Below, piece after piece: positions 1-64,000 of a stretch of 64,000 nt of DNA. The stretch is from contig NZ_CP042432.1 of NCBI RefSeq assembly GCF_008033235.1, positions 2,356,001 through 2,420,000 of the forward strand. Reading direction: 5' to 3'. The position numbers and the translations under genes are program-made. This DNA comes from Anseongella ginsenosidimutans (GTDB lineage: Bacteria > Bacteroidota > Bacteroidia > Sphingobacteriales > Sphingobacteriaceae). Below the pieces are notes generated by a model. That model was not told the origin of the DNA. It worked only from the letters and a program-made list of their open reading frames with translations, and did no database searches. Every line of letters starts with the position of its first letter. Within the stretch, counting starts at the first letter, position 1.

Positions 1-450
1 ACGAACACTACTGGCCGGAACGATATTGTTCTGACGAAAGTAGCCCGCGATAAACGAAATATCTATTTTTATGTAGAAACCGCCGATGATCTGAGCCCTG
101 CCGGCCAGCCCGGCTGGATGCGCCTGTTCATCGATACGGACCGCGATAAGAAAACCGGCTGGGAAGGCTACGACTATGTAGTGAACCGGGTAAGCCCGGG
201 CAAAAAGGCCGTAGTGGAGAAGAGCAAAGAAGGCTGGAATTGGGAAAAGGCCGGCGAGATCAGTTATGCGGTCAAAGGCAGGCAGCTGGAGATCGCCATC
301 CCCAGGTCTTTACTCGGCCAGCGCGGGCATGTTGACCTGGAATTCAAATGGTCGGATAATATGCAGGAAGAGGGAAATATTACCGATTTTCTCCTGAACG
401 GCGACGTAGCGCCCATGGGCCGCTTTAACTATCATTACCACGCAGACTGA
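1..450 (+). CDS. C-terminal part of a secreted protein with a CBM9-like sugar-binding domain (5' end outside window)
   Basis: The reading frame is open from base 1 and ends at the TGA at 448-450; the start lies upstream of the window. The 149 visible residues resemble the family-9 carbohydrate-binding fold: a strand reading IYFYVETADD, then WMRLFIDTDRDKKTGWEGYD followed by VVNR, then an EIAIPRSLLG strand and a terminal WSDN motif. In Bacteroidota this domain commonly closes large secreted glycan-active enzymes, so the missing N-terminal part is probably catalytic, but that cannot be seen. It lies upstream of, and in the same direction as, a GH78-type gene, which fits a glycan-degradation neighbourhood. 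The stop codon lies inside the first unit of a degenerate tandem array. Confidence 0.7.
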   Translation, partial: TNTTGRNDIVLTKVARDKRNIYFYVETADDLSPAGQPGWMRLFIDTDRDKKTGWEGYDYVVNRVSPGKKAVVEKSKEGWNWEKAGEISYAVKGRQLEIAIPRSLLGQRGHVDLEFKWSDNMQEEGNITDFLLNGDVAPMGRFNYHYHAD

Positions 451-562
451 AAGGTCGCGAAGACAGAACTATCGCGCGGACCGGACTGTCTCGCGCAGAC
501 CGGACTGTCGCGCAGGCTGGAAGGTCTCGCGCAGACTGAACTGTCCGGGAGAGCGAACTGTC
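445..562. repeat. Degenerate tandem array of 17/19-bp units
   Basis: Seven head-to-tail units approximate GACYGRACTGTCKCGCGCA, starting at 445, 462, 479, 498, 515, 534 and 551. Unit lengths are 17, 17, 19, 17, 19 and 17 bp, then a partial unit; the 19-bp units carry two extra bases (TC) before the GCGCA end. The first unit overlaps the stop codon of the CBM9-like gene. No open frame or transposase accompanies it. The remaining stretch to the next start (563-683) shows no further structure I can name. Confidence 0.75.
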
Positions 563-683
563 AATCAAAGTGTGCTGTTTTTATCCTGGGAGTTCGGGTC
601 TACAGGAAAGCACAGGATGCCGCTTTCTTTCTATTAGCTGAAATTGCGTTTTTAATTTCCAACCGGATTAACCTTTATTGACC

Positions 684-2447
684 ATGATAAAAAGAATGAT
701 CATTATTGCTCTTGTGTGGGGTTCCCTGCTTTCTTATGATGTCCTTGCTCAGCTTCCTCCTGTGTTTGGAGAAAAGTATGAAGAGCTGACCCAGGATGAT
801 CCGAGGGTCAGGAAATATATCAGCCCGCTGCGTATCGTATGGCAGTCGGATGAAAGCGGAAAAACCATTGAAAATGCCGCCAAATTGCTGAAACCGGGAA
901 ACGGGCAGGCGGAACTCATTAATAATGATCTCTGTATTCTCAGGAGTACGGATACGGAAAAGCCGGGCATTCTCCTGGATTTTGGAAAAGAGCTTCACGG
1001 AGGGCTGCAGCTGGTTACCGGCATGATGGCCAGCAAGGACCCGGTAAAAGTACGTATCCGTTTCGGTGAGTCGGTGAGCGAGGCGATGTCGGATATCGAC
1101 ACGATTAACGGAGCTACCAATGACCATGCCATGCGGGACTTTATCGTGGAACTTCCCTGGCTGGGTTCCCTGCAGGTAGGGAATTCCGGGTTTCGCTTCG
1201 TGAGGATAGACCTGGTGGACCCGAATGTGGAATTACTGCTGAAAGAGGCAAGGGCGGTTTTTATTTATCGTGATGTTCCCTACCTGGGCTCATTTAAGAG
1301 CAATGACGAGCGGCTGAACCAGATATGGGAAACGGGGGCTTACACCGTGCATCTGAACATGCAGCAATATCTCTGGGACGGTATCAAGCGCGACCGCCTG
1401 GTATGGGTAGGAGACCTGCATCCCGAGGTAATGACGGTGAATGCCGTTTTTGGCTATAATGAAGTGGTGCCGAAAAGCCTGGACCTGATCCGGGACGCCA
1501 CTCCTTTGCCGCAATGGATGAACGGGATCAGCTCTTATTCCCTCTGGTGGATTATCATTCACCGCGACTGGTACAATTACCACGGTGACCTGGAATACCT
1601 GAAAGAACAGGAAGAATACCTCAAGGGACTGCTGTCCCTGTTGCTGACCAAAATTGACGGCAACAAGGAAGCGCTGGACGGCATGCGCTTCCTGGACTGG
1701 CCTTCCAGCGAAAATGAGAAGGCTATTCACGCCGGTTTGCAGGCGCTCATGGTAATGGCCCTGGATGCGGGCGCTGAGCTGAGCCAGGTGTTGGGAGAGA
1801 ATACGACCGCCGGGCAATGTGAAGACGCGGTGGCCCGTTTGCGGAAACACGTACCGGATCACGGCGATTCGAAGCAGGCTGCTGCCATGCTTACCCTGGC
1901 GGGAATGATGGATGGTAAAAAAGCGAACAAGCAAGTGATCGCCGTAGGCGGTGCGGAGAATTTTTCCACCTTCTATGGATATTATATGCTTCACGCAAAA
2001 GCAGTCGCCGGCGATTACCAGGGCGCCCTGGATAATATCAGGGAATACTGGGGCGGCATGCTTGACCTGGGCGCCACTACCTTCTGGGAAGATTTCGACT
2101 TATCCTGGCTGGAAAATGCCGCTCCCATCGATGAAATTGTTCCCGAGGGAAAAACGGATGTCCATGCCGCTTATGGAAATTACAGCTATAAGCAGCTTCG
2201 ACACAGCCTTTGCCACGGATGGGCATCCGGCCCCACTTCCTGGCTCACCCGTCACGTGCTGGGAGTCAGCGTAGTTGAACCTGGTAGCAAGGTCATCCGC
2301 ATTGAGCCGCACCTGGCAGACCTGGAATGGGTAGAAGGAACCTTTCCCACTCCCTACGGCGCAGTAAAGATCAAGCACACGAAAAAAGCAGACGGCAGTA
2401 TTGCTACGGAAGTGGATGCGCCGGATGAGGTGAAGGTGTTGAAATAA
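684..2447 (+). CDS. Secreted alpha-L-rhamnosidase-like glycosidase (GH78, six-hairpin fold)
   Basis: The 587-residue product probably cleaves terminal alpha-L-rhamnose from plant or algal glycans in the periplasm or at the cell surface. The N-terminus has a basic start, a hydrophobic run and a cleavage site near residue 22 (DVLAQ). A beta-sandwich region precedes an (alpha/alpha)6 barrel. The barrel carries the GH78 signature DGIKRDR...W.GDLHPE, with D232, D244 and E248 as candidate catalytic acids. The C-terminal sandwich (GSKVIRIEPHLADLEW) is also typical. The in-frame TTG at 678 is rejected because ATG 684 begins a clean signal peptide. At about 590 residues it is shorter than many GH78 enzymes, which often carry extra N-terminal modules. 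Its last 15 codons are duplicated 1.36 kb downstream, beyond a nuclease gene. Confidence 0.8.
   Translation: MIKRMIIIALVWGSLLSYDVLAQLPPVFGEKYEELTQDDPRVRKYISPLRIVWQSDESGKTIENAAKLLKPGNGQAELINNDLCILRSTDTEKPGILLDFGKELHGGLQLVTGMMASKDPVKVRIRFGESVSEAMSDIDTINGATNDHAMRDFIVELPWLGSLQVGNSGFRFVRIDLVDPNVELLLKEARAVFIYRDVPYLGSFKSNDERLNQIWETGAYTVHLNMQQYLWDGIKRDRLVWVGDLHPEVMTVNAVFGYNEVVPKSLDLIRDATPLPQWMNGISSYSLWWIIIHRDWYNYHGDLEYLKEQEEYLKGLLSLLLTKIDGNKEALDGMRFLDWPSSENEKAIHAGLQALMVMALDAGAELSQVLGENTTAGQCEDAVARLRKHVPDHGDSKQAAAMLTLAGMMDGKKANKQVIAVGGAENFSTFYGYYMLHAKAVAGDYQGALDNIREYWGGMLDLGATTFWEDFDLSWLENAAPIDEIVPEGKTDVHAAYGNYSYKQLRHSLCHGWASGPTSWLTRHVLGVSVVEPGSKVIRIEPHLADLEWVEGTFPTPYGAVKIKHTKKADGSIATEVDAPDEVKVLK
2396..2441 (+). 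repeat. 46-bp direct repeat, copy 1 (inside the 3' end of the GH78 gene)
   Basis: This stretch encodes SIATEVDAPDEVKVL, the last residues of the GH78 protein before Lys-stop. It matches 3756-3801 at 44 of 46 positions, with 39 consecutive identical bases (2403-2441 and 3763-3801). The offset is exactly 1360 bp. The two mismatches (2399 T/C and 2402 T/C) fall at third codon positions and are synonymous (Ser AGT/AGC, Ile ATT/ATC). Confidence 0.9.
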
Positions 2448-2462
2448 GGTTAAAAAAGCGAG

Positions 2463-3593
2463 TTAAAACGTTTTATTGTCTGTTATTAAGTTCCTTAGCT
2501 CTTCTTCAATGTGCTTTTTTAAATGATCCATGTCAGGCAGCCGCACCATATATTTTTGAATGAAAAGGTTTTCATCCATTCCCGCAGTAGCATATTTAAC
2601 CAAAGCGTGATCTTTTTCCGCAACAAGGAGAATTCCAACCGGAGGGTTATCGTTGTCTTCGCAAACTTCATCTTTATAATAATTCAAATAGGTATTAAGT
2701 TGCCCGATATCTCCGTGTTCAAATGCGCCTATTTTAAGTTCCAGGAGTATATGACTCTTCAATATCCGATGATAGAAAACCAAATCAATAAAGTAGTAGC
2801 TTTCTCCGATCAAAATTCTTTTTTGGCGCGCTTCCAAACAAAAGCCGTTGCCCAACTCAATGATAAACTGTTGTAAATGATCAAGTAAAGCTGTTTCTAA
2901 ATCAGATTCTTCTACCACGGAACGGGTAGAGATATCCAAAAACTCAAACGCATAGACATTTTTTATTACGTCTTTTGGAGCCTGTGGGACTATTTTTTGT
3001 CGAATCATATTAGCCAGTTTTTCAGGATGGCTGGAAAGACCGCTTCGTTCAAAATATAGGCTGTTAATTTGTCGTTTCAGTTCTCGAACACTCCACGTCC
3101 CTTTGATGCATTCGACTTCATAAAATGTGCGTTTTAGTGGGTCATCAATGTTTAGTAATAATTCCAGATGAGAATAGGAAAGTTTCGATATAAGCTTATC
3201 TGGTGGAACTTGTAATTCTTTTTCTAATTGTGGGGACACTGTTCCCACAATTCTGAGACTATCTTTTGTACGCAGCGTCTCAAGAATCTTATTGCCGGAT
3301 ATATGGTCGGACAGTATTTCGCGTAATTGAGGGTAAAAGAGATAGAATTCTCTAAATCTAAAAAGGGATCGCTTATCGATTCCCTTGATATGGCTTAATT
3401 TATTCGCAACGTTTTCAATTAAGCCTGTCCCGTATTTTGCCCTGTCTTCCCCGCTTTGTTCAAATTCAACAATGTAATACCCAATTAACCAATTTCTCAT
3501 AGTTAATGCCTGATTGACTGCATTAACTGCAACACCCTGCAAGTTTTGGTGAACGTTTTCAATAGTGGACAGGAGATGTTCAAAATTTTTCAT
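2463..3593 (-). CDS. yhcG: YhcG/DUF1016-family PD-(D/E)XK nuclease
   Basis: The 376-residue protein has the two-part YhcG architecture. An N-terminal helical DUF1016 domain occupies about residues 10-185 (MRNWLIGYYIVEFEQ, SHLELLLNID). A C-terminal PD-(D/E)XK-type nuclease domain follows, with D270 (FIDLVFYH), E285-L-K287 (LELKIG) and Q298 (GQLNTYLNYY) as the expected metal and catalytic residues. The family is usually called a putative restriction-like or mobile-DNA-associated nuclease; its substrate is not known to me. The gene is visibly more AT-rich than its neighbours. It points against the GH78 gene and lies between two copies of that gene's 3' end, both signs of recent acquisition. The 3' end contains a TAAAACGTTTTA palindrome over the stop codon (2463-2474). 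Confidence 0.85.
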   Translation of the reverse strand: MKNFEHLLSTIENVHQNLQGVAVNAVNQALTMRNWLIGYYIVEFEQSGEDRAKYGTGLIENVANKLSHIKGIDKRSLFRFREFYLFYPQLREILSDHISGNKILETLRTKDSLRIVGTVSPQLEKELQVPPDKLISKLSYSHLELLLNIDDPLKRTFYEVECIKGTWSVRELKRQINSLYFERSGLSSHPEKLANMIRQKIVPQAPKDVIKNVYAFEFLDISTRSVVEESDLETALLDHLQQFIIELGNGFCLEARQKRILIGESYYFIDLVFYHRILKSHILLELKIGAFEHGDIGQLNTYLNYYKDEVCEDNDNPPVGILLVAEKDHALVKYATAGMDENLFIQKYMVRLPDMDHLKKHIEEELRNLITDNKTF

Positions 3594-3717
3594 TCTTGCG
3601 ACTAACCAGGTCCTGAATTTCTCGGTGAAAAGACTTCTTTACACAGGTGCGACAAGCTTGTCTCCACCAAGCTTCTTGATAGAATAAATGCGCGTAAAGA
3701 TACTAAAAAATATAGAG

Positions 3718-3807
3718 ATGATGGTGTTTTACGTGAAGTTCGTGGGTAGTATTCACAGCATCGCTACGGAAGTGGATGCGCCGGATGAGGTGAAGGTGTT
3801 GCGCTGA
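3718..3807 (+). pseudogene. Orphan 3' fragment of a GH78-like gene
   Basis: An open frame of 29 codons runs from ATG 3718 to TGA 3807. Its last 16 codons repeat the end of the upstream GH78 gene (SIATEVDAPDEVKVL plus Arg and stop, where the intact gene has Lys and stop). The first 13 codons have no counterpart in GH78. The two nucleotide differences in the shared part are synonymous, as expected if this tail was once part of a functional homologous gene. I read it as a leftover gene end, not an expressed peptide. The flanking stretch 3594-3717 holds a 12-bp palindrome GACAAGCTTGTC (3651-3662) and probably the yhcG promoter (TATCTTTA on the minus strand). Confidence 0.6.
3756..3801 (+). repeat. 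46-bp direct repeat, copy 2
   Basis: This is the second copy of the GH78 3'-terminal segment, 44/46 identical to 2396-2441. It is followed by its own stop (CGC TGA, against AAA TAA in copy 1). The two copies bracket the yhcG gene. No similarity to the GH78 gene extends leftward beyond 3756. Confidence 0.9.
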
Positions 3808-3835
3808 CTCACTTCAGCCCGACATGTGTTATCGT

Positions 3836-4264
3836 TCAATAGCTCCAGTCAACTTCGACCTTTCCGTTTTCTGCCAGGTAGTATACTTTCTCCGAGGATT
3901 CCTTTGTAAACTGGAATTTATCAGCGCCGTCTGGCTTTTTTGCGAGCCAGATGGAAGAGAATTTTTTAGGTTTTACAATGATTTTGCCGCTGGTGTCTGC
4001 CAGGCCGACGCGTTGTTTTTTTTTGAAAGTAATAATTTTGAAAAAGCCATTCGGAAAACGAGTAATGTCGTTGTAGATGGGTTCCACGAGTAAATCTCCC
4101 ATTTTGCTGATAATTCCTTCTTTATGCGTTTCTGTATCCAAGGCGATAGCAAGATCGTCTTTAAAATCGCTAATGACCTGTATGTGGTCCGGTTTCGGGC
4201 TTTGTGCGAGAGAGAGTTTCCCGCTGAACATTAAAAAGACAAGAATGAGTAGTATTCGCTCCAT
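3836..4264 (-). CDS. Small exported WG-repeat-like protein of unknown function
   Basis: The 142-residue product has a signal peptide (MERILLILVFLMFSGKLSLAQ). Its repeat-like pattern resembles WG/KWG beta-repeats (FKIITFKKKQRVGLADTSGKI, then VYYLAENGKVEVDW), in which short strands alternate with G/D-rich turns. Such repeats usually form periplasmic or surface interaction modules without catalysis. I chose ATG 4264 because upstream in-frame starts would run into the ribF coding region and would place the hydrophobic signal 36 residues inside the protein. It lies downstream of ribF on the same strand (80-bp gap) and may be read through from it. No further function can be assigned. Confidence 0.6.
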   Translation of the reverse strand: MERILLILVFLMFSGKLSLAQSPKPDHIQVISDFKDDLAIALDTETHKEGIISKMGDLLVEPIYNDITRFPNGFFKIITFKKKQRVGLADTSGKIIVKPKKFSSIWLAKKPDGADKFQFTKESSEKVYYLAENGKVEVDWSY

Positions 4265-4344
4265 TGTGCCGACAGTTGGTTTTCTAATAGATGAATGTGA
4301 AGCCGGAATGGTTGCATCAAAGAAAACGACGGGTTGACGAACAA

Positions 4345-5277
4345 CTACCGGCTGGCAAAAAACTGCAGGCAATCTTCTTTATCCCGGCCGATCTGGGCTG
4401 TCAGGGCTTCCAGTGTGTCGAATTTTTGGTCTTCGCGGATAAATTTCAGGAGTTCGAGGGTCAGGCGCTGGTAATAGATTTCCTCGCGGAAGTCGAAAAT
4501 ATTGACTTCGATGTTGCGGGCCATGCCGTTGATGGTTGGGCGGTGGCCGATGTAAAGCATTCCTTGCAGCCTCCTGGCTCCGAGCAGCACGTTTACGGCA
4601 TAGATGCCGTCCCTGGGAATTAGTTTGTACGATTCTTCTACGAACAGGTTCGCGGTGGGGTAGCCCAGCTTTCTTCCCAGCTGATCTCCTTTCACCACCT
4701 GGCCGCATATGGGATATGCATAGCCGAGGTATTCGTTAGCGATGGCTGCTTTGCCAGAAGCCAGGGCGGTCCGGATTTTGGTGGAACTGACGGCTACGTG
4801 GTTAATGTCCTGTTCGGGGATCTCTTCCACATCAAAGCCATATTTAGCGCCGTTGGCCTTTAGTTCTTCAAACGTGCCTTCCCGGTTTTTTCCGAAACGG
4901 TGGTCGTAGCCGATTACCAGTTTCTTTACCCCAATGGTCTTTACCAGAATTTCTTCGATGAACTGAATAGAACTCAGGTTGGAGAAATCGCGGGTAAAGG
5001 GGATGAGGAGCAAATGATCGATGCCGGCTTTTTCCAGGAGCCGGATCTTTTCTTCCACGGTGCTGAGAAGTTTCAGGGAGGTGTCTTCCGGGTGCAGGAT
5101 CATCCGGGGATGAGGAAAAAAGGTCAGGATCACAGTTTCTCCGTGGTTTTGCCGGGCGATATCCTTTAGTCTTTCAAGAATTTTCTGATGTCCGTAGTGG
5201 ACCCCGTCAAAAGTGCCTACGGTAAGGATTGGGTTGGGAACCGGCCGGTATTGTTCGAAACTATGATAAACTTTCAT
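4345..5277 (-). CDS. ribF: Bifunctional riboflavin kinase / FAD synthetase
   Basis: The cytoplasmic enzyme phosphorylates riboflavin to FMN and adenylates FMN to FAD. The 310 residues show the usual order: an N-terminal nucleotidyltransferase domain with GTFDGVHYGH (21-30) and SSTKIR (164-169), then the flavokinase domain with GQVVKGDQLGRKLGYPTANL (192-211) and a terminal EVNIFDF region. Length and both active-site motifs are complete, so both activities are expected. The start ATG lies 17 bp inside the 3' end of truB, which suggests translational coupling. The truB-ribF adjacency is widely conserved in bacteria. Confidence 0.97.
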   Translation of the reverse strand: MKVYHSFEQYRPVPNPILTVGTFDGVHYGHQKILERLKDIARQNHGETVILTFFPHPRMILHPEDTSLKLLSTVEEKIRLLEKAGIDHLLLIPFTRDFSNLSSIQFIEEILVKTIGVKKLVIGYDHRFGKNREGTFEELKANGAKYGFDVEEIPEQDINHVAVSSTKIRTALASGKAAIANEYLGYAYPICGQVVKGDQLGRKLGYPTANLFVEESYKLIPRDGIYAVNVLLGARRLQGMLYIGHRPTINGMARNIEVNIFDFREEIYYQRLTLELLKFIREDQKFDTLEALTAQIGRDKEDCLQFFASR

Positions 5278-5989
5278 TTCCTTCGGCTTTGATCATTTGA
5301 ACAAAATCGTTTACCTCCCAGGCGCTGGAGAGCTTGAAATCACCAATGCGGGTACGTGTTAAAACAGTCAGGCAGGCGCCGTTGTTCAGGGCCTGGCCGA
5401 AATCATGCATCAGGGAGCGAATATAAGTCCCCTTGCTGCAAATGACGCGAAAGTCCACTTCTGGCCGGCGGATGGCGGTGAGTTCAAAGACAGGAATATG
5501 TACTTTACGGGCCCGGATAACAGGCTTTTCTCCTCGTCGCGCCTTTTCATAAGCTCTTTCGCCTTCGATTTTCAGCGCGGAGAAGGCTGGCGCTACCTGC
5601 TCAATCTCCCCGGTGAGCGTTTGTGCGGCGGCATGCAGCTCGCCTTCTTTGAGATGGCTGATGTCAAAACGCCGGTCAATTGCTGTTTCAAGGTCAAAGG
5701 AAGGGGTGGTCGCACCCAGTAACATGGTTCCGGTGTATTCTTTTTCCTGCCCCTGAAATTTGTCGATGCTTTTGGTCATTTTGCCGCTGCAGATAAGCAG
5801 CAAACCGGTAGCCAGCGGGTCCAGCGTTCCGGCATGGCCTACTTTGAGCTTTTTCTGGCCAGTGTATTTCTTCAATACCTGGCGAACCTTGTTTACCACA
5901 TCAAATGAAGTCCAGTGCAGCGGTTTGTTGAATAACAATATTTCCCCTTCTTCAAAATCGAAATCACTTGCTTTTTTACCGAGGTTCAT
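5261..5989 (-). CDS. truB: tRNA pseudouridine(55) synthase
   Basis: TruB converts U55 in the T-loop of tRNAs to pseudouridine. The 242-residue protein has the family core: LFNKPLHWTSFDVVNKVR near the N-terminus, then KVGHAGTLDPLATG with catalytic D57. A KEYTGTMLLGATTPSFD segment follows, and later the KGTYIRSL motif. It lacks an extended C-terminal PUA domain, as is common in this phylum. The gene lies 29 bp after uppP on the minus strand and overlaps ribF by 17 bp, so it belongs to the ftsX-to-ribF operon. Confidence 0.97.
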   Translation of the reverse strand: MNLGKKASDFDFEEGEILLFNKPLHWTSFDVVNKVRQVLKKYTGQKKLKVGHAGTLDPLATGLLLICSGKMTKSIDKFQGQEKEYTGTMLLGATTPSFDLETAIDRRFDISHLKEGELHAAAQTLTGEIEQVAPAFSALKIEGERAYEKARRGEKPVIRARKVHIPVFELTAIRRPEVDFRVICSKGTYIRSLMHDFGQALNNGACLTVLTRTRIGDFKLSSAWEVNDFVQMIKAEGNESLS

Positions 5990-6018
5990 TTTATCAAGAT
6001 TGAACGGGCGGAACTGTA

Positions 6019-6813
6019 TCAGACGATCTGCAGGTCAACTCCTGCAAGGTAAAGCCCAAGGATCAGGAGGCCTACGGCAATCCGGTAATACCCGAATAAT
6101 TTAAAGCCATGCCGTGTAAGATAAGAAATAAAGGATTTTATTGCCAGGATGGCTACCACGAATCCAACTACGTTGCCTATGAGCAGCAGCAGCAGGTAAT
6201 CGCCGGTAAACTCGAAGCCCAGTTCATGGAAGTCGTACAGCTTTTTACAGGTGGCGGCGAACATGGTCGGAACGGCCAGGAAGAAGGAGAACTCTGCCGC
6301 CTGTTTTTTATTTAATTTCTGAACCAGTCCGCCAATTATGGTGGAAGCGGAGCGGGACACTCCCGGTATCATGGCAATACATTGAAACAGGCCGATCCGG
6401 AAAGCGTTCCCGTAAGTGAGTGTTTTATCGGGGTTGTTTTCCGAGCGTTCAAACCATTTATCCAGCAGCAGGAATACAATACCGCCCAGCAACAGCATGA
6501 CGGCCACTATCACTACATTTTCCAGCATCAGGTCAATCCAGTCGGAAAGCAACAAGCCGATAACGGCGGCGGGTATAACGCCTATGAGCAGCTTCCCGTA
6601 AAACTCAAAACTCTGGAAAAAGCGCTTCCAGTATAAGGCCACCACCGAAAGGATGGTGCCGAATTGAATGGCAACGGTAAATACTTTCGTGAACTCAAGC
6701 GTGGCAATGCCCATCAGCGAAGAGCCGATGATCATGTGGCCGGTGGACGAAACAGGGAGAAATTCCGTAAGACCCTCGATGATCGCGAGGATAATGGCCT
6801 GGAAAATGGTCAT
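6019..6813 (-). CDS. uppP: Undecaprenyl-diphosphate phosphatase (BacA/UppP type)
   Basis: This integral membrane enzyme recycles undecaprenyl pyrophosphate to the monophosphate carrier used for peptidoglycan and surface glycan assembly; its overproduction classically confers bacitracin tolerance. The 264 residues contain the two family signatures: [14 protein letters not shown] (13-26) and PGVSRSAST (150-158). Seven to eight hydrophobic segments follow the family pattern. It lies between DUF3098 (9-bp gap) and truB in the conserved Bacteroidota order ftsX-DUF3098-uppP-truB-ribF. Confidence 0.96.
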
Positions 6814-6822
6814 ATTTTCCCG

Positions 6823-7044
6823 CTACTTTTTAAGAATGGCAAAGAATTGAACAGCGAAACCGGCCAGCACGACAATCGGCGCCAGCACTGTTTTCCGGAA
6901 GTCGTAAATATCTGTTTTGCCATACATCAGGGCGAAACCAAGAATGGTTACGGCCAAACCTATCAGCATCAGCCGGTAGTTCTTCCTGTTAAACAGGAGG
7001 CCGGTGGTTTGGCTCTCTGCAGGAGGTGTAGTTTTTTTGCTCAT
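6823..7044 (-). CDS. DUF3098 small membrane protein
   Basis: The 73-residue protein has a short polar N-terminus (MSKKTTPPAESQ) followed by two transmembrane helices joined by the turn YGKTDIYDFRKTV. This matches the DUF3098 family, which in Bacteroidota nearly always sits between ftsX and uppP. The start ATG (7042-7044) overlaps the ftsX stop in a TAATG junction, implying coupled translation. Longer in-frame starts would lie inside ftsX. Its function is unknown; position suggests a link to cell-envelope assembly or division. Confidence 0.85.
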   Translation of the reverse strand: MSKKTTPPAESQTTGLLFNRKNYRLMLIGLAVTILGFALMYGKTDIYDFRKTVLAPIVVLAGFAVQFFAILKK

Positions 7045-7934
7045 TAATGATAGAGTTGGGGCATGCGTTTCCTCAGGTACTTGCTGACCGCGAAATAAGT
7101 GCTGATCAGGGAAATGATAATGCCGCAAATAAACATTATAATAAATACCGTTCCCAGTTCACGGTAATTCAGGACAGCTTTCAATTCAGGCAGCTGTTGT
7201 TCCGCGAAATAGACCAGCGCTACCAGTAGGCCTATTGCCACCAGCGCGCCGATCAAACCGTGCAATATACCCAGCCAGAGGAAGGGCCGTTTGATAAAGT
7301 TTTTCGTAGCTCCTACCAGCTGCATGCTTTTAATAATAAAGCGCTGCGAATAAATGGCCAGGCGAATTGTATTGTTGATTAATGCGATAGCGATAATGGC
7401 CAGCAGGGCGCAAACACCCAGCAGTACCAGGGAAATAGTACGAATATTTGAATTCACGCTTTCAACGAGGGATTTCTGGTAAACAACGTCTTCGACCAGC
7501 TTCTCTTCGCGGATCTGTTTTTCCAGCCCGGCGATGCTGTCGGTGGCGGCGTATTCTGCTTCAACATGCACGTCCATGGAAGCGGGGAGGGGATTATAGC
7601 CCAAAAAAGTCATAAAGTCCTCGCCTAATTCCTTCTGGAGGCTTTCGGCTGCTTTTTCCTTGCTGATGTATTCGGTTGCTCTTACGCCGGGAAGTTCTGC
7701 AATTTCTTTCTGAAGCTGAAGCACCTGCTTTTCCGCGGCGGTTTTCTGGAAGATCACGGAGAGGTAAATATTCTCCTTCACGTAATTGGAAAGGTTTTTT
7801 CCAGCCAGGATGATCATTCCCAGTACGCCTACCATTAACAGCACCAGTGATATACTAATCACGGTAGAAACGGAGAGCCCCTTCTTTTTTCTGCTTCCCG
7901 GCCGACTTTCAACTTGTTCCTGCATCATACGCAA
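7044..7934 (-). CDS. ftsX: Cell division protein FtsX (permease-fold partner of FtsE)
   Basis: FtsX forms an inner-membrane complex with the ATPase FtsE and controls periplasmic peptidoglycan hydrolases at the septum. The 296-residue protein shows the expected topology: a basic N-terminus, TM1 (about 20-45), a large periplasmic domain, and three TM segments in the C-terminal half. The typical MQLVGATKNFIKRPF loop is present. ftsE is not adjacent, which is usual in this phylum. Starts at codons 1, 3 or 4 are all possible; the promoter lies only a few bases upstream of ATG 7934, so a downstream Met could be the actual start. Confidence 0.93.
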   Translation of the reverse strand: MRMMQEQVESRPGSRKKKGLSVSTVISISLVLLMVGVLGMIILAGKNLSNYVKENIYLSVIFQKTAAEKQVLQLQKEIAELPGVRATEYISKEKAAESLQKELGEDFMTFLGYNPLPASMDVHVEAEYAATDSIAGLEKQIREEKLVEDVVYQKSLVESVNSNIRTISLVLLGVCALLAIIAIALINNTIRLAIYSQRFIIKSMQLVGATKNFIKRPFLWLGILHGLIGALVAIGLLVALVYFAEQQLPELKAVLNYRELGTVFIIMFICGIIISLISTYFAVSKYLRKRMPQLYH

Positions 7935-7941
7935 TCTGTTG

Positions 7942-7972
7942 CGAAGTTAGGTTTTGATTTCTAAAACGCAAA
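7942..7972 (-). promoter_or_regulatory. Promoter of the ftsX operon
   Basis: Read on the minus strand, TTTG (7969-7972) is followed after 19 bases by TAACTTCG (7942-7949), one mismatch from the Bacteroidota -7 consensus TAnnTTTG. The spacing is ideal and the element lies just upstream of the ftsX start. Confidence 0.7.
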
Positions 7973-8028
7973 AAATGCCGGAAGTATTTTACGGGCATTT
8001 GTTAAATTCGCAGCTTTATCTCAAAAGA

Positions 8029-10851
8029 ATGGATTATAATTTCAGAAGTATCGAAAAGAAGTGGCAGGGATTTTGGGCGGAGAACCAAACCTTTAAAGCC
8101 GAAACGGGTGGAAATAAGCCCAAATATTACGTGCTGGACATGTTTCCCTATCCTTCAGGAGCGGGCCTGCACGTGGGGCACCCGCTGGGTTATATCGCTT
8201 CCGATATTCTGGCGCGGTTTAAAAGGCTGAAAGGCTTCAACGTGCTGCATCCTATGGGATATGACGCATTCGGCCTTCCGGCGGAACAATATGCGATCCA
8301 GACAGGGCAGCATCCTGCGCTTACAACTGATAATAATATTCGTACGTTCCGGCGGCAGCTGGATAATATCGGGCTTTCCTTTGACTGGAGCCGCGAGGTT
8401 CGCACCAGCGATCCGGATTTCTATAAATGGACGCAGTGGATCTTTATCCGTTTCTTTCATTCCTGGTACAATAAGAAAACCGGCAAGGCCGAAGCGATCG
8501 ACACGCTCATCAACGAGTTTGAACAGGAAGGAAATGCGCGTGTGGAAGCGGCCTCAGGTGAAGTGGCTGTGTTTACCGCCCCGGAGTGGAAAGCTTATTC
8601 CGAAAAGGAAAAGGAAGCGGTGCTGCAGCATTACCGCCTGGCTTACCAGGCAGATGCTTACGTGAACTGGTGCCCCCGGCTGGGTACGGTGCTGGCCAAT
8701 GACGAGGTGCAGGACGGCCTTTCGGTCCGTGGGGGATACCCGGTGGAACGGAAACTTATGCGCCAGTGGTTTATGCGGATCACGGCCTATGCCGAAAGAC
8801 TTTTAAATGACCTGGAAGAGATTGACTGGCCGGAACCTATCAAGGAAATGCAGCGGAACTGGATTGGCCGCAGCGAAGGCGCCATGGTGCGGTTTGAACT
8901 GGCGCCTGGCTCGGTTGCGAACGGAGCAGCGGCAGAGCCAGGCGCCGGGCAGATGCAGGAAAGGGCCAACCCCAATATTGAAGTTTTTACTACGCGTCCC
9001 GATACGATCTTTGGCTGTACGTTCCTGGTGCTGGCGCCCGAACATGAGCTGGTTGATCAGATCACTTCCGCTGAACAGCTCGGGGAAGTGCGGGCTTATG
9101 TACAGACCGCAAAGAACCGTTCTGAACGTGACCGGATGGCCGATGTAAAGACCGTTTCGGGCGCTTTTACCGGCGCTTATGCGCTGCATCCTTTCACCGG
9201 AGAAAAAATACCGGTTTGGATAGCCGATTATGTGCTGGCAGGTTACGGAACGGGCGCCGTAATGGCCGTACCGTCGGGAGATAACCGCGATTTTCGGTTT
9301 GCCAGGCATTTTAATCTCCCTATACCGGCCATCGCGAAAGACAGGGACATTTCGGAAGAAGCCTATGAAGGAAAAGACGCGATCATGATCAATTCCGGCT
9401 TTCTGAACGGAATGACCATGGCTGAGGCCATCGGGAAAGCGATTGAAGCAATCGAAAAAAAGGGTATTGGCAAGGGAAAGATCCAGTATCGCCTGCGTGA
9501 CGCCGCCTTCAGCAGGCAGCGTTACTGGGGTGAACCGTTCCCCCTGTATTATAAAGACGGGATCCCGCACACGCTCGGGGAGGATCAATTACCGCTTGTG
9601 CTGCCCGAGGTGGATAAATACCTGCCTACCGAATCCGGCGAGCCGCCGCTGGCAAGGGCAAAAGACTGGCAAACGGCTGAGGGCTATCCCCTGGAAACCA
9701 ATACGATGCCTGGCTGGGCGGGCTCCAGCTGGTATTACCTGCGTTACATGGATGCGGAGAACGCGAAAGAATTCGCCGGCCACGAAGCAGTAGACTACTG
9801 GCGGCAGGTGGATCTGTACCTCGGCGGCCCGGAACATGCTACCGGGCACTTGCTGTACGTCCGTTTCTGGACCAAATTCCTGTACGACATCGGACGTATT
9901 CCCGTGAAGGAACCGGCTAAAAAGCTGATCAACCAGGGAATGATCCAGGGCCGTTCTAATTTCGTATACCGGGTAAAAGGAAGCAATACTTTTGTTTCCT
10001 ATGGGCTGAAAGACCAGTACGATACCACTTCCCTTCATGTGGATGTGAATATCGTGCAGAACGACATACTGGATACAGAAAAGTTCAAAGCCTTTAACCC
10101 GGACTATGCCCATGCTGAATTCATCCTGGAAGAGGGAAAATACATCTGCGGCTTCGAAGTAGAGAAGATGTCGAAATCGCGCTTCAATGTCGTAAACCCG
10201 GATATTATTATAGAACAATACGGGGCGGACACGCTCCGGATGTATGAAATGTTCCTGGGCCCCCTGGAACAATCCAAACCCTGGAATACCAACGGCATAG
10301 AAGGCGTATTCAAGTTTCTTCGCAAATTCTGGAAACTGTTCTTTGACGACAGCTGGAATTTCCGCGTCTCGGAAGAGAAAGCTACTGCCGGAGAACTGAA
10401 AGCCCTGCATAAACTTATCAAGAAGGTGGAGGACGATGTGGAACGTTTTTCGTTTAACACTTCGGTAAGTAATTTCATGATCTGCGTGAATGAGCTTACC
10501 GCCCTGGCCTGTCATAAAAGAGCAATTTTGCAGGACCTGGTGATTGTCCTGGCTTCCTATGCACCGCATATCTGTGAAGAACTGTGGGAGCGGCTGGGAA
10601 ACGCCCCGGGGTCCCTGAGTTATGCCTCGTATCCCCGCTTCAATGAAGCTTATCTTAAAGAAGACAGTTTTGAATACCCCGTATCGGTAAACGGGAAGGT
10701 GCGGACGAAAATGAATTTCGCCCTGGATATGGACCAGGCCGGGATGGAGAAGGAAATACTTTCCGCGGAAGCTGTTCAGCGTTACCTGGAGGGAAAACCT
10801 CCTAAAAAAATCATCATTGTAAAAGGCAGGATAGTGAATGTTGTAGTGTAA
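8029..10851 (+). CDS. leuS: Leucyl-tRNA synthetase
   Basis: The enzyme charges tRNA-Leu with leucine in the cytoplasm. The 940-residue class I synthetase has HVGH (48-51, the HIGH motif) and a CP1 editing domain including [20 protein letters not shown]. The KMSKS motif (713-717) and a C-terminal anticodon-binding region ending in the conserved [10 protein letters not shown] strand complete it. ATG 8029 is chosen because the family start ([12 protein letters not shown]) follows directly; the in-frame upstream extension is AT-rich and unlike LeuRS. A short Ala/Gly/Pro-rich insertion lies just before the editing-domain motif (about residues 290-315). The gene diverges from ftsX. Confidence 0.97.
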
Positions 10852-10912
10852 GGTGCCGTACCGGCTGTCAAAAGCCGGGCTTGTCCTTCAAGTAGCATTG
10901 CCGGGGAATTTG

Positions 10913-10926
10913 TGAAAACGTTTGCA
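10913..10926 (+). promoter_or_regulatory. LacI-family operator
   Basis: TGAAAACGTTTGCA fits every fixed position of the LacI/GalR-family consensus TGnAAnCGnTTnCA. It overlaps the TTTG element of the promoter in front of the LacI-type gene, so binding would block transcription of the whole uronate operon, including the regulator itself. Confidence 0.75.
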
Positions 10927-10950
10927 TTATCCTGATTTTTCACTATTTTG
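10921..10950 (+). promoter_or_regulatory. Promoter of the uronate operon
   Basis: TTTG (10921-10924) is followed after 19 bases by TATTTTG (10944-10950), one base shorter than the TAnnTTTG consensus. It lies 32 bp before the LacI-type gene and overlaps the operator. Confidence 0.55.
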
Positions 10951-10982
10951 CCGTTCCGTCTATTACCGGCGGAGACAAAAGA

Positions 10983-12014
10983 ATGAAGAGCAACGATAAG
11001 CTGGAAAGCACCATTGTCGATATAGCAAGAGAACTTCGTATTTCTCCAGCAACGGTTTCCCGCGCCCTTAACGATCATCCAAAGATCAGCCACCGGACGA
11101 AGGAAAGGGTAAGGGAAAAAGCCCTGGAAATGGGTTATCGACGGAATAAACTGGCTTCCGGCCTGCGCAACAACAGGACCTATACGATAGGAATGATCGT
11201 TCCTCGTATTTCCATGTTTTTTCATGCTGAAGTAATAACGATTGTCCAGAACCTGCTTCACCGGCAGGGATATAACCTGATCATCTGCCAGTCAAATGAC
11301 TCCCGGGAGTTGGAGGTGGATCTGGCATCCGCCCTGTACTCTTCCCGGGTGGACGGCGTGCTGGTCGCTTCCACGCTTTATACTACTGATTATTCCCATT
11401 TTGACGTTTTTGTTCAAAAGGGAATCCCGCTGGTATTCTATGACAGGGTACCCGTAGATTTCTATCCTGCTCAAATGGTGAAAGGCGATGAGTATCGCGG
11501 GGGCTACCTGGCCGGAGAACACCTCGCTGAGGCGGGTTGTAAGAATATTGCGGCTATTTTCGGGCTGCTGGGCTGCTGTCTTTACAAGGGGCGTTATGCC
11601 GGTTTTAAGGCAGCCCTCAAAGCCCATAAACTGGCGCTTAAAAAAGACCAGGTATTCTTCCATGAACTTACCCATGAGAATGCCCTGGCCACCCTGGATA
11701 AATTGTTTTCCTCAAAACCTTACCCGGACGGCTTGTTTACGGCCAATGATACCTCGGCGCTGGCTGTCCTGGAATTTGCACGGGAAAATAAGATTCGTAT
11801 CCCCGGAGACCTGAAGCTGATCGGTTACTCCAACGATCCAAGGGCGGCAAGCGTAACTCCGGCTATCACGACTGTTGACCAATTCCCCGGTGAGGTGGCC
11901 AGGCAGTTAGTGGCTGCGTTGAACAAGCTGCTGGATAATCGTTCAAAAAAAATAATGGAAAAGCCGGAAGCATTGGTGACGCCGGTTGCATTGATAAAAA
12001 GAATGACCACCTGA
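10983..12014 (+). CDS. LacI-family transcriptional regulator of the uronate operon
   Basis: The 343-residue protein has an N-terminal LacI helix-turn-helix and hinge (about residues 8-65: TIVDIARELRISPATVSRAL, then the GYRRNKLASGLR hinge segment). A periplasmic-binding-protein-like effector domain follows (TIGMIVPRISMFFHAEVI, DGVLVASTLY, DGLFTANDTSALAVLEFA). It most likely represses the operon and is released by a sugar acid such as a KDG-pathway intermediate; the effector is inferred from context only. It is the first gene of the operon, 20 bp before the GH88 gene, and a consensus LacI operator overlaps its promoter, implying autoregulation. Confidence 0.93.
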   Translation: MKSNDKLESTIVDIARELRISPATVSRALNDHPKISHRTKERVREKALEMGYRRNKLASGLRNNRTYTIGMIVPRISMFFHAEVITIVQNLLHRQGYNLIICQSNDSRELEVDLASALYSSRVDGVLVASTLYTTDYSHFDVFVQKGIPLVFYDRVPVDFYPAQMVKGDEYRGGYLAGEHLAEAGCKNIAAIFGLLGCCLYKGRYAGFKAALKAHKLALKKDQVFFHELTHENALATLDKLFSSKPYPDGLFTANDTSALAVLEFARENKIRIPGDLKLIGYSNDPRAASVTPAITTVDQFPGEVARQLVAALNKLLDNRSKKIMEKPEALVTPVALIKRMTT

Positions 12015-12034
12015 ACATAATTAAACCAAACAAT

Positions 12035-13243
12035 ATGAATCGATCAGTCTTTTATCCCCTTCTTTTGCTTATCCTGGCTGGAACGCTGTTGAGCGCATGC
12101 CGCGTAAAACAGGCCGGGAAAACAGGCCTGGATGCTCAATTTGTTGATGAAAACCTCCAATCCGCCATTGCACAATACAAAGTGATGATGGAAGGCCTTC
12201 CGGATGACCGGCTGCCTAAAAGCTATACGGCCGCGCAGGATGAGTTGGTGACCAGCGGCAGCGGTTCCTGGACTTCAGGTTTCTATCCCGGCACGCTGCT
12301 GCTGCTTTATGAGTTTTCCAAAGACGAAAGCCTGCTGGAGGAAGCGAAGAAAAAGCTAGCCATTATTGAAAAGGAAAAGAATAACCGGGGAACGCATGAC
12401 CTGGGTTTTATGCTTTATTGCAGCTTTGGCAATGCGTTGCGGCTCACCGGCGATACAGCCTATAAAAAGGTACTGCTTACCGGGGCAGGTTCTCTGTCTT
12501 CCCGGTTTGATCCCGAGGTTGGCTGCATCAAATCCTGGGATCATAACGGTGATAAATGGAAATTTCCCGTGATCATTGACAATATGATGAACCTGGAATT
12601 CCTTTCCTGGGCAAGCCGTGAGAGCGGGAACCCGGAATACCTGGATATCGCGCTGAACCATGCAAATACGACGATCGAAAATCATTTCCGCCCGGATAAC
12701 AGCTCCTGGCATGTGGTGGATTATGACCCCGAAACCGGCGAGGTGCGGGGAAAACAAACCCATCAGGGCGCTGCCGATGAGTCGGCCTGGGCCCGCGGGC
12801 AGGCCTGGGGATTGTACGGTTATACCATGATGTACCGGGAAACGGAAAAAAAGCCTTACCTGGACCAGGCAAAAAAGATCGCGGCTTTTATGCTGAAGCA
12901 TCCCAACCTCCCGGAAGACGGTATCCCGTACTGGGATTTTGATGCACCAGGCATACCCGATACATACCGGGATGCTTCTGCCGGCGCTATCATGGCTTCG
13001 GCATTGCTTGAATTAAATCATATTACCGGTGACCGGGAGTACCTGGCAGCGGCGGAGAAGATGATCCGCAGTCTTTCCGGTGAGAAATATAAGGCGCCGG
13101 TTGGGGAGAACGGAGGGTTTATCCTTCTTCATAGCGTAGGGCACCTGCCCGGCAATTCCGAAGTAGACGTGCCGCTTTCTTACGCCGATTATTATTATAT
13201 AGAAGCGCTGATGCGGTACAAAAAATGGTTCCTGGAAAAATAA
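12035..13243 (+). CDS. GH88 unsaturated glucuronyl hydrolase, lipoprotein
   Basis: The enzyme removes 4,5-unsaturated uronic acid from the non-reducing end of oligosaccharides left by polysaccharide lyases, giving 4-deoxy-5-keto-uronate. The 402-residue protein has a lipobox (LLSAC, C22), so it is membrane-anchored. Its (alpha/alpha)6-barrel core carries the two Asp residues expected of this family: D122 (THDLGF) and D182 (IIDNMMN), 60 residues apart as in characterised GH88 enzymes. ESAWARGQAWGLYG is another conserved GH88 stretch. Whether the natural substrate comes from ulvan, glycosaminoglycan or pectin cannot be told from the sequence. KduI, which uses the product, is encoded 15 bp downstream. 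Confidence 0.92.
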   Translation: MNRSVFYPLLLLILAGTLLSACRVKQAGKTGLDAQFVDENLQSAIAQYKVMMEGLPDDRLPKSYTAAQDELVTSGSGSWTSGFYPGTLLLLYEFSKDESLLEEAKKKLAIIEKEKNNRGTHDLGFMLYCSFGNALRLTGDTAYKKVLLTGAGSLSSRFDPEVGCIKSWDHNGDKWKFPVIIDNMMNLEFLSWASRESGNPEYLDIALNHANTTIENHFRPDNSSWHVVDYDPETGEVRGKQTHQGAADESAWARGQAWGLYGYTMMYRETEKKPYLDQAKKIAAFMLKHPNLPEDGIPYWDFDAPGIPDTYRDASAGAIMASALLELNHITGDREYLAAAEKMIRSLSGEKYKAPVGENGGFILLHSVGHLPGNSEVDVPLSYADYYYIEALMRYKKWFLEK

Positions 13244-13258
13244 ACTTATCTGAAGATA

Positions 13259-14098
13259 ATGGTAAAAGACGAGACGCGTTACGCGTGCAGCCCACATGAG
13301 GTAAAGGAAATGGATACAGCCCGTCTGAGGGAAAACTTCCTGATTGAGGTGTTATTTGAACCGGACGCTACCCGCTGGACCTGTTCCCATTACGACCGCT
13401 ATATGGCGGGCGGGATACATCCGGTTAAAAGCGCTTTAAAGCTGGAGCCGCTGGACCAGCTAAAAGCCGGATATTTTCTTGAAAGGAGAGAGCTGGGCAT
13501 CATTAACGTAGGTGGTGCGGGGAAAGTACAAGTGGACGGGGAAACGGTGGAACTGGGATTTAAAGAAGCGCTATATATTGGAAGAGGAAAGCGGGAAGTG
13601 ATTTTCAGCAGTAATGATCCTGCAGCGCCTGCCAGGTTTTATTTGAATTCCGCTCCCGCGCATAAAGAATTTCCCATGAAGAAAGTGAGCCAGGCGGACG
13701 CGGAAGTGGTGATCCTGGGCTCGCTCGAAACGGCTAACCACCGGACCATTAACAAGCTCCTGGTCAACAGCAAGGTGGAAACCTGCCAGCTTCAAATGGG
13801 AATGACCGAGCTTAAACCGGGAAGCGTCTGGAATACAATGCCTGCCCATACGCATGACCGGCGGATGGAGGTGTATTTCTATTTCGAGGTTCCTGAAGGG
13901 CAGTCGGTTTGTCATTTTATGGGACAGCCACAGGAAACCCGGCATATCTGGATGCAGAATCAACAGGCGGTGATCTCACCGCCCTGGTCGGTGCATGCGG
14001 GCGCGGGTACCAGTAATTACTCATTCATCTGGGGAATGGCCGGGGAGAACCTGGATTATGACGATATGGACAAATGTGCCATTAATGATTTAAGATAA
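13259..14098 (+). CDS. kduI: 5-keto-4-deoxyuronate isomerase
   Basis: KduI isomerises 5-keto-4-deoxyuronate (DKI) to 2,5-diketo-3-deoxygluconate in the cytoplasm. The 279-residue cupin-fold protein has the full Zn-binding set H197, H199, E204 and H246 (PAHTHDRRMEVYFYF; SVHAGAG), matching the E. coli enzyme at nearly the same positions. It lies between GH88, which releases the substrate, and kduD, which reduces the product. Confidence 0.96.
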   Translation: MVKDETRYACSPHEVKEMDTARLRENFLIEVLFEPDATRWTCSHYDRYMAGGIHPVKSALKLEPLDQLKAGYFLERRELGIINVGGAGKVQVDGETVELGFKEALYIGRGKREVIFSSNDPAAPARFYLNSAPAHKEFPMKKVSQADAEVVILGSLETANHRTINKLLVNSKVETCQLQMGMTELKPGSVWNTMPAHTHDRRMEVYFYFEVPEGQSVCHFMGQPQETRHIWMQNQQAVISPPWSVHAGAGTSNYSFIWGMAGENLDYDDMDKCAINDLR

Positions 14099-14104
14099 GC
14101 ATTC

Positions 14105-15220
14105 ATGAAACGCATTCATATTATTTTCGGCGGTGTTCTCGCGGCGGGCCTCTGGACCTGTTCGGGACCGGACACGGGCGTGCTGACTACCGTAAGCTTG
14201 CAAAACCCCGGCGAAAAAAGAACCGGGAAAGTCATGGAGATCCCTTACGGGGAGATTGCATCAAAGCTGGAAGGCGTGAGGGAATTCAGAGTGGTGGAAG
14301 CCGTCTCCGGGAAGGAGGTGCCTTACCAGGTGGAGTATCGGGGACAGGAAGAGCCGCTTAATTTACTGGTACAGGTGGACCTGCCGGAGAAAGAAGCCCT
14401 GGAACTGGAACTCCGAAAAGGAACTCCGGCGCCCTTTGCTTCAAAAACTTTTGCCCGTTACGTTCCCGAGAGGATGGATGATTTTACCTGGGAGAATGAT
14501 AAAGTTGCTTTCCGGATGTACGGAAAGGCGCTGGAAGGTACTTCCGGGGATGCGCATGGTATTGATGTATGGGTAAAACGAACACCTGAACTGGTAATAG
14601 ATAAATGGTATAAGACCGGCGATTATCATGCCGATCATGGGGAAGGGCTGGACTATTACAGCGTGGGCATGACCCTGGGCGCCGGCGATATTGTCCCTTA
14701 TCTGAATGATTCTCTCTGGTTCCCGAAACATTACCGCAAACACCAGGTACTTGACAACGGGCCCCTACGGTCCACGTTCCGCCTTGACTATGAACAATGG
14801 AATGCCGCCGGTATCCCGGTAACCGTTTCCAAGCTTATTTCCCTTGATGCAGGTTCCCAGCTTAACCGCGTAGAAGTGTTGTTTGAGACCGCAGAAGCAA
14901 GTGAATTACCGGTAGCCATTGGAATCGTGCAGCGGCAGGAACCTGGAGTGCATTTGATGGATAAGGAAGCGGGTATTATGGGTTATTGGGAGCCGCAGCA
15001 TGGGGAAGATGGAATTACCGGAGTGGGAGTAGTGATCGATGCTCCTGTTAAGGATATCAGCATTCAGGGAGAACACCTGCTCGGCATCGTGAATATAAAG
15101 CCGGGAGCGCCCCTGGTCTATTATACCGGCGCGGCCTGGAACAAAGCAGGAGACATTAGCAGCGCGGAAGATTGGTTTGCCTACCTGGAGGACTATCAGG
15201 AAAATAGTAAATATGAATAG
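14105..15220 (+). CDS. DUF4861 family lipoprotein, probably acting on uronate oligosaccharides
   Basis: The 371-residue exported protein has a short signal sequence with a possible lipobox (LWTC, C19). The rest is beta-rich and matches the DUF4861 family (WENDKVAFRMYGKALEG, ADHGEGLDYYSVGMTLGAGD, GYWEPQHGEDGITGVGVVI). DUF4861 genes are found in lyase-containing polysaccharide utilisation loci, often beside kduI/kduD and GH88. I know of no demonstrated activity for it, so a role in handling uronic-acid products is inference from linkage. It starts 6 bp after kduI, and its last 8 bp overlap the start of kduD. Confidence 0.8.
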   Translation: MKRIHIIFGGVLAAGLWTCSGPDTGVLTTVSLQNPGEKRTGKVMEIPYGEIASKLEGVREFRVVEAVSGKEVPYQVEYRGQEEPLNLLVQVDLPEKEALELELRKGTPAPFASKTFARYVPERMDDFTWENDKVAFRMYGKALEGTSGDAHGIDVWVKRTPELVIDKWYKTGDYHADHGEGLDYYSVGMTLGAGDIVPYLNDSLWFPKHYRKHQVLDNGPLRSTFRLDYEQWNAAGIPVTVSKLISLDAGSQLNRVEVLFETAEASELPVAIGIVQRQEPGVHLMDKEAGIMGYWEPQHGEDGITGVGVVIDAPVKDISIQGEHLLGIVNIKPGAPLVYYTGAAWNKAGDISSAEDWFAYLEDYQENSKYE

Positions 15221-15983
15221 TATAACATCCTTTAGCCTGGACGGAAAGGTGGCCCTTGTTACCGGCTGTAAGCGCGGCATCGGGAAGGGAATGGCGGAAG
15301 CACTGGCGGAAGCAGGCGCCGACATAATCGGGGTATCCGCTTCTCTGGAACCGGAAGGAAGCGAAGTGGAAAAGGCCGTGCAAGCTGCGGGCCGGAATTT
15401 CTATGCTTACCAGTGCGATTTTGCTAAGCGTGACGCCCTGTATGCTTTTGTCGAACAGGTAAAGAATGATCATCCCCGGATCGATATTTTGGTTAACAAT
15501 GCCGGTACCATTTTGCGGAAGCCGGCTGCGGAGCATCCCGATGAATACTGGGACGAAGTGATAGCGATCAATCAAACAGCCCAGTTTGTTCTTACCCGGG
15601 AAATAGGGAAGGGCATGCTCGAACGCGGAAGCGGTAAAGTTATTTTCACAGCCTCGCTGCTCACCTTTCAGGGAGGGATCAATGTGCCCGGTTACGCAGC
15701 CAGCAAAGGTGCTGTCGGCCAACTTACCAAGGCCTTCGCCAATGAATGGGCATCGAAAGGCGTGAACGTAAATGCCATCGCGCCGGGTTACATCGCTACC
15801 GACAATACGGCGGCTCTGCGGGCAGACGCTGACCGCAGCCGTTCTATCCTGGAGCGCATCCCCGCCGGCCGCTGGGGCAATCCGGAGGACTTCAAAGGCC
15901 CTGCGGTGTTCCTGGCTTCGGAAGCATCGGCTTATGTGCATGGGGCTATTATTCCGGTAGACGGCGGCTGGCTCTCAAGGTGA
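15213..15983 (+). CDS. kduD: 2-dehydro-3-deoxy-D-gluconate 5-dehydrogenase (SDR family)
   Basis: KduD reduces 2,5-diketo-3-deoxygluconate to KDG with NAD(P)H. The 256-residue protein is a classical short-chain dehydrogenase: TGCKRGIG nucleotide-binding loop (17-24), NNAG motif, catalytic Y161 and K165 (YAASK), and a C-terminal VPVDGGWLSR-like end typical of KduD. ATG 15213 is chosen because the preceding in-frame codons lie inside DUF4861. KDG kinase and aldolase genes, which would complete the pathway, are absent from the window. The stop codon lies inside the left arm of a long palindrome. Confidence 0.93.
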   Translation: MNSITSFSLDGKVALVTGCKRGIGKGMAEALAEAGADIIGVSASLEPEGSEVEKAVQAAGRNFYAYQCDFAKRDALYAFVEQVKNDHPRIDILVNNAGTILRKPAAEHPDEYWDEVIAINQTAQFVLTREIGKGMLERGSGKVIFTASLLTFQGGINVPGYAASKGAVGQLTKAFANEWASKGVNVNAIAPGYIATDNTAALRADADRSRSILERIPAGRWGNPEDFKGPAVFLASEASAYVHGAIIPVDGGWLSR

Positions 15984-16087
15984 GGCTGGTATTTTTGCCC
16001 CTGGACTGCTTTGGACAATGTTTCACATAGCGCTGCTATGCTTCAACATTGCCCGCATTGCCAGGAACAAAAATACCAGCCTCACCT
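15978..16087. repeat. 110-bp interrupted palindrome at the kduD 3' end (possible terminator)
   Basis: Outer arms of 20 bp are perfectly complementary: aggtgaggctggtatttttg (15978-15997) pairs with 16068-16087. Nested inside are CCTGG/CCAGG (16000-16004/16061-16065), CAATGTT/AACATTG (16016-16022/16045-16051) and CATAGC/GCTATG (16026-16031/16035-16040). The whole segment could therefore fold into one long stem. The left arm contains the kduD stop codon. It could stop transcription from both kduD and tex, which converge here, or be a palindromic element. Confidence 0.8.
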
Positions 16088-16310
16088 CCGGTGTTGGCGG
16101 CTGCGCGGGGGAGCCTCACCTCCGGTGTTGGCGGCTGCGCGGGGGAGCCTCACCTTCGGTGTTGGCGGCTGTGCGGGGGGGGGCTCACCTTCGGTGTTGG
16201 CTTGCCGCATTAGCTTGCCGCTTCACCTTCGGTGTGGCGGCTGTGCGGGGGGCGGCTCACCTTTTTCACCTTCGAGGTTGGCGGCTGGGGGGGCATGCCT
16301 TCGGTGTGGG
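16078..16310. repeat. 34-bp GC-rich tandem array between kduD and tex
   Basis: Units begin CTCACC at 16081, 16115, 16149 and 16184 (periods 34, 34 and 35). Shorter degenerate units follow at 16222, 16256, 16265 and about 16295. The consensus carries a small CACC-TTC-GGTG hairpin, then TTGGCGGCTGYGCGGGGG. The array fills the rest of the interval between the convergent genes and ends just short of the tex stop codon (16314). The first unit shares its CTCACCT with the right arm of the palindrome. Confidence 0.88.
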
Positions 16311-16313
16311 TTT

Positions 16314-18440
16314 TCAGGCTTCTTTTATTGATAATTGGACGCGGCTGCGGGCCTGGTCTATTTCAAGTACTTTGACGCGGACGATTTGCTGCAGCTTTAC
16401 TGCTTCGGCGGGGTCTTTTATGAAACGGTTGGCCAGGTGGGAAATATGGACGAGGCCGTCTTGCTTGATGCCGATATCTACGAAGGCTCCGAACTTGGTG
16501 ATGTTCGTAACCACTCCCGGAAGTACCATGCCCGGCCGGAGGTCTTCGATGCTGTCTATGCCTTCGGCAAAGCTGAAATCCTGCAGTTCTTCGCGCGGAT
16601 CGCGACCCGGTTTTTCCAGTTCTTTCAGAATGTCTTTCAGGGTTAGTTCCCCGGCGCCCTCCTTCAGGTATTTCCGCAGCTCGATCTTTTTCCTGAGTTC
16701 TTTTTTCGTGATCAGTTCTGCGACTGTACAGCCCAGGTCGGCCGCCATCTTTTCCACTACCGGGTAGCTTTCCGGATGGACCGCGCTTTCGTCAAGCGGG
16801 TGTGCGGCATTCAGGATGCGGAGGAAACCTGCGCATTGTTCAAAGGCTTTGTCGCCAAGCAGCGGTACCTTTAGCAATTCTTTCCTTGAAGTAAAAGCGC
16901 CCTTCTGCTGCCGGTATTGGACAATATTGGCAGCCAGTTTCGGGCCAAGCCCTGATACATAATTAAGTAAATGCTTAGTGGCCGTGTTCAGGTCCACTCC
17001 CACCAGGTTCACGCAGCTTTCCACTACGGTATCCAGGCTTTCTTTCAGGCGGGTTTGATTTACATCATGCTGGTATTGCCCAACGCCAATGGACTTAGGA
17101 TCGATCTTTACCAATTCTGAGAGTGGGTCCATCAGGCGGCGGCCAATGGAAACCGCGCCGCGAACAGTTACGTCTTTATCCGGGAATTCCTCCCGTGCGG
17201 CCTCGGAAGCTGAATAAATAGAAGCTCCGCTTTCGTTTACCAGGAAAATACGGGGATTTGTTCCGAAATCAATGCTTCTGACGAGCTTTTCGGTTTCCTT
17301 ACCCGCTGTTCCGTTCCCGATGGCAATGGCTTCCGTCCGGTGCCTGCTTACCAGGTCTTTTAATTGCTTTATTGTGCGTTCCCGCTCGTTCTGAGGCGGA
17401 TGCGGAAAAACAGTGGTGTTTTCCAACAGGCTGCCCTGTTCATCCAGTAGGACTACCTTGCAGCCGGTGCGATAACCGGGATCAATGGCCAGGATACGCC
17501 GTGGGCCCAGTGGAGCTGCCAGCAGCAGCTGGCGGAGGTTTTCGCTGAATACCGCGATAGCTTCTTCATCGGCCTTGTTTTTATGCAGCAGGCGGAATTC
17601 CGTCTCGATGGAAGGTTTCAGTAAACGCTTATAGGCGTCTTCTACCGCAGCTTCCAGGTGAGGGGTACAGGCATTGGCCGACCGGACAAACATCTTTTTT
17701 AGCCGTGAAATTGCTTTATCTGCTTCCACCGCAATGTCCATGCTCAGGAAACCTTCTTTTTCGCCCCGCCGGATGGCCAGTACCCGGTGGGAAGGACATT
17801 GTTTTAAAGGTTCGGAAAAATTAAAGTAATCGCGGTATTTAGCCGCTTCTTCGGCCTTGCTTTTTATGACGGCGGAAGTAAGAAGGGCTTCCCTGCTGAA
17901 CAAGTTCCGGATCGCCGTCCTTGCCCCGGCATCTTCACTGACGCGTTCGGCAATGATATCCCTTGCGCCCTGGAGCGCTTCTTCAGTAGTTTTAACGGTT
18001 TCACCCAGGAATTCCCCGGCCTTAGCATCCAGGTTTACGGTTGCCTGCAGGTAAATAATATCGGCAAGCGGTCCCAGCCCTTTTTCCAGCGCCGCTATAG
18101 CACGTGTTTTTCGCTTGGGCTTATAGGGAAGGTAAAGATCTTCCAGCTGATGCTGATCAGTACATTTTTCTATTTGTTCCTTCAAAGCCGGGCTAAGTTT
18201 TCCCTGCTCGTCGATGGTTTTCAGGACTGTTTCTTTCCTTTTCTCAAGGTCCCGGAAATAAGCCAGCTTCTCCCTGATGGCAGCCAGCTTTACTTCATCA
18301 AGGTTTCCGGTGGCCTCCTTGCGGTAACGGGCAATAAAAGGAATGGTGCCGCCTTCTTCCAGGAGCCGCGCCACGCTAAGCAGTTGTTTTTCGCTGATGG
18401 AGAGATTTTCTGCGATCAATCCGTAGTACTGGTTTTTCAT
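16314..18440 (-). CDS. tex: Tex-family RNA-binding transcription accessory protein
   Basis: The 708-residue cytoplasmic protein has the Tex domain order. A helical N-terminal region comes first, then a YqgF/RNase H-like domain (RRILAIDPGYRTGCKVVLLD), tandem helix-hairpin-helix motifs (NYVSGLGPKLAANIVQYRQ), and a C-terminal S1 RNA-binding domain (GMVLPGVVTNITKFGAFVDI, then GLVHISHL). Tex proteins associate with transcription and RNA turnover; the exact role here is unknown. ATG 18440 is chosen over an upstream in-frame TTG. Its 3' end faces kduD across a repeat-filled interval. Confidence 0.95.
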   Translation of the reverse strand: MKNQYYGLIAENLSISEKQLLSVARLLEEGGTIPFIARYRKEATGNLDEVKLAAIREKLAYFRDLEKRKETVLKTIDEQGKLSPALKEQIEKCTDQHQLEDLYLPYKPKRKTRAIAALEKGLGPLADIIYLQATVNLDAKAGEFLGETVKTTEEALQGARDIIAERVSEDAGARTAIRNLFSREALLTSAVIKSKAEEAAKYRDYFNFSEPLKQCPSHRVLAIRRGEKEGFLSMDIAVEADKAISRLKKMFVRSANACTPHLEAAVEDAYKRLLKPSIETEFRLLHKNKADEEAIAVFSENLRQLLLAAPLGPRRILAIDPGYRTGCKVVLLDEQGSLLENTTVFPHPPQNERERTIKQLKDLVSRHRTEAIAIGNGTAGKETEKLVRSIDFGTNPRIFLVNESGASIYSASEAAREEFPDKDVTVRGAVSIGRRLMDPLSELVKIDPKSIGVGQYQHDVNQTRLKESLDTVVESCVNLVGVDLNTATKHLLNYVSGLGPKLAANIVQYRQQKGAFTSRKELLKVPLLGDKAFEQCAGFLRILNAAHPLDESAVHPESYPVVEKMAADLGCTVAELITKKELRKKIELRKYLKEGAGELTLKDILKELEKPGRDPREELQDFSFAEGIDSIEDLRPGMVLPGVVTNITKFGAFVDIGIKQDGLVHISHLANRFIKDPAEAVKLQQIVRVKVLEIDQARSRVQLSIKEA

Positions 18441-18517
18441 GCTGGGCAAAAGTAGAAAAAACCGCTATTATTTAACTATATTGCATGAAATCATGTATTA
18501 ACGCAAATTTTGGATCA

Positions 18518-20620
18518 ATGAGAATAACGTATCTTTTACTCCCTTTCCTGCTGATTGCCAACCTCGTAAAAGCCCAGGTACCCGTGAATCTTTCGGGATG
18601 GGAAAAAAAGAGTGGGGTGGAAGTTAACCAGGACGGCAAATTATTGAATATAACCTGGATGGCAGGTGAAAGCCCCAATGGCAATGACCGGACGGGCGGT
18701 ATAAGTATTTCCCTGGAGAAGGAAGCCCCGCTATTTCATCGCATCATGCTGAACGAAGGGGGTGACAGCCATGAAATTGCCAGCGCTATGGACCCCGTAT
18801 TTTTGCTCACCGTCGGAAAGAGAAACCTGGATGTAGAACGAAATGACACTAAGCTCGGCTGGACGATCTTCTTCGATAATCCTTCGGCTTCTCCCTTTGA
18901 AACCTACCCGGTGGTTCTTGACAAAGAGGACGTACAGGTAGTGAGCGAGGGCGCACAGACCCGTATTATTGTAGGCGGCGCGGAGGCCGGGCCATTTACG
19001 GGAGCTATTGAAATTACATTATTCAGGGGCAGCCCCTTAGTGAATATGGCCGCCGTAATGCAAACCGAAAAGGATTCCCTGGCTATTATCTATGATGCCG
19101 GGCTGGTAAGCAAACAGCAGCCCTGGGAAAAATTATTCTGGTCCGATCCGCAGGATTACCTGCAGGACCGCGGGGCCGTTTCCGGGGAAGAGGCCCAAAC
19201 CCTGGCCGTGAAATACAGGACCATTATCGGTCAGGGCGAAGAGGGAAGCCTGGCTGTTTTCCCGCCGCCGCACCAGTATTTCTATCCCCTGGATAATTGT
19301 TACAACTTTAATCATACCTGGTTTGGTACCGGTTACCGGGACCTGGTCCCCGGATACGGCATAGGGATACGGCATGAATTGCTTGGCGACCGCCGGTGGG
19401 TTCCCTGGTTCAACGCGCCTCCCCATACAAAGCAGCGCCTGAACTTTTTTTGCCTGCTGAGCGCGGAAAAGGACGGGAAAGTGCTGGAAGAAGTCAAGCA
19501 ATTTACCCATGAGGACAAGTACCTTCCGGTCCCGGGTTATTATACCATGTCCAGCCATTTTCACACGGAGCATACCGACGATGTATTAACACATAAACCG
19601 CTTCCGGAGATCCCCGGCTTTGTAAAGGCATTCAGGAATACGGGTGTGAATATTGTTCACCTTGGTGAATTTCACGGGCCGGGAAGCCCGCGCGGCCCCG
19701 AGATTGAGCGCTTTTCGGAACTGCAGCTTTTATTCGCCGAATGCGAGCGCCTTTCTTCCGGGAATTTCCTGCTGCTTCCGGGCGAGGAGCCCAACAATTT
19801 CTTTGGGGGCCATTGGATGAATATTTTTCCGAACCCGGTTTACTGGGTAATGTCCCGGGACGAAGGAGAGGCCTTTACCGAACAACATCCTGTCTACGGG
19901 AAGATATACCGTATAGGAGATACGGAAGACATGATGCGGTTGCTCGAAGAAGAAAAGGGCCTGGCCTGGACGGCCCACCCGCGGATCAAAGGTTCTGCCG
20001 GGTACCCGGATAAGTATAAGGATGAAGCCTTCTACCGCTCTGACCGCTTCCTCGGCGGAGCCTGGAAAGCCATGCCGGCAGACCTTTCCCAGGACCGGCT
20101 TGGGACACGCGTGCTGGACCTGCTGGACGATATGGCCAACTGGGGACAGAAAAAGCAGGTGATTGCTGAAGCCGATCTTTTTAAGGTGGAACCGGAATAC
20201 GAACTTTACGGGCATATGAACGTAAATTACCTGCAAATGGAAGAATTGCCGGAATTTGAAGATGGCTGGCAGCCTGTGCTGGACGCTATGCAGCAGGGGA
20301 AGTTCTTTTCAACCACCGGGGAAATATTACTGCCTTCGGTGACACTTAATGGAAAGGGCCCGGGCGAAACCGCAGCCGTGAACGGCAAAGCCACTCTGAC
20401 TGCCACTGTAAGCTGGACGTTCCCCCTGGCTTTCGCCGAGATCATTTCCGGCGACGGAAAAGAAGTTTACCGCGAGCGCATCAGCCTGAAGGATACCGAA
20501 GCCTTTGGCAAAAAGACCTTCGAATTCCCGGTAAACCTGGAAAACAGGAAATGGGTACGGCTGGAAGTATGGGACGCGGCCGTGAACGGCGCCTTCACTC
20601 CCTGTATCTGGCTGGAATAA
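18518..20620 (+). CDS. Secreted PHP-fold (CehA/McbA-like) putative metallohydrolase
   Basis: The 700-residue protein starts with a signal peptide (MRITYLLLPFLLIANLVKAQ). A beta-rich N-terminal half of unknown fold is followed by a region with the metal-ligand spacing of PHP phosphoesterase-like domains: H347-F-H349-T, EFHG, PGEE (E423/E424), GGH432W, and AH487P. This order resembles the CehA/McbA branch (DLHxHT, TDH, PGxE, GH, NHP), though several positions deviate (FHTEHT, EFHG). The reaction and substrate are unknown. ATG 18518 is preferred to ATG 18485 because a -7-like TATATTG lies just before 18485 and the signal peptide begins at 18518. The BNR_4 gene follows 76 bp later. Confidence 0.65.
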   Translation: MRITYLLLPFLLIANLVKAQVPVNLSGWEKKSGVEVNQDGKLLNITWMAGESPNGNDRTGGISISLEKEAPLFHRIMLNEGGDSHEIASAMDPVFLLTVGKRNLDVERNDTKLGWTIFFDNPSASPFETYPVVLDKEDVQVVSEGAQTRIIVGGAEAGPFTGAIEITLFRGSPLVNMAAVMQTEKDSLAIIYDAGLVSKQQPWEKLFWSDPQDYLQDRGAVSGEEAQTLAVKYRTIIGQGEEGSLAVFPPPHQYFYPLDNCYNFNHTWFGTGYRDLVPGYGIGIRHELLGDRRWVPWFNAPPHTKQRLNFFCLLSAEKDGKVLEEVKQFTHEDKYLPVPGYYTMSSHFHTEHTDDVLTHKPLPEIPGFVKAFRNTGVNIVHLGEFHGPGSPRGPEIERFSELQLLFAECERLSSGNFLLLPGEEPNNFFGGHWMNIFPNPVYWVMSRDEGEAFTEQHPVYGKIYRIGDTEDMMRLLEEEKGLAWTAHPRIKGSAGYPDKYKDEAFYRSDRFLGGAWKAMPADLSQDRLGTRVLDLLDDMANWGQKKQVIAEADLFKVEPEYELYGHMNVNYLQMEELPEFEDGWQPVLDAMQQGKFFSTTGEILLPSVTLNGKGPGETAAVNGKATLTATVSWTFPLAFAEIISGDGKEVYRERISLKDTEAFGKKTFEFPVNLENRKWVRLEVWDAAVNGAFTPCIWLE

Positions 20621-20696
20621 ACGACCGTCCAGGTTAGATACTGTCCTGTCATGAGCAATAATGCAATTTGTTTGTGAAAGAAGAACTTGTTCTTTT

Positions 20697-22190
20697 ATGA
20701 GAGAGTTTCGATGTTTTTTTGTCTGTGTTTTTCTGTTTATTTCAAACACAGCGTTTTCCCAGACAGAGCCGGATTCCAGGACCGGGGCGGAGGCAGAGGT
20801 ATATGGAAATGCAAGGCTGATCAATAAACAGGATGACGGGTACCGCGGCATTTGGTACCATATAGGCGGGGCGGGGCAGCGCGGGCCGGTTACTAATAAA
20901 TACCGGTATAAGTACAGCGGAGGGCTGGGGACGTACCCGGCGAATCATTACCCTTTTTCGGTTTATGCAGGGGAAGTCAACAAGACCTTCTTTTGTTACG
21001 GTGGAACGGATAAGTCCGGGAAAACCCTGTATCATATGGTTTCCTATTTCGACCATGCGAGCGGAAAGGTACCGCGTCCCACGATTGTTCTGGATAAAGC
21101 CACCAATGATGCCCATGATAACCCGGTAATGCAAATTGACCGGGAAGGCTATATTTGGATTTTCTCTACCTCTCATGGCACCGGAAGGCCGTCATTCATT
21201 CATCGCAGCAGCCGTCCTTACGACATTTCGGAGTTTGAACGAGTGGCCGCCACCAAACTGGTGAACGGAAAAAAGGTTCCGCTGGATAACTTTTCTTATC
21301 TGCAGGTCTATTATTCGGATGAAAGCGGGTTTGCCGCTTTGTTTACCCATTATGAAAAAAGGGGCGGGCGTGTGATCGCCTGGATGACCAGCAAGGACGG
21401 GGTGGAATGGTCGGCATGGAAAGACCTCTCCCTGCTGGATGAAGGGCAATATCAGACGAGCGGCAGCCGGGGAGAGCTGATTGGTACGTCCTTTAACTAT
21501 CATCCGGCTAGGGAGGTGCGGGGCGGCCTCGACTTCAGAACGAACCTGTATTATCTCCAGACAACGGATTTTGGCAAGACATGGCAGACGGTGGACGGTT
21601 CACCCGTGAAGCTTCCCCTTACCGAGGTGAACAATAGCGCCCTGGTATATAATTATGATTCGGAAAAGAGAAACGTGTACATCTGCGATCTTAACTTTGA
21701 TAAAAAAAAACGCCCGGTGATCCTGTACCTGACCAGCAAAGGGCCTATGCCGGGCCCGGAGGATGGTCCGCGGAACTGGTATACTGCCTGCTGGACCGGA
21801 GACGAATGGGAGATCAGGCCCTTTACAAGTTCCGGCAATAACTATGATATGGGCTCCATTTATACAGAAAAGGGGAAGTGGATCGTCGTAGCTCCTACTG
21901 AACCTGGCCCGCAGGAATATAATACAGGCGGAGAAATGGTTCTGTGGAAGTCCGCGAATAAGGGCAAAAGCTGGAAGAAGGTGAAGCAGCTTACCCGTGA
22001 CAGCGAATTCAATCATACCTATGCCCGCCGCCCGGTACATGTTCATCCGGATTTTTACGCGTTCTGGGCAGACGGGCATGGAAGGCAACCCTCAGCTTCC
22101 AGGCTGTATTTTTGCGATAAAAAGGGTAATGTATTTAAGCTGCCGGAAGTGATGGACAAGCCCCTAATGAAACCCATTCCGGTGAGGTAG
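20697..22190 (+). CDS. Secreted BNR_4 beta-propeller protein, possible polysaccharide lyase
   Basis: The 497-residue product has a signal peptide (MREFRCFFVCVFLFISNTAFSQ) and a seven-bladed-propeller pattern matching the BNR_4 repeat family. Examples are KYSGGLGTYPANHYPFSVYA, NDAHDNPVMQIDREGYIWIF and SHGTGRPSFIHRS. BNR_4 includes ulvan lyases (PL24, PL25), which use histidines in the central funnel. Here His occurs in DAHDNP and in STSHGTG at comparable places, but I cannot align them rigorously. Sialidase-like Asp boxes are only weakly present. The Met at 20697 best starts the signal peptide; an in-frame ATG at 20661 would add 12 residues. Nearby GH78 and uronate genes make a lyase role plausible. 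Confidence 0.7.
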   Translation: MREFRCFFVCVFLFISNTAFSQTEPDSRTGAEAEVYGNARLINKQDDGYRGIWYHIGGAGQRGPVTNKYRYKYSGGLGTYPANHYPFSVYAGEVNKTFFCYGGTDKSGKTLYHMVSYFDHASGKVPRPTIVLDKATNDAHDNPVMQIDREGYIWIFSTSHGTGRPSFIHRSSRPYDISEFERVAATKLVNGKKVPLDNFSYLQVYYSDESGFAALFTHYEKRGGRVIAWMTSKDGVEWSAWKDLSLLDEGQYQTSGSRGELIGTSFNYHPAREVRGGLDFRTNLYYLQTTDFGKTWQTVDGSPVKLPLTEVNNSALVYNYDSEKRNVYICDLNFDKKKRPVILYLTSKGPMPGPEDGPRNWYTACWTGDEWEIRPFTSSGNNYDMGSIYTEKGKWIVVAPTEPGPQEYNTGGEMVLWKSANKGKSWKKVKQLTRDSEFNHTYARRPVHVHPDFYAFWADGHGRQPSASRLYFCDKKGNVFKLPEVMDKPLMKPIPVR

Positions 22191-22252
22191 GAACACCTGT
22201 AGCGTTCCGGCCGGAAACTTCGTTAAGTTCATCAAACCAATACTCCTGCTTG

Positions 22253-22891
22253 ATGACGCAAATTCTACGCTACATTTGTCTACCGGCGGTTTTTCTGGCT
22301 GTCACGGCCTGTAAAAAAGATTTTCTCTGGAACCTGGAAGGAATGGAGCCTGTCTCAGCGGACTGGATGTTCAGGGATCTCAAACTGCCGGAAACCTATG
22401 ATTATATCGAATTGCGAATGTCATACGGCCCTTGGGAAGCTATGTACCATGTACAGGACTCCCTGGGGCTTAAATGTGACGAAACCATTCCGGATTGCTT
22501 TACCCGGTTCGATACTTTAAGAACATACCGTCATAGTTTCCATCAAGGCTGCCTGCCTGGTTATTGCGATCATTACCTGGTTACCAGGCAAGGTAATACA
22601 ATCAGAACCTGGGTTGGACTGGATGAATTAAGCTCCTTTCTCGGCCCGGTTGACGATTCAGGCGACGCGCTGCTATGGGTATACGCCAACGGCTATTATT
22701 TTGAGGCTGGAAATAGCAGGAACAGCGGGGTTAAACGGCTGAATGACGATATTTTTTATATGATCGCACTTCGGATGGTAAAGGATTGTATGCCAGTACA
22801 AACGGACCGGTTTCTCCTTGAAGTACATCGCTCGGGCGAGATAAAGATACTTGCTCAGGCGCTGCATCACCAGTCAGGGGGCTGTATCTGA
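22253..22891 (+). CDS. Lipoprotein of unknown function
   Basis: The 212-residue protein begins with a hydrophobic signal and a lipobox ending VTAC (cleavage before Cys, then KKDFLW). The mature part is rich in aromatic residues and has four Cys in two clusters (CDETIPDC; CLPGYCDHY) that could form periplasmic disulphides. I recognise no domain. ATG 22253 is used; the codon before it is TTG. It stands alone, 62 bp after the BNR_4 gene and convergent with the cold-shock gene. Confidence 0.65.
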   Translation: MTQILRYICLPAVFLAVTACKKDFLWNLEGMEPVSADWMFRDLKLPETYDYIELRMSYGPWEAMYHVQDSLGLKCDETIPDCFTRFDTLRTYRHSFHQGCLPGYCDHYLVTRQGNTIRTWVGLDELSSFLGPVDDSGDALLWVYANGYYFEAGNSRNSGVKRLNDDIFYMIALRMVKDCMPVQTDRFLLEVHRSGEIKILAQALHHQSGGCI

Positions 22892-22941
22892 AGCGCTTCA
22901 GGACGACACTATGACACTTGTTAAATGACGAGACCGGGCTA

Positions 22942-23391
22942 CTAAGTTAGCCTGACCGATACTGCGTTGGCGCCTTTAGGCCCCTTGGCTATTTCAAAAG
23001 TTACCCTGTCGTTTTCCTTAATGGGGAAGTCTGTTTCATTCACATGAACGAAGATGCTCTCCTGGGTTTCAAGGTCCCTGATAAAGCCGTAACCTCTTGA
23101 ATCGTTAAAGAAGGTAACCACGCCCTTCCGGATCGGATTCATTTCTGCTTTTTCCAGCTTGCTGACGCTGACCTCAATGTCTTCGCTATTGATGGTCTCT
23201 TTCTGACTGGGATCGGGCGGGGCATCCAGGATATTTCCGTATTCGTCCACGTAGGCCATCATTTCGTCAAGGCCTTTGCCTTTCTTGGAATTGGCCTGGC
23301 GCTCTTCTCTTTTCTCTTCTTTCTCTTTTTTCTTCTTTAACCGTTTCTTTTCTTTTTCTTTTTTACTGAACGATTCCTGTGATCTACCCAT
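22942..23391 (-). CDS. Cold-shock-domain protein with a charged N-terminal extension
   Basis: The 149-residue protein has an N-terminal, very Lys/Glu-rich segment (residues about 5-40). A linker follows, then a C-terminal cold-shock domain (about 87-149) with GVVTFFNDSRGYGFI (RNP1-like), SIFVHVNE (RNP2-like) and RVTFEIAKGPKGANAV. It likely binds single-stranded RNA or DNA. Proteins with this layout are common in Bacteroidota next to ordinary small Csp proteins. A possible promoter lies just upstream. Confidence 0.92.
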   Translation of the reverse strand: MGRSQESFSKKEKEKKRLKKKKEKEEKREERQANSKKGKGLDEMMAYVDEYGNILDAPPDPSQKETINSEDIEVSVSKLEKAEMNPIRKGVVTFFNDSRGYGFIRDLETQESIFVHVNETDFPIKENDRVTFEIAKGPKGANAVSVRLT

Positions 23392-23409
23392 TTATCCTTT
23401 AATTTTGGA

Positions 23410-23417
23410 TAAAGATA
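23410..23417 (-). promoter_or_regulatory. Candidate -7 element of the cold-shock gene
   Basis: On the minus strand the sequence is TATCTTTA, one base from TAnnTTTG, 18 bp before the start codon. The matching -33 element is only TTTA at a 20-bp spacing. Confidence 0.45.
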
Positions 23418-23452
23418 CGAAAAATCAGGCGAACAGCTAAATGTGAGACAAT

Positions 23453-24538
23453 TTACTTCAGATACCTGAAGTCCTGCCCTGCGCGAATAGCGAGCAAGCT
23501 TTCGTACATCAGCCGGATGCAATTGTCCACGTCTTCCTTGTGTACCATTTCCACCGTGGTATGCATGTATCTCAGGGGAAGGGAAACAAGGGCGGAAACT
23601 ACGCCGGCGTTGGAATATGCGAAGGCATCGGTATCTGTGCCGGTACTCCTGGATGAAGCCTGCCGCTGGAACGGAATCTTCTTTTTCTCCGCTGTTTCTA
23701 CGATCAGACGGTTAAGGTTCGTTTGTACGGCAGGCGCATAAGATACAACGGGACCTTTTCCGCAGAATACGTCGCCCTGTACCTTTTTGTCTATCATCGG
23801 GGTTTGCGTGTCATGCGTGACGTCTGTAACAATGGCCACATCCGGCCTTATATGATGGGCGATCATTTCGGCGCCGCGCAGGCCTATCTCTTCCTGTACC
23901 GCGTTCACAACGTACAAGCCAAATGGAAGCTTCTTCTTGTTTTCCTTCAGCAGGCGCGCTACCTCGGCGATCATGAAGCCGCCTGCCCGGTTGTCCAGCG
24001 CCCGGCCCACGTAATAGCGGTTGTTCAGCGTGGTAAATTCATCGCTGAACGTAATGACGCAGCCTACATGAATGCCCAGTTCTTCTACCTCTTCCTTGCT
24101 GGTGCAGCCCACGTCCACGAAAATATTCTTGAGGGACGGCGCTTCTTCCTTTCCGTTTTCTTTGTGGCGGGTATGAATGGCCGGCCAGCCGAAAACGCCG
24201 GGGATGATGCCTTTGTCAGTATGTACATGTACTCTTTTTGAGGGGGCGATCTGGTGGTCCGAACCGCCGTTACGGCAAACGTAAATGATGCCTTCGCCGG
24301 TAATGTAATTTACATACCAGGAAATTTCATCGGCATGGGCTTCTATGACCACCTTGTACTCAGCACCCGGGTTAATGATGCCTACGGCGGTGCCGTAGTT
24401 ATCTACGTAATGTTCATCTACGTAAGGTTTCAGGTAATCGAGCCAAAGCTTTTGCCCGCTGCTTTCATAGCTGACGGGAGAGGGGTTGTTTATATATTTT
24501 TCTAAAAATGAAAGGGATTGCTTATTCAGGATCGCCAT
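23453..24538 (-). CDS. M42-family metallopeptidase (glutamyl aminopeptidase-like)
   Basis: The 361-residue cytoplasmic protein is a di-zinc aminopeptidase of the M42 family, whose members form large tetrahedral assemblies that trim peptides. Metal and catalytic motifs are complete: EAHADEIS (His-x-Asp), RALDNRAGG (bridging Asp), AVQEEIGLRGAEM (Glu-Glu), VTDVTHDT (Asp) and RYMHTTVEMVH (His). It starts 17 bp after the clpP stop on the same strand, so peptides released by ClpP could be processed by the product of the same operon. Confidence 0.93.
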   Translation of the reverse strand: MAILNKQSLSFLEKYINNPSPVSYESSGQKLWLDYLKPYVDEHYVDNYGTAVGIINPGAEYKVVIEAHADEISWYVNYITGEGIIYVCRNGGSDHQIAPSKRVHVHTDKGIIPGVFGWPAIHTRHKENGKEEAPSLKNIFVDVGCTSKEEVEELGIHVGCVITFSDEFTTLNNRYYVGRALDNRAGGFMIAEVARLLKENKKKLPFGLYVVNAVQEEIGLRGAEMIAHHIRPDVAIVTDVTHDTQTPMIDKKVQGDVFCGKGPVVSYAPAVQTNLNRLIVETAEKKKIPFQRQASSRSTGTDTDAFAYSNAGVVSALVSLPLRYMHTTVEMVHKEDVDNCIRLMYESLLAIRAGQDFRYLK

Positions 24539-24555
24539 TGTTGTTTTTGGTTTAG

Positions 24556-25104
24556 CTATTTCAGGATATCGTCTACCACGCCGTATGCTACCGATTCATC
24601 GGCATCCATCCAGTAATCGCGGTTAAAATCTTTCATGATCTTTTCCACGCTCTGCCCGCAGTTTTCGGCGAGGATCTTAGCGCCAAGCTCCTTGGTCTTG
24701 AGTATCTCGCGGGCCTGGATTTCAATGTCGGAAGTGGGGCCCTGCGCGCCGCCGCTGGGCTGGTGGATCATTACTTTTGCATAGGGGTAAATAAACCGCT
24801 TGCCCTTTTCTCCTGCGGAAAGGAGAATGGATCCCATGGAAGCAGCCAGCCCCATGCATATGGTAGAAACCGGGCTTTTTATGTTTTTCATGGTATCATG
24901 AATGGCAAATCCGGAAGTTACATAGCCGCCCGGGCTATTAATGATCAGGCTGATCTCTTTGCCGGGAGCAATGCTCTCCAGGTAGATCAGGCGCTCAATC
25001 ACGTGTTTGGCGGATTCGTCGTTTACCACGCCCCAAAGGAAAACTTTCCGTTCTTCCAGGAGGCTATAATCAATACGGTCTTTCAGGGATTTAAATTTTT
25101 CCAT
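24556..25104 (-). CDS. clpP: ATP-dependent Clp protease proteolytic subunit
   Basis: The 182-residue serine peptidase forms the tetradecameric ClpP chamber. The catalytic triad is visible: S89 (AASMGS), H114 (MIHQPSGG) and Asp in NRDYWM (D163). INSPGGYVTSG is the substrate-aligning glycine loop. It is shorter than typical main ClpP proteins (about 200-225 residues) because the N-terminal propeptide and hairpin are short. That may mark it as a second, accessory ClpP; no clpX is nearby, whereas the main clpP usually precedes clpX. Confidence 0.92.
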   Translation of the reverse strand: MEKFKSLKDRIDYSLLEERKVFLWGVVNDESAKHVIERLIYLESIAPGKEISLIINSPGGYVTSGFAIHDTMKNIKSPVSTICMGLAASMGSILLSAGEKGKRFIYPYAKVMIHQPSGGAQGPTSDIEIQAREILKTKELGAKILAENCGQSVEKIMKDFNRDYWMDADESVAYGVVDDILK

Positions 25105-25245
25105 TTTTCTTTTTTTATGTCAGGGCTGCCGGCGTAGACGCGCCGTATCTCCCGGTTATTTCAAGGGAAACAACAAGCCGGAAAGGATTTTGTTGGGCAG
25201 GAGCATTTTTCCGTACGGTTCCTGTTCCGCCTTCCTTCCGCGGCC

Positions 25246-26103
25246 TTAGTCCTTCCTGTTTTTCAGTTTATCCAGGACTTTCCGAAGTTTTGCCGGATCG
25301 TCCATGTATGGTTCCAGGTTAACCAGGGCCACTTTCCGGAACTCAATGGGGTGGCTTTCGCTCTGCAAGGCGATGTATCCGCCGGTAAGCGCTTTTCCGT
25401 CCTGCTTAACCGCCGGGTCATAATCACTTACGCTTCCCCCGCCAATCTGCGGATGCGTGTATTCGAGGACTGTGTCACCTTCCACGATGTGTTTGATCAC
25501 CGAATCGGCCAGTACCAGGAGATCCACCTGTACCCATTGATCACCGTGATAAGTCTTTGAGCTGGAGTTTACGCAATGTGGAGTAAACAATTCATTTTCC
25601 ATGACTACGTTGGTCCCGGGTGTACAAAGGTTCGCGGTGCTGCGTTCATGCTCGCCGTCGCCTCCCAGGAATTGCGCTTCAATCGAAATAGGAAAGTCCT
25701 GCCCTTTGTGGATGGTGGCGGGGTCCTGGCAGTGCAGCATGGCTCCGCTGTTCCGGAAAGCCCAGCCTTCTCCGCCCGGGGCCTGTTCGCCGGTGAAGCG
25801 GTATTCGACTGATAAGAGGTAGGCCGAAAACGGTTCTTTGTAATAGATGTGCCCGTACTGTTGTTTGAAATCTTCGTAAGCTTCGTAGGAGACCTTCATC
25901 AAGCTATCTTCGACGCGGAAGGTGTTGCCGAAATTCTCGTTCAGCTCATAGCCGCGGATCTTGACGACCCAGTCGTTGAGGTCCTTTCCGTTGAACAGCT
26001 GGATCCACTCCGGCTCCTGTTCCTGCGCCGTGCAGGAAGTTAAAAGGAAGCTCAGCAGCAGGCTGCAGGCAAGCTGCAGTTTGAATGGTTTCAATATGGT
26101 CAT
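25246..26103 (-). CDS. DUF1080 (3-keto-disaccharide hydrolase-like) lipoprotein
   Basis: The 285-residue protein starts with a lipoprotein signal (LLTSC). A single concanavalin-like DUF1080 domain follows: WIQLFNGKDLNDWVVKIRGY near the start, then FLGGDGEHERSTANLCTPGT, and a C-terminal GYIALQSESHPIEFRKVAL. Some members of this family hydrolyse 3-keto-glycosides; others have no known activity. Its exact substrate is unknown. ATG 26103 begins the signal peptide. The gene stands alone; the 230 bp upstream (26104-26333) are AT-rich, contain possible promoters, and hold no open frame I can support. Confidence 0.85.
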   Translation of the reverse strand: MTILKPFKLQLACSLLLSFLLTSCTAQEQEPEWIQLFNGKDLNDWVVKIRGYELNENFGNTFRVEDSLMKVSYEAYEDFKQQYGHIYYKEPFSAYLLSVEYRFTGEQAPGGEGWAFRNSGAMLHCQDPATIHKGQDFPISIEAQFLGGDGEHERSTANLCTPGTNVVMENELFTPHCVNSSSKTYHGDQWVQVDLLVLADSVIKHIVEGDTVLEYTHPQIGGGSVSDYDPAVKQDGKALTGGYIALQSESHPIEFRKVALVNLEPYMDDPAKLRKVLDKLKNRKD

Positions 26104-26333
26104 GGTCGTTTTATTAAGCCGGGCAAGATACAAGAATTAGCCGGAAAATTAACAGCGAATTTGCTTTCGGGTCTGTTGATTTAAGGTGTACCCGGGGAAG
26201 AAAATCAGTAGGTTCAGCCAGGATTGTACGTTAAACTTATACTTTGAATATATGTCTGTATATAACTGATTAAAAGATAAATAAACTACCCAATATTAAA
26301 AATGATACTTTTTTGACTTGCCGGTTTAGCGGC

Positions 26334-27893
26334 TTATAACGGGATATTTCCATGCTTTTTCCGGGGGGCATTCACCACCTTCTGCGCCAGCATTTCAAAG
26401 GCGCTGATGAGCCGGGCCCTGGTCTCCCGCGGGGCGATGACTTCATCAATAAAACCTCTTTCGGCAGCGCGGTAAGGATTGGCAAAAATGGTCGAATACT
26501 GTTCCTCCTTTTCCTTCCATTTTGCATCGGGATCGGCGGCCGCGGCGATCTCCTTTTTGAAGATTATCTCGGCTGCACCCCGGGCTCCCATGACGGCGAT
26601 CTCTGCGTTGGGCCAGGCATAATTCATATCCGCCCCGATATGTTTCGAGTTCATTACGCAGTAGGCGCCGCCGTAGGCTTTGCGGGTGATCACCGTGATC
26701 CGCGGAACGGTTGCTTCCGAGAAAGCATATAGCAACTTGGCGCCGTTGCTGATAATTCCGTTCCATTCCTGGTCGGTACCCGGAAGGAAACCCGGCACGT
26801 CCACCAGTACCAGCAGCGGAATATTAAAGGAATCGCAGAACCGCACGAAGCGGGCCGCTTTCCGGGAAGCCTGGATATCCAGTACGCCTGCCAGTACGGC
26901 GGGCTGATTGGCCACGACGCCAATGCTCCGTCCGGCCAGACGGGCAAATCCGGTGATCATATTCCCCGCAAAATCTTTATGTACTTCCAGGAAAGAGCCT
27001 TCATCGGCCAGCAGGCTAACCAGTTCGCACATGTCATAGGGCTGGTTGGCGTTGGCCGGGATCAGCTTATCGAGCTGCGGGACAGGGGCAAGCGGGTCAC
27101 CTTCAAATGGAAGGAAGGGGGGCTGCTCTTCACAATTCTGGGGCATGTAGGAAAGCAGTCCTTTTATCGTATTAATGCATTCTATCTCGTTTTTGCAGGC
27201 GAAATGAGTAACCCCGGATTTTACGGCATGTGTGTCCGCTCCGCCAAGTTCTTCAGAAGTGACCTCTTCATGAGTAACTGTTTTTACCACATTGGGGCCG
27301 GTAACAAACATGTAAGAGGTGTTTTCCACCATGAGAATGAAGTCGGTGATAGCGGGGGAATAAACGGCGCCTCCCGCGCAGGGCCCCATAATGGCCGAAA
27401 GCTGCGGAATTACGCCGGATGCCAGTGTATTGCGGTAGAAAATATCAGCATAGCCGCCCAGGGATACCACTCCTTCCTGGATGCGGGCGCCGCCGGAATC
27501 ATTCAGCCCGATCAGGGGGGCGCCTGTTTTCATGGCCAGGTCCATTACCTTGCAGATCTTTTCCGCATGGGTTTCCGAAAGCGAACCTCCGAATACGGTA
27601 AAATCCTGTGAATACACGTAAACCAGGCGTCCTTGTACAGTGCCATAGCCTGTTACTACTCCGTCGCCGGGGTATTTTTCCTGCTCCATTCCGAAGCCGG
27701 CGGTGCGGTGAGTTACCAGCATGCCGGTTTCCCGGAAGGAGCCTTCATCGAGCAGGAAATGCAGGCGCTCCCGCGCAGTTAGCTTGCCTTTCCGGTGCTG
27801 GCTTTCGATTCTGGCGTTCCCTCCGCCGAGAAGGGCTTTTTCTCTTTTCTCTTCGAGGATCTCCTCGCCGGTTTTTGGCTTATCTTCTGACAT
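26334..27893 (-). CDS. Acyl-CoA carboxylase carboxyltransferase (beta) subunit, probably propionyl-CoA carboxylase
   Basis: The 519-residue protein carries the two crotonase-fold halves of biotin-dependent carboxyltransferases: [20 protein letters not shown] at the N-terminus, then [13 protein letters not shown] and [12 protein letters not shown] with an oxyanion hole. In the second half come [17 protein letters not shown] and [13 protein letters not shown]. Such proteins transfer the carboxyl group from biotin to propionyl-CoA or, in decarboxylases, the reverse. Sequence alone does not separate PccB from methylmalonyl-CoA decarboxylase alpha; PccB is the more common role in this phylum. The biotin carboxylase/carrier subunit is not in the window. 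Confidence 0.9.
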
Positions 27894-27928
27894 ACTGATT
27901 TTATGAGTTAAGACGGTAAGTTAAAAAA

Positions 27929-27962
27929 TTTGAAGCAATAGGGCGGGAGGTTTTTATCTTTG
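27929..27962 (+). promoter_or_regulatory. Promoter of the two-component system, giving a nearly leaderless mRNA
   Basis: TTTG (27929-27932), then 22 bases, then a perfect TATCTTTG (27955-27962). The start codon is at 27971, only 8 bp past the element, so the transcript would have almost no 5' leader. A Shine-Dalgarno-like AAGGAGGT directly abuts the ATG, too close to act normally. Confidence 0.7.
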
Positions 27963-27970
27963 AAGGAGGT

Positions 27971-28651
27971 ATGAAGATATTACTCGTTGAAGATGAACCG
28001 GGCGTGGCTTCCTTTATTAAGAAGGGGCTGGAAGAGCAGCAGCACGAAGTGCAGCTTGCCTACGATGGAGAAACTGCCTTACAGCTGCTGGAAGGTACTG
28101 CATGGGATATGATCATCCTGGATGTGATCCTGCCCCACCTCAGCGGGCTGGATGTATGCAGGATCATCCGGGAAAAGCTGCATCTTGCGACTCCCGTGTT
28201 GATGCTTACGGCGCTGGGAAGTACGGATAATATCGTAAAGGGACTGGAAACAGGCGCTGACGACTATTTGGTAAAGCCCTTTAAATTCAAGGAATTACTT
28301 GCCCGTATTAAAGCGCTGGTTCGCCGCCATGATGGCGAAACTGTTCCGTCACGGCAACTGGTATTTGCTGATGTGGAATTGGATCTCCATAAAAAGACCG
28401 TAGTACGCGCTGGCCGGCCTATTGTGCTTACTTCCCGGGAGTTCCTGTTGCTCGAATATTTTATGCGGAATCCCAACCGCGTGATCAGCCGTACAGAGAT
28501 CCTGGAAAATGTCTGGGAAATTAATTTTGACCTGGGTTCTAATGTCATCGACGTATATATCAGCTATCTCCGGAATAAAATGGACAGAGGTTTTACACGG
28601 AAGCTGATCCATACGAAGGTGGGCATGGGATATATCATGCAGTCAAGCTAA
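27971..28651 (+). CDS. OmpR-family response regulator
   Basis: The 226-residue protein has a receiver domain (phospho-acceptor D51 in LDVILP; conserved T in LMLTALG; K in VKPFK). A winged-helix DNA-binding domain follows (LTSREFLLLEYFMRNPNRVIS, VIDVYISYLRNKMD). It is the DNA-binding output of the pair with the kinase whose start overlaps its stop (TAATG, 28649-28653). Target genes are not known; the SulP and carbonic anhydrase genes lie immediately downstream of the kinase. Confidence 0.94.
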   Translation: MKILLVEDEPGVASFIKKGLEEQQHEVQLAYDGETALQLLEGTAWDMIILDVILPHLSGLDVCRIIREKLHLATPVLMLTALGSTDNIVKGLETGADDYLVKPFKFKELLARIKALVRRHDGETVPSRQLVFADVELDLHKKTVVRAGRPIVLTSREFLLLEYFMRNPNRVISRTEILENVWEINFDLGSNVIDVYISYLRNKMDRGFTRKLIHTKVGMGYIMQSS

Positions 28652-30045
28652 TGGGCGGTATAAAGATCAAGTACAAGATTGCCATTATTTACACGGTGCT
28701 GACAGCGGCGGTGCTTTGCATTGTCAGTACGTTCATTTACATAGTTACTTCTATTCACCGGAAAAATGAATTTTTCGGGCGTCTGCATTCAAGGGCTTCC
28801 ATTGCCGCCGAATTCCGCTTCCTGCAGAGCGAAGTGGATGCGCGGCTTTTTGAAGAGATCAGCAGGAAGCATTTACAGGCGCTGCCGGAAGAACGGGAAT
28901 GGGTATTTGATGCGGATGAGGCCGGCCGGGAAAAGTTGCTTGTATTGCTGGATTCACTGGAGATCCCTGCATCCTTCCTGAACAGCCTGCTGGAGAATTC
29001 TTATGCTGAACACGAATCCAACCGGACGCAAACGGTAGGGATCCGGTACGATCACCGGGGAAAAGAACATCTGGTCATGGTAAGCGCATTTGACGAAGCC
29101 GGAAAGGGACTGATGACCTATCTCTTCCGGGTTCTCTTTACCGGCGTGCTGGTAAGCGTCGCGGTTGTGTACCTGCTTGGACTCATTTATGCAGGATCCA
29201 TCCTCAAACCCATTGCGCAGATCATACAAAAGGTAAACCGGATCACAGCTTCCAACCTGCACCTGCGCCTGGAGGTCCATGAACCCCCCGATGAACTTGC
29301 TGATCTTGCGCTAACCTTTAACCGAATGCTGGACCGCCTTGAAACTTCGTTCGACATTCAGCATAACTTTATCAGTAATGCTTCTCATGAGCTGAACAAC
29401 CCGCTGACCGCTATTGTCGGGGAGTCGGAGGTGGCCCTCAGCAAGAACAGGGATGCGGAGGAGTACCGGCAGTCCCTGGAGGTTATTTCCAGGGAGGCTT
29501 CCCGCCTGGAACGTATCACCCTGAACCTGCTTAAACTCGCCCAGACAAGCTATAACGACCAGGGGCTGGTCGTGGAGCGTTTCCGGCTGGATGAACTTCT
29601 GCTGGAGATAAAGAAGGACATCAATGAAAACAACCCTGGTAATAAAGTGCAGCTCGATTTCAGTAACGCAAGGGAAGAGGAGCGGCTGTACCTGGCCGGA
29701 AGCAGGAGCCTGATCAAAATAGCGCTTACCAATATTGCTGAAAATGCTTCTAAATTTTCGGCCAATAACGACGTGGAACTGGGCCTGTACGATAAGGGGC
29801 CGGAGATCATGGTGCGAATCTGGGATCGCGGTGTGGGTATTCCGGAAAATGAGCTGAAGTACATTTATGATCCTTTTTTCCGCGCTTCCAATGTCCGGAA
29901 CATCAAAGGATTCGGCATCGGCCTTCCATTGGCTTACAAGATCATGTCTTTGCATGGCGGACGGATCCGTGTGGAATCGGTGGAAAATGAGGGAACTGTT
30001 TTCGAACTTTATTTCCCGCTGGGCGCTGCTGCAGACTTTCGCTGA
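28651..30045 (+). CDS. Membrane sensor histidine kinase
   Basis: The 464-residue kinase has two transmembrane helices (about 8-33 and 155-180) flanking a periplasmic sensor of about 120 residues. A HAMP domain (KPIAQIIQKVNRIT), a DHp helix with H246 (SHELNNPL) and a CATP domain (NIAENASKFS; WDRGVGIP; FGIGLPLAYKIMSLHGG) follow. The H-box reads HELNNPL instead of the common HELRTPL, a known natural variation. The sensor domain matches no family I recognise. The gene is translationally coupled to the response regulator. Confidence 0.94.
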   Translation: MGGIKIKYKIAIIYTVLTAAVLCIVSTFIYIVTSIHRKNEFFGRLHSRASIAAEFRFLQSEVDARLFEEISRKHLQALPEEREWVFDADEAGREKLLVLLDSLEIPASFLNSLLENSYAEHESNRTQTVGIRYDHRGKEHLVMVSAFDEAGKGLMTYLFRVLFTGVLVSVAVVYLLGLIYAGSILKPIAQIIQKVNRITASNLHLRLEVHEPPDELADLALTFNRMLDRLETSFDIQHNFISNASHELNNPLTAIVGESEVALSKNRDAEEYRQSLEVISREASRLERITLNLLKLAQTSYNDQGLVVERFRLDELLLEIKKDINENNPGNKVQLDFSNAREEERLYLAGSRSLIKIALTNIAENASKFSANNDVELGLYDKGPEIMVRIWDRGVGIPENELKYIYDPFFRASNVRNIKGFGIGLPLAYKIMSLHGGRIRVESVENEGTVFELYFPLGAAADFR

Positions 30046-30169
30046 CCGCCACTGGCTTTCGCTGATCGCCGCCCCGCCGCGGGCTCCCTATAACAAGAAT
30101 GTTTCAGTAAGGCCGGGCTTTCTAATCCCATTCTAATTTGCTTTTAATCTCCCTTTAACAAGCGAAAAG

Positions 30170-30177
30170 TACCTTTG
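30170..30177 (+). promoter_or_regulatory. -7 element of the sulP gene
   Basis: TACCTTTG fits TAnnTTTG exactly, 23 bp before the sulP start. The -33 partner is weak (TTTA at about 16 bp). Its presence suggests sulP can be transcribed independently of the upstream kinase. Confidence 0.6.
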
Positions 30178-30199
30178 GAAAGGTCTAAAAATCGCTTTT

Positions 30200-31759
30200 A
30201 TGAAAAAATCAGGATTAACATTTCAGTACTTGAAGAACGACTTCCCAGCCGGTCTGGTGGTGTTCCTAGTAGCTCTCCCGCTGTGTCTTGGAATAGCGCT
30301 GGCGTCAGGGGCGCCGTTGTTTGCCGGGATCATTACCGGGATCGTCGGGGGGATTGTTGTCGGAGCCCTCAATAAATCCGAACTTAGTGTCAGCGGGCCG
30401 GCCGCCGGCCTTACGGTTATTGTTTTAACTGCCATTACCACCCTTGGCAGCTACCAGGCATTTTTATTTTCGGTGGTTATCGCCGGCGTGCTGCAAATGG
30501 TATTCGGATTTGCTAAAGCCGGTATCATCGGAAACTTCTTTCCTTCTTCGGTCATCCGTGGGATGCTTGCCGCCATCGGGCTGATAATGATACTGGGACA
30601 GCTCCCGGTATTCCTTGGCGTAGATACTACTGGGCTGAAGGACGAAGGGCTGAACTTCTTCGGCGCTCTCACAGGCGGTGAGACGGATGTTCTTCTGAAT
30701 AACATGAATATGGCAGCGCTGGCGATCGGCGTTATTTCGCTGCTGATCATGATCGGCTGGGAGAAGGCCTCCTTTACAAAGAGAGGCGTACTGCGGCTGG
30801 TGCCTGCTCCCCTGGTAGCGGTGATGTTTGCTATTCTGGGTCATTTGCTGGTTTCCAGGATGCTGCCCGCCCTGGCGATGGGAGGCTCTTACCTCGTGAA
30901 TATTCCGGGTTTGGGAGGAGGCGAGCTTCGCTCTGCGTTCCTGCTGCCTGACTTCAGTCAATGGAACAATCCGCAGATATATACTACCGCTATTACCATC
31001 GCCGTAATTGCCAGCCTGGAAACACTTCTTAGTGTTGACGCTGTGGATAAAATGGACCCGATGAAACGGGAATCGCCGCGTAACCAGGTACTAAAAACAC
31101 AAGGTATCGGTAATCTGATCTGCGGGCTGATCGGCGGGCTGCCCATGACCGCGGTGATCGTCCGGAGTTCTACCAATGTGGCGGCGGGGGGCAAAACCCG
31201 GATGGCTTCGGTCATTCACGGGGCTTTCCTGGTACTTGCTGTACTGGCGCTGTCTTCCCTGCTTAATTTAATACCTTTGTCGGCGCTTTCTGCGGTTTTG
31301 CTGATAGTCGGCTACAAGCTTACCAAGCCGGCGTTGTACAAAATGCAGTTTAAATTGGGTAGGGCCCAGTTCGTGCCCTTTATCGTAACAGTGGGAGCGA
31401 TTCTGGTGACAGACCTCCTCGTAGGTATTATGACGGGTATTGCCGTGTCAGTTTATTTTGTATTGAAAAATAATTATAAATTGTCGCACTCTTTAAAACA
31501 GGAAGATGACCAGGAGCAGAAAGTGGTGAACATTCATTTAAGTGAGCATGTGTCTTTTTTAAATAAGCCGGTACTGCTGAATACCCTTGAGCGGGTGCCG
31601 CCTCAAAGCAGAGTCATCATTGACGGTTCACGTTCCCGGTATATTGACCATGACGCGCTGGAGATCATTCATGACTTTAAACGCAAAGCCTCGGAACGCA
31701 GCATTCTTCTGGAGCTGAATAAGGTACCCCATTTTGAACTCTCAAATAACGCACATTAA
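30200..31759 (+). CDS. SulP-family anion transporter, probably bicarbonate
   Basis: The 519-residue protein has 10-12 transmembrane segments with the SulP hallmarks: PAGLVVFLVALPLCLGIALASGA in TM1 (partly), VSGPAAGLTVIV, and a GLIGGLPMTAVIVRSS motif. A short C-terminal STAS-like region (residues about 430-505) ends the protein. SulP proteins move sulphate, bicarbonate or other anions with Na+ or H+. A beta-carbonic anhydrase gene follows 17 bp downstream, a linkage that in other bacteria points to bicarbonate or CO2 uptake. Substrate assignment is therefore inference from context. Confidence 0.9.
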   Translation: MKKSGLTFQYLKNDFPAGLVVFLVALPLCLGIALASGAPLFAGIITGIVGGIVVGALNKSELSVSGPAAGLTVIVLTAITTLGSYQAFLFSVVIAGVLQMVFGFAKAGIIGNFFPSSVIRGMLAAIGLIMILGQLPVFLGVDTTGLKDEGLNFFGALTGGETDVLLNNMNMAALAIGVISLLIMIGWEKASFTKRGVLRLVPAPLVAVMFAILGHLLVSRMLPALAMGGSYLVNIPGLGGGELRSAFLLPDFSQWNNPQIYTTAITIAVIASLETLLSVDAVDKMDPMKRESPRNQVLKTQGIGNLICGLIGGLPMTAVIVRSSTNVAAGGKTRMASVIHGAFLVLAVLALSSLLNLIPLSALSAVLLIVGYKLTKPALYKMQFKLGRAQFVPFIVTVGAILVTDLLVGIMTGIAVSVYFVLKNNYKLSHSLKQEDDQEQKVVNIHLSEHVSFLNKPVLLNTLERVPPQSRVIIDGSRSRYIDHDALEIIHDFKRKASERSILLELNKVPHFELSNNAH

Positions 31760-31776
31760 GAACGATAATTAATCAG

Positions 31777-32382
31777 ATGAAAACGTTAGCATATATTTTT
31801 AAGAACAACGAGGAATGGATCAGCAAGCAACTGGCCGGTGATCCGGATTATTTCAAGCGAATGGCAGAAGGGCAGCAGCCGGACTTTTTATGGATAGCCT
31901 GCTCGGACAGCCGCGTCCTGCCGAATGAATTAGCCGGCCTTGGCGCAGGCGAGATGTTTGTACACCGGAATATCGCGAACCTGGTCCAGTATAATGACAT
32001 CAACCTGCTCTCGGTGATGCAGTACGCGGTGGATGTGCTGAAGGTCAAACATGTAGTGATATGCGGCCATTACGGTTGCGGGGGAGTGCAGGCATCACTG
32101 GGAAATACAGACCTGGGCATTATTGATATCTGGATAAGACAGATCCGGGACCTTGCGGCCAAACATAAACAGGAACTGGATGCATTTGAAAGCGAAACGG
32201 AACGCGTGAATTTCCTGGTCGAGCAAAATGTCCTGCAGCAGGTGAAGAATCTTACGGAACTTCCGGTAATTAAGAAGGCCTGGGAAAAGAAGCAGGAACT
32301 CTATGTTCACGCCTGGGTTTTCGACATGGCTACCGGCCGGCTTATTGACCTTAAACAGACTGAACAGGAGCAGCCGGAATAG
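31777..32382 (+). CDS. can: Beta-class carbonic anhydrase
   Basis: The 201-residue cytoplasmic enzyme interconverts CO2 and bicarbonate. The zinc ligands and the Asp-Arg pair are at C42, D44, R46, H98 and C101 (ACSDSRVLPNE; CGHYGCGG), the same positions as in E. coli Can. In the same operon as SulP it would either trap imported bicarbonate for carboxylases or balance CO2. A biotin-dependent acyl-CoA carboxylase subunit is encoded 4 kb upstream. A strong hairpin lies about 100 bp past the stop. Confidence 0.95.
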   Translation: MKTLAYIFKNNEEWISKQLAGDPDYFKRMAEGQQPDFLWIACSDSRVLPNELAGLGAGEMFVHRNIANLVQYNDINLLSVMQYAVDVLKVKHVVICGHYGCGGVQASLGNTDLGIIDIWIRQIRDLAAKHKQELDAFESETERVNFLVEQNVLQQVKNLTELPVIKKAWEKKQELYVHAWVFDMATGRLIDLKQTEQEQPE

Positions 32383-32484
32383 AGCGGAGGCAGAGAAGGA
32401 ATAAGGGCGTGGTATTGCGGAACTCCGGGAGCAGGCGAAAGCCCGGAACAGCCCGGAGATTAGGAGTACGGCGACAGATGAACA

Positions 32485-32535
32485 AAAACGCAGGCAGGGG
32501 CAGCGGGAAGATCATCCTGCTCCTGCCTGCGTTTT
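32485..32535. terminator. Bidirectional terminator between carbonic anhydrase and porin genes
   Basis: Arms aaaacgcaggcagg (32485-32498) and 32522-32535 are perfectly complementary. Pairing extends inward to a 19-bp stem with one G-T mismatch. The flanking A and T tracts suit termination in both directions for the convergent genes. Confidence 0.85.
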
Positions 32536-32540
32536 CTATT

Positions 32541-33767
32541 TCAGAACCGGTACTGGATGCGCAGGCTAAGTACGTTATCGCTGATGTCTTCCGTAAAGCC
32601 GCTTAGCGTAGTTTGTTCATTTTTCACGTCTTCATAATAGGCCGTAAAAGTAATATGCTCATCGTATTTCCAGGCAAGGCCGTATCCCCAGGTTTGAAAC
32701 CGGATGTCTCCTTCCGTGAAACTTTCGTCAAGGCCGTTTGAATTAACTTTCTTGTTTGGGTCGTAGAAGTCATATTTGATAAACACCTCCAGCGGGCTTT
32801 TTCCCAGTTCCTGGACAAAAATAGCATACGCTCCTTCGAATTCGCGGTGATAGGTGTCTTCTTCGGGCCTGGAACGCGGCGTGCGGCTGGAAGTGCTGCT
32901 GCCAGGCTGCTTTCCTGTAATGTATTCGGCCCGGATCTCCGAATTGCCGAAACTGAAATCGTATCCCGCCTGGATATCTGCACCGTAATAACGCCTCTTT
33001 GCCGTTTGGCCGATATTGCTTTCCGCAGAATCAAGCGTGAAACCATCATCGCTTGTCATTTCATAGCTGTAGCGGGTATTCTGCCGTTGCCCCCCGCTGT
33101 AGAATGAGGCTCCCAGCCCCAGGCTCCAGGGAGCGGTTCTTCCCTCAAAAGCGGTATGCAGGCGACCAATGAAATCCTTATTGTTGTCGTAGTCTGAAAT
33201 GGTGCCGCTGCCATTGTAAAAGCCTGCTTCCAGTCTGAAGAAACCAAGCTGGCTTTCAGCGGGAGGCGCAATGATCAGTTTCGCACCCGCATCGCGTTCG
33301 CCCGAAAATAATGTCTGGAACAGGCGGGAACGCTCAGGCGATTCACGCCTGCTGGAAGAATAGGCGACTTCGTGTCCGAACGCCCTGTTTTGCACGCCGG
33401 CCTGAAGCCCGAAAGTGTTCCATTTCTCTTCGGTGAAATGAATATAGGCGTCCCGGATGATAACTCCTTGTTCGGTGGCATCAATCTGAACGACCGCACT
33501 GCTGCTGCCTGCGTCGTAAGTCAGTTTCATCCTGCCCCTTCTTACAGTAAAACGCTGGTCCACGTTTTCTTCAAACCCGCCTCCCGAAAAGGATTCAATC
33601 CCTGGGGCGCTTGCCTTCTGAAATAAAGCCTGGACATAACCGCTGAGCTTTATCCGGCTGCTATCGGCCGGGGCCTCTGCCTGTCCCTGAGCCTTTGTTG
33701 TACATGGTGTTACCGCAAGTCCAAAAAGAATAATTAATAAGTAATGGTGAAATGATCTGTGCTTCAT
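32541..33767 (-). CDS. Phosphate-selective porin O/P family outer-membrane protein
   Basis: The 408-residue product has a signal peptide (start MKHRSFHHYLLIILFGLAV). A 16-strand-like pattern of alternating aromatic residues follows (LSGYVQALFQK, RFTVRRGRMKLTYD, TFGLQAGVQNRAF, LSLRIQYRF), ending in an aromatic residue as barrels do. It matches the OprO/OprP-type porins. Anion preference is assumed from the family name only. ATG 33767 fits the signal peptide; it lies 13 bp after pruA on the same strand, and a perfect -7 element overlaps the pruA stop. Confidence 0.85.
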   Translation of the reverse strand: MKHRSFHHYLLIILFGLAVTPCTTKAQGQAEAPADSSRIKLSGYVQALFQKASAPGIESFSGGGFEENVDQRFTVRRGRMKLTYDAGSSSAVVQIDATEQGVIIRDAYIHFTEEKWNTFGLQAGVQNRAFGHEVAYSSSRRESPERSRLFQTLFSGERDAGAKLIIAPPAESQLGFFRLEAGFYNGSGTISDYDNNKDFIGRLHTAFEGRTAPWSLGLGASFYSGGQRQNTRYSYEMTSDDGFTLDSAESNIGQTAKRRYYGADIQAGYDFSFGNSEIRAEYITGKQPGSSTSSRTPRSRPEEDTYHREFEGAYAIFVQELGKSPLEVFIKYDFYDPNKKVNSNGLDESFTEGDIRFQTWGYGLAWKYDEHITFTAYYEDVKNEQTTLSGFTEDISDNVLSLRIQYRF

Positions 33768-33772
33768 GATTG

Positions 33773-33780
33773 CAAAGATA
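33773..33780 (-). promoter_or_regulatory. -7 element right at the porin start codon
   Basis: On the minus strand TATCTTTG (perfect TAnnTTTG) ends 5 bp before the ATG at 33767, so any transcript started here would be leaderless. No clear TTTG lies 19-22 bp upstream; the element abuts the pruA stop codon. Confidence 0.45.
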
Positions 33781-35412
33781 CTATTCTTCCTCCATGAACG
33801 GGTACCGGTAGTTGACCGGCGGATCAAAGGTTTCCTTAATGGAACGGGTAGAAACCCACCGCAGCAGATTCACCATAGAGCCGGCTTTATCGTTCGTGCC
33901 CGAACCACGCGATCCGCCGAATGGCTGCTGGCCTACTACTGCGCCCGTGGGTTTATCGTTTATATAGAAATTCCCTGCCGAATGCCGGAGTTCTTTCTCC
34001 AGCCATTCTATTGCATACCGGTCGCGGGCGATGACCGCGCCCGTCAGTGCATATATGGACGTGCTGTCAATCAGGCGGGGAATAGACCGGAAATCCTCGT
34101 CTTCATATACATAAACCGTGAGTACGGGGCCAAAGAGTTCGTCGCACATAGTTACGTACATCGGATCGGTTGTCTGAATGATCGTAGGGCTGATAAAATA
34201 ACCGGTTGATTTATCATGATCGCCGCCTGCGATAATTTCAGCTTGCGGATCGTTTTTTACCCTGTTTATGTAAGAGGTGATCTTGTCAAAGGATTTCTCG
34301 TCAATGACCGCATTGATGAAATTCCGGAAATCTTCCACACCCCCCATTCTTAAGGAGGAAATATCCTCGAGCAGGCGTTTTTTTAGTTCCGGCCACAGGC
34401 TTTTGGGGATATAGGCCCTGGAGGCGGCCGAACATTTTTGCCCCTGGTATTCAAACGCACCTCTTACCAGGGCGGTTGAGGTCATGTTTATACTGGCCGA
34501 CGGATGCACCAGGACGAAATCCTTTCCCCCGGTTTCTCCCACGATACGGGGATAGGATCTGTAATTGCCGATATGGTTGCCTATTTCCTTCCATATCTGC
34601 TGGAATACGGCCGTGGAACCCGTGAAGTGAATGCCCGCAAACTCCCGGTGGCTGAAAATTACCTCGCCGGCCACCGGCCCGTCCGTATAAATGAGATTGA
34701 TGACTCCGCCGGGAAGCCCCGCCTCGCGAAATACTTCCATCAACACATGGGCGGCAAATATCTGCGTATTAGCCGGTTTCCATACGACCACGTTGCCCAT
34801 CATGGCCGGAGCGGTTGGAAGGTTGCCCGCAATGGCCGTAAAATTGAAAGGGGTCAGGGCAAATACAAAGCCTTCCAGCGCCCTTTGTTCAGTCCGGTTC
34901 CAGATGCCTTTGGCCGAGCCCGGCTGCTGGGCGTAAATTTCGGACATATAAGACACATTGAAGCGCAGAAAGTCGATCATTTCGCAGGCGGCATCGATTT
35001 CGGCCTGGTAGGCATTCTTGGACTGGCCAAGCATCGTGGCTGCATTGATCCTGGCCCGGTAAGGGCCGGCAAGCAGGTCGGCCGCTTTCAGGAAAATGGC
35101 TGCCCGCTGCTCCCAGGCCAGGTCTTCCCAGGCAGGTTTGGCCGCCAGCGCTGCTTCGATGGCAGCCTGCACATGACTTTCATCTCCCTTGGAGTAATGT
35201 CCCAATACATGCTGATGATCATGCGGGGGACGGATCTCCTGTTTATCTTCGGTATGTATTTCTTTTCGTCCTATGAACATCGGAATATCAGCCGTTGCTG
35301 AACGGGCTGCTTCAATGGCAGATTTGAGGGCTTTTCGCTCCGGACTTCCGGGAGCATAATTTAATACCGGCTCATTTACCGGCGCTGGTACTTTGAAAAA
35401 TCCTGTTGACAT
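33781..35412 (-). CDS. pruA: L-glutamate gamma-semialdehyde (1-pyrroline-5-carboxylate) dehydrogenase
   Basis: The enzyme oxidises glutamate semialdehyde to glutamate with NAD+, the second step of proline breakdown. The 543-residue aldehyde dehydrogenase contains the active-site Cys (EYQGQKCSAASRAY) and GETGGKDFVLVH. FGPVLTVYVYED and the C-terminal PFGGSRGSGTNDKAG region follow. Length and the Bacteroidota/eukaryote-like P5CDH form agree. Proline dehydrogenase is not in the window. The gene is followed 13 bp later by the porin. Confidence 0.95.
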   Translation of the reverse strand: MSTGFFKVPAPVNEPVLNYAPGSPERKALKSAIEAARSATADIPMFIGRKEIHTEDKQEIRPPHDHQHVLGHYSKGDESHVQAAIEAALAAKPAWEDLAWEQRAAIFLKAADLLAGPYRARINAATMLGQSKNAYQAEIDAACEMIDFLRFNVSYMSEIYAQQPGSAKGIWNRTEQRALEGFVFALTPFNFTAIAGNLPTAPAMMGNVVVWKPANTQIFAAHVLMEVFREAGLPGGVINLIYTDGPVAGEVIFSHREFAGIHFTGSTAVFQQIWKEIGNHIGNYRSYPRIVGETGGKDFVLVHPSASINMTSTALVRGAFEYQGQKCSAASRAYIPKSLWPELKKRLLEDISSLRMGGVEDFRNFINAVIDEKSFDKITSYINRVKNDPQAEIIAGGDHDKSTGYFISPTIIQTTDPMYVTMCDELFGPVLTVYVYEDEDFRSIPRLIDSTSIYALTGAVIARDRYAIEWLEKELRHSAGNFYINDKPTGAVVGQQPFGGSRGSGTNDKAGSMVNLLRWVSTRSIKETFDPPVNYRYPFMEEE

Positions 35413-35574
35413 AATGATGTTTTTAGTTTATTGAATCGGATACCGCGAATATACGGCTTCTTAAATTCATCAAAACATCGACGCCGTCTATTCGTTAACT
35501 TTATTATATTGCGCTGCAGCAATGCTATGCAGTTATAGCAATGCCGTGCATATTTTTAAATAAAACCATTGATT

Positions 35575-36042
35575 ATGTCAGAAAAGATCACCAGCGGGAA
35601 AGTAGTAGGACTTACCTACACCCTTAAGAACGATGCAGGAGATACGGTTGACCAGTCGCAGCCTGAGCAGCCATTCCAATACCTTCACGGGCATCAGAAC
35701 ATTGTTCCCGGACTGGAAAAGCAATTGGATGGACTGGAGGTGGGGACGGAAAAGAAGATAGCTGTTTCTCCCGAAGAAGGCTACGGCGCATTTGACGATC
35801 AACTGGTATTCCGGGTTCCTGCCGCTAACTTTCCGCAGGAAGTAGAACTTCAACCGGGAATGCAATTCCAATCTGAAGGCCCGCAGGGCGCGATGGTCGT
35901 AACGGTGACCGGCGTAGAGAATGATGTGGTAACCGTTGACGGCAACCACCCCCTTGCCGGGCAGGTCCTTCATTTCGACGTTAAAGTAGATAGCGTAAGA
36001 GACGCTACCGATATCGAACTGGAACACGGACACGTTCATTAG
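35575..36042 (+). CDS. FKBP-type peptidyl-prolyl isomerase, SlyD-like
   Basis: The 155-residue protein has the SlyD arrangement: an FKBP fold (GLTYTLKNDAGDTVD, YLHGHQNIVPGLEKQLDG) interrupted by the insert-in-flap chaperone domain (PEEGYGAFDDQLVFRVPAANF to NHPLAGQVLHFDVKV). A short His-containing tail (EHGHVH) is too short for the full metal-binding tail of E. coli SlyD. It speeds proline isomerisation during folding in the cytoplasm. ATG 35575 is used (codons before it are TTG and ATT). Upstream, TGCTAT/ATAGCA (around 35525-35542) can form a small hairpin. Confidence 0.92.
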   Translation: MSEKITSGKVVGLTYTLKNDAGDTVDQSQPEQPFQYLHGHQNIVPGLEKQLDGLEVGTEKKIAVSPEEGYGAFDDQLVFRVPAANFPQEVELQPGMQFQSEGPQGAMVVTVTGVENDVVTVDGNHPLAGQVLHFDVKVDSVRDATDIELEHGHVH

Positions 36043-36075
36043 TTTCGAAGCAACGTCAAAACGTTGCTTCGAAAC
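36042..36075. terminator. 15-bp perfect hairpin after the FKBP gene
   Basis: gtttcgaagcaacgt (36042-36056) pairs perfectly with 36061-36075 across a CAAA loop. It begins on the last base of the stop codon. There is no long T tract, so it may terminate inefficiently or stabilise the mRNA 3' end. Confidence 0.7.
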
Positions 36076-36180
36076 AGTTTAAAGTTTCAAGTTGCTTCGC
36101 AACAGTTTAAAGTTTCAGGGTTGCTTTGCAACAGTTTCAAGTTTTAATGTTTGCTTCGAAATAGTTTGAACTCTGAATCT
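36063..36180. repeat. Four 28-30-bp tandem units with small palindromes
   Basis: Units start at 36063, 36091, 36120 and 36149. Each has the form GTTGCTTCGMAACAGTTT followed by aaagtttca-like sequence and contains a GTTGC-TTY-GCAAC type mini-hairpin that decays in later copies. The first unit's start is the right arm of the hairpin at 36042-36075. Its AGTTTAAAGTTTC core is the reverse complement of the heptamer array further right. Confidence 0.75.
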
Positions 36181-36186
36181 GAAACC

Positions 36187-36338
36187 ATGGTGTCCGGTAA
36201 AAAGTACCTTTTTTGATCATGTTTAGTATTTATTGTGTAGTAGCTTAAAATCTGAACAAAAAAAGAGGCTGTCTCAAAAGTAAATTGAGCAGCCTCTTTT
36301 TTTATACTTCTCCGATTTTCCCCGGACAGCAATAACTA
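36187..36338. mobile_element. Possible small non-autonomous element (MITE-like)
   Basis: The 152-bp segment is flanked by 11-bp direct repeats AATCTGAAACC (36176-36186 and 36339-36349). It contains inverted ends TGTCCGG (36191-36197) and CCGGACA (36322-36328), plus a central hairpin whose AGAGGCTGTCTCAAAAG resembles IS1182-type element ends. The inverted ends are not flush with the direct repeats (4 and 10 bp away), and the direct repeats could derive from the surrounding repeats, so this is tentative. Confidence 0.35.
36258..36303. terminator. Bidirectional terminator hairpin
   Basis: aaaaaaagaggctg (36258-36271) pairs perfectly with 36290-36303. A bulged inner stem CTCAA/TTGAG (36273-36277/36285-36289) extends it. 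The A and T tracts on either side fit a rho-independent terminator for the convergent FKBP and phoX genes. Confidence 0.7.
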
Positions 36339-36351
36339 AATCTGAAACCTT

Positions 36352-36474
36352 GAACTTTAAACTGGAAACTATAAACTATAAACTTTGAACTTTAAACTGG
36401 AACTATAAACTTAAACTCGAAACTTTAAACTTTGAACTTTAAACTTTAAACTTTAAACTGGAAACATTAAACCG
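36352..36474. repeat. Heptanucleotide tandem array (AAACTNN)n
   Basis: About 17 contiguous 7-bp units vary between AAACTTT, GAACTTT, AAACTGG and AAACTAT; a few have lost a base. The array leads directly into the phoX terminator hairpin. No gene lies in the 444-bp interval 36043-36486, which is filled by hairpins and repeats. Confidence 0.85.
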
Positions 36475-36497
36475 GGCGAGCCCGGTTTAATGTTTCC
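36460..36497. terminator. 17-bp perfect hairpin over the phoX stop codon
   Basis: ggaaacattaaaccggg (36460-36476) and 36481-36497 are perfectly complementary with a CGAG loop. The right arm contains the phoX stop codon TAA (36487-36489, minus strand) and its last codons. Confidence 0.8.
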
Positions 36498-37851
36498 AAT
36501 CCCCGGTAATAGCGAGCGTAAGCCCGGCATGCTGAATGTTAACAAAAAGCGTTTTCCCGGATGGCGAAAACACTACCCCTGCCAGTTCGGATTCGTAGCC
36601 TACATTATGTGCAAGGTGAAAGATCTCTCCGGCGGGAGTGATTCCCAGGATACGCGGGCTTTCGTTGTCTTCGGATAGTACCACGTCTCCCCAGGGCGAA
36701 ACGGTGAGGTTATCGCAGTGCCGCAGCAATTGCTTATCGTTGGGTTCGGCAAAAAGTTCCAGCTTACCGCTTCGGGGAATATAACGAAACACCTGGCCTT
36801 GTTTTTCTTTTCCGCCATTGGTGCAGGCGAAATAGACTTCGTTATTCCCGTACCACATTCCCTCTCCTCTTGCGAAACGGGCAGCGCCCTGCTCAAATCC
36901 CCTGATGTGAAGATCGTCGACGGGTGAATCCACGTTTTCAAGGTCAATCCATTCTGTGTCGAGGGGCTTACCTTCTTCGATCGTCGTTTGTTCCCAATTG
37001 CGGGTGTCAAAACTTTTTTCTCCCTTTACAGCCAGTGCCTGTAACTTCCCTCCGGCGCTGAGTTTCCCCGGCTGGGTGGGGATGAAACGGTAAATAAGGC
37101 CGTCATGCCGGTCTTCCGTTTCGTACACGATGCCTGTTTCAGGGTCTACGGCTACTGCTTCGTGATTGAAGCGGCCCATTGCTTTCAGGGCCACCGGTTT
37201 AGCTGGTTTTATCTTTGCGGAAGCAGGAACTTCGAATACATAACCATGATCCTGTTCATTCTGGCCTTCCTTCCTGCTTTCATACGTTTCTTCACAGGTA
37301 AGCCAGCTTCCCCAGGGAGTGGGTCCGCCTGCACAATTCCGTATCGTGCCGGCCAGGGAAAGATATTCTAATTCCAGTTTCTGGCTGCGTTCATTATAAA
37401 CCAGGGTTGTTGTGCCGCCGAGGGAAGGCGTTTTTCCAAAGCCGTAGTCATAAACGTATTCCGGGTCAATTTTTTTAAGCAGCTCCTGCTGAAGGCCGAA
37501 AGGCCCGTTTTCCAGGTCATCGGAAGTGATCTCATGATTTCGGATAATGATTACCTTGTCCCCGGGACCCTGAAAGGTAGCCATCGCGTCATTTCTCCCC
37601 GGCGAAAGCAGTCCGTCAGCCATTTTTTCGCCTTTCCGGGAAATGATCTTATAGGAAAACCCCTTGGGAAGATCCATTATTCCGGCGGGGTCCGGCAAAA
37701 GAGGGCCGTAACGGTCATACACCCCTGGCGTCCCCTGCCGGGAAGCGCCCAGGGCAAAGCGGTGCAATCCAAGGAAACCGATGCTAACAATGCCGGAGTT
37801 TTTCAGAAAACTTCTCCTGCTATCGCGAAACGTGTTTTTGTGGGTACTCAT
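36487..37851 (-). CDS. PhoX-family alkaline phosphatase-like protein (DUF839), Tat-exported
   Basis: The 454-residue protein begins with a twin-arginine signal (SRRSFLKNSG) followed by a hydrophobic stretch. The mature part matches the PhoX/DUF839 propeller: GRNDAMATFQGPGDKVIIIRNHE, LGGTTTLVY, CAGGPTPWGSWLTCEETYE, GRFNHEAVAVDPETGIVYETED, WYGNNEVYFACTNGG and LLRHCDNLTVSPWGDVVLSED. PhoX enzymes are Ca/Fe-dependent phosphomonoesterases that mature in the cytoplasm before Tat export. No pho regulon genes are adjacent. Its stop codon is embedded in a hairpin. Confidence 0.85.
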   Translation of the reverse strand: MSTHKNTFRDSRRSFLKNSGIVSIGFLGLHRFALGASRQGTPGVYDRYGPLLPDPAGIMDLPKGFSYKIISRKGEKMADGLLSPGRNDAMATFQGPGDKVIIIRNHEITSDDLENGPFGLQQELLKKIDPEYVYDYGFGKTPSLGGTTTLVYNERSQKLELEYLSLAGTIRNCAGGPTPWGSWLTCEETYESRKEGQNEQDHGYVFEVPASAKIKPAKPVALKAMGRFNHEAVAVDPETGIVYETEDRHDGLIYRFIPTQPGKLSAGGKLQALAVKGEKSFDTRNWEQTTIEEGKPLDTEWIDLENVDSPVDDLHIRGFEQGAARFARGEGMWYGNNEVYFACTNGGKEKQGQVFRYIPRSGKLELFAEPNDKQLLRHCDNLTVSPWGDVVLSEDNESPRILGITPAGEIFHLAHNVGYESELAGVVFSPSGKTLFVNIQHAGLTLAITGDWKH

Positions 37852-38051
37852 TTTGTAAAAATATACTATTTTTTAATTTCTTCCGAAGGTTTCCCGGTAG
37901 ATTTCGATTCGTAATGATTCCCTAACAATCCGGCAACACCGGCGCGCCATGACCTGTCCGGGCTGCCCCGGTCTGCGGCGCCTTCGCCTGGCGGAATTTT
38001 TTTCATATTTTAAAGATAAGTAATTCAGAAATATTACATCTTTAAAGGCCC

Positions 38052-39125
38052 ATGTTAAAAATAATACGACTCTTGCTGCTCCCGTTTTCATGGCTATACG
38101 GCCTCGTGGTTGTCCTGCGCAACCTCTTTTATGATAAGGGGCTATTTAAAAGCCGGGGCTTTGACCTGCCGGTGATCGTGGTTGGAAACCTGGAAGTGGG
38201 CGGCTCCGGGAAAACACCGGTAATAGAATACCTGATCCGGCTGTTAAAGGATAGGTGCCGCGTTGCGGTACTCAGCAGGGGCTACGGAAGGAAAACCGCC
38301 GGCTTTATCCGCACCGATAGCAAGGAAAAGTCAAAAGTGAGCGCTGCCAGCATCGGTGACGAACCCTTCCAGTACCTTTCGAAATTCAGCAATATTACAG
38401 TGGCGGTAGACGCAGACAGGGTAGCAGCCATTCGCCGGTTAGAAGCGGACCACGATGCGATCCTGCTGGATGATGCGTTTCAACATCGCCGTTTAATACC
38501 GGGCTTTTCAATTCTCGTACTCGACTATAATACCTTATTCCGTACACGCCTGCTTTTGCCCGCGGGAAATTACCGTGAACCTTTTTCGGGAAGAAGACGG
38601 GCCGGCCTGCTGCTGGTGAGCAAGGCCCCGCATGACCTGAGTCCCGCGGAGCGGCAGCGGATCATAAAAAGGCTTGCACCCGCTTCGGGCCAGCCGGTAT
38701 GTTTTTCGTCCCTGGAATACGATGAGCTTCGGTCGCTGGATCCCGCTAACGTACCAACGGATCTGAGTGGTGAAACCCGGGTGCTGTTGCTAACCGGAAT
38801 TGCCCGCCCGGAGCCTCTGGTGTCGCAGCTGAAGAAGGTCACACCGCATGTGACTCACCTCAAATATCCTGATCATCATTCATATACTGTGAAAAATATT
38901 GCTAAAATTGCAGAAGTATTTGAAGGCATCGATTCCCGGGATAAGATCATCCTCACCACGGAAAAGGATGCTGCCCGGTTAAGAGGGGAGGAATTAAAGG
39001 GAATGCTTGTGCAGCTGCCCGTATTTTACTGGCCTGTAAGGATAAAAATTCACGAACCGGACAGGGAGCTGTTCAACGGGAAGATCCTGGAATACGTGAA
39101 ACTTGGGGAAGCCCGGTTGAATTGA
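38052..39125 (+). CDS. lpxK: Tetraacyldisaccharide 4'-kinase (lipid A biosynthesis)
   Basis: LpxK phosphorylates the 4' position of the lipid A disaccharide precursor at the inner membrane. The 357-residue protein has a hydrophobic N-terminal helix (residues 5-25) and a P-loop VVGNLEVGGSGKTPVIEYL. The catalytic-region motif ILLDDAFQHR and the LTTEKDAARL C-terminal motif are also present. It confirms a Gram-negative outer membrane with lipid A. It is divergent from phoX; the 200 bp between them (37852-38051) show no other gene. A porin gene follows 21 bp later. Confidence 0.95.
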   Translation: MLKIIRLLLLPFSWLYGLVVVLRNLFYDKGLFKSRGFDLPVIVVGNLEVGGSGKTPVIEYLIRLLKDRCRVAVLSRGYGRKTAGFIRTDSKEKSKVSAASIGDEPFQYLSKFSNITVAVDADRVAAIRRLEADHDAILLDDAFQHRRLIPGFSILVLDYNTLFRTRLLLPAGNYREPFSGRRRAGLLLVSKAPHDLSPAERQRIIKRLAPASGQPVCFSSLEYDELRSLDPANVPTDLSGETRVLLLTGIARPEPLVSQLKKVTPHVTHLKYPDHHSYTVKNIAKIAEVFEGIDSRDKIILTTEKDAARLRGEELKGMLVQLPVFYWPVRIKIHEPDRELFNGKILEYVKLGEARLN

Positions 39126-39146
39126 GGAATTAATAAAGGCAATATT

Positions 39147-41099
39147 TTGTTCAGGATAAAACTGCTATTTATCATTCTGCTGCTGCCTTTTGCAGCACTT
39201 GCCCAGCAACCCGATACAACGGACACGCCGGGAAGGAGGGAATCGGGAACTCCCGGCAATGATACCCTGCGCATTTATTCCCCGCTTACGGTGACGCTTA
39301 TAAACGAGCGCAGCATGAATTCGGATAGCCTGGTAACCCATCCCATTGATACATCTATCAATAAGTTCCAGAACTACAGCGAATTTTACCGGAACGATGA
39401 TTATTACGTAAACCTGGGAAACCTGGGGCTGGCAGCGCGCAATCTTCTTACTGATTTCGATAAAGGGATCGGCTTCAGAACCGGGCAGCGGGCGCTGGAT
39501 ATTTACCAGTACGATAAGTCGAAGCTGGATTATTACCGGACGCGTTCGCCTTATACGGAATTATACTACGTAAGCGGGGGACGGCCCGAACAGATCTTCC
39601 GGTTTATTCATACCCAGAATATAAAGCCCCGGTTGAATGCGGGAGTGGAGTACCGTAAGATCGGCTCGGAAGGATATTATCCTAATCAGAATACCAATCA
39701 CCTCAACCTGGCCGCCTTTACCTGGTACCAGTCGGAGAACCTTCGCTATAACCTGATCGGGAATATTGTATATACTGATCTCCGGGCTCCCGAGAACGGC
39801 GGGCTTGTCAATGACAGCATTTTTGAGATCCCCTCCAACGAGGACCAGATCCTTCAGGAACGGGTTTTCCTGGAAGATGCCCGCACGCGCTGGAGAGGAA
39901 CAGCCATCTACCTGAAGCAATATTACAATATCGGCCGGGTGGATAGGATAGATACTGGCAAAACCTATGCGGAAAAAGTATATCCCCACCAGCGGGTTTC
40001 CCATTCCATCTACTTGGAAAACAGGAGTTATACCTACCAGGATAAATCGGGTAATCCCAGCTATTATTATTTCATCTATAACAGCGAGCCAAATCCGCTG
40101 GATTCCATCCATTACAGGAATATTGAGAACGAATTCACCCTGTCCGTTTTCGGGCGAACAGGGCAGAAACAAAGGGCATTCTCGAAGGCGGCGATTCTCC
40201 AGGCCGGTATTAAGCACCGGCTGGTGAGCTATGCCCAGGGGCCTATTGATACCACCTTTAATGTATTATCACTTAAAGGCCAGGCCGGCTACCAGCTTTC
40301 CGAGAAACTGGGAATTATATTTAACGGGGAACGGGTTTTCCTGGGGCCTTATGACGGCGATGTAACGCTTTCGGCCGACGCCCGATTATTTATCAGCGAA
40401 AACATCGGGGAAATACGCCTGGGTGGCCTTTACCAGCGCAAGCGGCCGGAATTCATGTTCGAGAATTATTATTCCAGCTATCATCGCTGGGAACAGGACT
40501 ATGAAAGAATTAACCTGAGCCAGCTCAGCTTTTCTTATTATCACGATAAGCTGAAGCTGGGGCTGTCGGGAGAATATTCGCTGATCAGCAATTATACCTT
40601 TTTCAGGGGCCGTGATAACTACGTCGTCCCTTACCAGTTTACTGGCGAAATGGATATCCTGAAGGTAACCCTCGAGAAAGACCTGAACTTTTTAAAGAAT
40701 TTTGTTTTTTCCGGCCACCTTGTATACCAGTATAGCAATTATCGCAATATCCTCCTTACCCCGGAAGCTTACGCGTACGGAAGCCTTTTTTACCGGAATA
40801 AGTTGTTCGGGGTGCTGGATTTCCAGCTGGGTGTTGACGTGCGTTATTTTACGGAAACCGAGGCCTATAGCTATGCTCCCGAACTTGGCCGTTTTTTCGT
40901 GGATGATAATGCAAAGACCATTGGCGATTATCCTATTGTGGATCTTTTCCTTACCGCGGATCTCCGGCGCACGCGCTTCCTGGTGAAATTTGACCATGCC
41001 AACCAGGGCTTTCCCGAAAGAGGTTATTATACGGTTAAGCGATATCCCATGCCCAACCGTACGCTTAAGTTTGGGATAAGCTGGCGATTTTACGATTAG
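39147..41099 (+). CDS. Putative porin (Porin_10-type outer-membrane barrel)
   Basis: The 650-residue product has a signal peptide (start at TTG 39147: FRIKLLFIILLLPFAALAQ after the initiator). A long barrel pattern of alternating aromatic strands follows (NLGLAARNLLTDFDKGIGF, LNLAAFTWYQSENLRYNLIG, FGISWRFYD end). It matches the Bacteroidota-specific putative porin family found in many genomes downstream of lpxK. TTG is the only reasonable start: the frame is closed by TGA at 39123 and has no ATG before the signal peptide. Its transport substrate is unknown. Confidence 0.8.
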   Translation: MFRIKLLFIILLLPFAALAQQPDTTDTPGRRESGTPGNDTLRIYSPLTVTLINERSMNSDSLVTHPIDTSINKFQNYSEFYRNDDYYVNLGNLGLAARNLLTDFDKGIGFRTGQRALDIYQYDKSKLDYYRTRSPYTELYYVSGGRPEQIFRFIHTQNIKPRLNAGVEYRKIGSEGYYPNQNTNHLNLAAFTWYQSENLRYNLIGNIVYTDLRAPENGGLVNDSIFEIPSNEDQILQERVFLEDARTRWRGTAIYLKQYYNIGRVDRIDTGKTYAEKVYPHQRVSHSIYLENRSYTYQDKSGNPSYYYFIYNSEPNPLDSIHYRNIENEFTLSVFGRTGQKQRAFSKAAILQAGIKHRLVSYAQGPIDTTFNVLSLKGQAGYQLSEKLGIIFNGERVFLGPYDGDVTLSADARLFISENIGEIRLGGLYQRKRPEFMFENYYSSYHRWEQDYERINLSQLSFSYYHDKLKLGLSGEYSLISNYTFFRGRDNYVVPYQFTGEMDILKVTLEKDLNFLKNFVFSGHLVYQYSNYRNILLTPEAYAYGSLFYRNKLFGVLDFQLGVDVRYFTETEAYSYAPELGRFFVDDNAKTIGDYPIVDLFLTADLRRTRFLVKFDHANQGFPERGYYTVKRYPMPNRTLKFGISWRFYD

Positions 41100-41205
41100 T
41101 ATTTGCCCACATTCGTGATCGTAACGCTGGCGTCAGGTTAAGCGTGAAACCAGGTCTAAGCCCTCCGGTGTAAAACCGGCCAAGGCCTTGTGCCGTAAGT
41201 TCAGG

Positions 41206-41237
41206 CTTGCTACTCCCGCCTGAGAATAGTACATTTG
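41206..41237 (+). promoter_or_regulatory. Promoter of the GH92 gene
   Basis: CTTG (41206-41209) is followed after 20 bases by a perfect TACATTTG (41230-41237). Transcription would start around 41243, which supports ATG 41260 over ATG 41248 as the translation start. Confidence 0.65.
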
Positions 41238-41259
41238 TTTTGTTCAAATGTTCATACAT

Positions 41260-44200
41260 ATGAGAATTCTTACTTTAGCCACGTACCTGCTGTTTGTTGT
41301 AACGGATGGATTCGCACAAGCCCCTGCGCTGTGGAAGATCGGGGAAAATGACGGATCTACCCGGGGAATGGCCCTGGAGGGGAACGCTTACGGGCGTTTT
41401 ATTGAACATGATTTCGGCTTCGAAGACGGGTTTTTCCTGGCGGGATATTCGGCCGGGGAAGAAGATTTTCCCTATGTACTGCCAGGGCCGGCCAGCGCCT
41501 GGGGAGGGACCGGGCCGACTGCCGGCATCCGTTCCCATTTCCTGAATATTTATTTCGAAGTTGGAGAAAAAGGTACCGCGGGGGACTGGCGTTTTGTACT
41601 TGATGTATTGGATACGGATCCCCTGCATCCACCTCTTGTTAAAATAACGGTCAACGGCGCCGCCTGGAAACGCAGGATGGAAAAGGGGAGCGGAATGGAA
41701 AATCCCGACGGGGAATTCAGCAATGAGCATGAGCAGTTGTTCGCTATTGAACTTCCGGACAGCCTGATCAGGGAAGGGTTTAACGAAATAACGATCACCA
41801 CCCTGGAGGGCGGATGGCTCGCGTTTGACCAGGTGAAACTGGAAAGCTCCACTGGCAGTTCACTACTTGATGCAGCGGAGGTGCTGGTCCGCGAGGTTAA
41901 AAGCGCTTCCTACGAAATAAAAAAAGAAAATGGCCTTTTTCAGCCATTGCTGCTGGATATCTTACACCTGAGCGGGACGCCTTCGATAAGGTTGGAGCTG
42001 GACGGAAAACCGATCCTGGACCAGACGGCAGAACGCGGCGCTTATGTCCTGGAAGCGCCTATGCCGGCGGTGCAGCAGGAGAGGACGAGCAGGTATTCCT
42101 TGTTTATTAACGGTAAGCTGGCAAAAAAGGGCAGCGTTAAACGCTTTCCCGCCCGCGTGGCGGGCCCGGCCGGCTATGTAAACACCCTGATGGGAACGGG
42201 CCATTCCCGCTGGATGATCGCCCCCGGGCCCTGGATGCCTTTCAGCATGGTAAAGCTAAGCCCGGATAATCAGGATGGCGGCTGGCAGGCAGGCTATGAC
42301 CCTACCTTCGAGTCCATTGGCACCTTTAGCCATATTCACGAATGGACGATGGCAGGACTGGGAACGTTTCCCGTAAACGGGCCGCTGCAGATAAGGATGG
42401 GTAACCAGAACGATCCGGAGAGCGGTTATCGCTCGCGAATTGATAAAAGTACGGAAGCAGCTCCGCTCGGTTACTATCAGGTCCGGCTGAGCGATTACGA
42501 TATTACGGCGGAGCTGACGGCCACTACCAGAGCGGGTTTCCAGCGTTATACTTATCACCAGGGGGATACCGGGCGCATCATGATTGACCTGCTGGTACCC
42601 GCCGAATACGGTTACCAGATCAGGGATTTCCGGATGAACCTGGTTGGCGACCGGCGGATAGAGGGGTACAGCCATCAGCTTTCCAAAGGCGTATGGTCCG
42701 GAGGCGTGAACCAGGATTATATTGTTCACTTCGTGATCGAGTTTGACCGCCCGGTCATCAATGCAGGGGCTTGGCTGGATGGAAAAGTAAAGCCCGTTAC
42801 CGCGCTGCAGTCGGATAGCGCGGAGAACGCCGGAATGTATGTGGAATTTGACGTCCGCGACAACCGCAGTGTGCAAATGCGCTCCGCTATCTCTTATGTG
42901 AGTATTGAAAATGCTGCCCTTAACCTGGAAACAGAAATTTCCAGGCCCTTCGGCTGGGATTTTAACGCTGTCCGCGGGAACCAGGAGAACACCTGGAATG
43001 AACTGCTTTCCAGACTGCAGATCTTTTCCGCCGACCGCCGGGAAAAAATGCGTTTTTATACGAATATGTACCGTTCACTGGCCAGCAGGAATATTTTCAG
43101 TGATGTTGACGGACGCTGGGTGGACGCCGGCGAACAGGTTCGGCAATTTAAGGATCCCGCGGACGTGGCTTTAGGCTGCGATGCTTTCTGGAATACGTTC
43201 TGGAATCTTAACCAGTTCTGGAACCTGGTCACCCCGGAATGGTCGGAGAAATGGGTGAAGTCCCAGCTGGCGATGTATGATACCGGTGGATGGCTGGCCA
43301 AAGGCCCGGCCGGGATGGAATATATCCCCGTAATGGTAGCCGAACATGAAATTCCCTTAATTGTGGCGGCCTACCAGATGGGGATCCGCGACTTTGACGT
43401 AGAAAAGGCATTTAAAGCGGTATATAAAATGCAGACCACTCCCCCTGAATGGGTGGGCGGCGGCCTGGCCGGGAACCTTGACCTGGTCACTTACCTGGAG
43501 CATCATTATGTACCCTATGACGAAGGGCGTTTTTCGAATTCGCTCGAATATAGTTTTGACGACTGGGCCGTTTCACAATTCGCAAAGGCCCTGGGCAAGG
43601 ACAGCGCCTGGAATGAATTCAGGGACCGGGGGACCTGGTGGCGCAACGCGATTGACCCGGAAACCGGCTATGCGAGAATGAGGGATGCCGCGGGAGAATG
43701 GCTGCCTGACTTCGATCCCTTTAAATCAGGCGCCAATCATCATTATGTGGAAGGAAATGCCTGGCAGCTTACTTTCTTTGTGCCGCAGGACGTCCCCGGC
43801 CTCGCAGGTATGATCGGGAAAGATGATTTTACAGAGCGCCTTGAATGGGGTTTTGAGGAAAGCTATAAATGGCGTTTCAACGGGCCCAATGACCAATACT
43901 GGGATTACCCGGTAGTACAGGGCAACCAGCAGTCCATGCATTTCGCCTACCTGTTCAACTGGGTGGAAAAGCCCTGGCTCAGCCAGAAATGGAGCCGGGC
44001 TATTGCCGACAGGTATTATGGCTACGGTGTTTCTAATGCCTACCTGGGCGATGAAGACCAGGGACAAATGAGCGCCTGGTTTGTAATGAACGCATTAGGG
44101 CTTTTCCAAATAGACGGAGGCGCCCGCGCAAATCCGATTTATGAAATTGGAAGCCCGCTCTTTGAAAAGACGGTGATTGACCTTGGAGAACGTTACGGAA

Positions 44201-44400
44201 GGGGGCGAACCTTTACGATTGAGGCCCGGAATAGTTCCAGGAAGAATAAGTATGTGCAGAAAGCTACGCTCAATGGAAAGCCGCTGCAAAACTTCTGGTT
44301 CGATGCCCGTGAATTGCTGAAGGGCGGAAGCCTGGTACTGGAGATGGGCCCGGAACCGAACCAGCAGTGGGGAAGGGGTCAGCTTCCTCCTGCTCCCTGA
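41260..44400 (+). CDS. GH92 alpha-mannosidase, secreted
   Basis: The 1046-residue exported protein has a signal peptide (MRILTLATYLLFVVTDGFAQ). N-terminal beta-sandwich modules precede an (alpha/alpha)6 barrel with GH92 signatures: a GTGHSRWMIAPGP-like opening, FSHIHEWTMAGLG, GCDAFWNTFWNLNQFWNLV, VMVAEHEIPLIVAAY, and GDEDQGQMSAWFVMNALGLF. The family is Ca-dependent and usually removes alpha-1,2/1,3-mannose with inversion. The otherwise frequent NEDCGQMS motif reads DEDQGQMS. An additional N-terminal domain of about 300 residues, unusual for plain GH92 enzymes (around 750 residues), may bind carbohydrate. The gene stands alone. Confidence 0.88.
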   Translation: MRILTLATYLLFVVTDGFAQAPALWKIGENDGSTRGMALEGNAYGRFIEHDFGFEDGFFLAGYSAGEEDFPYVLPGPASAWGGTGPTAGIRSHFLNIYFEVGEKGTAGDWRFVLDVLDTDPLHPPLVKITVNGAAWKRRMEKGSGMENPDGEFSNEHEQLFAIELPDSLIREGFNEITITTLEGGWLAFDQVKLESSTGSSLLDAAEVLVREVKSASYEIKKENGLFQPLLLDILHLSGTPSIRLELDGKPILDQTAERGAYVLEAPMPAVQQERTSRYSLFINGKLAKKGSVKRFPARVAGPAGYVNTLMGTGHSRWMIAPGPWMPFSMVKLSPDNQDGGWQAGYDPTFESIGTFSHIHEWTMAGLGTFPVNGPLQIRMGNQNDPESGYRSRIDKSTEAAPLGYYQVRLSDYDITAELTATTRAGFQRYTYHQGDTGRIMIDLLVPAEYGYQIRDFRMNLVGDRRIEGYSHQLSKGVWSGGVNQDYIVHFVIEFDRPVINAGAWLDGKVKPVTALQSDSAENAGMYVEFDVRDNRSVQMRSAISYVSIENAALNLETEISRPFGWDFNAVRGNQENTWNELLSRLQIFSADRREKMRFYTNMYRSLASRNIFSDVDGRWVDAGEQVRQFKDPADVALGCDAFWNTFWNLNQFWNLVTPEWSEKWVKSQLAMYDTGGWLAKGPAGMEYIPVMVAEHEIPLIVAAYQMGIRDFDVEKAFKAVYKMQTTPPEWVGGGLAGNLDLVTYLEHHYVPYDEGRFSNSLEYSFDDWAVSQFAKALGKDSAWNEFRDRGTWWRNAIDPETGYARMRDAAGEWLPDFDPFKSGANHHYVEGNAWQLTFFVPQDVPGLAGMIGKDDFTERLEWGFEESYKWRFNGPNDQYWDYPVVQGNQQSMHFAYLFNWVEKPWLSQKWSRAIADRYYGYGVSNAYLGDEDQGQMSAWFVMNALGLFQIDGGARANPIYEIGSPLFEKTVIDLGERYGRGRTFTIEARNSSRKNKYVQKATLNGKPLQNFWFDARELLKGGSLVLEMGPEPNQQWGRGQLPPAP

Positions 44401-44463
44401 AGAAAGGATTCGACTCCCTGATCAGTTTTCCTGCTCCCTGAAGCTCAGGTCGTATCAGGGATC

Positions 44464-45723
44464 TCAGGTTTTCTGTTTTTTCTTTCTTGCCGCCGGAAAG
44501 AGTACATTATTGAGGATAAGCCGGTAGCCGGGGGAGTTGGGATGGAGATTCAGATCAGTAGGCGGGTCGCCTACCATGTGCTGATAGTCCTCCGGGTCAT
44601 GCCCGGAATAAAAAGTCCAGGTACCTTTTCCGTATTCACCATGAATATACCTGGCTTCGTTCAGGGCTTTGTTCTCTCCCATGATCAGGACATCGGGCTT
44701 AATGATCTCTTTCCTGAACGCCGTGGTTTGCCCCATAAAACCCCTGATCACTTTTTGATGGCATTGCGTAAGCATGCTGGGTACCACATCCCATTTCGCC
44801 GAAAAGTCAAATAATACGAATACATCGTTCTGCTCGTTGACGGGCCTCATCGGAGAAACGTCAATATTGGCGAATTCATAATTATAGGGGTTGGCGTCCA
44901 GGGTAAAATCCAGGAAGGCGAAAGTCCTGGAAAAATCCAGCTTCTGCTGCGCCGCCGGATCGGCCGGATCGCCGTCAAACATGGCTTCGCAAATGTCAAC
45001 CCCTTCGGCGGCCAATGCGATATCAAAACTGTCGGTACCTGAACACATGGCAAACAGAAACCCGCCCCCGGCCGTGAAATCCCGGATGTTTTTCGCCACT
45101 GCGAGCTTAAGCTGGGAAACCTTGTCATAGCCCATTTCAGCTGCCAGTTCCTCATTTGAGCGTACGTCCGACTGGTACCAGGGCGCATTCCGGAAGTTTG
45201 CCCAGAATCGCCCGTATTGCCCGGTAAAATCTTCGTGGTGCAGGTGCAGCCAGTCATAAGCCGGAAGCTTTCCCTCGAGTACGTCCTTATCGTAAATTAT
45301 ATCGTAGGGAATTTCCGCATACGTTAGCACCAGCGTTACGGCATCGTCCCAGGGCTGTTTGTTCTTGGGGGAGTAGACCGCCATTTTTGGCGCCTTTTCT
45401 AAACGTACAAGGTCGGTATTGGATTGGGGATCTGCTATTTCTCCCAAAATGGCTGAAACCTTTGCGTCCGGTACCACCTCATAACTCACACCGCGGATCT
45501 TGCATTCATTTTCAAGCTGCTGGCTGTAAGCCGTTAAAAAGCTGCCGCCGCGGTAATTCAGGAGCCAGTCAACCGGCTGTTCTTTTCCCAGTGTCCAGTA
45601 GGCAATGCCATAGGCCTTTAAATGGTTTTTCTGGGTCTCGTCCATGTAAATAAGAATGGAGGATGCAACTGCTGTTTTTACCAGCAGCAATAAGGAGACG
45701 CAAAAAACCAGGAAACTTTTCAT
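44464..45723 (-). CDS. Secreted GATase1-like protein (family often labelled 'asparagine synthetase B')
   Basis: The 419-residue protein has a signal peptide (MKSFLVFCVSLLLLVKTAVA) and is conserved in Bacteroidota. It has no adenylating or PP-loop synthetase domain. The middle part (about 110-300) looks like a flavodoxin/GATase1 fold. GGGFLFAMCSGTDSF has Cys227 in a nucleophile-elbow-like turn, preceded by WLHLHHEDFTGQYGRFW. An exported hydrolase or binding protein is more plausible than asparagine synthesis. ATG 45723 begins the signal; it diverges from a membrane-protein gene only 35 bp away. Confidence 0.6.
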   Translation of the reverse strand: MKSFLVFCVSLLLLVKTAVASSILIYMDETQKNHLKAYGIAYWTLGKEQPVDWLLNYRGGSFLTAYSQQLENECKIRGVSYEVVPDAKVSAILGEIADPQSNTDLVRLEKAPKMAVYSPKNKQPWDDAVTLVLTYAEIPYDIIYDKDVLEGKLPAYDWLHLHHEDFTGQYGRFWANFRNAPWYQSDVRSNEELAAEMGYDKVSQLKLAVAKNIRDFTAGGGFLFAMCSGTDSFDIALAAEGVDICEAMFDGDPADPAAQQKLDFSRTFAFLDFTLDANPYNYEFANIDVSPMRPVNEQNDVFVLFDFSAKWDVVPSMLTQCHQKVIRGFMGQTTAFRKEIIKPDVLIMGENKALNEARYIHGEYGKGTWTFYSGHDPEDYQHMVGDPPTDLNLHPNSPGYRLILNNVLFPAARKKKQKT

Positions 45724-45758
45724 GGAGATAAAGTTACGAAATTCCTTAACTTGCTGCG

Positions 45759-46721
45759 ATGGAAGGGAGAATACGGAGCTTTTTCCTGTCACTACTACTA
45801 ATTCGTTTTTTACAGGCGGCGCGATTTCTGAAAGAATTGGGGATCATAAGGGCCGTTATCCTCATTTCTTGTTGCTTTTACCTCGTGATGCCTGCAGGGA
45901 AAGTCTATTTTACGGATACGGTAGCCGGAGGCGCCTTCGCGGCGCTTACCCTCCTGTTGATCCATATCTCGCGGAAAGACCGCCGGTTTTTAACGACTGT
46001 TTTCGGACGAAGGGGATACCGGGCGATGGCCATTGAGTACGCCCTGATCTCCCTGCCTTGCTGTTGTTACTATTTGTATTCCGGAAATATTGCCAGCCTG
46101 GCTGTTTTACTTCCTGCTATTTTCGGGGTTCCCTTCATTCAGTTCAGATTAAAAAGGGCGGGTGGGGCCGGCGCTATGGCCGGTCTTTTCCCAGCCAGGG
46201 CATTCGAATTGCGAAGCTGTTTCAGGGAGAACTGGTTCCTGTTCCTGCTGATCCTGCCGGCCGGGTTAATATTCAGCAGGCAGCCGGCTATCCCTGCCCT
46301 TGCTATGCTTTCGATCACGCTTATATTCACCTTTTCAACTTCCATGAACGAACCGCGCGTAATGCTGGAAACATTCCGTTCGGGGAGCGAATTGCTGCGA
46401 TATAAAGTCAGTACTTATCTTAACGTCCTGCTTGTTTGCCTGAGTCCGCTGCTACTGGCCTTTTTACTATTTCATTACCAGTATTGGTATCTTCTGGCTG
46501 CGCTGCTTCTTGCCTGCTGTATGATCCTGTTACTTGGGATATGCCTCAAATATGCGTTTTACGTTCCCGAAACGGACATGCTGGCTAATAAGATCCTTGT
46601 AGGAAGCAGTGTGGCTTGCTTTGTAATCGTCTACCTTGCGCCTTTGCCTTTTATTATGTTACCCTTCTATTACCGGAAAGCAAGAAAGAACCTGGATAAT
46701 TATTTTTATGCTGAAGATTGA
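45759..46721 (+). CDS. ABC exporter permease-like polytopic membrane protein
   Basis: The 320-residue protein has about nine hydrophobic segments and no soluble domain. I do not recognise a named family with certainty. Its stop overlaps the start of an ABC ATPase gene by 14 bp, which strongly suggests it is the membrane half of that transporter. Its start is 35 bp from the divergent GATase-like gene, so the two promoters must overlap. Substrate unknown. Confidence 0.7.
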   Translation: MEGRIRSFFLSLLLIRFLQAARFLKELGIIRAVILISCCFYLVMPAGKVYFTDTVAGGAFAALTLLLIHISRKDRRFLTTVFGRRGYRAMAIEYALISLPCCCYYLYSGNIASLAVLLPAIFGVPFIQFRLKRAGGAGAMAGLFPARAFELRSCFRENWFLFLLILPAGLIFSRQPAIPALAMLSITLIFTFSTSMNEPRVMLETFRSGSELLRYKVSTYLNVLLVCLSPLLLAFLLFHYQYWYLLAALLLACCMILLLGICLKYAFYVPETDMLANKILVGSSVACFVIVYLAPLPFIMLPFYYRKARKNLDNYFYAED

Positions 46722-47403
46722 AAACTTGTCTTTATCCTATGATGGAAAGAAAACCATCCTGGAAGGGCTGTGCCTGGATGCGAAAGAAGGATCCCTGCAT
46801 GGTTTGGTAGGAGGGAACGGTTCCGGTAAAACTTCTTTGTTTAATTGTCTGTACGGGACGGTCGTCTTTCAGCAAGGAACCATTCTGCTAAACGGTTCTC
46901 CCCTCAAAAGAGACGCGATCGCCTACCTGGAAACGGAAAATTTCTTCTATCCGAAAATTACGGGGAAGGAGTATTTGAATTTATTTGCCCATGTAAATCC
47001 CGGTTTTGATTTCCGGGGCTGGAACGAACTTTTTGTTTTACCATTGAACCGGCTGACAGATACCTATTCCTCCGGCATGAAAAAGAAGCTGGCCTTCCTG
47101 GGAATTATGTCATTTGACCGGCCTGTAATGATCCTTGATGAACCTTTTAACGGAGTGGATATGGAAACCGTCCAGATCATGAAAGTGATCCTGGATAAAC
47201 TGCGCCATGCCGGAAAGATCATTTTGATCACTTCTCATATACTGGAATCACTGACATCCATTTGCGATTCCATCAGCTATTTATCCGGCAAAAACATCGT
47301 GTTCACCTACAATAGAAGTGATTACGATAAGATCCAGGAAGCTGTCTTCGGCCTGGATAATGCCGGTACTAAAGCAAGAGTTGCCAGATTACTGCAAAGC
47401 TGA
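46708..47403 (+). CDS. ABC transporter ATPase
   Basis: The 231-residue ATPase has Walker A (GGNGSGKTS), a signature loop of the form YSSGMKKKL, Walker B (MILDEPFNGVD) and the switch His (ITSHILE). The YSSGMKKKL loop is typical of exporter-type ATPases working with small polytopic permeases. Starting at ATG 46708 it overlaps the permease by 14 bp; in-frame codons further upstream lie inside the permease gene. The pair probably exports a peptide, lipid or drug-like compound. Confidence 0.9.
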   Translation: MLKIENLSLSYDGKKTILEGLCLDAKEGSLHGLVGGNGSGKTSLFNCLYGTVVFQQGTILLNGSPLKRDAIAYLETENFFYPKITGKEYLNLFAHVNPGFDFRGWNELFVLPLNRLTDTYSSGMKKKLAFLGIMSFDRPVMILDEPFNGVDMETVQIMKVILDKLRHAGKIILITSHILESLTSICDSISYLSGKNIVFTYNRSDYDKIQEAVFGLDNAGTKARVARLLQS

Positions 47404-47423
47404 CGCACGTTATGTGCCGGACG

Positions 47424-47562
47424 GGAACAATCCTGCCGGCGTTTGCCGCTGCGGCCCGTAAGCGGCTTTCTGCGTTCCCCTTCCTTATATCCCTGCTCCA
47501 GCCATCCCTGGAACAATCCTGCCGGCGTTTGCCGCTGCGGCCCGCAAGCGGCTTCCTGCGTT
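47424..47562. repeat. Two 53-bp direct repeats with internal palindromes
   Basis: Copies lie at 47424-47476 and 47510-47562, 51/53 identical, 86 bp apart. Each holds GCCGCT...AGCGGC around GCGGCCCGCA (best in copy 2), so each can form a hairpin. They fill most of the interval between the convergent ABC ATPase and outer-membrane protein genes (47404-47619) and may act as terminators. Confidence 0.85.
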
Positions 47563-47619
47563 TTTCCCGTTCCGGTCATTGTCCCGGCGCCCTGTCAGCG
47601 GCAATTTTTTGCCCGAAGT

Positions 47620-50448
47620 TTAAAACGAACGTCTTCCCCCGCGGCCGCCCGGTCCGCCCCGCCGGAAACCTTCCCCGCCGCTTCCGAAGCTGCGCAGGTG
47701 GTAGTTAATGCTGAGCAGGAAATACTGCTGCAGCGTGTTGCTCCTGCTGTCCTCTATGTAGCGTTCGGTCACGTTGCGGCTGATATTCGTATTGTTATTT
47801 AAGAGGTCATAGGCCGAAAGCCGGATCTCCGCGTTTTCTTTTTTCAGGAAACTTTTACCAACAGAGGCATTCCAAAGCAGGAAGCGTTCATCGTAGCCGT
47901 CGGCGTAGCCTTTGTTATAATTATAATTGAAATTAGTGGAAACGCGCAGCCCTTTCCAGAAAATATAGGTTCCGTAAACGGAAACGTTCTGTGAGAAATA
48001 ATTGCGGTCAAGTTCCGCCTGCCGGTCATTGCGTGTGATATTGAAGTTGATATTGGTGGCAGCGCCGAAATTGATGTTTTCGCTGATATTACTGTGGAGG
48101 GATACTCCCTGGTTGATCCCGTAGGAATTGGACCAGGTACTTTCCCGGTTCAGGAAGCCTACGTCATGCGTGTGACTGAGGCCGGTATTGAGGTTCACGT
48201 TCAGCTTCAGGGCTTCAATAGGTTTTCCATAACTGGCATGGGAGCGCAAGGCATAAAAGCCGTTAATGTTCTCCGGACGACTGAAACGGGCGCCTTTTCC
48301 GAGAACGATATGGCCGTCGATAGTGGTGTCCCCGCTCGCAATGAAGGTGGAATTTACGATCCGGTTATTGCTGAAATCGGCGGAAAAGGAAGCGAAGAAA
48401 TGCTGCTCTGTTTCCCGGTCGAAGGAATTATACCGTAAGGAAAAGTTATGGGCGAAGGCCTGCTTCAGATCGGGGTTCCCGCTCCGGATATTCAGGGGAT
48501 TACTATTGTCAATTACATTCTGCAGCTGTGAGATGGACGGGGCATCGGTATCCGTGCGGTAGGAGAGGCGAAGGCGCTGCCGTTCCGCAAATTCGTAGGA
48601 CAGGGAGGCTTCCGGCAGGATACTGCTAAAAGACCTTCCGGCATCAAAGACCTCCGGAAACACTTGCCTGTTCTCTATATGCGCGTGCTGGTACTCCATC
48701 CCAAAATCAACCGAAAATTTTTCTTTGCTGTACTGATAGGCGAGCCCTGCCCGGTGATACATATAGTCGTTGAGGAATTCGTTCGAAAGGTCCGTGTTCA
48801 GCAATTCATATTGCCCGGTAGCAACCAGGTAGTCATAAATTTCCCGTTCCGAACTGCTTTCAGTATTGCGGAGGCTATAGTTGGTTCGCAGGCGACTGTA
48901 CTCGCCCAGCGGCTCGGTATAGGAAATGCGGGAAGTGAAGCCCCATCCGCCCGATTCGGAGTTTCCAAGCTGGTCAATAGTATCGAGCCGGTTTTCCACT
49001 CCGTTCTTATAAAAAAGGTTAAGCGAGTTGTTGTTGGAGAGTGACCTGTTCGTATTGGAAGAAGCATCAATATTCATGGAAATGGTACGTCCCCGTTTTT
49101 GAAAGCGATGCCTGAACGTCATCCCGCCGTCAAACCGGTATCCTGAATTGTCTGAAAAGTTATTGCTCCTTGAATTGTTAAGCGCTTCACCGGTGCTGAG
49201 CATGGTTTCGCTGTAGCTTGTCCGGTGGCTGTTATGATCCTGGAAGGACAGGTTGGGCCGCAGGGAAATGGAATTCATCGAATCTATTTCATACTCCACC
49301 TGCAGGTTTACCCGGTGATTGAAATTTCGGCTTTCCGATCCGGATTCCCGCTGGTTTAGCTGGTTGGTGTTTTTTCCGAGTATGTATTCCCGGTTGGTGA
49401 ACTGGTCCAGGTTATTGCTGGCGGAGTTGTAAAAATAACTGCCGCTGATATCCGTGTCCTCCAGCCATTCGCCATTAAAGTCCACGCCAAGGGCGTTGGT
49501 AACCGTATTTCCATTCCTGCTGCCAATATAGAAATCGTTGTTCCTTCTTCCTCTTCCCCCGCCTCCGCCCATAACACCCAGCAGATCCTGGTTGGCAAAG
49601 TTTTGCTGGTTTACGTTATTGGTCATCCCGATCACGGTATAACGATTACCTCCGTTCCGGTAATTATAATTTCCGCCTGCGCTATACCGGTCCTGGTTGC
49701 CCAGGGAGGCGTTCATCCTTCCGAATTGCCCTACTCTTTTATCGGGCCGGGTGACAATATTCATGGTTTTGATCCTGTTGCCGTCGTCAAAACCGGTGAA
49801 TTTGGCCTGTTCGCTCTGGTCGTCAATGATCTGGATCTTGTCAATAATATCGGCCGGCAGGTTCTTCATGGCTATCTGCGGGTCATTGCCGAAGAACTCC
49901 TTCCCATCCACCAGTACCTTCCGGATCTCTTCGCCCTGCGCTTTTACGCTTCCGTCGGCGCCTACTTCCACTCCTGGCAGCTTCTTGATCAATTCTTCCG
50001 CATCGGAATAGGGTGGAGTGGTGTAGGCGGCCGCGTTGAATTCCGTGGTGTCGCCTTTGATCTGAACCGGTACGGGTTTTCCCAGCACCTCTATAAGCCC
50101 GAGTTCGGTGGCGTTGACACCCATCAGGATCGTGCCTGCCTGGTATTCCTGGCCTTCTTTTACCGTCAATTGACTGCTGTGGGTAGCATACCCGAGGAAT
50201 TGTATGGTGAGGTGATAATCTCCGCCAGGGATATTCCGGAATAGAAAGTTGCCTTTATCGTTCAGGATAGTTTCCTGCACGGTAGAATCCTGTGGGGTAG
50301 CCAATTTCACATGAGCGCCTCTGAGGGGAAGCTGGTCCGCGCTATCGGCTACGAGGCCGCTGACGCTGGCAGACTGGCCCGAGGTTTGGCCGGCGGAAAG
50401 CAGTAATACTAAAAACGGGAACAGGGAAAAGTAAATTTTCAAACGCAC
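47620..50448 (-). CDS. TonB-receptor-like outer-membrane barrel protein (OMP_b-brl_3 type)
   Basis: The 942-residue protein has a signal peptide and a carboxypeptidase-like regulatory domain (SVSGLVADSADQLPLRGAHV, residues about 27-110). A plug-like region (YSDAEELIKKLPGVEVGADG, VLVDGKEFFGNDPQIAMKNL) and a long barrel follow. It looks like the TonB-independent or SusC-unlike branch common in this phylum. The C-terminus ends in a Gly/Arg-rich tail (GGEGFRRGGPGGRGGRRSF) that lies beyond the last barrel strand, which is unusual. The start is GTG (minus strand, 50446-50448); no ATG occurs in frame before the upstream stop. Confidence 0.85.
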   Translation of the reverse strand: MRLKIYFSLFPFLVLLLSAGQTSGQSASVSGLVADSADQLPLRGAHVKLATPQDSTVQETILNDKGNFLFRNIPGGDYHLTIQFLGYATHSSQLTVKEGQEYQAGTILMGVNATELGLIEVLGKPVPVQIKGDTTEFNAAAYTTPPYSDAEELIKKLPGVEVGADGSVKAQGEEIRKVLVDGKEFFGNDPQIAMKNLPADIIDKIQIIDDQSEQAKFTGFDDGNRIKTMNIVTRPDKRVGQFGRMNASLGNQDRYSAGGNYNYRNGGNRYTVIGMTNNVNQQNFANQDLLGVMGGGGGRGRRNNDFYIGSRNGNTVTNALGVDFNGEWLEDTDISGSYFYNSASNNLDQFTNREYILGKNTNQLNQRESGSESRNFNHRVNLQVEYEIDSMNSISLRPNLSFQDHNSHRTSYSETMLSTGEALNNSRSNNFSDNSGYRFDGGMTFRHRFQKRGRTISMNIDASSNTNRSLSNNNSLNLFYKNGVENRLDTIDQLGNSESGGWGFTSRISYTEPLGEYSRLRTNYSLRNTESSSEREIYDYLVATGQYELLNTDLSNEFLNDYMYHRAGLAYQYSKEKFSVDFGMEYQHAHIENRQVFPEVFDAGRSFSSILPEASLSYEFAERQRLRLSYRTDTDAPSISQLQNVIDNSNPLNIRSGNPDLKQAFAHNFSLRYNSFDRETEQHFFASFSADFSNNRIVNSTFIASGDTTIDGHIVLGKGARFSRPENINGFYALRSHASYGKPIEALKLNVNLNTGLSHTHDVGFLNRESTWSNSYGINQGVSLHSNISENINFGAATNINFNITRNDRQAELDRNYFSQNVSVYGTYIFWKGLRVSTNFNYNYNKGYADGYDERFLLWNASVGKSFLKKENAEIRLSAYDLLNNNTNISRNVTERYIEDSRSNTLQQYFLLSINYHLRSFGSGGEGFRRGGPGGRGGRRSF

Positions 50449-50601
50449 ACTATTGATCTTTGGTTTGCTTCTTGGAAGGCCGCAGCCGGAAAAGGTTTAA
50501 CAGAAGACATTCCGTAACATGATTGTTATGTTCCGGCGGAGTCCGTGGCCATTACGGAAAACCGGGAGCTTTTTGTAATTTAGCCGTCTTAACAGTAAAA
50601 A

Positions 50602-51045
50602 ATGACCAAAGGAATCATCAAAACGGAAAAAGGCGATTTGCCGGTAATATTTTATGATAAGGACGCACCGGGTACCGTTGAAAATTTCCTGAAGCTTGCA
50701 CGTTCGGGATACTATGACGGAACCACTTTTCACCGCGTGATCCCCGACTTTGTTATCCAGGGAGGAGATCCGACCGGAACGGGGGCAGGCGGCCCGGGCT
50801 ATTCCATCAAGTGTGAGCTGGACGGCGACAACCAGTACCATGACAGGGGCGTACTTTCCATGGCACATCGCGGAAGGGATACCGGGGGCTCGCAGTTCTT
50901 TATCTGCCACAGCCGGAACAATACCGCACACCTTGACCGCAACCATACTTGTTTTGGAAAAGTGGAGGCAAACCTGGAGGTAATTGACCAGATCAAACAA
51001 GGCGATAAAATACTTTCTATAGAGATCATAGAGGAGGAAGCATGA
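50602..51045 (+). CDS. Cyclophilin-type peptidyl-prolyl isomerase
   Basis: The 147-residue protein has the compact bacterial cyclophilin core: TFHRVIPDFVIQGGDPTGTG (active-site Arg and Gln), GGSQFFICH, and HTCFGKVEANLEVID. No signal peptide, so cytoplasmic. It overlaps the next gene by ATGA and heads a four-gene run whose members are all short and overlapping. A TAATTTAG sequence upstream resembles a -7 element with one mismatch. Confidence 0.94.
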   Translation: MTKGIIKTEKGDLPVIFYDKDAPGTVENFLKLARSGYYDGTTFHRVIPDFVIQGGDPTGTGAGGPGYSIKCELDGDNQYHDRGVLSMAHRGRDTGGSQFFICHSRNNTAHLDRNHTCFGKVEANLEVIDQIKQGDKILSIEIIEEEA

Positions 51046-51473
51046 ATCTGAAAGGAATTGTGTCCGTAACGGGTAAGCCGGGCTTGTATAAGGTGATCGG
51101 TCAGAATAAATCAGGATTCATTCTCGAAACGCTGGATGAGGCCAGGAATAAGCTATTAATCAACCCTAATACACGGATTGCCGCGTTAACGGAAATAACC
51201 ATCTTCGGTTTGGAAGACGACATTCGTTTGCGGGATATTTTTGAAAAGATGGGAGCCCGGGCGAAAGAGCTGCCTGTTCCCGAACCCAAAGCGGATAATA
51301 AGGCCCTCAAGGATTATTTTGAGAAAATATCTCCTGATCACGACAAGGATCGGGTATATGTTTCGGATATAAAAAAGATCGTGAGCTGGTACGGGATCTT
51401 ATCCAGTCTGCCCTTGTGGGAGGAAAAAGAAGAAGCGCCGGAAGCAGAACAAGACGAGGATGGAACCGAGTGA
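51042..51473 (+). CDS. DUF5606 family protein
   Basis: The 143-residue cytoplasmic protein matches DUF5606: MNLKGIVSVTGKPGLYKVIG, then TLDEARNKLLIN, ALTEITIFGLEDDIRLRDIF and SDIKKIVSWYGIL. A variable acidic tail closes it. The family is common in Bacteroidota and has no known function. The start overlaps the cyclophilin stop (ATGA), and the stop overlaps the next gene's GTG start. Confidence 0.85.
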   Translation: MNLKGIVSVTGKPGLYKVIGQNKSGFILETLDEARNKLLINPNTRIAALTEITIFGLEDDIRLRDIFEKMGARAKELPVPEPKADNKALKDYFEKISPDHDKDRVYVSDIKKIVSWYGILSSLPLWEEKEEAPEAEQDEDGTE

Positions 51474-51946
51474 TACCCGCGTTTAAATATACAGGCCTGG
51501 GAGCCGTTCTTTTCTGCTTGCTGCTTAGCGCCTGCGAGGAGAGCGCCTGTGATACCAGTACGCGGACGGCTATCCAGTTAAAGTTTTATTCCCGTACCAC
51601 CGACAGTATTCCAAAGGATACTGTCATTACCCTGGATCTGGAAGGGATCTATGGCATTGGAAGGGAAGACAGCATCCTGTTCGAAGGGGCTTCGGTTTCT
51701 TTAGTTACGCTTCCGCTGCCGCTTGAAGGCGATTCCTGCCAATTCGTAATGGAATTTCCAACCCAAAGCGATACGCTTACGCTTACTTTTGACCGGCAGC
51801 TCCGCTATATTTCAAAAGGCTGTGGTTTTGTCACCTGGTTTACCATCAGGGATGCAACCATTACAGAAAACGCCGTCAGGAATATCAGTATCGTTGAACC
51901 CTCGGTAACTACGTCGAATGAGGAAAATATTAAGCTGTATTTTTAG
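51470..51946 (+). CDS. DUF6452-type lipoprotein
   Basis: The 158-residue protein starts at GTG 51470, overlapping the DUF5606 stop (GTGA). This start places the lipoprotein signal correctly (LGAVLFCLLLSAC; Cys23). The mature part has beta-strand patterns (TAIQLKFYSRTTDSIPKDTV, SVSLVTLPLPLEGDSCQFVM) and two further Cys. It is followed, with a 29-bp overlap, by a DUF6048 gene; DUF6452 and DUF6048 are normally neighbours in Bacteroidota. Probably a periplasmic partner of the DUF6048 barrel. Confidence 0.7.
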   Translation: MIPAFKYTGLGAVLFCLLLSACEESACDTSTRTAIQLKFYSRTTDSIPKDTVITLDLEGIYGIGREDSILFEGASVSLVTLPLPLEGDSCQFVMEFPTQSDTLTLTFDRQLRYISKGCGFVTWFTIRDATITENAVRNISIVEPSVTTSNEENIKLYF

Positions 51947-52631
51947 CTTGCTCCTGTTCTGCGGAGGGCTTTCCGCGCAGGATACGACGGCTACCGTACC
52001 GGCGGATACCGCAGGGACCAGTGAGCCGCCCAAGCCTCGCCGCATAGATACCATTCCCTGGGAGCGGAGCGGCCTGCGGGTGGGCATTGATTTGCTGAAG
52101 CCCATTCTTTCTTTTGTGAACAACCAACCCCAGGGAGCGGAGTTCTCTCTTGATTACGAAGTAAAGAAAAACTATTTCGCCGTTCTGGAAGCCGGATGGC
52201 AGCAGCTGGAGCTGGATGAAGTACGTTATAATTATACCACGAAAGGCATGTTCACCCGCCTGGGCGTTGACTATAATTTTATGAAACGAAGGCAGCCCTT
52301 ATCCGGGGAAATGGCCTTTGTTGGCATCCGATATGGATTCAGTTCTTTCAGCCTGCAGGCGGACAGCGTACTGCTTACAGAGAAATACTGGGGCGACCTC
52401 CTCACCAGCGTTCCCAAAACTACCTTACAGGGCCATTGGGCGGAGCTGCTCCTGGGTGTAAAGGCGGAGATCTCTGAAAACCTCTTCCTTGGCTGGACCA
52501 TCCGGGCCGGATTCCTGGTAGCCGGCGGGGTAACAAAGCGGGAAGTGGTACCTATCAGGGTTCCCGGTTACGGCCGGACGGAAAAAAAGCCTGTTTTCGG
52601 GTTCACTTATTCTGTTTATTACCGGTTTTAA
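51918..52631 (+). CDS. DUF6048-type outer-membrane protein
   Basis: The 237-residue protein has a signal peptide (MRKILSCIFSLLLFCGGLSAQ), a Thr/Pro-rich linker and a small barrel pattern (FSLDYEVKKNYFAVLEAGWQ, FTRLGVDYNFMKR, MAFVGIRYGFSSFSLQ, FGFTYSVYYRF), ending in Phe. This fits DUF6048. It overlaps the DUF6452 gene by 29 bp. Function unknown; the pair is probably an envelope complex. Confidence 0.75.
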   Translation: MRKILSCIFSLLLFCGGLSAQDTTATVPADTAGTSEPPKPRRIDTIPWERSGLRVGIDLLKPILSFVNNQPQGAEFSLDYEVKKNYFAVLEAGWQQLELDEVRYNYTTKGMFTRLGVDYNFMKRRQPLSGEMAFVGIRYGFSSFSLQADSVLLTEKYWGDLLTSVPKTTLQGHWAELLLGVKAEISENLFLGWTIRAGFLVAGGVTKREVVPIRVPGYGRTEKKPVFGFTYSVYYRF

Positions 52632-52728
52632 CTGATTCATACAGTTCCAGCATTCTTGCTCAGGCATTTCTCCTGCCTCTCCCTGATATCGTTCTCTGCC
52701 TGACGGGCAGGCAGCTTTGAAGGAGGAT

Positions 52729-53202
52729 TTACCCGTGATGATAAGGTTCGTTCCTGAGAATGGTGAATGCCCGGTACAGTTGTTCGGTAAAAAACAAGCG
52801 GATCATTTGATGGGAAAAGGTCATTTTGGAGAGGCTGATCTGTTCGTGAGCCTTTTCATAAACGGCCGGTGAAAAACCATAAGGCCCGCCGATTACAAAG
52901 ACCAATTGCTGTACGCTCTTATTCATGGCTGCGTTCAGGTAAGCGGCAAATTCTTCCGAAGAAAAATGCTTTCCTTTTTCGTCCAGTAAAACTATCCGGT
53001 CATTAGGCTGAAAACTATCCAGCAGGGCAGTTCCTTCCTTTTCTTTTTGCTGCTGTTCCGTGAGATTACGGGTATTTTTCAGAGCGGGAAGTGTCAGGGT
53101 TTGAAAAGAGATATAATGCTTCAGCCGCTTTTCAAACAGTTCGACTCCTTCCCGGAGGAATTTTTCTTCGGTTTTGCCGGCCTGTATCAGTTTGATCCTC
53201 AT
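52729..53202 (-). CDS. rlmH: 23S rRNA (pseudouridine1915-N3)-methyltransferase
   Basis: RlmH methylates pseudouridine 1915 in helix 69 of 23S rRNA. The 157-residue SPOUT-fold protein has MRIKLIQAGKTEEKF, the SAM-binding knot (FVIGGPYGFSPAVYEKA) and the signature end (SHQMIRLFFTEQLYRAFTIL, then NEPYHHG). Complete length. It lies 22 bp after acnA on the same strand. Confidence 0.96.
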   Translation of the reverse strand: MRIKLIQAGKTEEKFLREGVELFEKRLKHYISFQTLTLPALKNTRNLTEQQQKEKEGTALLDSFQPNDRIVLLDEKGKHFSSEEFAAYLNAAMNKSVQQLVFVIGGPYGFSPAVYEKAHEQISLSKMTFSHQMIRLFFTEQLYRAFTILRNEPYHHG

Positions 53203-53224
53203 GAGCGCCGGTTAATTCCTGCTA

Positions 53225-55486
53225 TTATTGCTTCTGCTTGATCAGGTTCAACGCAGAGCCTGCCTTGAACCATTCGATCTGCTGCTCATTATATGTATGA
53301 TTTACAGGAAACTCGTCCTTGCTGCCGTCGCGGTGATTCAATATCACGGTCAGCTGCTTGTTGGGAGCGAAGTCAGTAAGGCCGGTAATATCAATGGTAT
53401 CATCTTCCTGAACTTTGTCATAATCGGCAGGGTCGCTGAACGTAATGGCCAGCATACCCTGTTTTTTCAGGTTGGTCTCGTGAATGCGGGCGAAAGACTT
53501 TACAAGGATCGCCAGTACGCCAAGATGGCGGGGTTCCATGGCAGCATGTTCACGGGAAGAGCCTTCGCCGTAATTTTCATCGCCAACTACTACCGTTCCC
53601 ACGCCTGCTGCTTTATAAGCCCGCTGCACGGCCGGCACGGGGCCGTATTCACCGGTCAGCTGATTTTTTACGCTGTCGGACTTTTCGTTGAAGAAGTTAA
53701 TGGCTCCTATGAGCATATTGTTGGAAATATTATCCAGGTGCCCGCGATATTTCAACCAGGGGCCAGCCATAGAAATATGGTCCGTAGTACATTTGCCTTT
53801 TGCCTTGATCAGCAGCTTCAACCCGTTGAGATCCGTGCCTTTCCATGGCTTAAAGCCTTCCAGTAACTGCAGACGGTCGGAATCAGGCTTTACTGCCACT
53901 TCCTGGCCGCTGCCATCGGCGGCAGGCGCCACGTAACCGTTGTCTTCCACCGCGAATCCTTTCGCCGGAAATTCGATGCCCTGCGGCTCGTCGAGTTTCA
54001 CCTGTTCTCCATTCTCATTTACGAGGGTATCCGTAATTGGATTGAAAGTGAGGTCGCCGGCAATGGCCAGGGCGGTTACAATTTCAGGGGAAGCTACGAA
54101 AGCGTGGGTATTCGGATTGCCGTCATTCCTTTTGGCAAAATTCCTGTTAAAGGAGGTAATGATTGAATTCTTGCGATCGGGGTCGTCTGAGTGGCGCGCC
54201 CACTGCCCGATGCAGGGGCCGCAGGCATTGGCCAGTACTACGCCGCCCATTTCCTTGAAGATATCGAGGAATCCATCCCGGTCAACGGTATAACGCACCA
54301 TTTCGGAGCCAGGAGTGACGGTATATTCGGACCTTACCTTCAGGTTTTTACTTACGGCCTGTTTTGCTACGGATGCAGCGCGGCTGATATCTTCATAGGA
54401 AGAATTGGTGCAGGAACCAATCAGCCCGACTTCCAGCTTTGCAGGCCAGTTATGTTCTTTGACTACCTGGGCTAGCTTGGAAATAGGCCAGGCAAGATCC
54501 GGGGTAAAAGGCCCGTTGACATGCGGTTCCAATTCCGAAAGGTCGATCTCAATCACCTGGTCGAAATAATTTTCCGGATTGGCATATACCTCGGGATCGC
54601 CGGTCAGGTGTTCCGCAATGCCTTCAGCCAGGGAAGCAATGTCTGCCCGGTCGGTGGCGCGCAGGTAATCGGCCATACGTGAATCGTAGCTGAAAATAGA
54701 GGTAGTGGCGCCTACTTCCGCGCCCATATTGCAAATGGTGCCTTTCCCGGTAGCGGAAAGCGATTCTGCGCCTTCTCCGAAATATTCTATAATAGCGCCG
54801 GTTCCACCCTTTACGGTGAGAATGCCGGCCACTTTCAGGATCACGTCTTTGGCGGAAGTCCATCCGTTCATTTTCCCGGTGAGCTTAATGCCGATCAGCC
54901 TGGGGAATTTAAGTTCCCAGGGCATTCCTGCCATCACGTCGCAGGCGTCTGCTCCGCCAACACCAATGGCCACCATGCCCAGGCCTCCCGCGTTGGGAGT
55001 ATGGGAGTCCGTCCCGATCATCATTCCGCCAGGGAAAGCATAATTCTCCAGGACAACCTGGTGAATGATGCCGCCGCCCGGTTTCCAGAATCCGATCCCG
55101 TATTTCCGGGAAACCGAAGAAAGGAAATCATAAACTTCCCTGTTGGTATCAATGGCCCTGTTAAGGTCTTCCTGCGCCCCTGTTTTAGCCTGGATCAGGT
55201 GATCGCAATGCACCGTAGAAGGTACGGCCACCCGCGGCTTGCCGGCCTGCATGAACTGAAGCAGCGCCATTTGCGCGGTAGCGTCCTGCATAGCAACGCG
55301 GTCGGGAGCGAAATTGACATAGGAGTTGCCCCTTGCAAACGCTTCGCCGGGTAACTCATCGGAAAGGTGTGCGTAAAGGATCTTTTCAGTAAGGGTCAGG
55401 GGTCGGTTTACCAGGTTCCTGGCCGCGGCAATCCTGCCGGGAAGTTCCTCGTATACCTTTTTAATCATCGCTATGTCAAAGGCCAT
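53225..55486 (-). CDS. acnA: Aconitate hydratase
   Basis: Aconitase isomerises citrate to isocitrate in the TCA cycle. The 753-residue protein has the [4Fe-4S] ligands in [10 protein letters not shown] and [10 protein letters not shown] and the active-site [15 protein letters not shown] stretch. [20 protein letters not shown] is in the first half. Length and sequence fit the mitochondrial-type aconitase widespread in Bacteroidota. A divergent TTTT-rich leader precedes it. Confidence 0.96.
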
Positions 55487-55646
55487 TTTACAGTAATTTT
55501 ATTATTGCTCTATTTGGGTTGCGAATTTATCAAAAAATTGGATTTAAGGCCCTACTGAAAGCATTTTTTCACTTATTTGGAAGATTTCTAAATTGATAAC
55601 GGGAAAGCACCGGGTTTGTTTTGGCTTGCCCGGGCTCGCTCAGGCC

Positions 55647-55688
55647 GATTTTCAGGATCCCGGCCGCTTCGCGCCCGCCCTGAAAATC
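55647..55688. terminator. Hairpin downstream of the DUF2752 gene
   Basis: GATTTTCAGG (55647-55656) and CCTGAAAATC (55679-55688) form a perfect 10-bp stem with a GC-rich loop, about 80 bp past the DUF2752 stop. There is no T tract. Nothing else is recognisable in 55487-55765. Confidence 0.5.
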
Positions 55689-55765
55689 GAAGTTCGCCCG
55701 CGCGGGTAAGCTGAAACCTGTATGGCAGGCAAGAGGGGCTTATGGAGGCGGCCGCAGGTTTATAA

Positions 55766-56143
55766 TTAAAACGGGTAAAAGGAAACGTTGCGGAGCATCC
55801 AGTAGAGAATCACGATGACCAGGACTATCCAGGGCGCATGGGGATGCCGCAGGGGGCCTTTCCCGGCCAGGCGGTCATATACCAGGAAAAGAATTGCAGT
55901 AAACGCCAGGGGATTAAAGCGAAATGCATCCGCAAAATGCAGGTGCAGCAGTGCATGAAGGGCTCTTTGGGAACCGCAGCCAGGGCATTCCAGTCCTGTG
56001 AACTTTTTAACGGGACAGGGAGGGAAAAAGCCGGCCATGGAAGGGTCGAAAGCGAAATAGAGGCCTAACGCGATTACCGCGCCGGCGCCAAATAGCAGCT
56101 TTGCCCAGCGTTTAGGGAGGGCTATTTTTAAAATTGACTCCAC
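55766..56143 (-). CDS. DUF2752 membrane protein
   Basis: The 125-residue protein matches DUF2752: CPVKKFTGLECPGCGSQRAL (Cys pairs), HFADAFRFNPLAF, then a TM and a terminal RNVSFYPF. Three transmembrane helices are likely. GTG 56143 is chosen as start: GGAG lies 5 bp upstream, and longer frames run against the CD225 gene in another frame. The start overlaps CD225 by 16 bp. The CD225-DUF2752 pair is recurrent in Bacteroidota; function unknown. Confidence 0.75.
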   Translation of the reverse strand: MESILKIALPKRWAKLLFGAGAVIALGLYFAFDPSMAGFFPPCPVKKFTGLECPGCGSQRALHALLHLHFADAFRFNPLAFTAILFLVYDRLAGKGPLRHPHAPWIVLVIVILYWMLRNVSFYPF

Positions 56144-56439
56144 ATGGCTCCGAATCCGAGAATAACGAAAAACAGCACATAGAGGACAATACCGGCAATG
56201 CCTACGAAAAACCCGATCTTCGTCCATTTACCCGCCTGACGGGAACTTTCAAGCGCGTCAGGGTAATTTCCTGCATCGTACTTGCTGTTAACGCCAGCCG
56301 CATAAATGATCCCCACGATCCCAAATGGAAGACAGCAAAGCACCGTGACCAGGATGGACTCCACCAGCCAGTTTTTTGGGCGGGCGGGCGGAGGTGTGGG
56401 ATTATCAGGTGCCTGGTTAGTTAGGTTTATCTCGTCCAT
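56128..56439 (-). CDS. CD225/dispanin-family membrane protein
   Basis: The 103-residue protein has a Pro-rich N-terminus, then the CD225 region: ILVTVLCCLPFGIVGIIYAAGVNSKY (partly), GNYPDALESSRQAGKW and a second TM (IGFFVGIAGIVLYVLFFVIL). In animals CD225 proteins are the IFITM membrane-fusion inhibitors; bacterial members are uncharacterised. It overlaps a DUF2752 gene. Confidence 0.88.
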   Translation of the reverse strand: MDEINLTNQAPDNPTPPPARPKNWLVESILVTVLCCLPFGIVGIIYAAGVNSKYDAGNYPDALESSRQAGKWTKIGFFVGIAGIVLYVLFFVILGFGAMWSQF

Positions 56440-56475
56440 GTTTCTTATGATTGAAAAACTAAGATAGAAAAAAAA

Positions 56476-57138
56476 TCAAAACTTTAATTTCTTTAGCTGT
56501 ATCCCTTTCTCTTTCCAATGGGCAAGGGCCCGCGGGAGCGCAAACCGCAGTCTTTTTTCTGCTTTTATACTATCGTGAAATACGACGATGGAACCGTTTT
56601 CGGCATATGCTAACACGTTTTTGAGGCATTTTTCAGGAGAAAGCCCGGGGTCGAAGTCGCCGCTGAGGACGTCCCACATAATGATGTTCGCCGGAAACGG
56701 GGCGGCAATATTGCCGCCCGGGGGCGGAATGAGGGCTGCTTGCCGCAGTTCCTTGATCTGGCTGCGTTTAATGCGGCCGTAGGGTGGGCGGAACAGGTTT
56801 GATTTTACGAATCCGGCGCATTTGCCGATGTTTTCCAGGTAAACCTGGTCGGGAGTTTTCCAGCCCTTCAGGTGGTTAAAGGTATGGTTGCCCACAGCAT
56901 GGCCTTCCTCCAATACTTCCCGGTAAATTTCGGAATGCTTTCTGACGTTGTCACCAATACAAAAAAAGGTGGCTTTCGCTTCATATTGTTTCAGAGTTTC
57001 CAGCACCCAGGGAGTTACCCCTGGGATGGGGCCGTCATCAAAGGTAAGGTAGACCACCTTTTCATCCCGCGGCATATTCCAGATGAGCGAAGTGGGGTAA
57101 AGCTTTTTTAACAGGTATGGTGTTTTTACCAGGTACAT
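56476..57138 (-). CDS. Polysaccharide deacetylase (NodB homology domain)
   Basis: The 220-residue protein has the five NodB motifs: TFDDGP (32-37), HTFNH (H85, H89), RPPYGR, WDVLSGDFD and IVVFHDS. The metal-binding Asp-His-His triad is intact, so it probably N-deacetylates peptidoglycan or another surface glycan. It has no clear signal peptide. It starts 15 bp after the NtrY-like kinase gene on the same strand, so it may be regulated with it. Confidence 0.92.
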   Translation of the reverse strand: MYLVKTPYLLKKLYPTSLIWNMPRDEKVVYLTFDDGPIPGVTPWVLETLKQYEAKATFFCIGDNVRKHSEIYREVLEEGHAVGNHTFNHLKGWKTPDQVYLENIGKCAGFVKSNLFRPPYGRIKRSQIKELRQAALIPPPGGNIAAPFPANIIMWDVLSGDFDPGLSPEKCLKNVLAYAENGSIVVFHDSIKAEKRLRFALPRALAHWKEKGIQLKKLKF

Positions 57139-57153
57139 TTGAGAGGCATTATT

Positions 57154-58509
57154 TCACTGTTCAAGTATAATAGAGAATGTACTTCCTTTATCCGCGACGG
57201 AATGCGCCCGTAACTGCCCTCCGTGCAATTGGATGATCTGCCTGGAAAGACTGAGCCCGATTCCTGAGCCCTTCTTTTTCGTAGTGAAAAACGGGATAAA
57301 TATATTTTCCATGGCTTCGGCTTCAATTCCGGGGCCGTTATCGCTTATTTCAAGGATCACCTGCTGCTGGTTACGGAAAGCTTTCAGCGAAATGACGCCA
57401 TCCGGAGTTTCCAAAAGAGCATCCCGGGCGTTTTTGATCAGGTTAATAAGCACCATATGCAGCTGTTCGCCGTCGGCCGTGATCTCCAGGTCGCCGGGCT
57501 GCACCTTGCTTCTGAGCTGAATGCCTTCCTGTTTCAGGTCGGGATCCATTAACTGGGTGACCGAGTGAATGATGTCCTTTACGCGAATGGTTGAAAAATG
57601 CGGTTTAGGCAGGCTGGTATAGTCCCGGTAGGCATTTACAAAGTTCATGATGCCCCGGCTCCTGTTTTCTACGGTTTGCAGGGCTTCCCGGAGATCCGCC
57701 GTTGCGTTTTCTGGAAGTCGATAAGTTTGAAGGTCATTTTCAACGATTTCCTTCATGGTGCCTATAAGCGAAACGATAGGGGTAATGGAATTCATGATCT
57801 CATGACGGAGGATGCGCGCCAGGTTTTGCCAGGCTTCCAGCTCCTTATCCTGAAGTTCGGAATGAATATTTTGGAGAGATACCAGTTTGATCAGTTTTCC
57901 CTGAAGGCGCAGTCCTGTGGCGCTGACCGAAAGCTGAAGGTTCTGGGACATAGGATAAAGGGATTTGCTTCCGGAGGGGAGGCGCCAGAACAAATTGGCC
58001 AGCCCGTCATGTGAATTTTCCAGTTCGGCGATATTCCTGAGCCGGTAGATCCCCAGCAGCCGGAATGCGGCAGGGTTGATAAGTTCTACCTTGCCGCTGC
58101 TGTCAAACGACAATACCCCGATATTAATTTGCTGGACAATCGTGTCAATGTATTTTAGGTTCGCTTCTTTTTCGGCCCGGGCTTCCCGGAAAGCTTCGAG
58201 GACCTGGTTGAATTGCCGGTTCAGATCCCGGAAACTTTTGCCTAGTTTATTATCGGAAGAAAAGCGAATGGAGAAATCGGAATAGTGGATGGATTCCAGG
58301 AAAAGCGCCAGTTTGCGGTTCACCCGGGTAATATAATGGTGAAGGCTGTAGCACTGCCACAAAGTTAACAGAAAGGGTATTATCAAAAGCAGCAGGCGGA
58401 AGGAACCGTTTACCTGGCGCTGCATCAACGCCCAGCAAAACAAACCTATCCCGGCTGCAATACCCAGTATTCGCAGGAAAAGAGAAATGCTGAAGCGCTC
58501 AAATGCCAT
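57154..58509 (-). CDS. NtrY-like sensor histidine kinase
   Basis: The 451-residue kinase has two N-terminal transmembrane helices (about 8-29 and 37-56) with almost no periplasmic loop. A HAMP-like linker, a PAS domain (about 118-215), a DHp helix with H236 (RHEIMNSITP) and a CATP domain (LINLIKNARDAL; DNGPGIEAEAM; GSGIGLSLSRQIIQLHGG) follow. Lack of a sensor loop suggests it detects membrane or cytoplasmic signals. It overlaps the sigma-54 activator gene by 11 bp. Confidence 0.93.
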   Translation of the reverse strand: MAFERFSISLFLRILGIAAGIGLFCWALMQRQVNGSFRLLLLIIPFLLTLWQCYSLHHYITRVNRKLALFLESIHYSDFSIRFSSDNKLGKSFRDLNRQFNQVLEAFREARAEKEANLKYIDTIVQQINIGVLSFDSSGKVELINPAAFRLLGIYRLRNIAELENSHDGLANLFWRLPSGSKSLYPMSQNLQLSVSATGLRLQGKLIKLVSLQNIHSELQDKELEAWQNLARILRHEIMNSITPIVSLIGTMKEIVENDLQTYRLPENATADLREALQTVENRSRGIMNFVNAYRDYTSLPKPHFSTIRVKDIIHSVTQLMDPDLKQEGIQLRSKVQPGDLEITADGEQLHMVLINLIKNARDALLETPDGVISLKAFRNQQQVILEISDNGPGIEAEAMENIFIPFFTTKKKGSGIGLSLSRQIIQLHGGQLRAHSVADKGSTFSIILEQ

Positions 58510-59848
58510 ATTTTTCTATTCTCCGGTATAATGCGGCCCGGCTCAGCCCTAGTTTACGCGCTGCTTCGGTAATGCTCCCGTTAAATTCGCGAAGGGCTTT
58601 CCTGATCAGTTCCCGTTCGGTTTCTTCCAGGTTGAAACCGGTATCGGCGTCTTTGCTGAAAGAACTGTTCTTTTTAAACACATGCTCCGGCTGTAAAAGG
58701 TCCGATTGTGCCAGGATAACCGCCCGTTCGATTGCGTGCTGCAATTCCCGTACGTTTCCCGGCCAGGGGTAGCGCATCAGCTGGCTCACCAGGGAGTCGC
58801 TGAGACGGCGGACTTCCCGCTTATATTTATCCCGGTATTGCTCCAGGAAATGCTGCGCAAGGAGTACGATGTCTTCCCGCCGCTCGCGTAAAGGCGGAAG
58901 CTGTATTTCAATCGTGTTGATCCTGTAGAGCAGGTCCTGCCGGAAGCTCCCCTCGTCCACCATTTTTTCCAAATCCCGGTTGCTGGCGCAAATCAACCGT
59001 ACATTCAGCGACCGCTGTTTATTGGAGCCCACAGGTACCACCACCCGGCTTTGCAGTACATTCAATAATTTAGCTTGCGCCGGCAGGGACAGGTTACTGA
59101 TTTCGTCCAGGAAAATAGTGCCTTTGTCTGCTTCTTCAAATCGTCCCTTGCGGTCCGCCCGTGCATCAGTAAAGGCGCCTTTAACATGTCCGAACAGTTC
59201 ACTTTCAAACAATGTTTCGGGAATGGCTCCCATATCAGCCGGTACAAAAGGCTGGTTGCTCCTTGCCGATAACTGATGGATATACCTGGCCAGCAGGTCT
59301 TTCCCCGTACCGTTTTCTCCCAGGATCAATACATTCGCATCGGTCCCCGCGATTTTTGCCGCCGTTTCCAGCAAAGCTTGCATCAGGGGGCTCTCGCCGA
59401 TTATAGGACTCGGCAGATCTTTTTTGTCTTCCGGCCCGGGTTCCTCTTTTTTCGGTTCAGGAACTGATTCTTTCATGGCTGACCGGACAGTAGCCAGCAG
59501 CTTATCGTTCTCCCAGGGTTTGAGGACAAAATCCGCCGCTCCTGCTTTTATGGCCCTGACCGCCATCTCCACATCGCCATAGGCGGTAAAAAGAATGACC
59601 ACAGCCTGGGGATTAAGATCAAGAATGCGGTCCAGCCAAAGAAATCCTTCTTTCCCGCTGCTGCGGTCGCGGGTGAAGTTCATGTCCAGCAGGATCACAT
59701 CGTATTGGTTATTGTTAAGCAGGTAAGGTATCTGCTGCGGGTTGCGTTCCCCCTCAACTTTGGCGAAATGTCTTTTTAGAAGCAATTGGGCGGCCCTGAG
59801 TACGTCCCAATCATCATCGATAATTAAAATAGTTCCTGTATGCGGCAT
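58499..59848 (-). CDS. NtrC-family sigma-54-dependent response regulator
   Basis: The 449-residue activator has a receiver domain (phospho-acceptor D55, LLDMNF). An AAA+ sigma-54 interaction domain follows: Walker A GENGTGKD 177-184, loop GAFTDA 224-229 where most have GAFTGA, Walker B TIFLDE 244-249. A Fis-type helix-turn-helix (SITEAARKLGLSRAALYRRI) ends it. GAFTDA is a tolerated variant in many activators. It diverges from the HlyD gene across a 316-bp interval with palindromes and a sigma-54-like promoter. Confidence 0.95.
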   Translation of the reverse strand: MPHTGTILIIDDDWDVLRAAQLLLKRHFAKVEGERNPQQIPYLLNNNQYDVILLDMNFTRDRSSGKEGFLWLDRILDLNPQAVVILFTAYGDVEMAVRAIKAGAADFVLKPWENDKLLATVRSAMKESVPEPKKEEPGPEDKKDLPSPIIGESPLMQALLETAAKIAGTDANVLILGENGTGKDLLARYIHQLSARSNQPFVPADMGAIPETLFESELFGHVKGAFTDARADRKGRFEEADKGTIFLDEISNLSLPAQAKLLNVLQSRVVVPVGSNKQRSLNVRLICASNRDLEKMVDEGSFRQDLLYRINTIEIQLPPLRERREDIVLLAQHFLEQYRDKYKREVRRLSDSLVSQLMRYPWPGNVRELQHAIERAVILAQSDLLQPEHVFKKNSSFSKDADTGFNLEETERELIRKALREFNGSITEAARKLGLSRAALYRRIEKYGI

Positions 59849-59959
59849 CCGGATAAATTTATGATCGTACCGGGGCTTCTTGCCCCTCCTTGTTTTTGAG
59901 CCTCCTGCAGCAAATATTGCTCCTTATGCTAAAACTCCTTTCTCCCTGTTATATGCGGG

Positions 59960-59989
59960 CATTTCCGGCTGCCGGAATGTCCGGAAATG
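59960..59989. promoter_or_regulatory. Nested palindrome, candidate enhancer site of the sigma-54 activator
   Basis: CATTTCCGG (59960-59968) pairs with CCGGAAATG (59981-59989). Inside it TTCCGG-CTG-CCGGAA (59963-59977) is also palindromic. Half-sites TTCCGG/CCGGAA thus occur three times in 30 bp. The site lies 110 bp from the NtrC-type gene start and about 80-100 bp upstream of the sigma-54-like promoter. Confidence 0.6.
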
Positions 59990-60064
59990 AACAATGCGTG
60001 TCCGTAAGCGAACGTTTTCAGGGATAAAAATACTGAAAAATTCTGTTCAACAGCCGTTTTGGGT

Positions 60065-60084
60065 TCTGGCACGGCGATTGGCTG
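60065..60084 (+). promoter_or_regulatory. Sigma-54-like promoter of the efflux operon
   Basis: tctggcacggcgattggctg resembles TGGCAC-N5-TTGC. The -24 box is perfect, but the -12 box reads TTGGC, so GG to GC spacing is one base longer than the consensus. It lies about 80 bp before ATG 60165 and inside an imperfect CAGCC/GGCTG inverted repeat. Confidence 0.45.
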
Positions 60085-60164
60085 TATGGATGAGCCGGCG
60101 AAAAGCAGGCCCTGATGTGGCAATAACAAAAATAACGGCCACACTTGCACAAGCGGATAAGATC

Positions 60165-61415
60165 ATGGATAGGAAGTTAGAGAAAAAGTTTTGGACTAAA
60201 CAGCGCATTTTTATGATGGGAGGAGGCGCCTTGCTGGTTTTTGTACTCTTGTACAGCCTCGTGTTCGCTGATCACCGCTCTAAACTGAACGTGGAAAGAG
60301 AGAAGATCACTGTTTCTACTGTGCAAAAGGGCATATTTGATGAATATATTGTTGTGACAGCGGTTGTGCAGCCCTTGAAAACAATACGGCTGGACGCGGT
60401 GCAGGGAGGCTATGTGGTGGGAAAATACCTGGACGGTGGTACGATGGTGGAAAAAGGGGATTCTATTCTCCGCCTGGAAAACCAGGATCTGACCCTTAGT
60501 TACGTAAACCACGAAACAGAAATTTATCGCCTTATCAATGAACTTCAAAGCACGCGCCTTCAGCTCCGGCAAAACCGGTATCAGCTGGAAAGTGCGCTTT
60601 CTGATCTGCAGGCCCAGCTGAAGGCGGCAAAAGACCTGTACGACAGGAATAAGCTCCTTTATGATGATCAGGTGATCTCCGAGCAGGAGTTCCTGAAATA
60701 TAAGATCGACTACGAGCGGTTAAAAGAACAAAACCGTATTGAAGTAGAGTCCCAGAAATACCAGGAACAGAACGCGGAGTTGCAGATCAAGCAATTGGAA
60801 GGGACCATTGACCGTACCCAGCGGAACCTGGAATTGATGAAAGCCAGCCTGGATAACCTCATCATCAGGGCGCCTATTTCCGGTCTTCTTTCTTCCATAG
60901 ACGTGGAAGTCGGGTCCAGTATCAGCGCCGGCGAAAATATTGGGCAGATAGACGTCATAGACGGTTATAAACTACGCGCCCAGATAGATGAACATTATAT
61001 TTCCCGCCTTTTTGCCGGGTTGAAGGCTTCCTTTGAATTTGGCGGCAAAACGCATGAGCTAACAGTCCGGAAGGTATATCCTGAAGTGCTTAACGGCAGA
61101 TTTGAAGTTGACCTGGAGTTTGCCGGCGCCGCACCCGAAGGAATCCGGCGCGGCCTCTCCCTGCCTGTGCGGGTTGGGCTTGGAAAATCCGCTGAAGCCG
61201 TATTGCTTTCAAGCGGAGGTTTCTTTTCCCATACAGGCGGAAACTGGGTATATGTCCTTGATGGAGATGGCACCCGTGCCGTGAAACGAAGCATTACGCT
61301 CGGCCGGAAAAACCCCGAGTATTTCGAGGTCCTGGAAGGCTTGCAGCCGGGGGAAAAAGTGATAACTTCATCCTATGATAATTTCGGAGACAAGGAAGTA
61401 TTACAAATGAATTAA
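60165..61415 (+). CDS. HlyD/MacA-type periplasmic adaptor of an ABC efflux system
   Basis: The 416-residue protein has one N-terminal transmembrane helix (about 15-36). A long coiled-coil hairpin follows (about 110-220; ELQSTRLQLRQNRYQLESAL, QNAELQIKQLEGTIDRTQRN), flanked by lipoyl halves (ILRLENQDL; RAPISGLLSSIDVEVGSSIS), then beta-barrel and membrane-proximal parts. This is the MacA layout for coupling an inner-membrane ABC transporter to an outer-membrane channel. ATG 60165 is chosen since the frame's earlier codons are regulatory DNA. The ABC ATPase follows 4 bp later. Confidence 0.92.
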   Translation: MDRKLEKKFWTKQRIFMMGGGALLVFVLLYSLVFADHRSKLNVEREKITVSTVQKGIFDEYIVVTAVVQPLKTIRLDAVQGGYVVGKYLDGGTMVEKGDSILRLENQDLTLSYVNHETEIYRLINELQSTRLQLRQNRYQLESALSDLQAQLKAAKDLYDRNKLLYDDQVISEQEFLKYKIDYERLKEQNRIEVESQKYQEQNAELQIKQLEGTIDRTQRNLELMKASLDNLIIRAPISGLLSSIDVEVGSSISAGENIGQIDVIDGYKLRAQIDEHYISRLFAGLKASFEFGGKTHELTVRKVYPEVLNGRFEVDLEFAGAAPEGIRRGLSLPVRVGLGKSAEAVLLSSGGFFSHTGGNWVYVLDGDGTRAVKRSITLGRKNPEYFEVLEGLQPGEKVITSSYDNFGDKEVLQMN

Positions 61416-61419
61416 CCAT

Positions 61420-62109
61420 ATGATCATTACAAAGAACCTGCAAAAGACCTTCACCACAGAAGAGGTGGAAACCACTGCGCTGGCCGGCATTGACATGGAA
61501 ATACAAGACGGAGAATTCGTAGCTATCATGGGGCCTTCCGGCTGCGGGAAATCAACATTGTTGAATATCCTGGGTCTTCTTGATAATCCTTCCGACGGGG
61601 AATACCACTTTTGGGGCGAAGAAGTAGCCAAGGTATCCGAACGCAATCGCGTTCGCCTGCGCAAGGGAAATATAGGCTTCGTTTTCCAAAGCTTTAACCT
61701 TATCGATGAACTTACCGTTTTTGAAAACGTGGAACTGCCGCTCCTGTATCTGAAGGTGCCTTCCGCCGAACGTAAGATCAAGGTAGAGGCCGCTCTCGAA
61801 CGCATGGGCATCATGCATCGGCGTAATCATTTCCCCCAGCAGCTTTCCGGCGGCCAGCAGCAGCGTACCGCCATTGCCCGGGCCGTTGTAGCCCGGCCAC
61901 GCCTGATCCTTGCCGACGAACCCACCGGTAATCTTGATTCAGCTAACGGAGAAGAGGTGATGAAGCTCCTTAGCGAGCTGAATGAAGCCGGCACTACGTT
62001 AGTAATGGTAACCCACTCGCCTTATGATGCGGGCTTTGCTCACAGGACCGTCAATTTATTCGACGGAAAGATTGTCACGGAAAATATCCGGGAACAATTT
62101 CACGTTTAA
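61420..62109 (+). CDS. MacB/LolD-type ABC ATPase
   Basis: The 229-residue ATPase has Walker A (GPSGCGKST), signature ([14 protein letters not shown]), Walker B ([13 protein letters not shown]) and switch His (VTHSPYDAG). It is of the MacB/LolD group that works with FtsX-fold permeases and MacA adaptors. The permease expected next is reduced to a fragment (62191-62340), so this ATPase either lost its partner or uses one encoded elsewhere. Confidence 0.95.
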
Positions 62110-62190
62110 TAATTCCGGTAAGGTATAACCCGGGTAGTGTAATAATTAATAATTCAAGCTATCTCCAAAAAAATTTAAAACCGGGAATTC

Positions 62191-62340
62191 ATGCTGAAAA
62201 GTTATTTCAAGTTAGCAATTATTCCACTGCTGAGCATGGCAGCCGGCGTGTGCGTATGCTGGTTCATGGTCACCTGGGTAGAACACGAGTGTTATTTCCT
62301 GTATCTTGAGTCAGCAAGCAATATCGCGATCATTCCTTGA
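62191..62340 (+). pseudogene. N-terminal remnant of a MacB-like ABC permease
   Basis: A 49-codon frame begins MLKSYFKLAI, the usual start of Bacteroidota MacB-type permeases (consensus MLKNYFKIAxRN), and goes on with MAAGVCVCWFMVTWVEHE, resembling their first TM region. About ten residues between these parts appear deleted. The frame stops at TGA 62338-62340. The expected 400 or so residues of loop and three more TMs are missing. Its last 11 bp overlap the 3' end of the Rpn nuclease gene on the other strand. It lies 81 bp after the ABC ATPase, exactly where the permease should be. Confidence 0.6.
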
Positions 62341-63400
62341 TCGAGGTAGCTTTCTTACTTTTAAAGAGGCTCTGCCGCACATGTTTTACAAACTCGACAG
62401 AAACCTCGGCTACCCCGGCGGCCTGCCGGTCATTGAGGTCCAGCTGCAGAATAAGGTTTCTGACGAAGCGTTCCTTTCCCTGCCGGAGCCCTTTTTCGAC
62501 ACCTTTTTCGATTCCTTTTTCAATTCCCTGGCTCATGGCCTTATCCAGTAAATATTCTTCAGTTCCCATAGCGATATTCCTTTTTGTTAATTCCTTTATA
62601 TCCTGTTCAAAAATCGATTTTATTTCCTCATCCCTGAAATGCACGAAATGATTTAAAAAGTTGAATACTGCCCGCTGCCTTATCTTGTCGAGATTCCTTC
62701 CAAGCATTTCCTTTAACAAGTCACGCTTCATATTCAAAAGCTCGTACCCACCCTGGTTTTTATTTTTTATGTACAGGAGTGTCGTGAGGATGATCAAGGC
62801 AAAAGGGTTAGAATTGGCCCTTAACATCTCTTCATCCTGGTCCAATATTTTATAGCTGTTAAACTTATATATGAGGCTTGTTCCCAGGCACTCCTCCGTA
62901 TAAATTCCGGGGCGGAAACTCTTATTATTATCCGTAAGTATAGCCAGCGACGTCACCGGTATCCTGTATTTATCCTTTACCCGGTACCAATAACGGTGCA
63001 TTCTTTTCGTAAATTCCTCCCGGCCTCTTTGCCCCTGCACTTCAATATGGGTCAGAAAACATTTTTCAGTATTGTCTTTCAAATACACTTTTACCAGTTT
63101 ATCTACGTGCCGCACGCCGGTATCCGATTCTTCAGGGGATAGAAGCTGGTCAAATTCTTTGTCCAGGTAGGAGAATCCCCTGCCAAAGTCAAAACTTTCG
63201 CAGGCCGCAGGGAAGAAAAAACGCAGAAAATCCTCGAAGAGGTCTTCTAGTGCCGCTTTCCATAACCGGTCGTCCCGCTGATGATATTCATTACGCTCAT
63301 TGACGTCTTCAACGCATAAGCGCGAAGGAAAAAATCTAAACGGGGCAATGGTTTCTTCGTAGGTCATATTCATAAGGCGAGTTGTGATTGGTCGTGTCAT
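62330..63400 (-). CDS. Rpn-family PD-(D/E)XK recombination-promoting nuclease
   Basis: The roughly 356-residue protein matches the Rpn/transposase_31-like family. The opening DDRLWKAALEDLFEDFLRFF is followed by DKLVKVYLKDN and a HIEVQGQR active-site strand (D...ExQ form of PD-(D/E)XK). A C-terminal EKG-rich repeat (GIEKGIEKGVEKGLRQGKE) then leads to a helical tail. Rpn proteins are DNA endonucleases that promote RecA-independent recombination in E. coli. The start is uncertain: ATG 63400, 63373 or 63367 are all possible. It lies in place of an ABC permease, in opposite orientation. Confidence 0.85.
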   Translation of the reverse strand: MTRPITTRLMNMTYEETIAPFRFFPSRLCVEDVNERNEYHQRDDRLWKAALEDLFEDFLRFFFPAACESFDFGRGFSYLDKEFDQLLSPEESDTGVRHVDKLVKVYLKDNTEKCFLTHIEVQGQRGREEFTKRMHRYWYRVKDKYRIPVTSLAILTDNNKSFRPGIYTEECLGTSLIYKFNSYKILDQDEEMLRANSNPFALIILTTLLYIKNKNQGGYELLNMKRDLLKEMLGRNLDKIRQRAVFNFLNHFVHFRDEEIKSIFEQDIKELTKRNIAMGTEEYLLDKAMSQGIEKGIEKGVEKGLRQGKERFVRNLILQLDLNDRQAAGVAEVSVEFVKHVRQSLFKSKKATSIKE

Positions 63401-63517
63401 GCAAATATAATAATTAATGCATAACATATAAAATATTTAGTAAAACCAAACTGCATAACCCGGGCGCCAGGAACGCTTTGCCCGTTTCTTGAAGCCGTCT
63501 TCTTCGATGGTGGTCGT

Positions 63518-63937
63518 TCAGTTTTTATATTTTTCGTTCAGATAGCTTACCGTGGCGTTAACCAGTTTTTCCAACGCAGGCTGATGAATGTCAGAAAGCT
63601 TTTTGACATAAATACAGGCTTTTCCCATTTTAAACTTACCTAAATCCCTGAGCAGGTGCTTATGTTCTTCAAGCCCGGTAAACACGTATAAGGATATCGC
63701 TGCCTTTCTTGGCGAAAAGCCTACCAGGGGCGCGTCACCTTCGTGACCACTTTCATACTTGTAATGGTAACTGCCAAAGCCGATGATGGATGGGCCCCAC
63801 ATTCTTGGCTCATGCCCGGAGGCCTCCTGCATAAGCCGCAGCAATTCGTAACTATCTTTTTGCTTCTGTTCTGTAGCGGCGAATGAATGAATGAAGTCAA
63901 GCACATTTGCGTCGGTCGCTGTTGTTTTATTTGCCAT
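63518..63937 (-). CDS. DUF1801 domain protein
   Basis: The 139-residue cytoplasmic protein matches DUF1801: LDFIHSFAATEQKQKDSYEL, then MWGPSIIGFGSYHYKY, and DAPLVGFSPRKAAISLYVF with a terminal EKLVNATVSYLNEKY. The fold is like YdhG/frataxin and occurs alone or fused to other domains; its function is unknown. Downstream, about 100 bp separate it from the Rpn gene. The 63 bp between its start and the window end contain no supported gene. Confidence 0.88.
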   Translation of the reverse strand: MANKTTATDANVLDFIHSFAATEQKQKDSYELLRLMQEASGHEPRMWGPSIIGFGSYHYKYESGHEGDAPLVGFSPRKAAISLYVFTGLEEHKHLLRDLGKFKMGKACIYVKKLSDIHQPALEKLVNATVSYLNEKYKN

Positions 63938-64000
63938 GATCGCGTCTTAAAATAATGAAGATAGTGAATATGTCCGGATGCGGACGGGCAGCGTGTCCGA

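Follow-up and report, generated by a model that had tools for sequence, protein, structure and literature searches.

The adaptor-ATPase operon and its surroundings

The genome of Anseongella ginsenosidimutans is a single contig of 4.32 Mb, and the stretch analyzed in this work (64,000 nucleotides, bases 2356001-2420000, hereafter the window) carries an operon with an intact periplasmic adaptor and an intact ATPase, divergent from the genes of a two-component system (Table 1). The annotated start of the adaptor is probably too early, the true one lying further in than 59994. In relatives the kinase and the regulator are likewise divergent from the adaptor and the ATPase, which are followed by several permeases of about 800 residues. 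At this locus the ATPase gene is followed, 81 bp past its stop codon, by an open reading frame of only 49 codons, the last bases of which are overlapped by an Rpn-like gene of the opposite strand; direct reading of the sequence bore out the initial annotation in the position and extent of this ORF.

All motifs of the ATPase are present, namely Walker A, the signature, Walker B (LILADEP, read by eye) and the H-loop. The operon resembles the DarBCD darobactin exporter and MacAB in that, of the models searched, DarC is the nearest to its adaptor and DarD to its ATPase, and in that the ATPase is encoded separately from the permease. It differs in that all model matches fall below the equivalog cut-offs (E 1.3e-80 for the ATPase against the DarD model, under its cut-off) and in that the adjoining permease, which is intact in MacAB/Dar-type operons, is represented here by two remnants.

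Table 1. Features of the locus and related features of the genome. Coordinates are those of the window unless given as genome bases or as L-numbered loci.
Feature	Coordinates	Strand	Evidence and remarks
Sensor histidine kinase of the divergent two-component pair	57154..58509	-	Adjoins the same operon in most relatives; best identity 55% (G272)
NtrC-type (sigma-54) response regulator	58499..59848	-	NCBIfam matches of NtrC/AtoC type; 62% identity to G272
MacA/DarC-like periplasmic adaptor, intact	59994..61415	+	PF13437; DarC model, E 5e-64; 60% identity to G320/G272
MacB/DarD-like ATPase, intact	61420..62109	+	Motifs; DarD model; at most 83% identity to orthologs in other families
ADOP-like permease, 5' remnant (49 codons)	62191..62340	+	N-terminal HMM and pairwise alignment
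Rpn-like gene, intact	62330..63427	-	Distant TIGR01784 match; conserved Met near residue 290 (MGTEEYLL), then GIEK/GVEK repeats
DUF1801 gene, presumed second passenger between the permease ends	63518..63937	-	PF08818, E 2.5e-12
Permease, 3' remnant (last 24 codons)	64096-64167, past the window end (genome 2420096-2420167)	+	Profile of nine intact permeases
YhcG/DUF1016 PDDEXK nuclease gene	2463-3593	-	PADLOC PDC-S02
Second ATPase type	L167:9500-10204 (genome 2440500-2441204; start also given as 2440554)		53% identical to the operon ATPase
Broken Rpn copy	L226:5444-6026		Read in two frames
Permease split by IS21-type element	genome 3690278/3695057
Frame-broken permease	genome 1253026/1253760
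Permease without first half	genome 127759
Two permeases collapsed to their ends	genome 2700569-2701122; 3977939-3978168
Two permeases preserved as 3' ends only	genome 3972313, 3974803
C-terminal permease pieces	L174:6569-7122, L176:8437-11287, L234:8220-8513, L234:10800-11024, L234:13939-14174

The permease remnants and the permease family

The 49-codon ORF is the decayed start, corresponding to codons 1-57, of a MacB/FtsX-type (ADOP-like) permease. An HMM built from 46 permease N-termini, taken from this genome and from relatives, gave it 18.6 bits (E 2e-4, with about 2160 sequences in the set), the top score among 2000 shuffled versions being 5.7 bits, and its pairwise score against the best permease was 67, as compared with 34 ± 4.5 (maximum 56) for 300 shuffles. 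Residues 1-9 of the permeases match, the following 11 residues are absent in frame, and the alignment then continues through the first membrane segment to residue 57. As the identical gap appears against several different permeases and the match is above chance, the internal deletion suspected in the initial annotation is real. The best identity of the fragment is 38%, compared with a median best identity of 68% for intact permease N-termini, which indicates its decay.

The other end of a permease was detected in the same genome with a profile of nine intact permeases (E 6.2e-8, 81% identity over 26 aa). It lies 96-167 bases past the last base of the window, in the orientation of the operon, and is the only permease sequence in the 11 kb read past the Rpn-like gene, where no intact permease was found. 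Between the two ends there are two minus-strand genes (Rpn-like and DUF1801), and the permease interior is gone; that this segment is flanked by two permease ends of the same orientation supports the loss of an interior. Both ends may come from one permease, or they may be the beginning of the first and the end of the last member of a tandem array, i.e., belong to different source permeases.

The loss of the permease from the operon, proposed earlier, is consistent with the state of this locus in relatives, most of which possess a full permease where only remnants are found here. Downstream of the ATPase, 35 of 42 orthologous loci have a permease start that looks intact (in one of them a 215-residue ORF comes first); at this place relatives carry a full permease and no conserved short ORF. 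The remaining seven loci comprise a frame-broken permease (G019), two unassigned ORFs of similar size and four cases with neither. These four are the loci of this genome, of G050, of G037 and of G004 (where a recognized adaptor is lacking too). The permease is kept in six genomes whose ATPases belong to the same clade (79-83% identity; G245, G320, G272, G190, G297 and G129). The losses in the three relatives adjoin unrelated genes: an RHS-like tail and an IS3-like element in G050 (both named from sequence, the RHS-like tail having no Pfam match), and in the others an HTH gene with a DbpA helicase and a LUD gene with FtsH. Judging from G245, which belongs to the same genus as G050 and retains the permease, the losses in G050 and in this genome look independent. 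An empty site was sought through the downstream gene order; DUF1801, DUF4097 and the following genes found no counterparts in the relatives' loci, and therefore none was drawn. The array of G272 (L219:10239-18000) includes permeases with the permease prefix domain 2, and a short ORF ahead of them may be a PadR-type regulator.

Ten intact permeases are encoded elsewhere in the genome, none of them near an ATPase or an adaptor, and close homologs of some of them (54-70% identity) stand inside the operon in relatives. They pass the Pfam MacB_PCD and FtsX cut-offs and match TIGR03434 (ADOP) over the full length (E 6e-95, 319 bits, below the curated cut-off of 622). Similarly to ADOP, they are about 800 residues long, consist of two MacB_PCD-FtsX halves and occur in many copies without a neighboring ATPase; apart from the lower score, they differ in that in this class they often form arrays behind one adaptor-ATPase pair. 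Seven other permeases of the genome are wrecked (Table 1), none of them at an Rpn locus. Five of six C-terminal permease pieces start within about residues 718-739, a shared breakpoint. Two of the alignments were made without loci that contain in-frame stops.

The Rpn-like gene

The Rpn-like gene scored 23.8 bits against TIGR01784 (cut-off 52.1) and has no Pfam match of its own, PF04754 being matched by 7 of its 16 aligned relatives. Putative active-site residues (D109 and E129-x-Q131) are conserved in the alignment. The model of the protein has a mean pLDDT of 75, and the C-terminal domain is helical; a structure search for the PD-(D/E)XK fold gave no PDB match at E<=0.001, a comparison of the alignment with solved structures by sequence gave no convincing match, and a defence-database search with the Rpn-like and DUF1801 genes gave none. 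Residues 1-49 are of low confidence in the model, for which reason the true start is probably near residue 47, downstream of the start annotated from the longest ORF; the same residues are unaligned in most relatives.

In Escherichia coli RpnL/RpnS, the internal start of RpnS is a Met with tetrapeptide repeats within 8-20 residues (PMC10327210). The Rpn-like gene carries a Met-Gly motif near residue 290, found in 13 of the 14 sequences examined (this one included) and often preceded by a purine-rich stretch, and its GIEK four-residue repeats start 14 residues past this internal Met, i.e., within the range given for RpnS. With these features, the helical C-terminal domain, the distant similarity to TIGR01784 and the link to PF04754 through relatives, the gene appears to have the gene-within-gene anatomy of RpnL/RpnS with a putative intragenic RpnS. 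It differs from the E. coli genes in scoring below the curated cut-off and in that no solved nuclease matched its structure significantly, and the small form is putative here.

The initial annotation suggested searching for the Rpn gene at other sites, and its relatives were indeed found in nine genomes, including this one, in a search of 60; at the eight other loci, viewed whole and not neighbor by neighbor, no flanking deletion was evident. This genome also contains a broken Rpn copy (Table 1). Around the Rpn segment, only weak, chance-level repeats were found in the search for terminal inverted repeats and target-site duplications. The initial annotation called the Rpn gene the second PD-(D/E)XK-type nuclease gene of the window to lie beside a truncated gene. 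The other one, probably the YhcG/DUF1016 gene, belongs to a different family, and therefore the two form no pattern.

Co-occurrence and proposed trans use of the adaptor-ATPase pair

In a set of 60 relatives, the ATPase ortholog (E <= 1e-90) occurs together with the permeases (E <= 1e-80) in 21, the ATPase alone in none and the permeases alone in one, and among 295 genomes of the class (ATPase threshold 1e-88) the respective numbers are 41, 0 and 4 (Fisher p 5e-46); all these thresholds were chosen by us, the two sets overlap, and shared ancestry and, in genomes with an intact operon, physical linkage inflate the counts. Within genera, the ATPase-permease pair is jointly present or absent (G002/G026, G005/G029, G016/G286, G324/G057). 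G015 is a counter-case, with many permeases and an ATPase only 51% identical. A second ATPase type is encoded 22 kb downstream of the operon and could serve the dispersed permeases instead. Its homolog (67-68% identical) ends the far side of the permease array in several relatives.

On the basis of both remnants, the intact adaptor and ATPase, the dispersed permeases and the co-occurrence, we read this as a permease locus in decay and consider it likely that its adaptor and ATPase act in trans for permeases encoded elsewhere. Next to the divergent two-component system, the ancestral operon would have encoded the adaptor, the ATPase and at least one ADOP-like permease. A permease gene, or a tandem array counted from its first permease to its last, would then have lost its interior, its two surviving ends would have come to flank the segment with the Rpn-like and DUF1801 genes, and further decay would have affected the 5' one; we infer this order of events. 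The adaptor and the ATPase would have stayed intact because the ten same-family permeases elsewhere still depend on them in trans. More tentatively, and somewhat short of being probable, one adaptor-ATPase pair may be the motor that drives ten or more MacB/ADOP-type permeases encoded apart from it, the permease of the operon itself being dispensable and repeatedly lost.

Intact genes alone are no proof of function, and the operon might be dead. The adaptor and the ATPase would then simply have escaped degradation so far, and the dispersed permeases would use another ATPase or none. The 53%-identical ATPase and further MacB-class ATPases of the genome would agree with this, as would the several other broken permeases. 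Against it, the 5' remnant is strongly decayed, so that, given its divergence from the intact N-termini, time has passed since the permease loss, while the reading frames and motifs of the adaptor and the ATPase are intact and their nearest orthologs are 60-83% identical; the ATPase without permeases, moreover, was found in none of the 295 genomes. A dead operon thus appears rather unlikely. Still far less probable is that the short ORF encodes a functional small membrane protein: its frame is open, a transmembrane segment is plausible and it lies directly past the ATPase gene, yet it can be aligned with the first 57 residues of full permeases, a whole permease stands at this position in relatives and a matching 3' end is found further along.

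The initial annotation also considered that the Rpn gene had caused or accompanied the deletion. In the former case, cutting or recombination by the nuclease would have excised the interior of the permease, with the Rpn gene staying at the site. The gene does sit at the break, and Rpn proteins are reported to contribute to RecA-independent horizontal transfer (PMC5350276). However, a DUF1801 gene shares the gap, the ends have no repeats, permeases have lost pieces at Rpn-free sites both in this genome and in relatives, and other Rpn loci revealed no flanking deletions. As the locus is one of several permease wrecks in the genome, a causal role is disfavored and seems very improbable to us; accompaniment is possible, and we regard the gene, which is of the RpnL/RpnS type, as most probably a passenger.

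Trans use by the adaptor-ATPase pair would have parallels in other ABC systems. Shared ATPases are known there, namely MsmK (PMC4519317) and MceG (PMC9947336), and with MsmK, MsiK and MceG the locus would have in common one ATPase proposed to energize several separately encoded permeases. Those systems are importers, unlike the MacB-type exporters or mechanotransmission pumps considered here, for which the trans use is our proposal. A literature search for adaptor-ATPase operons whose MacB-type permeases are orphans gave nothing relevant, as judged by abstract.

The permease loss is ordinary gene decay, and the interesting part is that one motor may be shared by many permeases. If the ATPase does act in trans, it would be the motor of some of the duplicated permeases that are so often orphans in this class. 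If the pair is a common motor, the specificity of these exporters would be modular across the class, the motor staying constant and the permeases being exchangeable.
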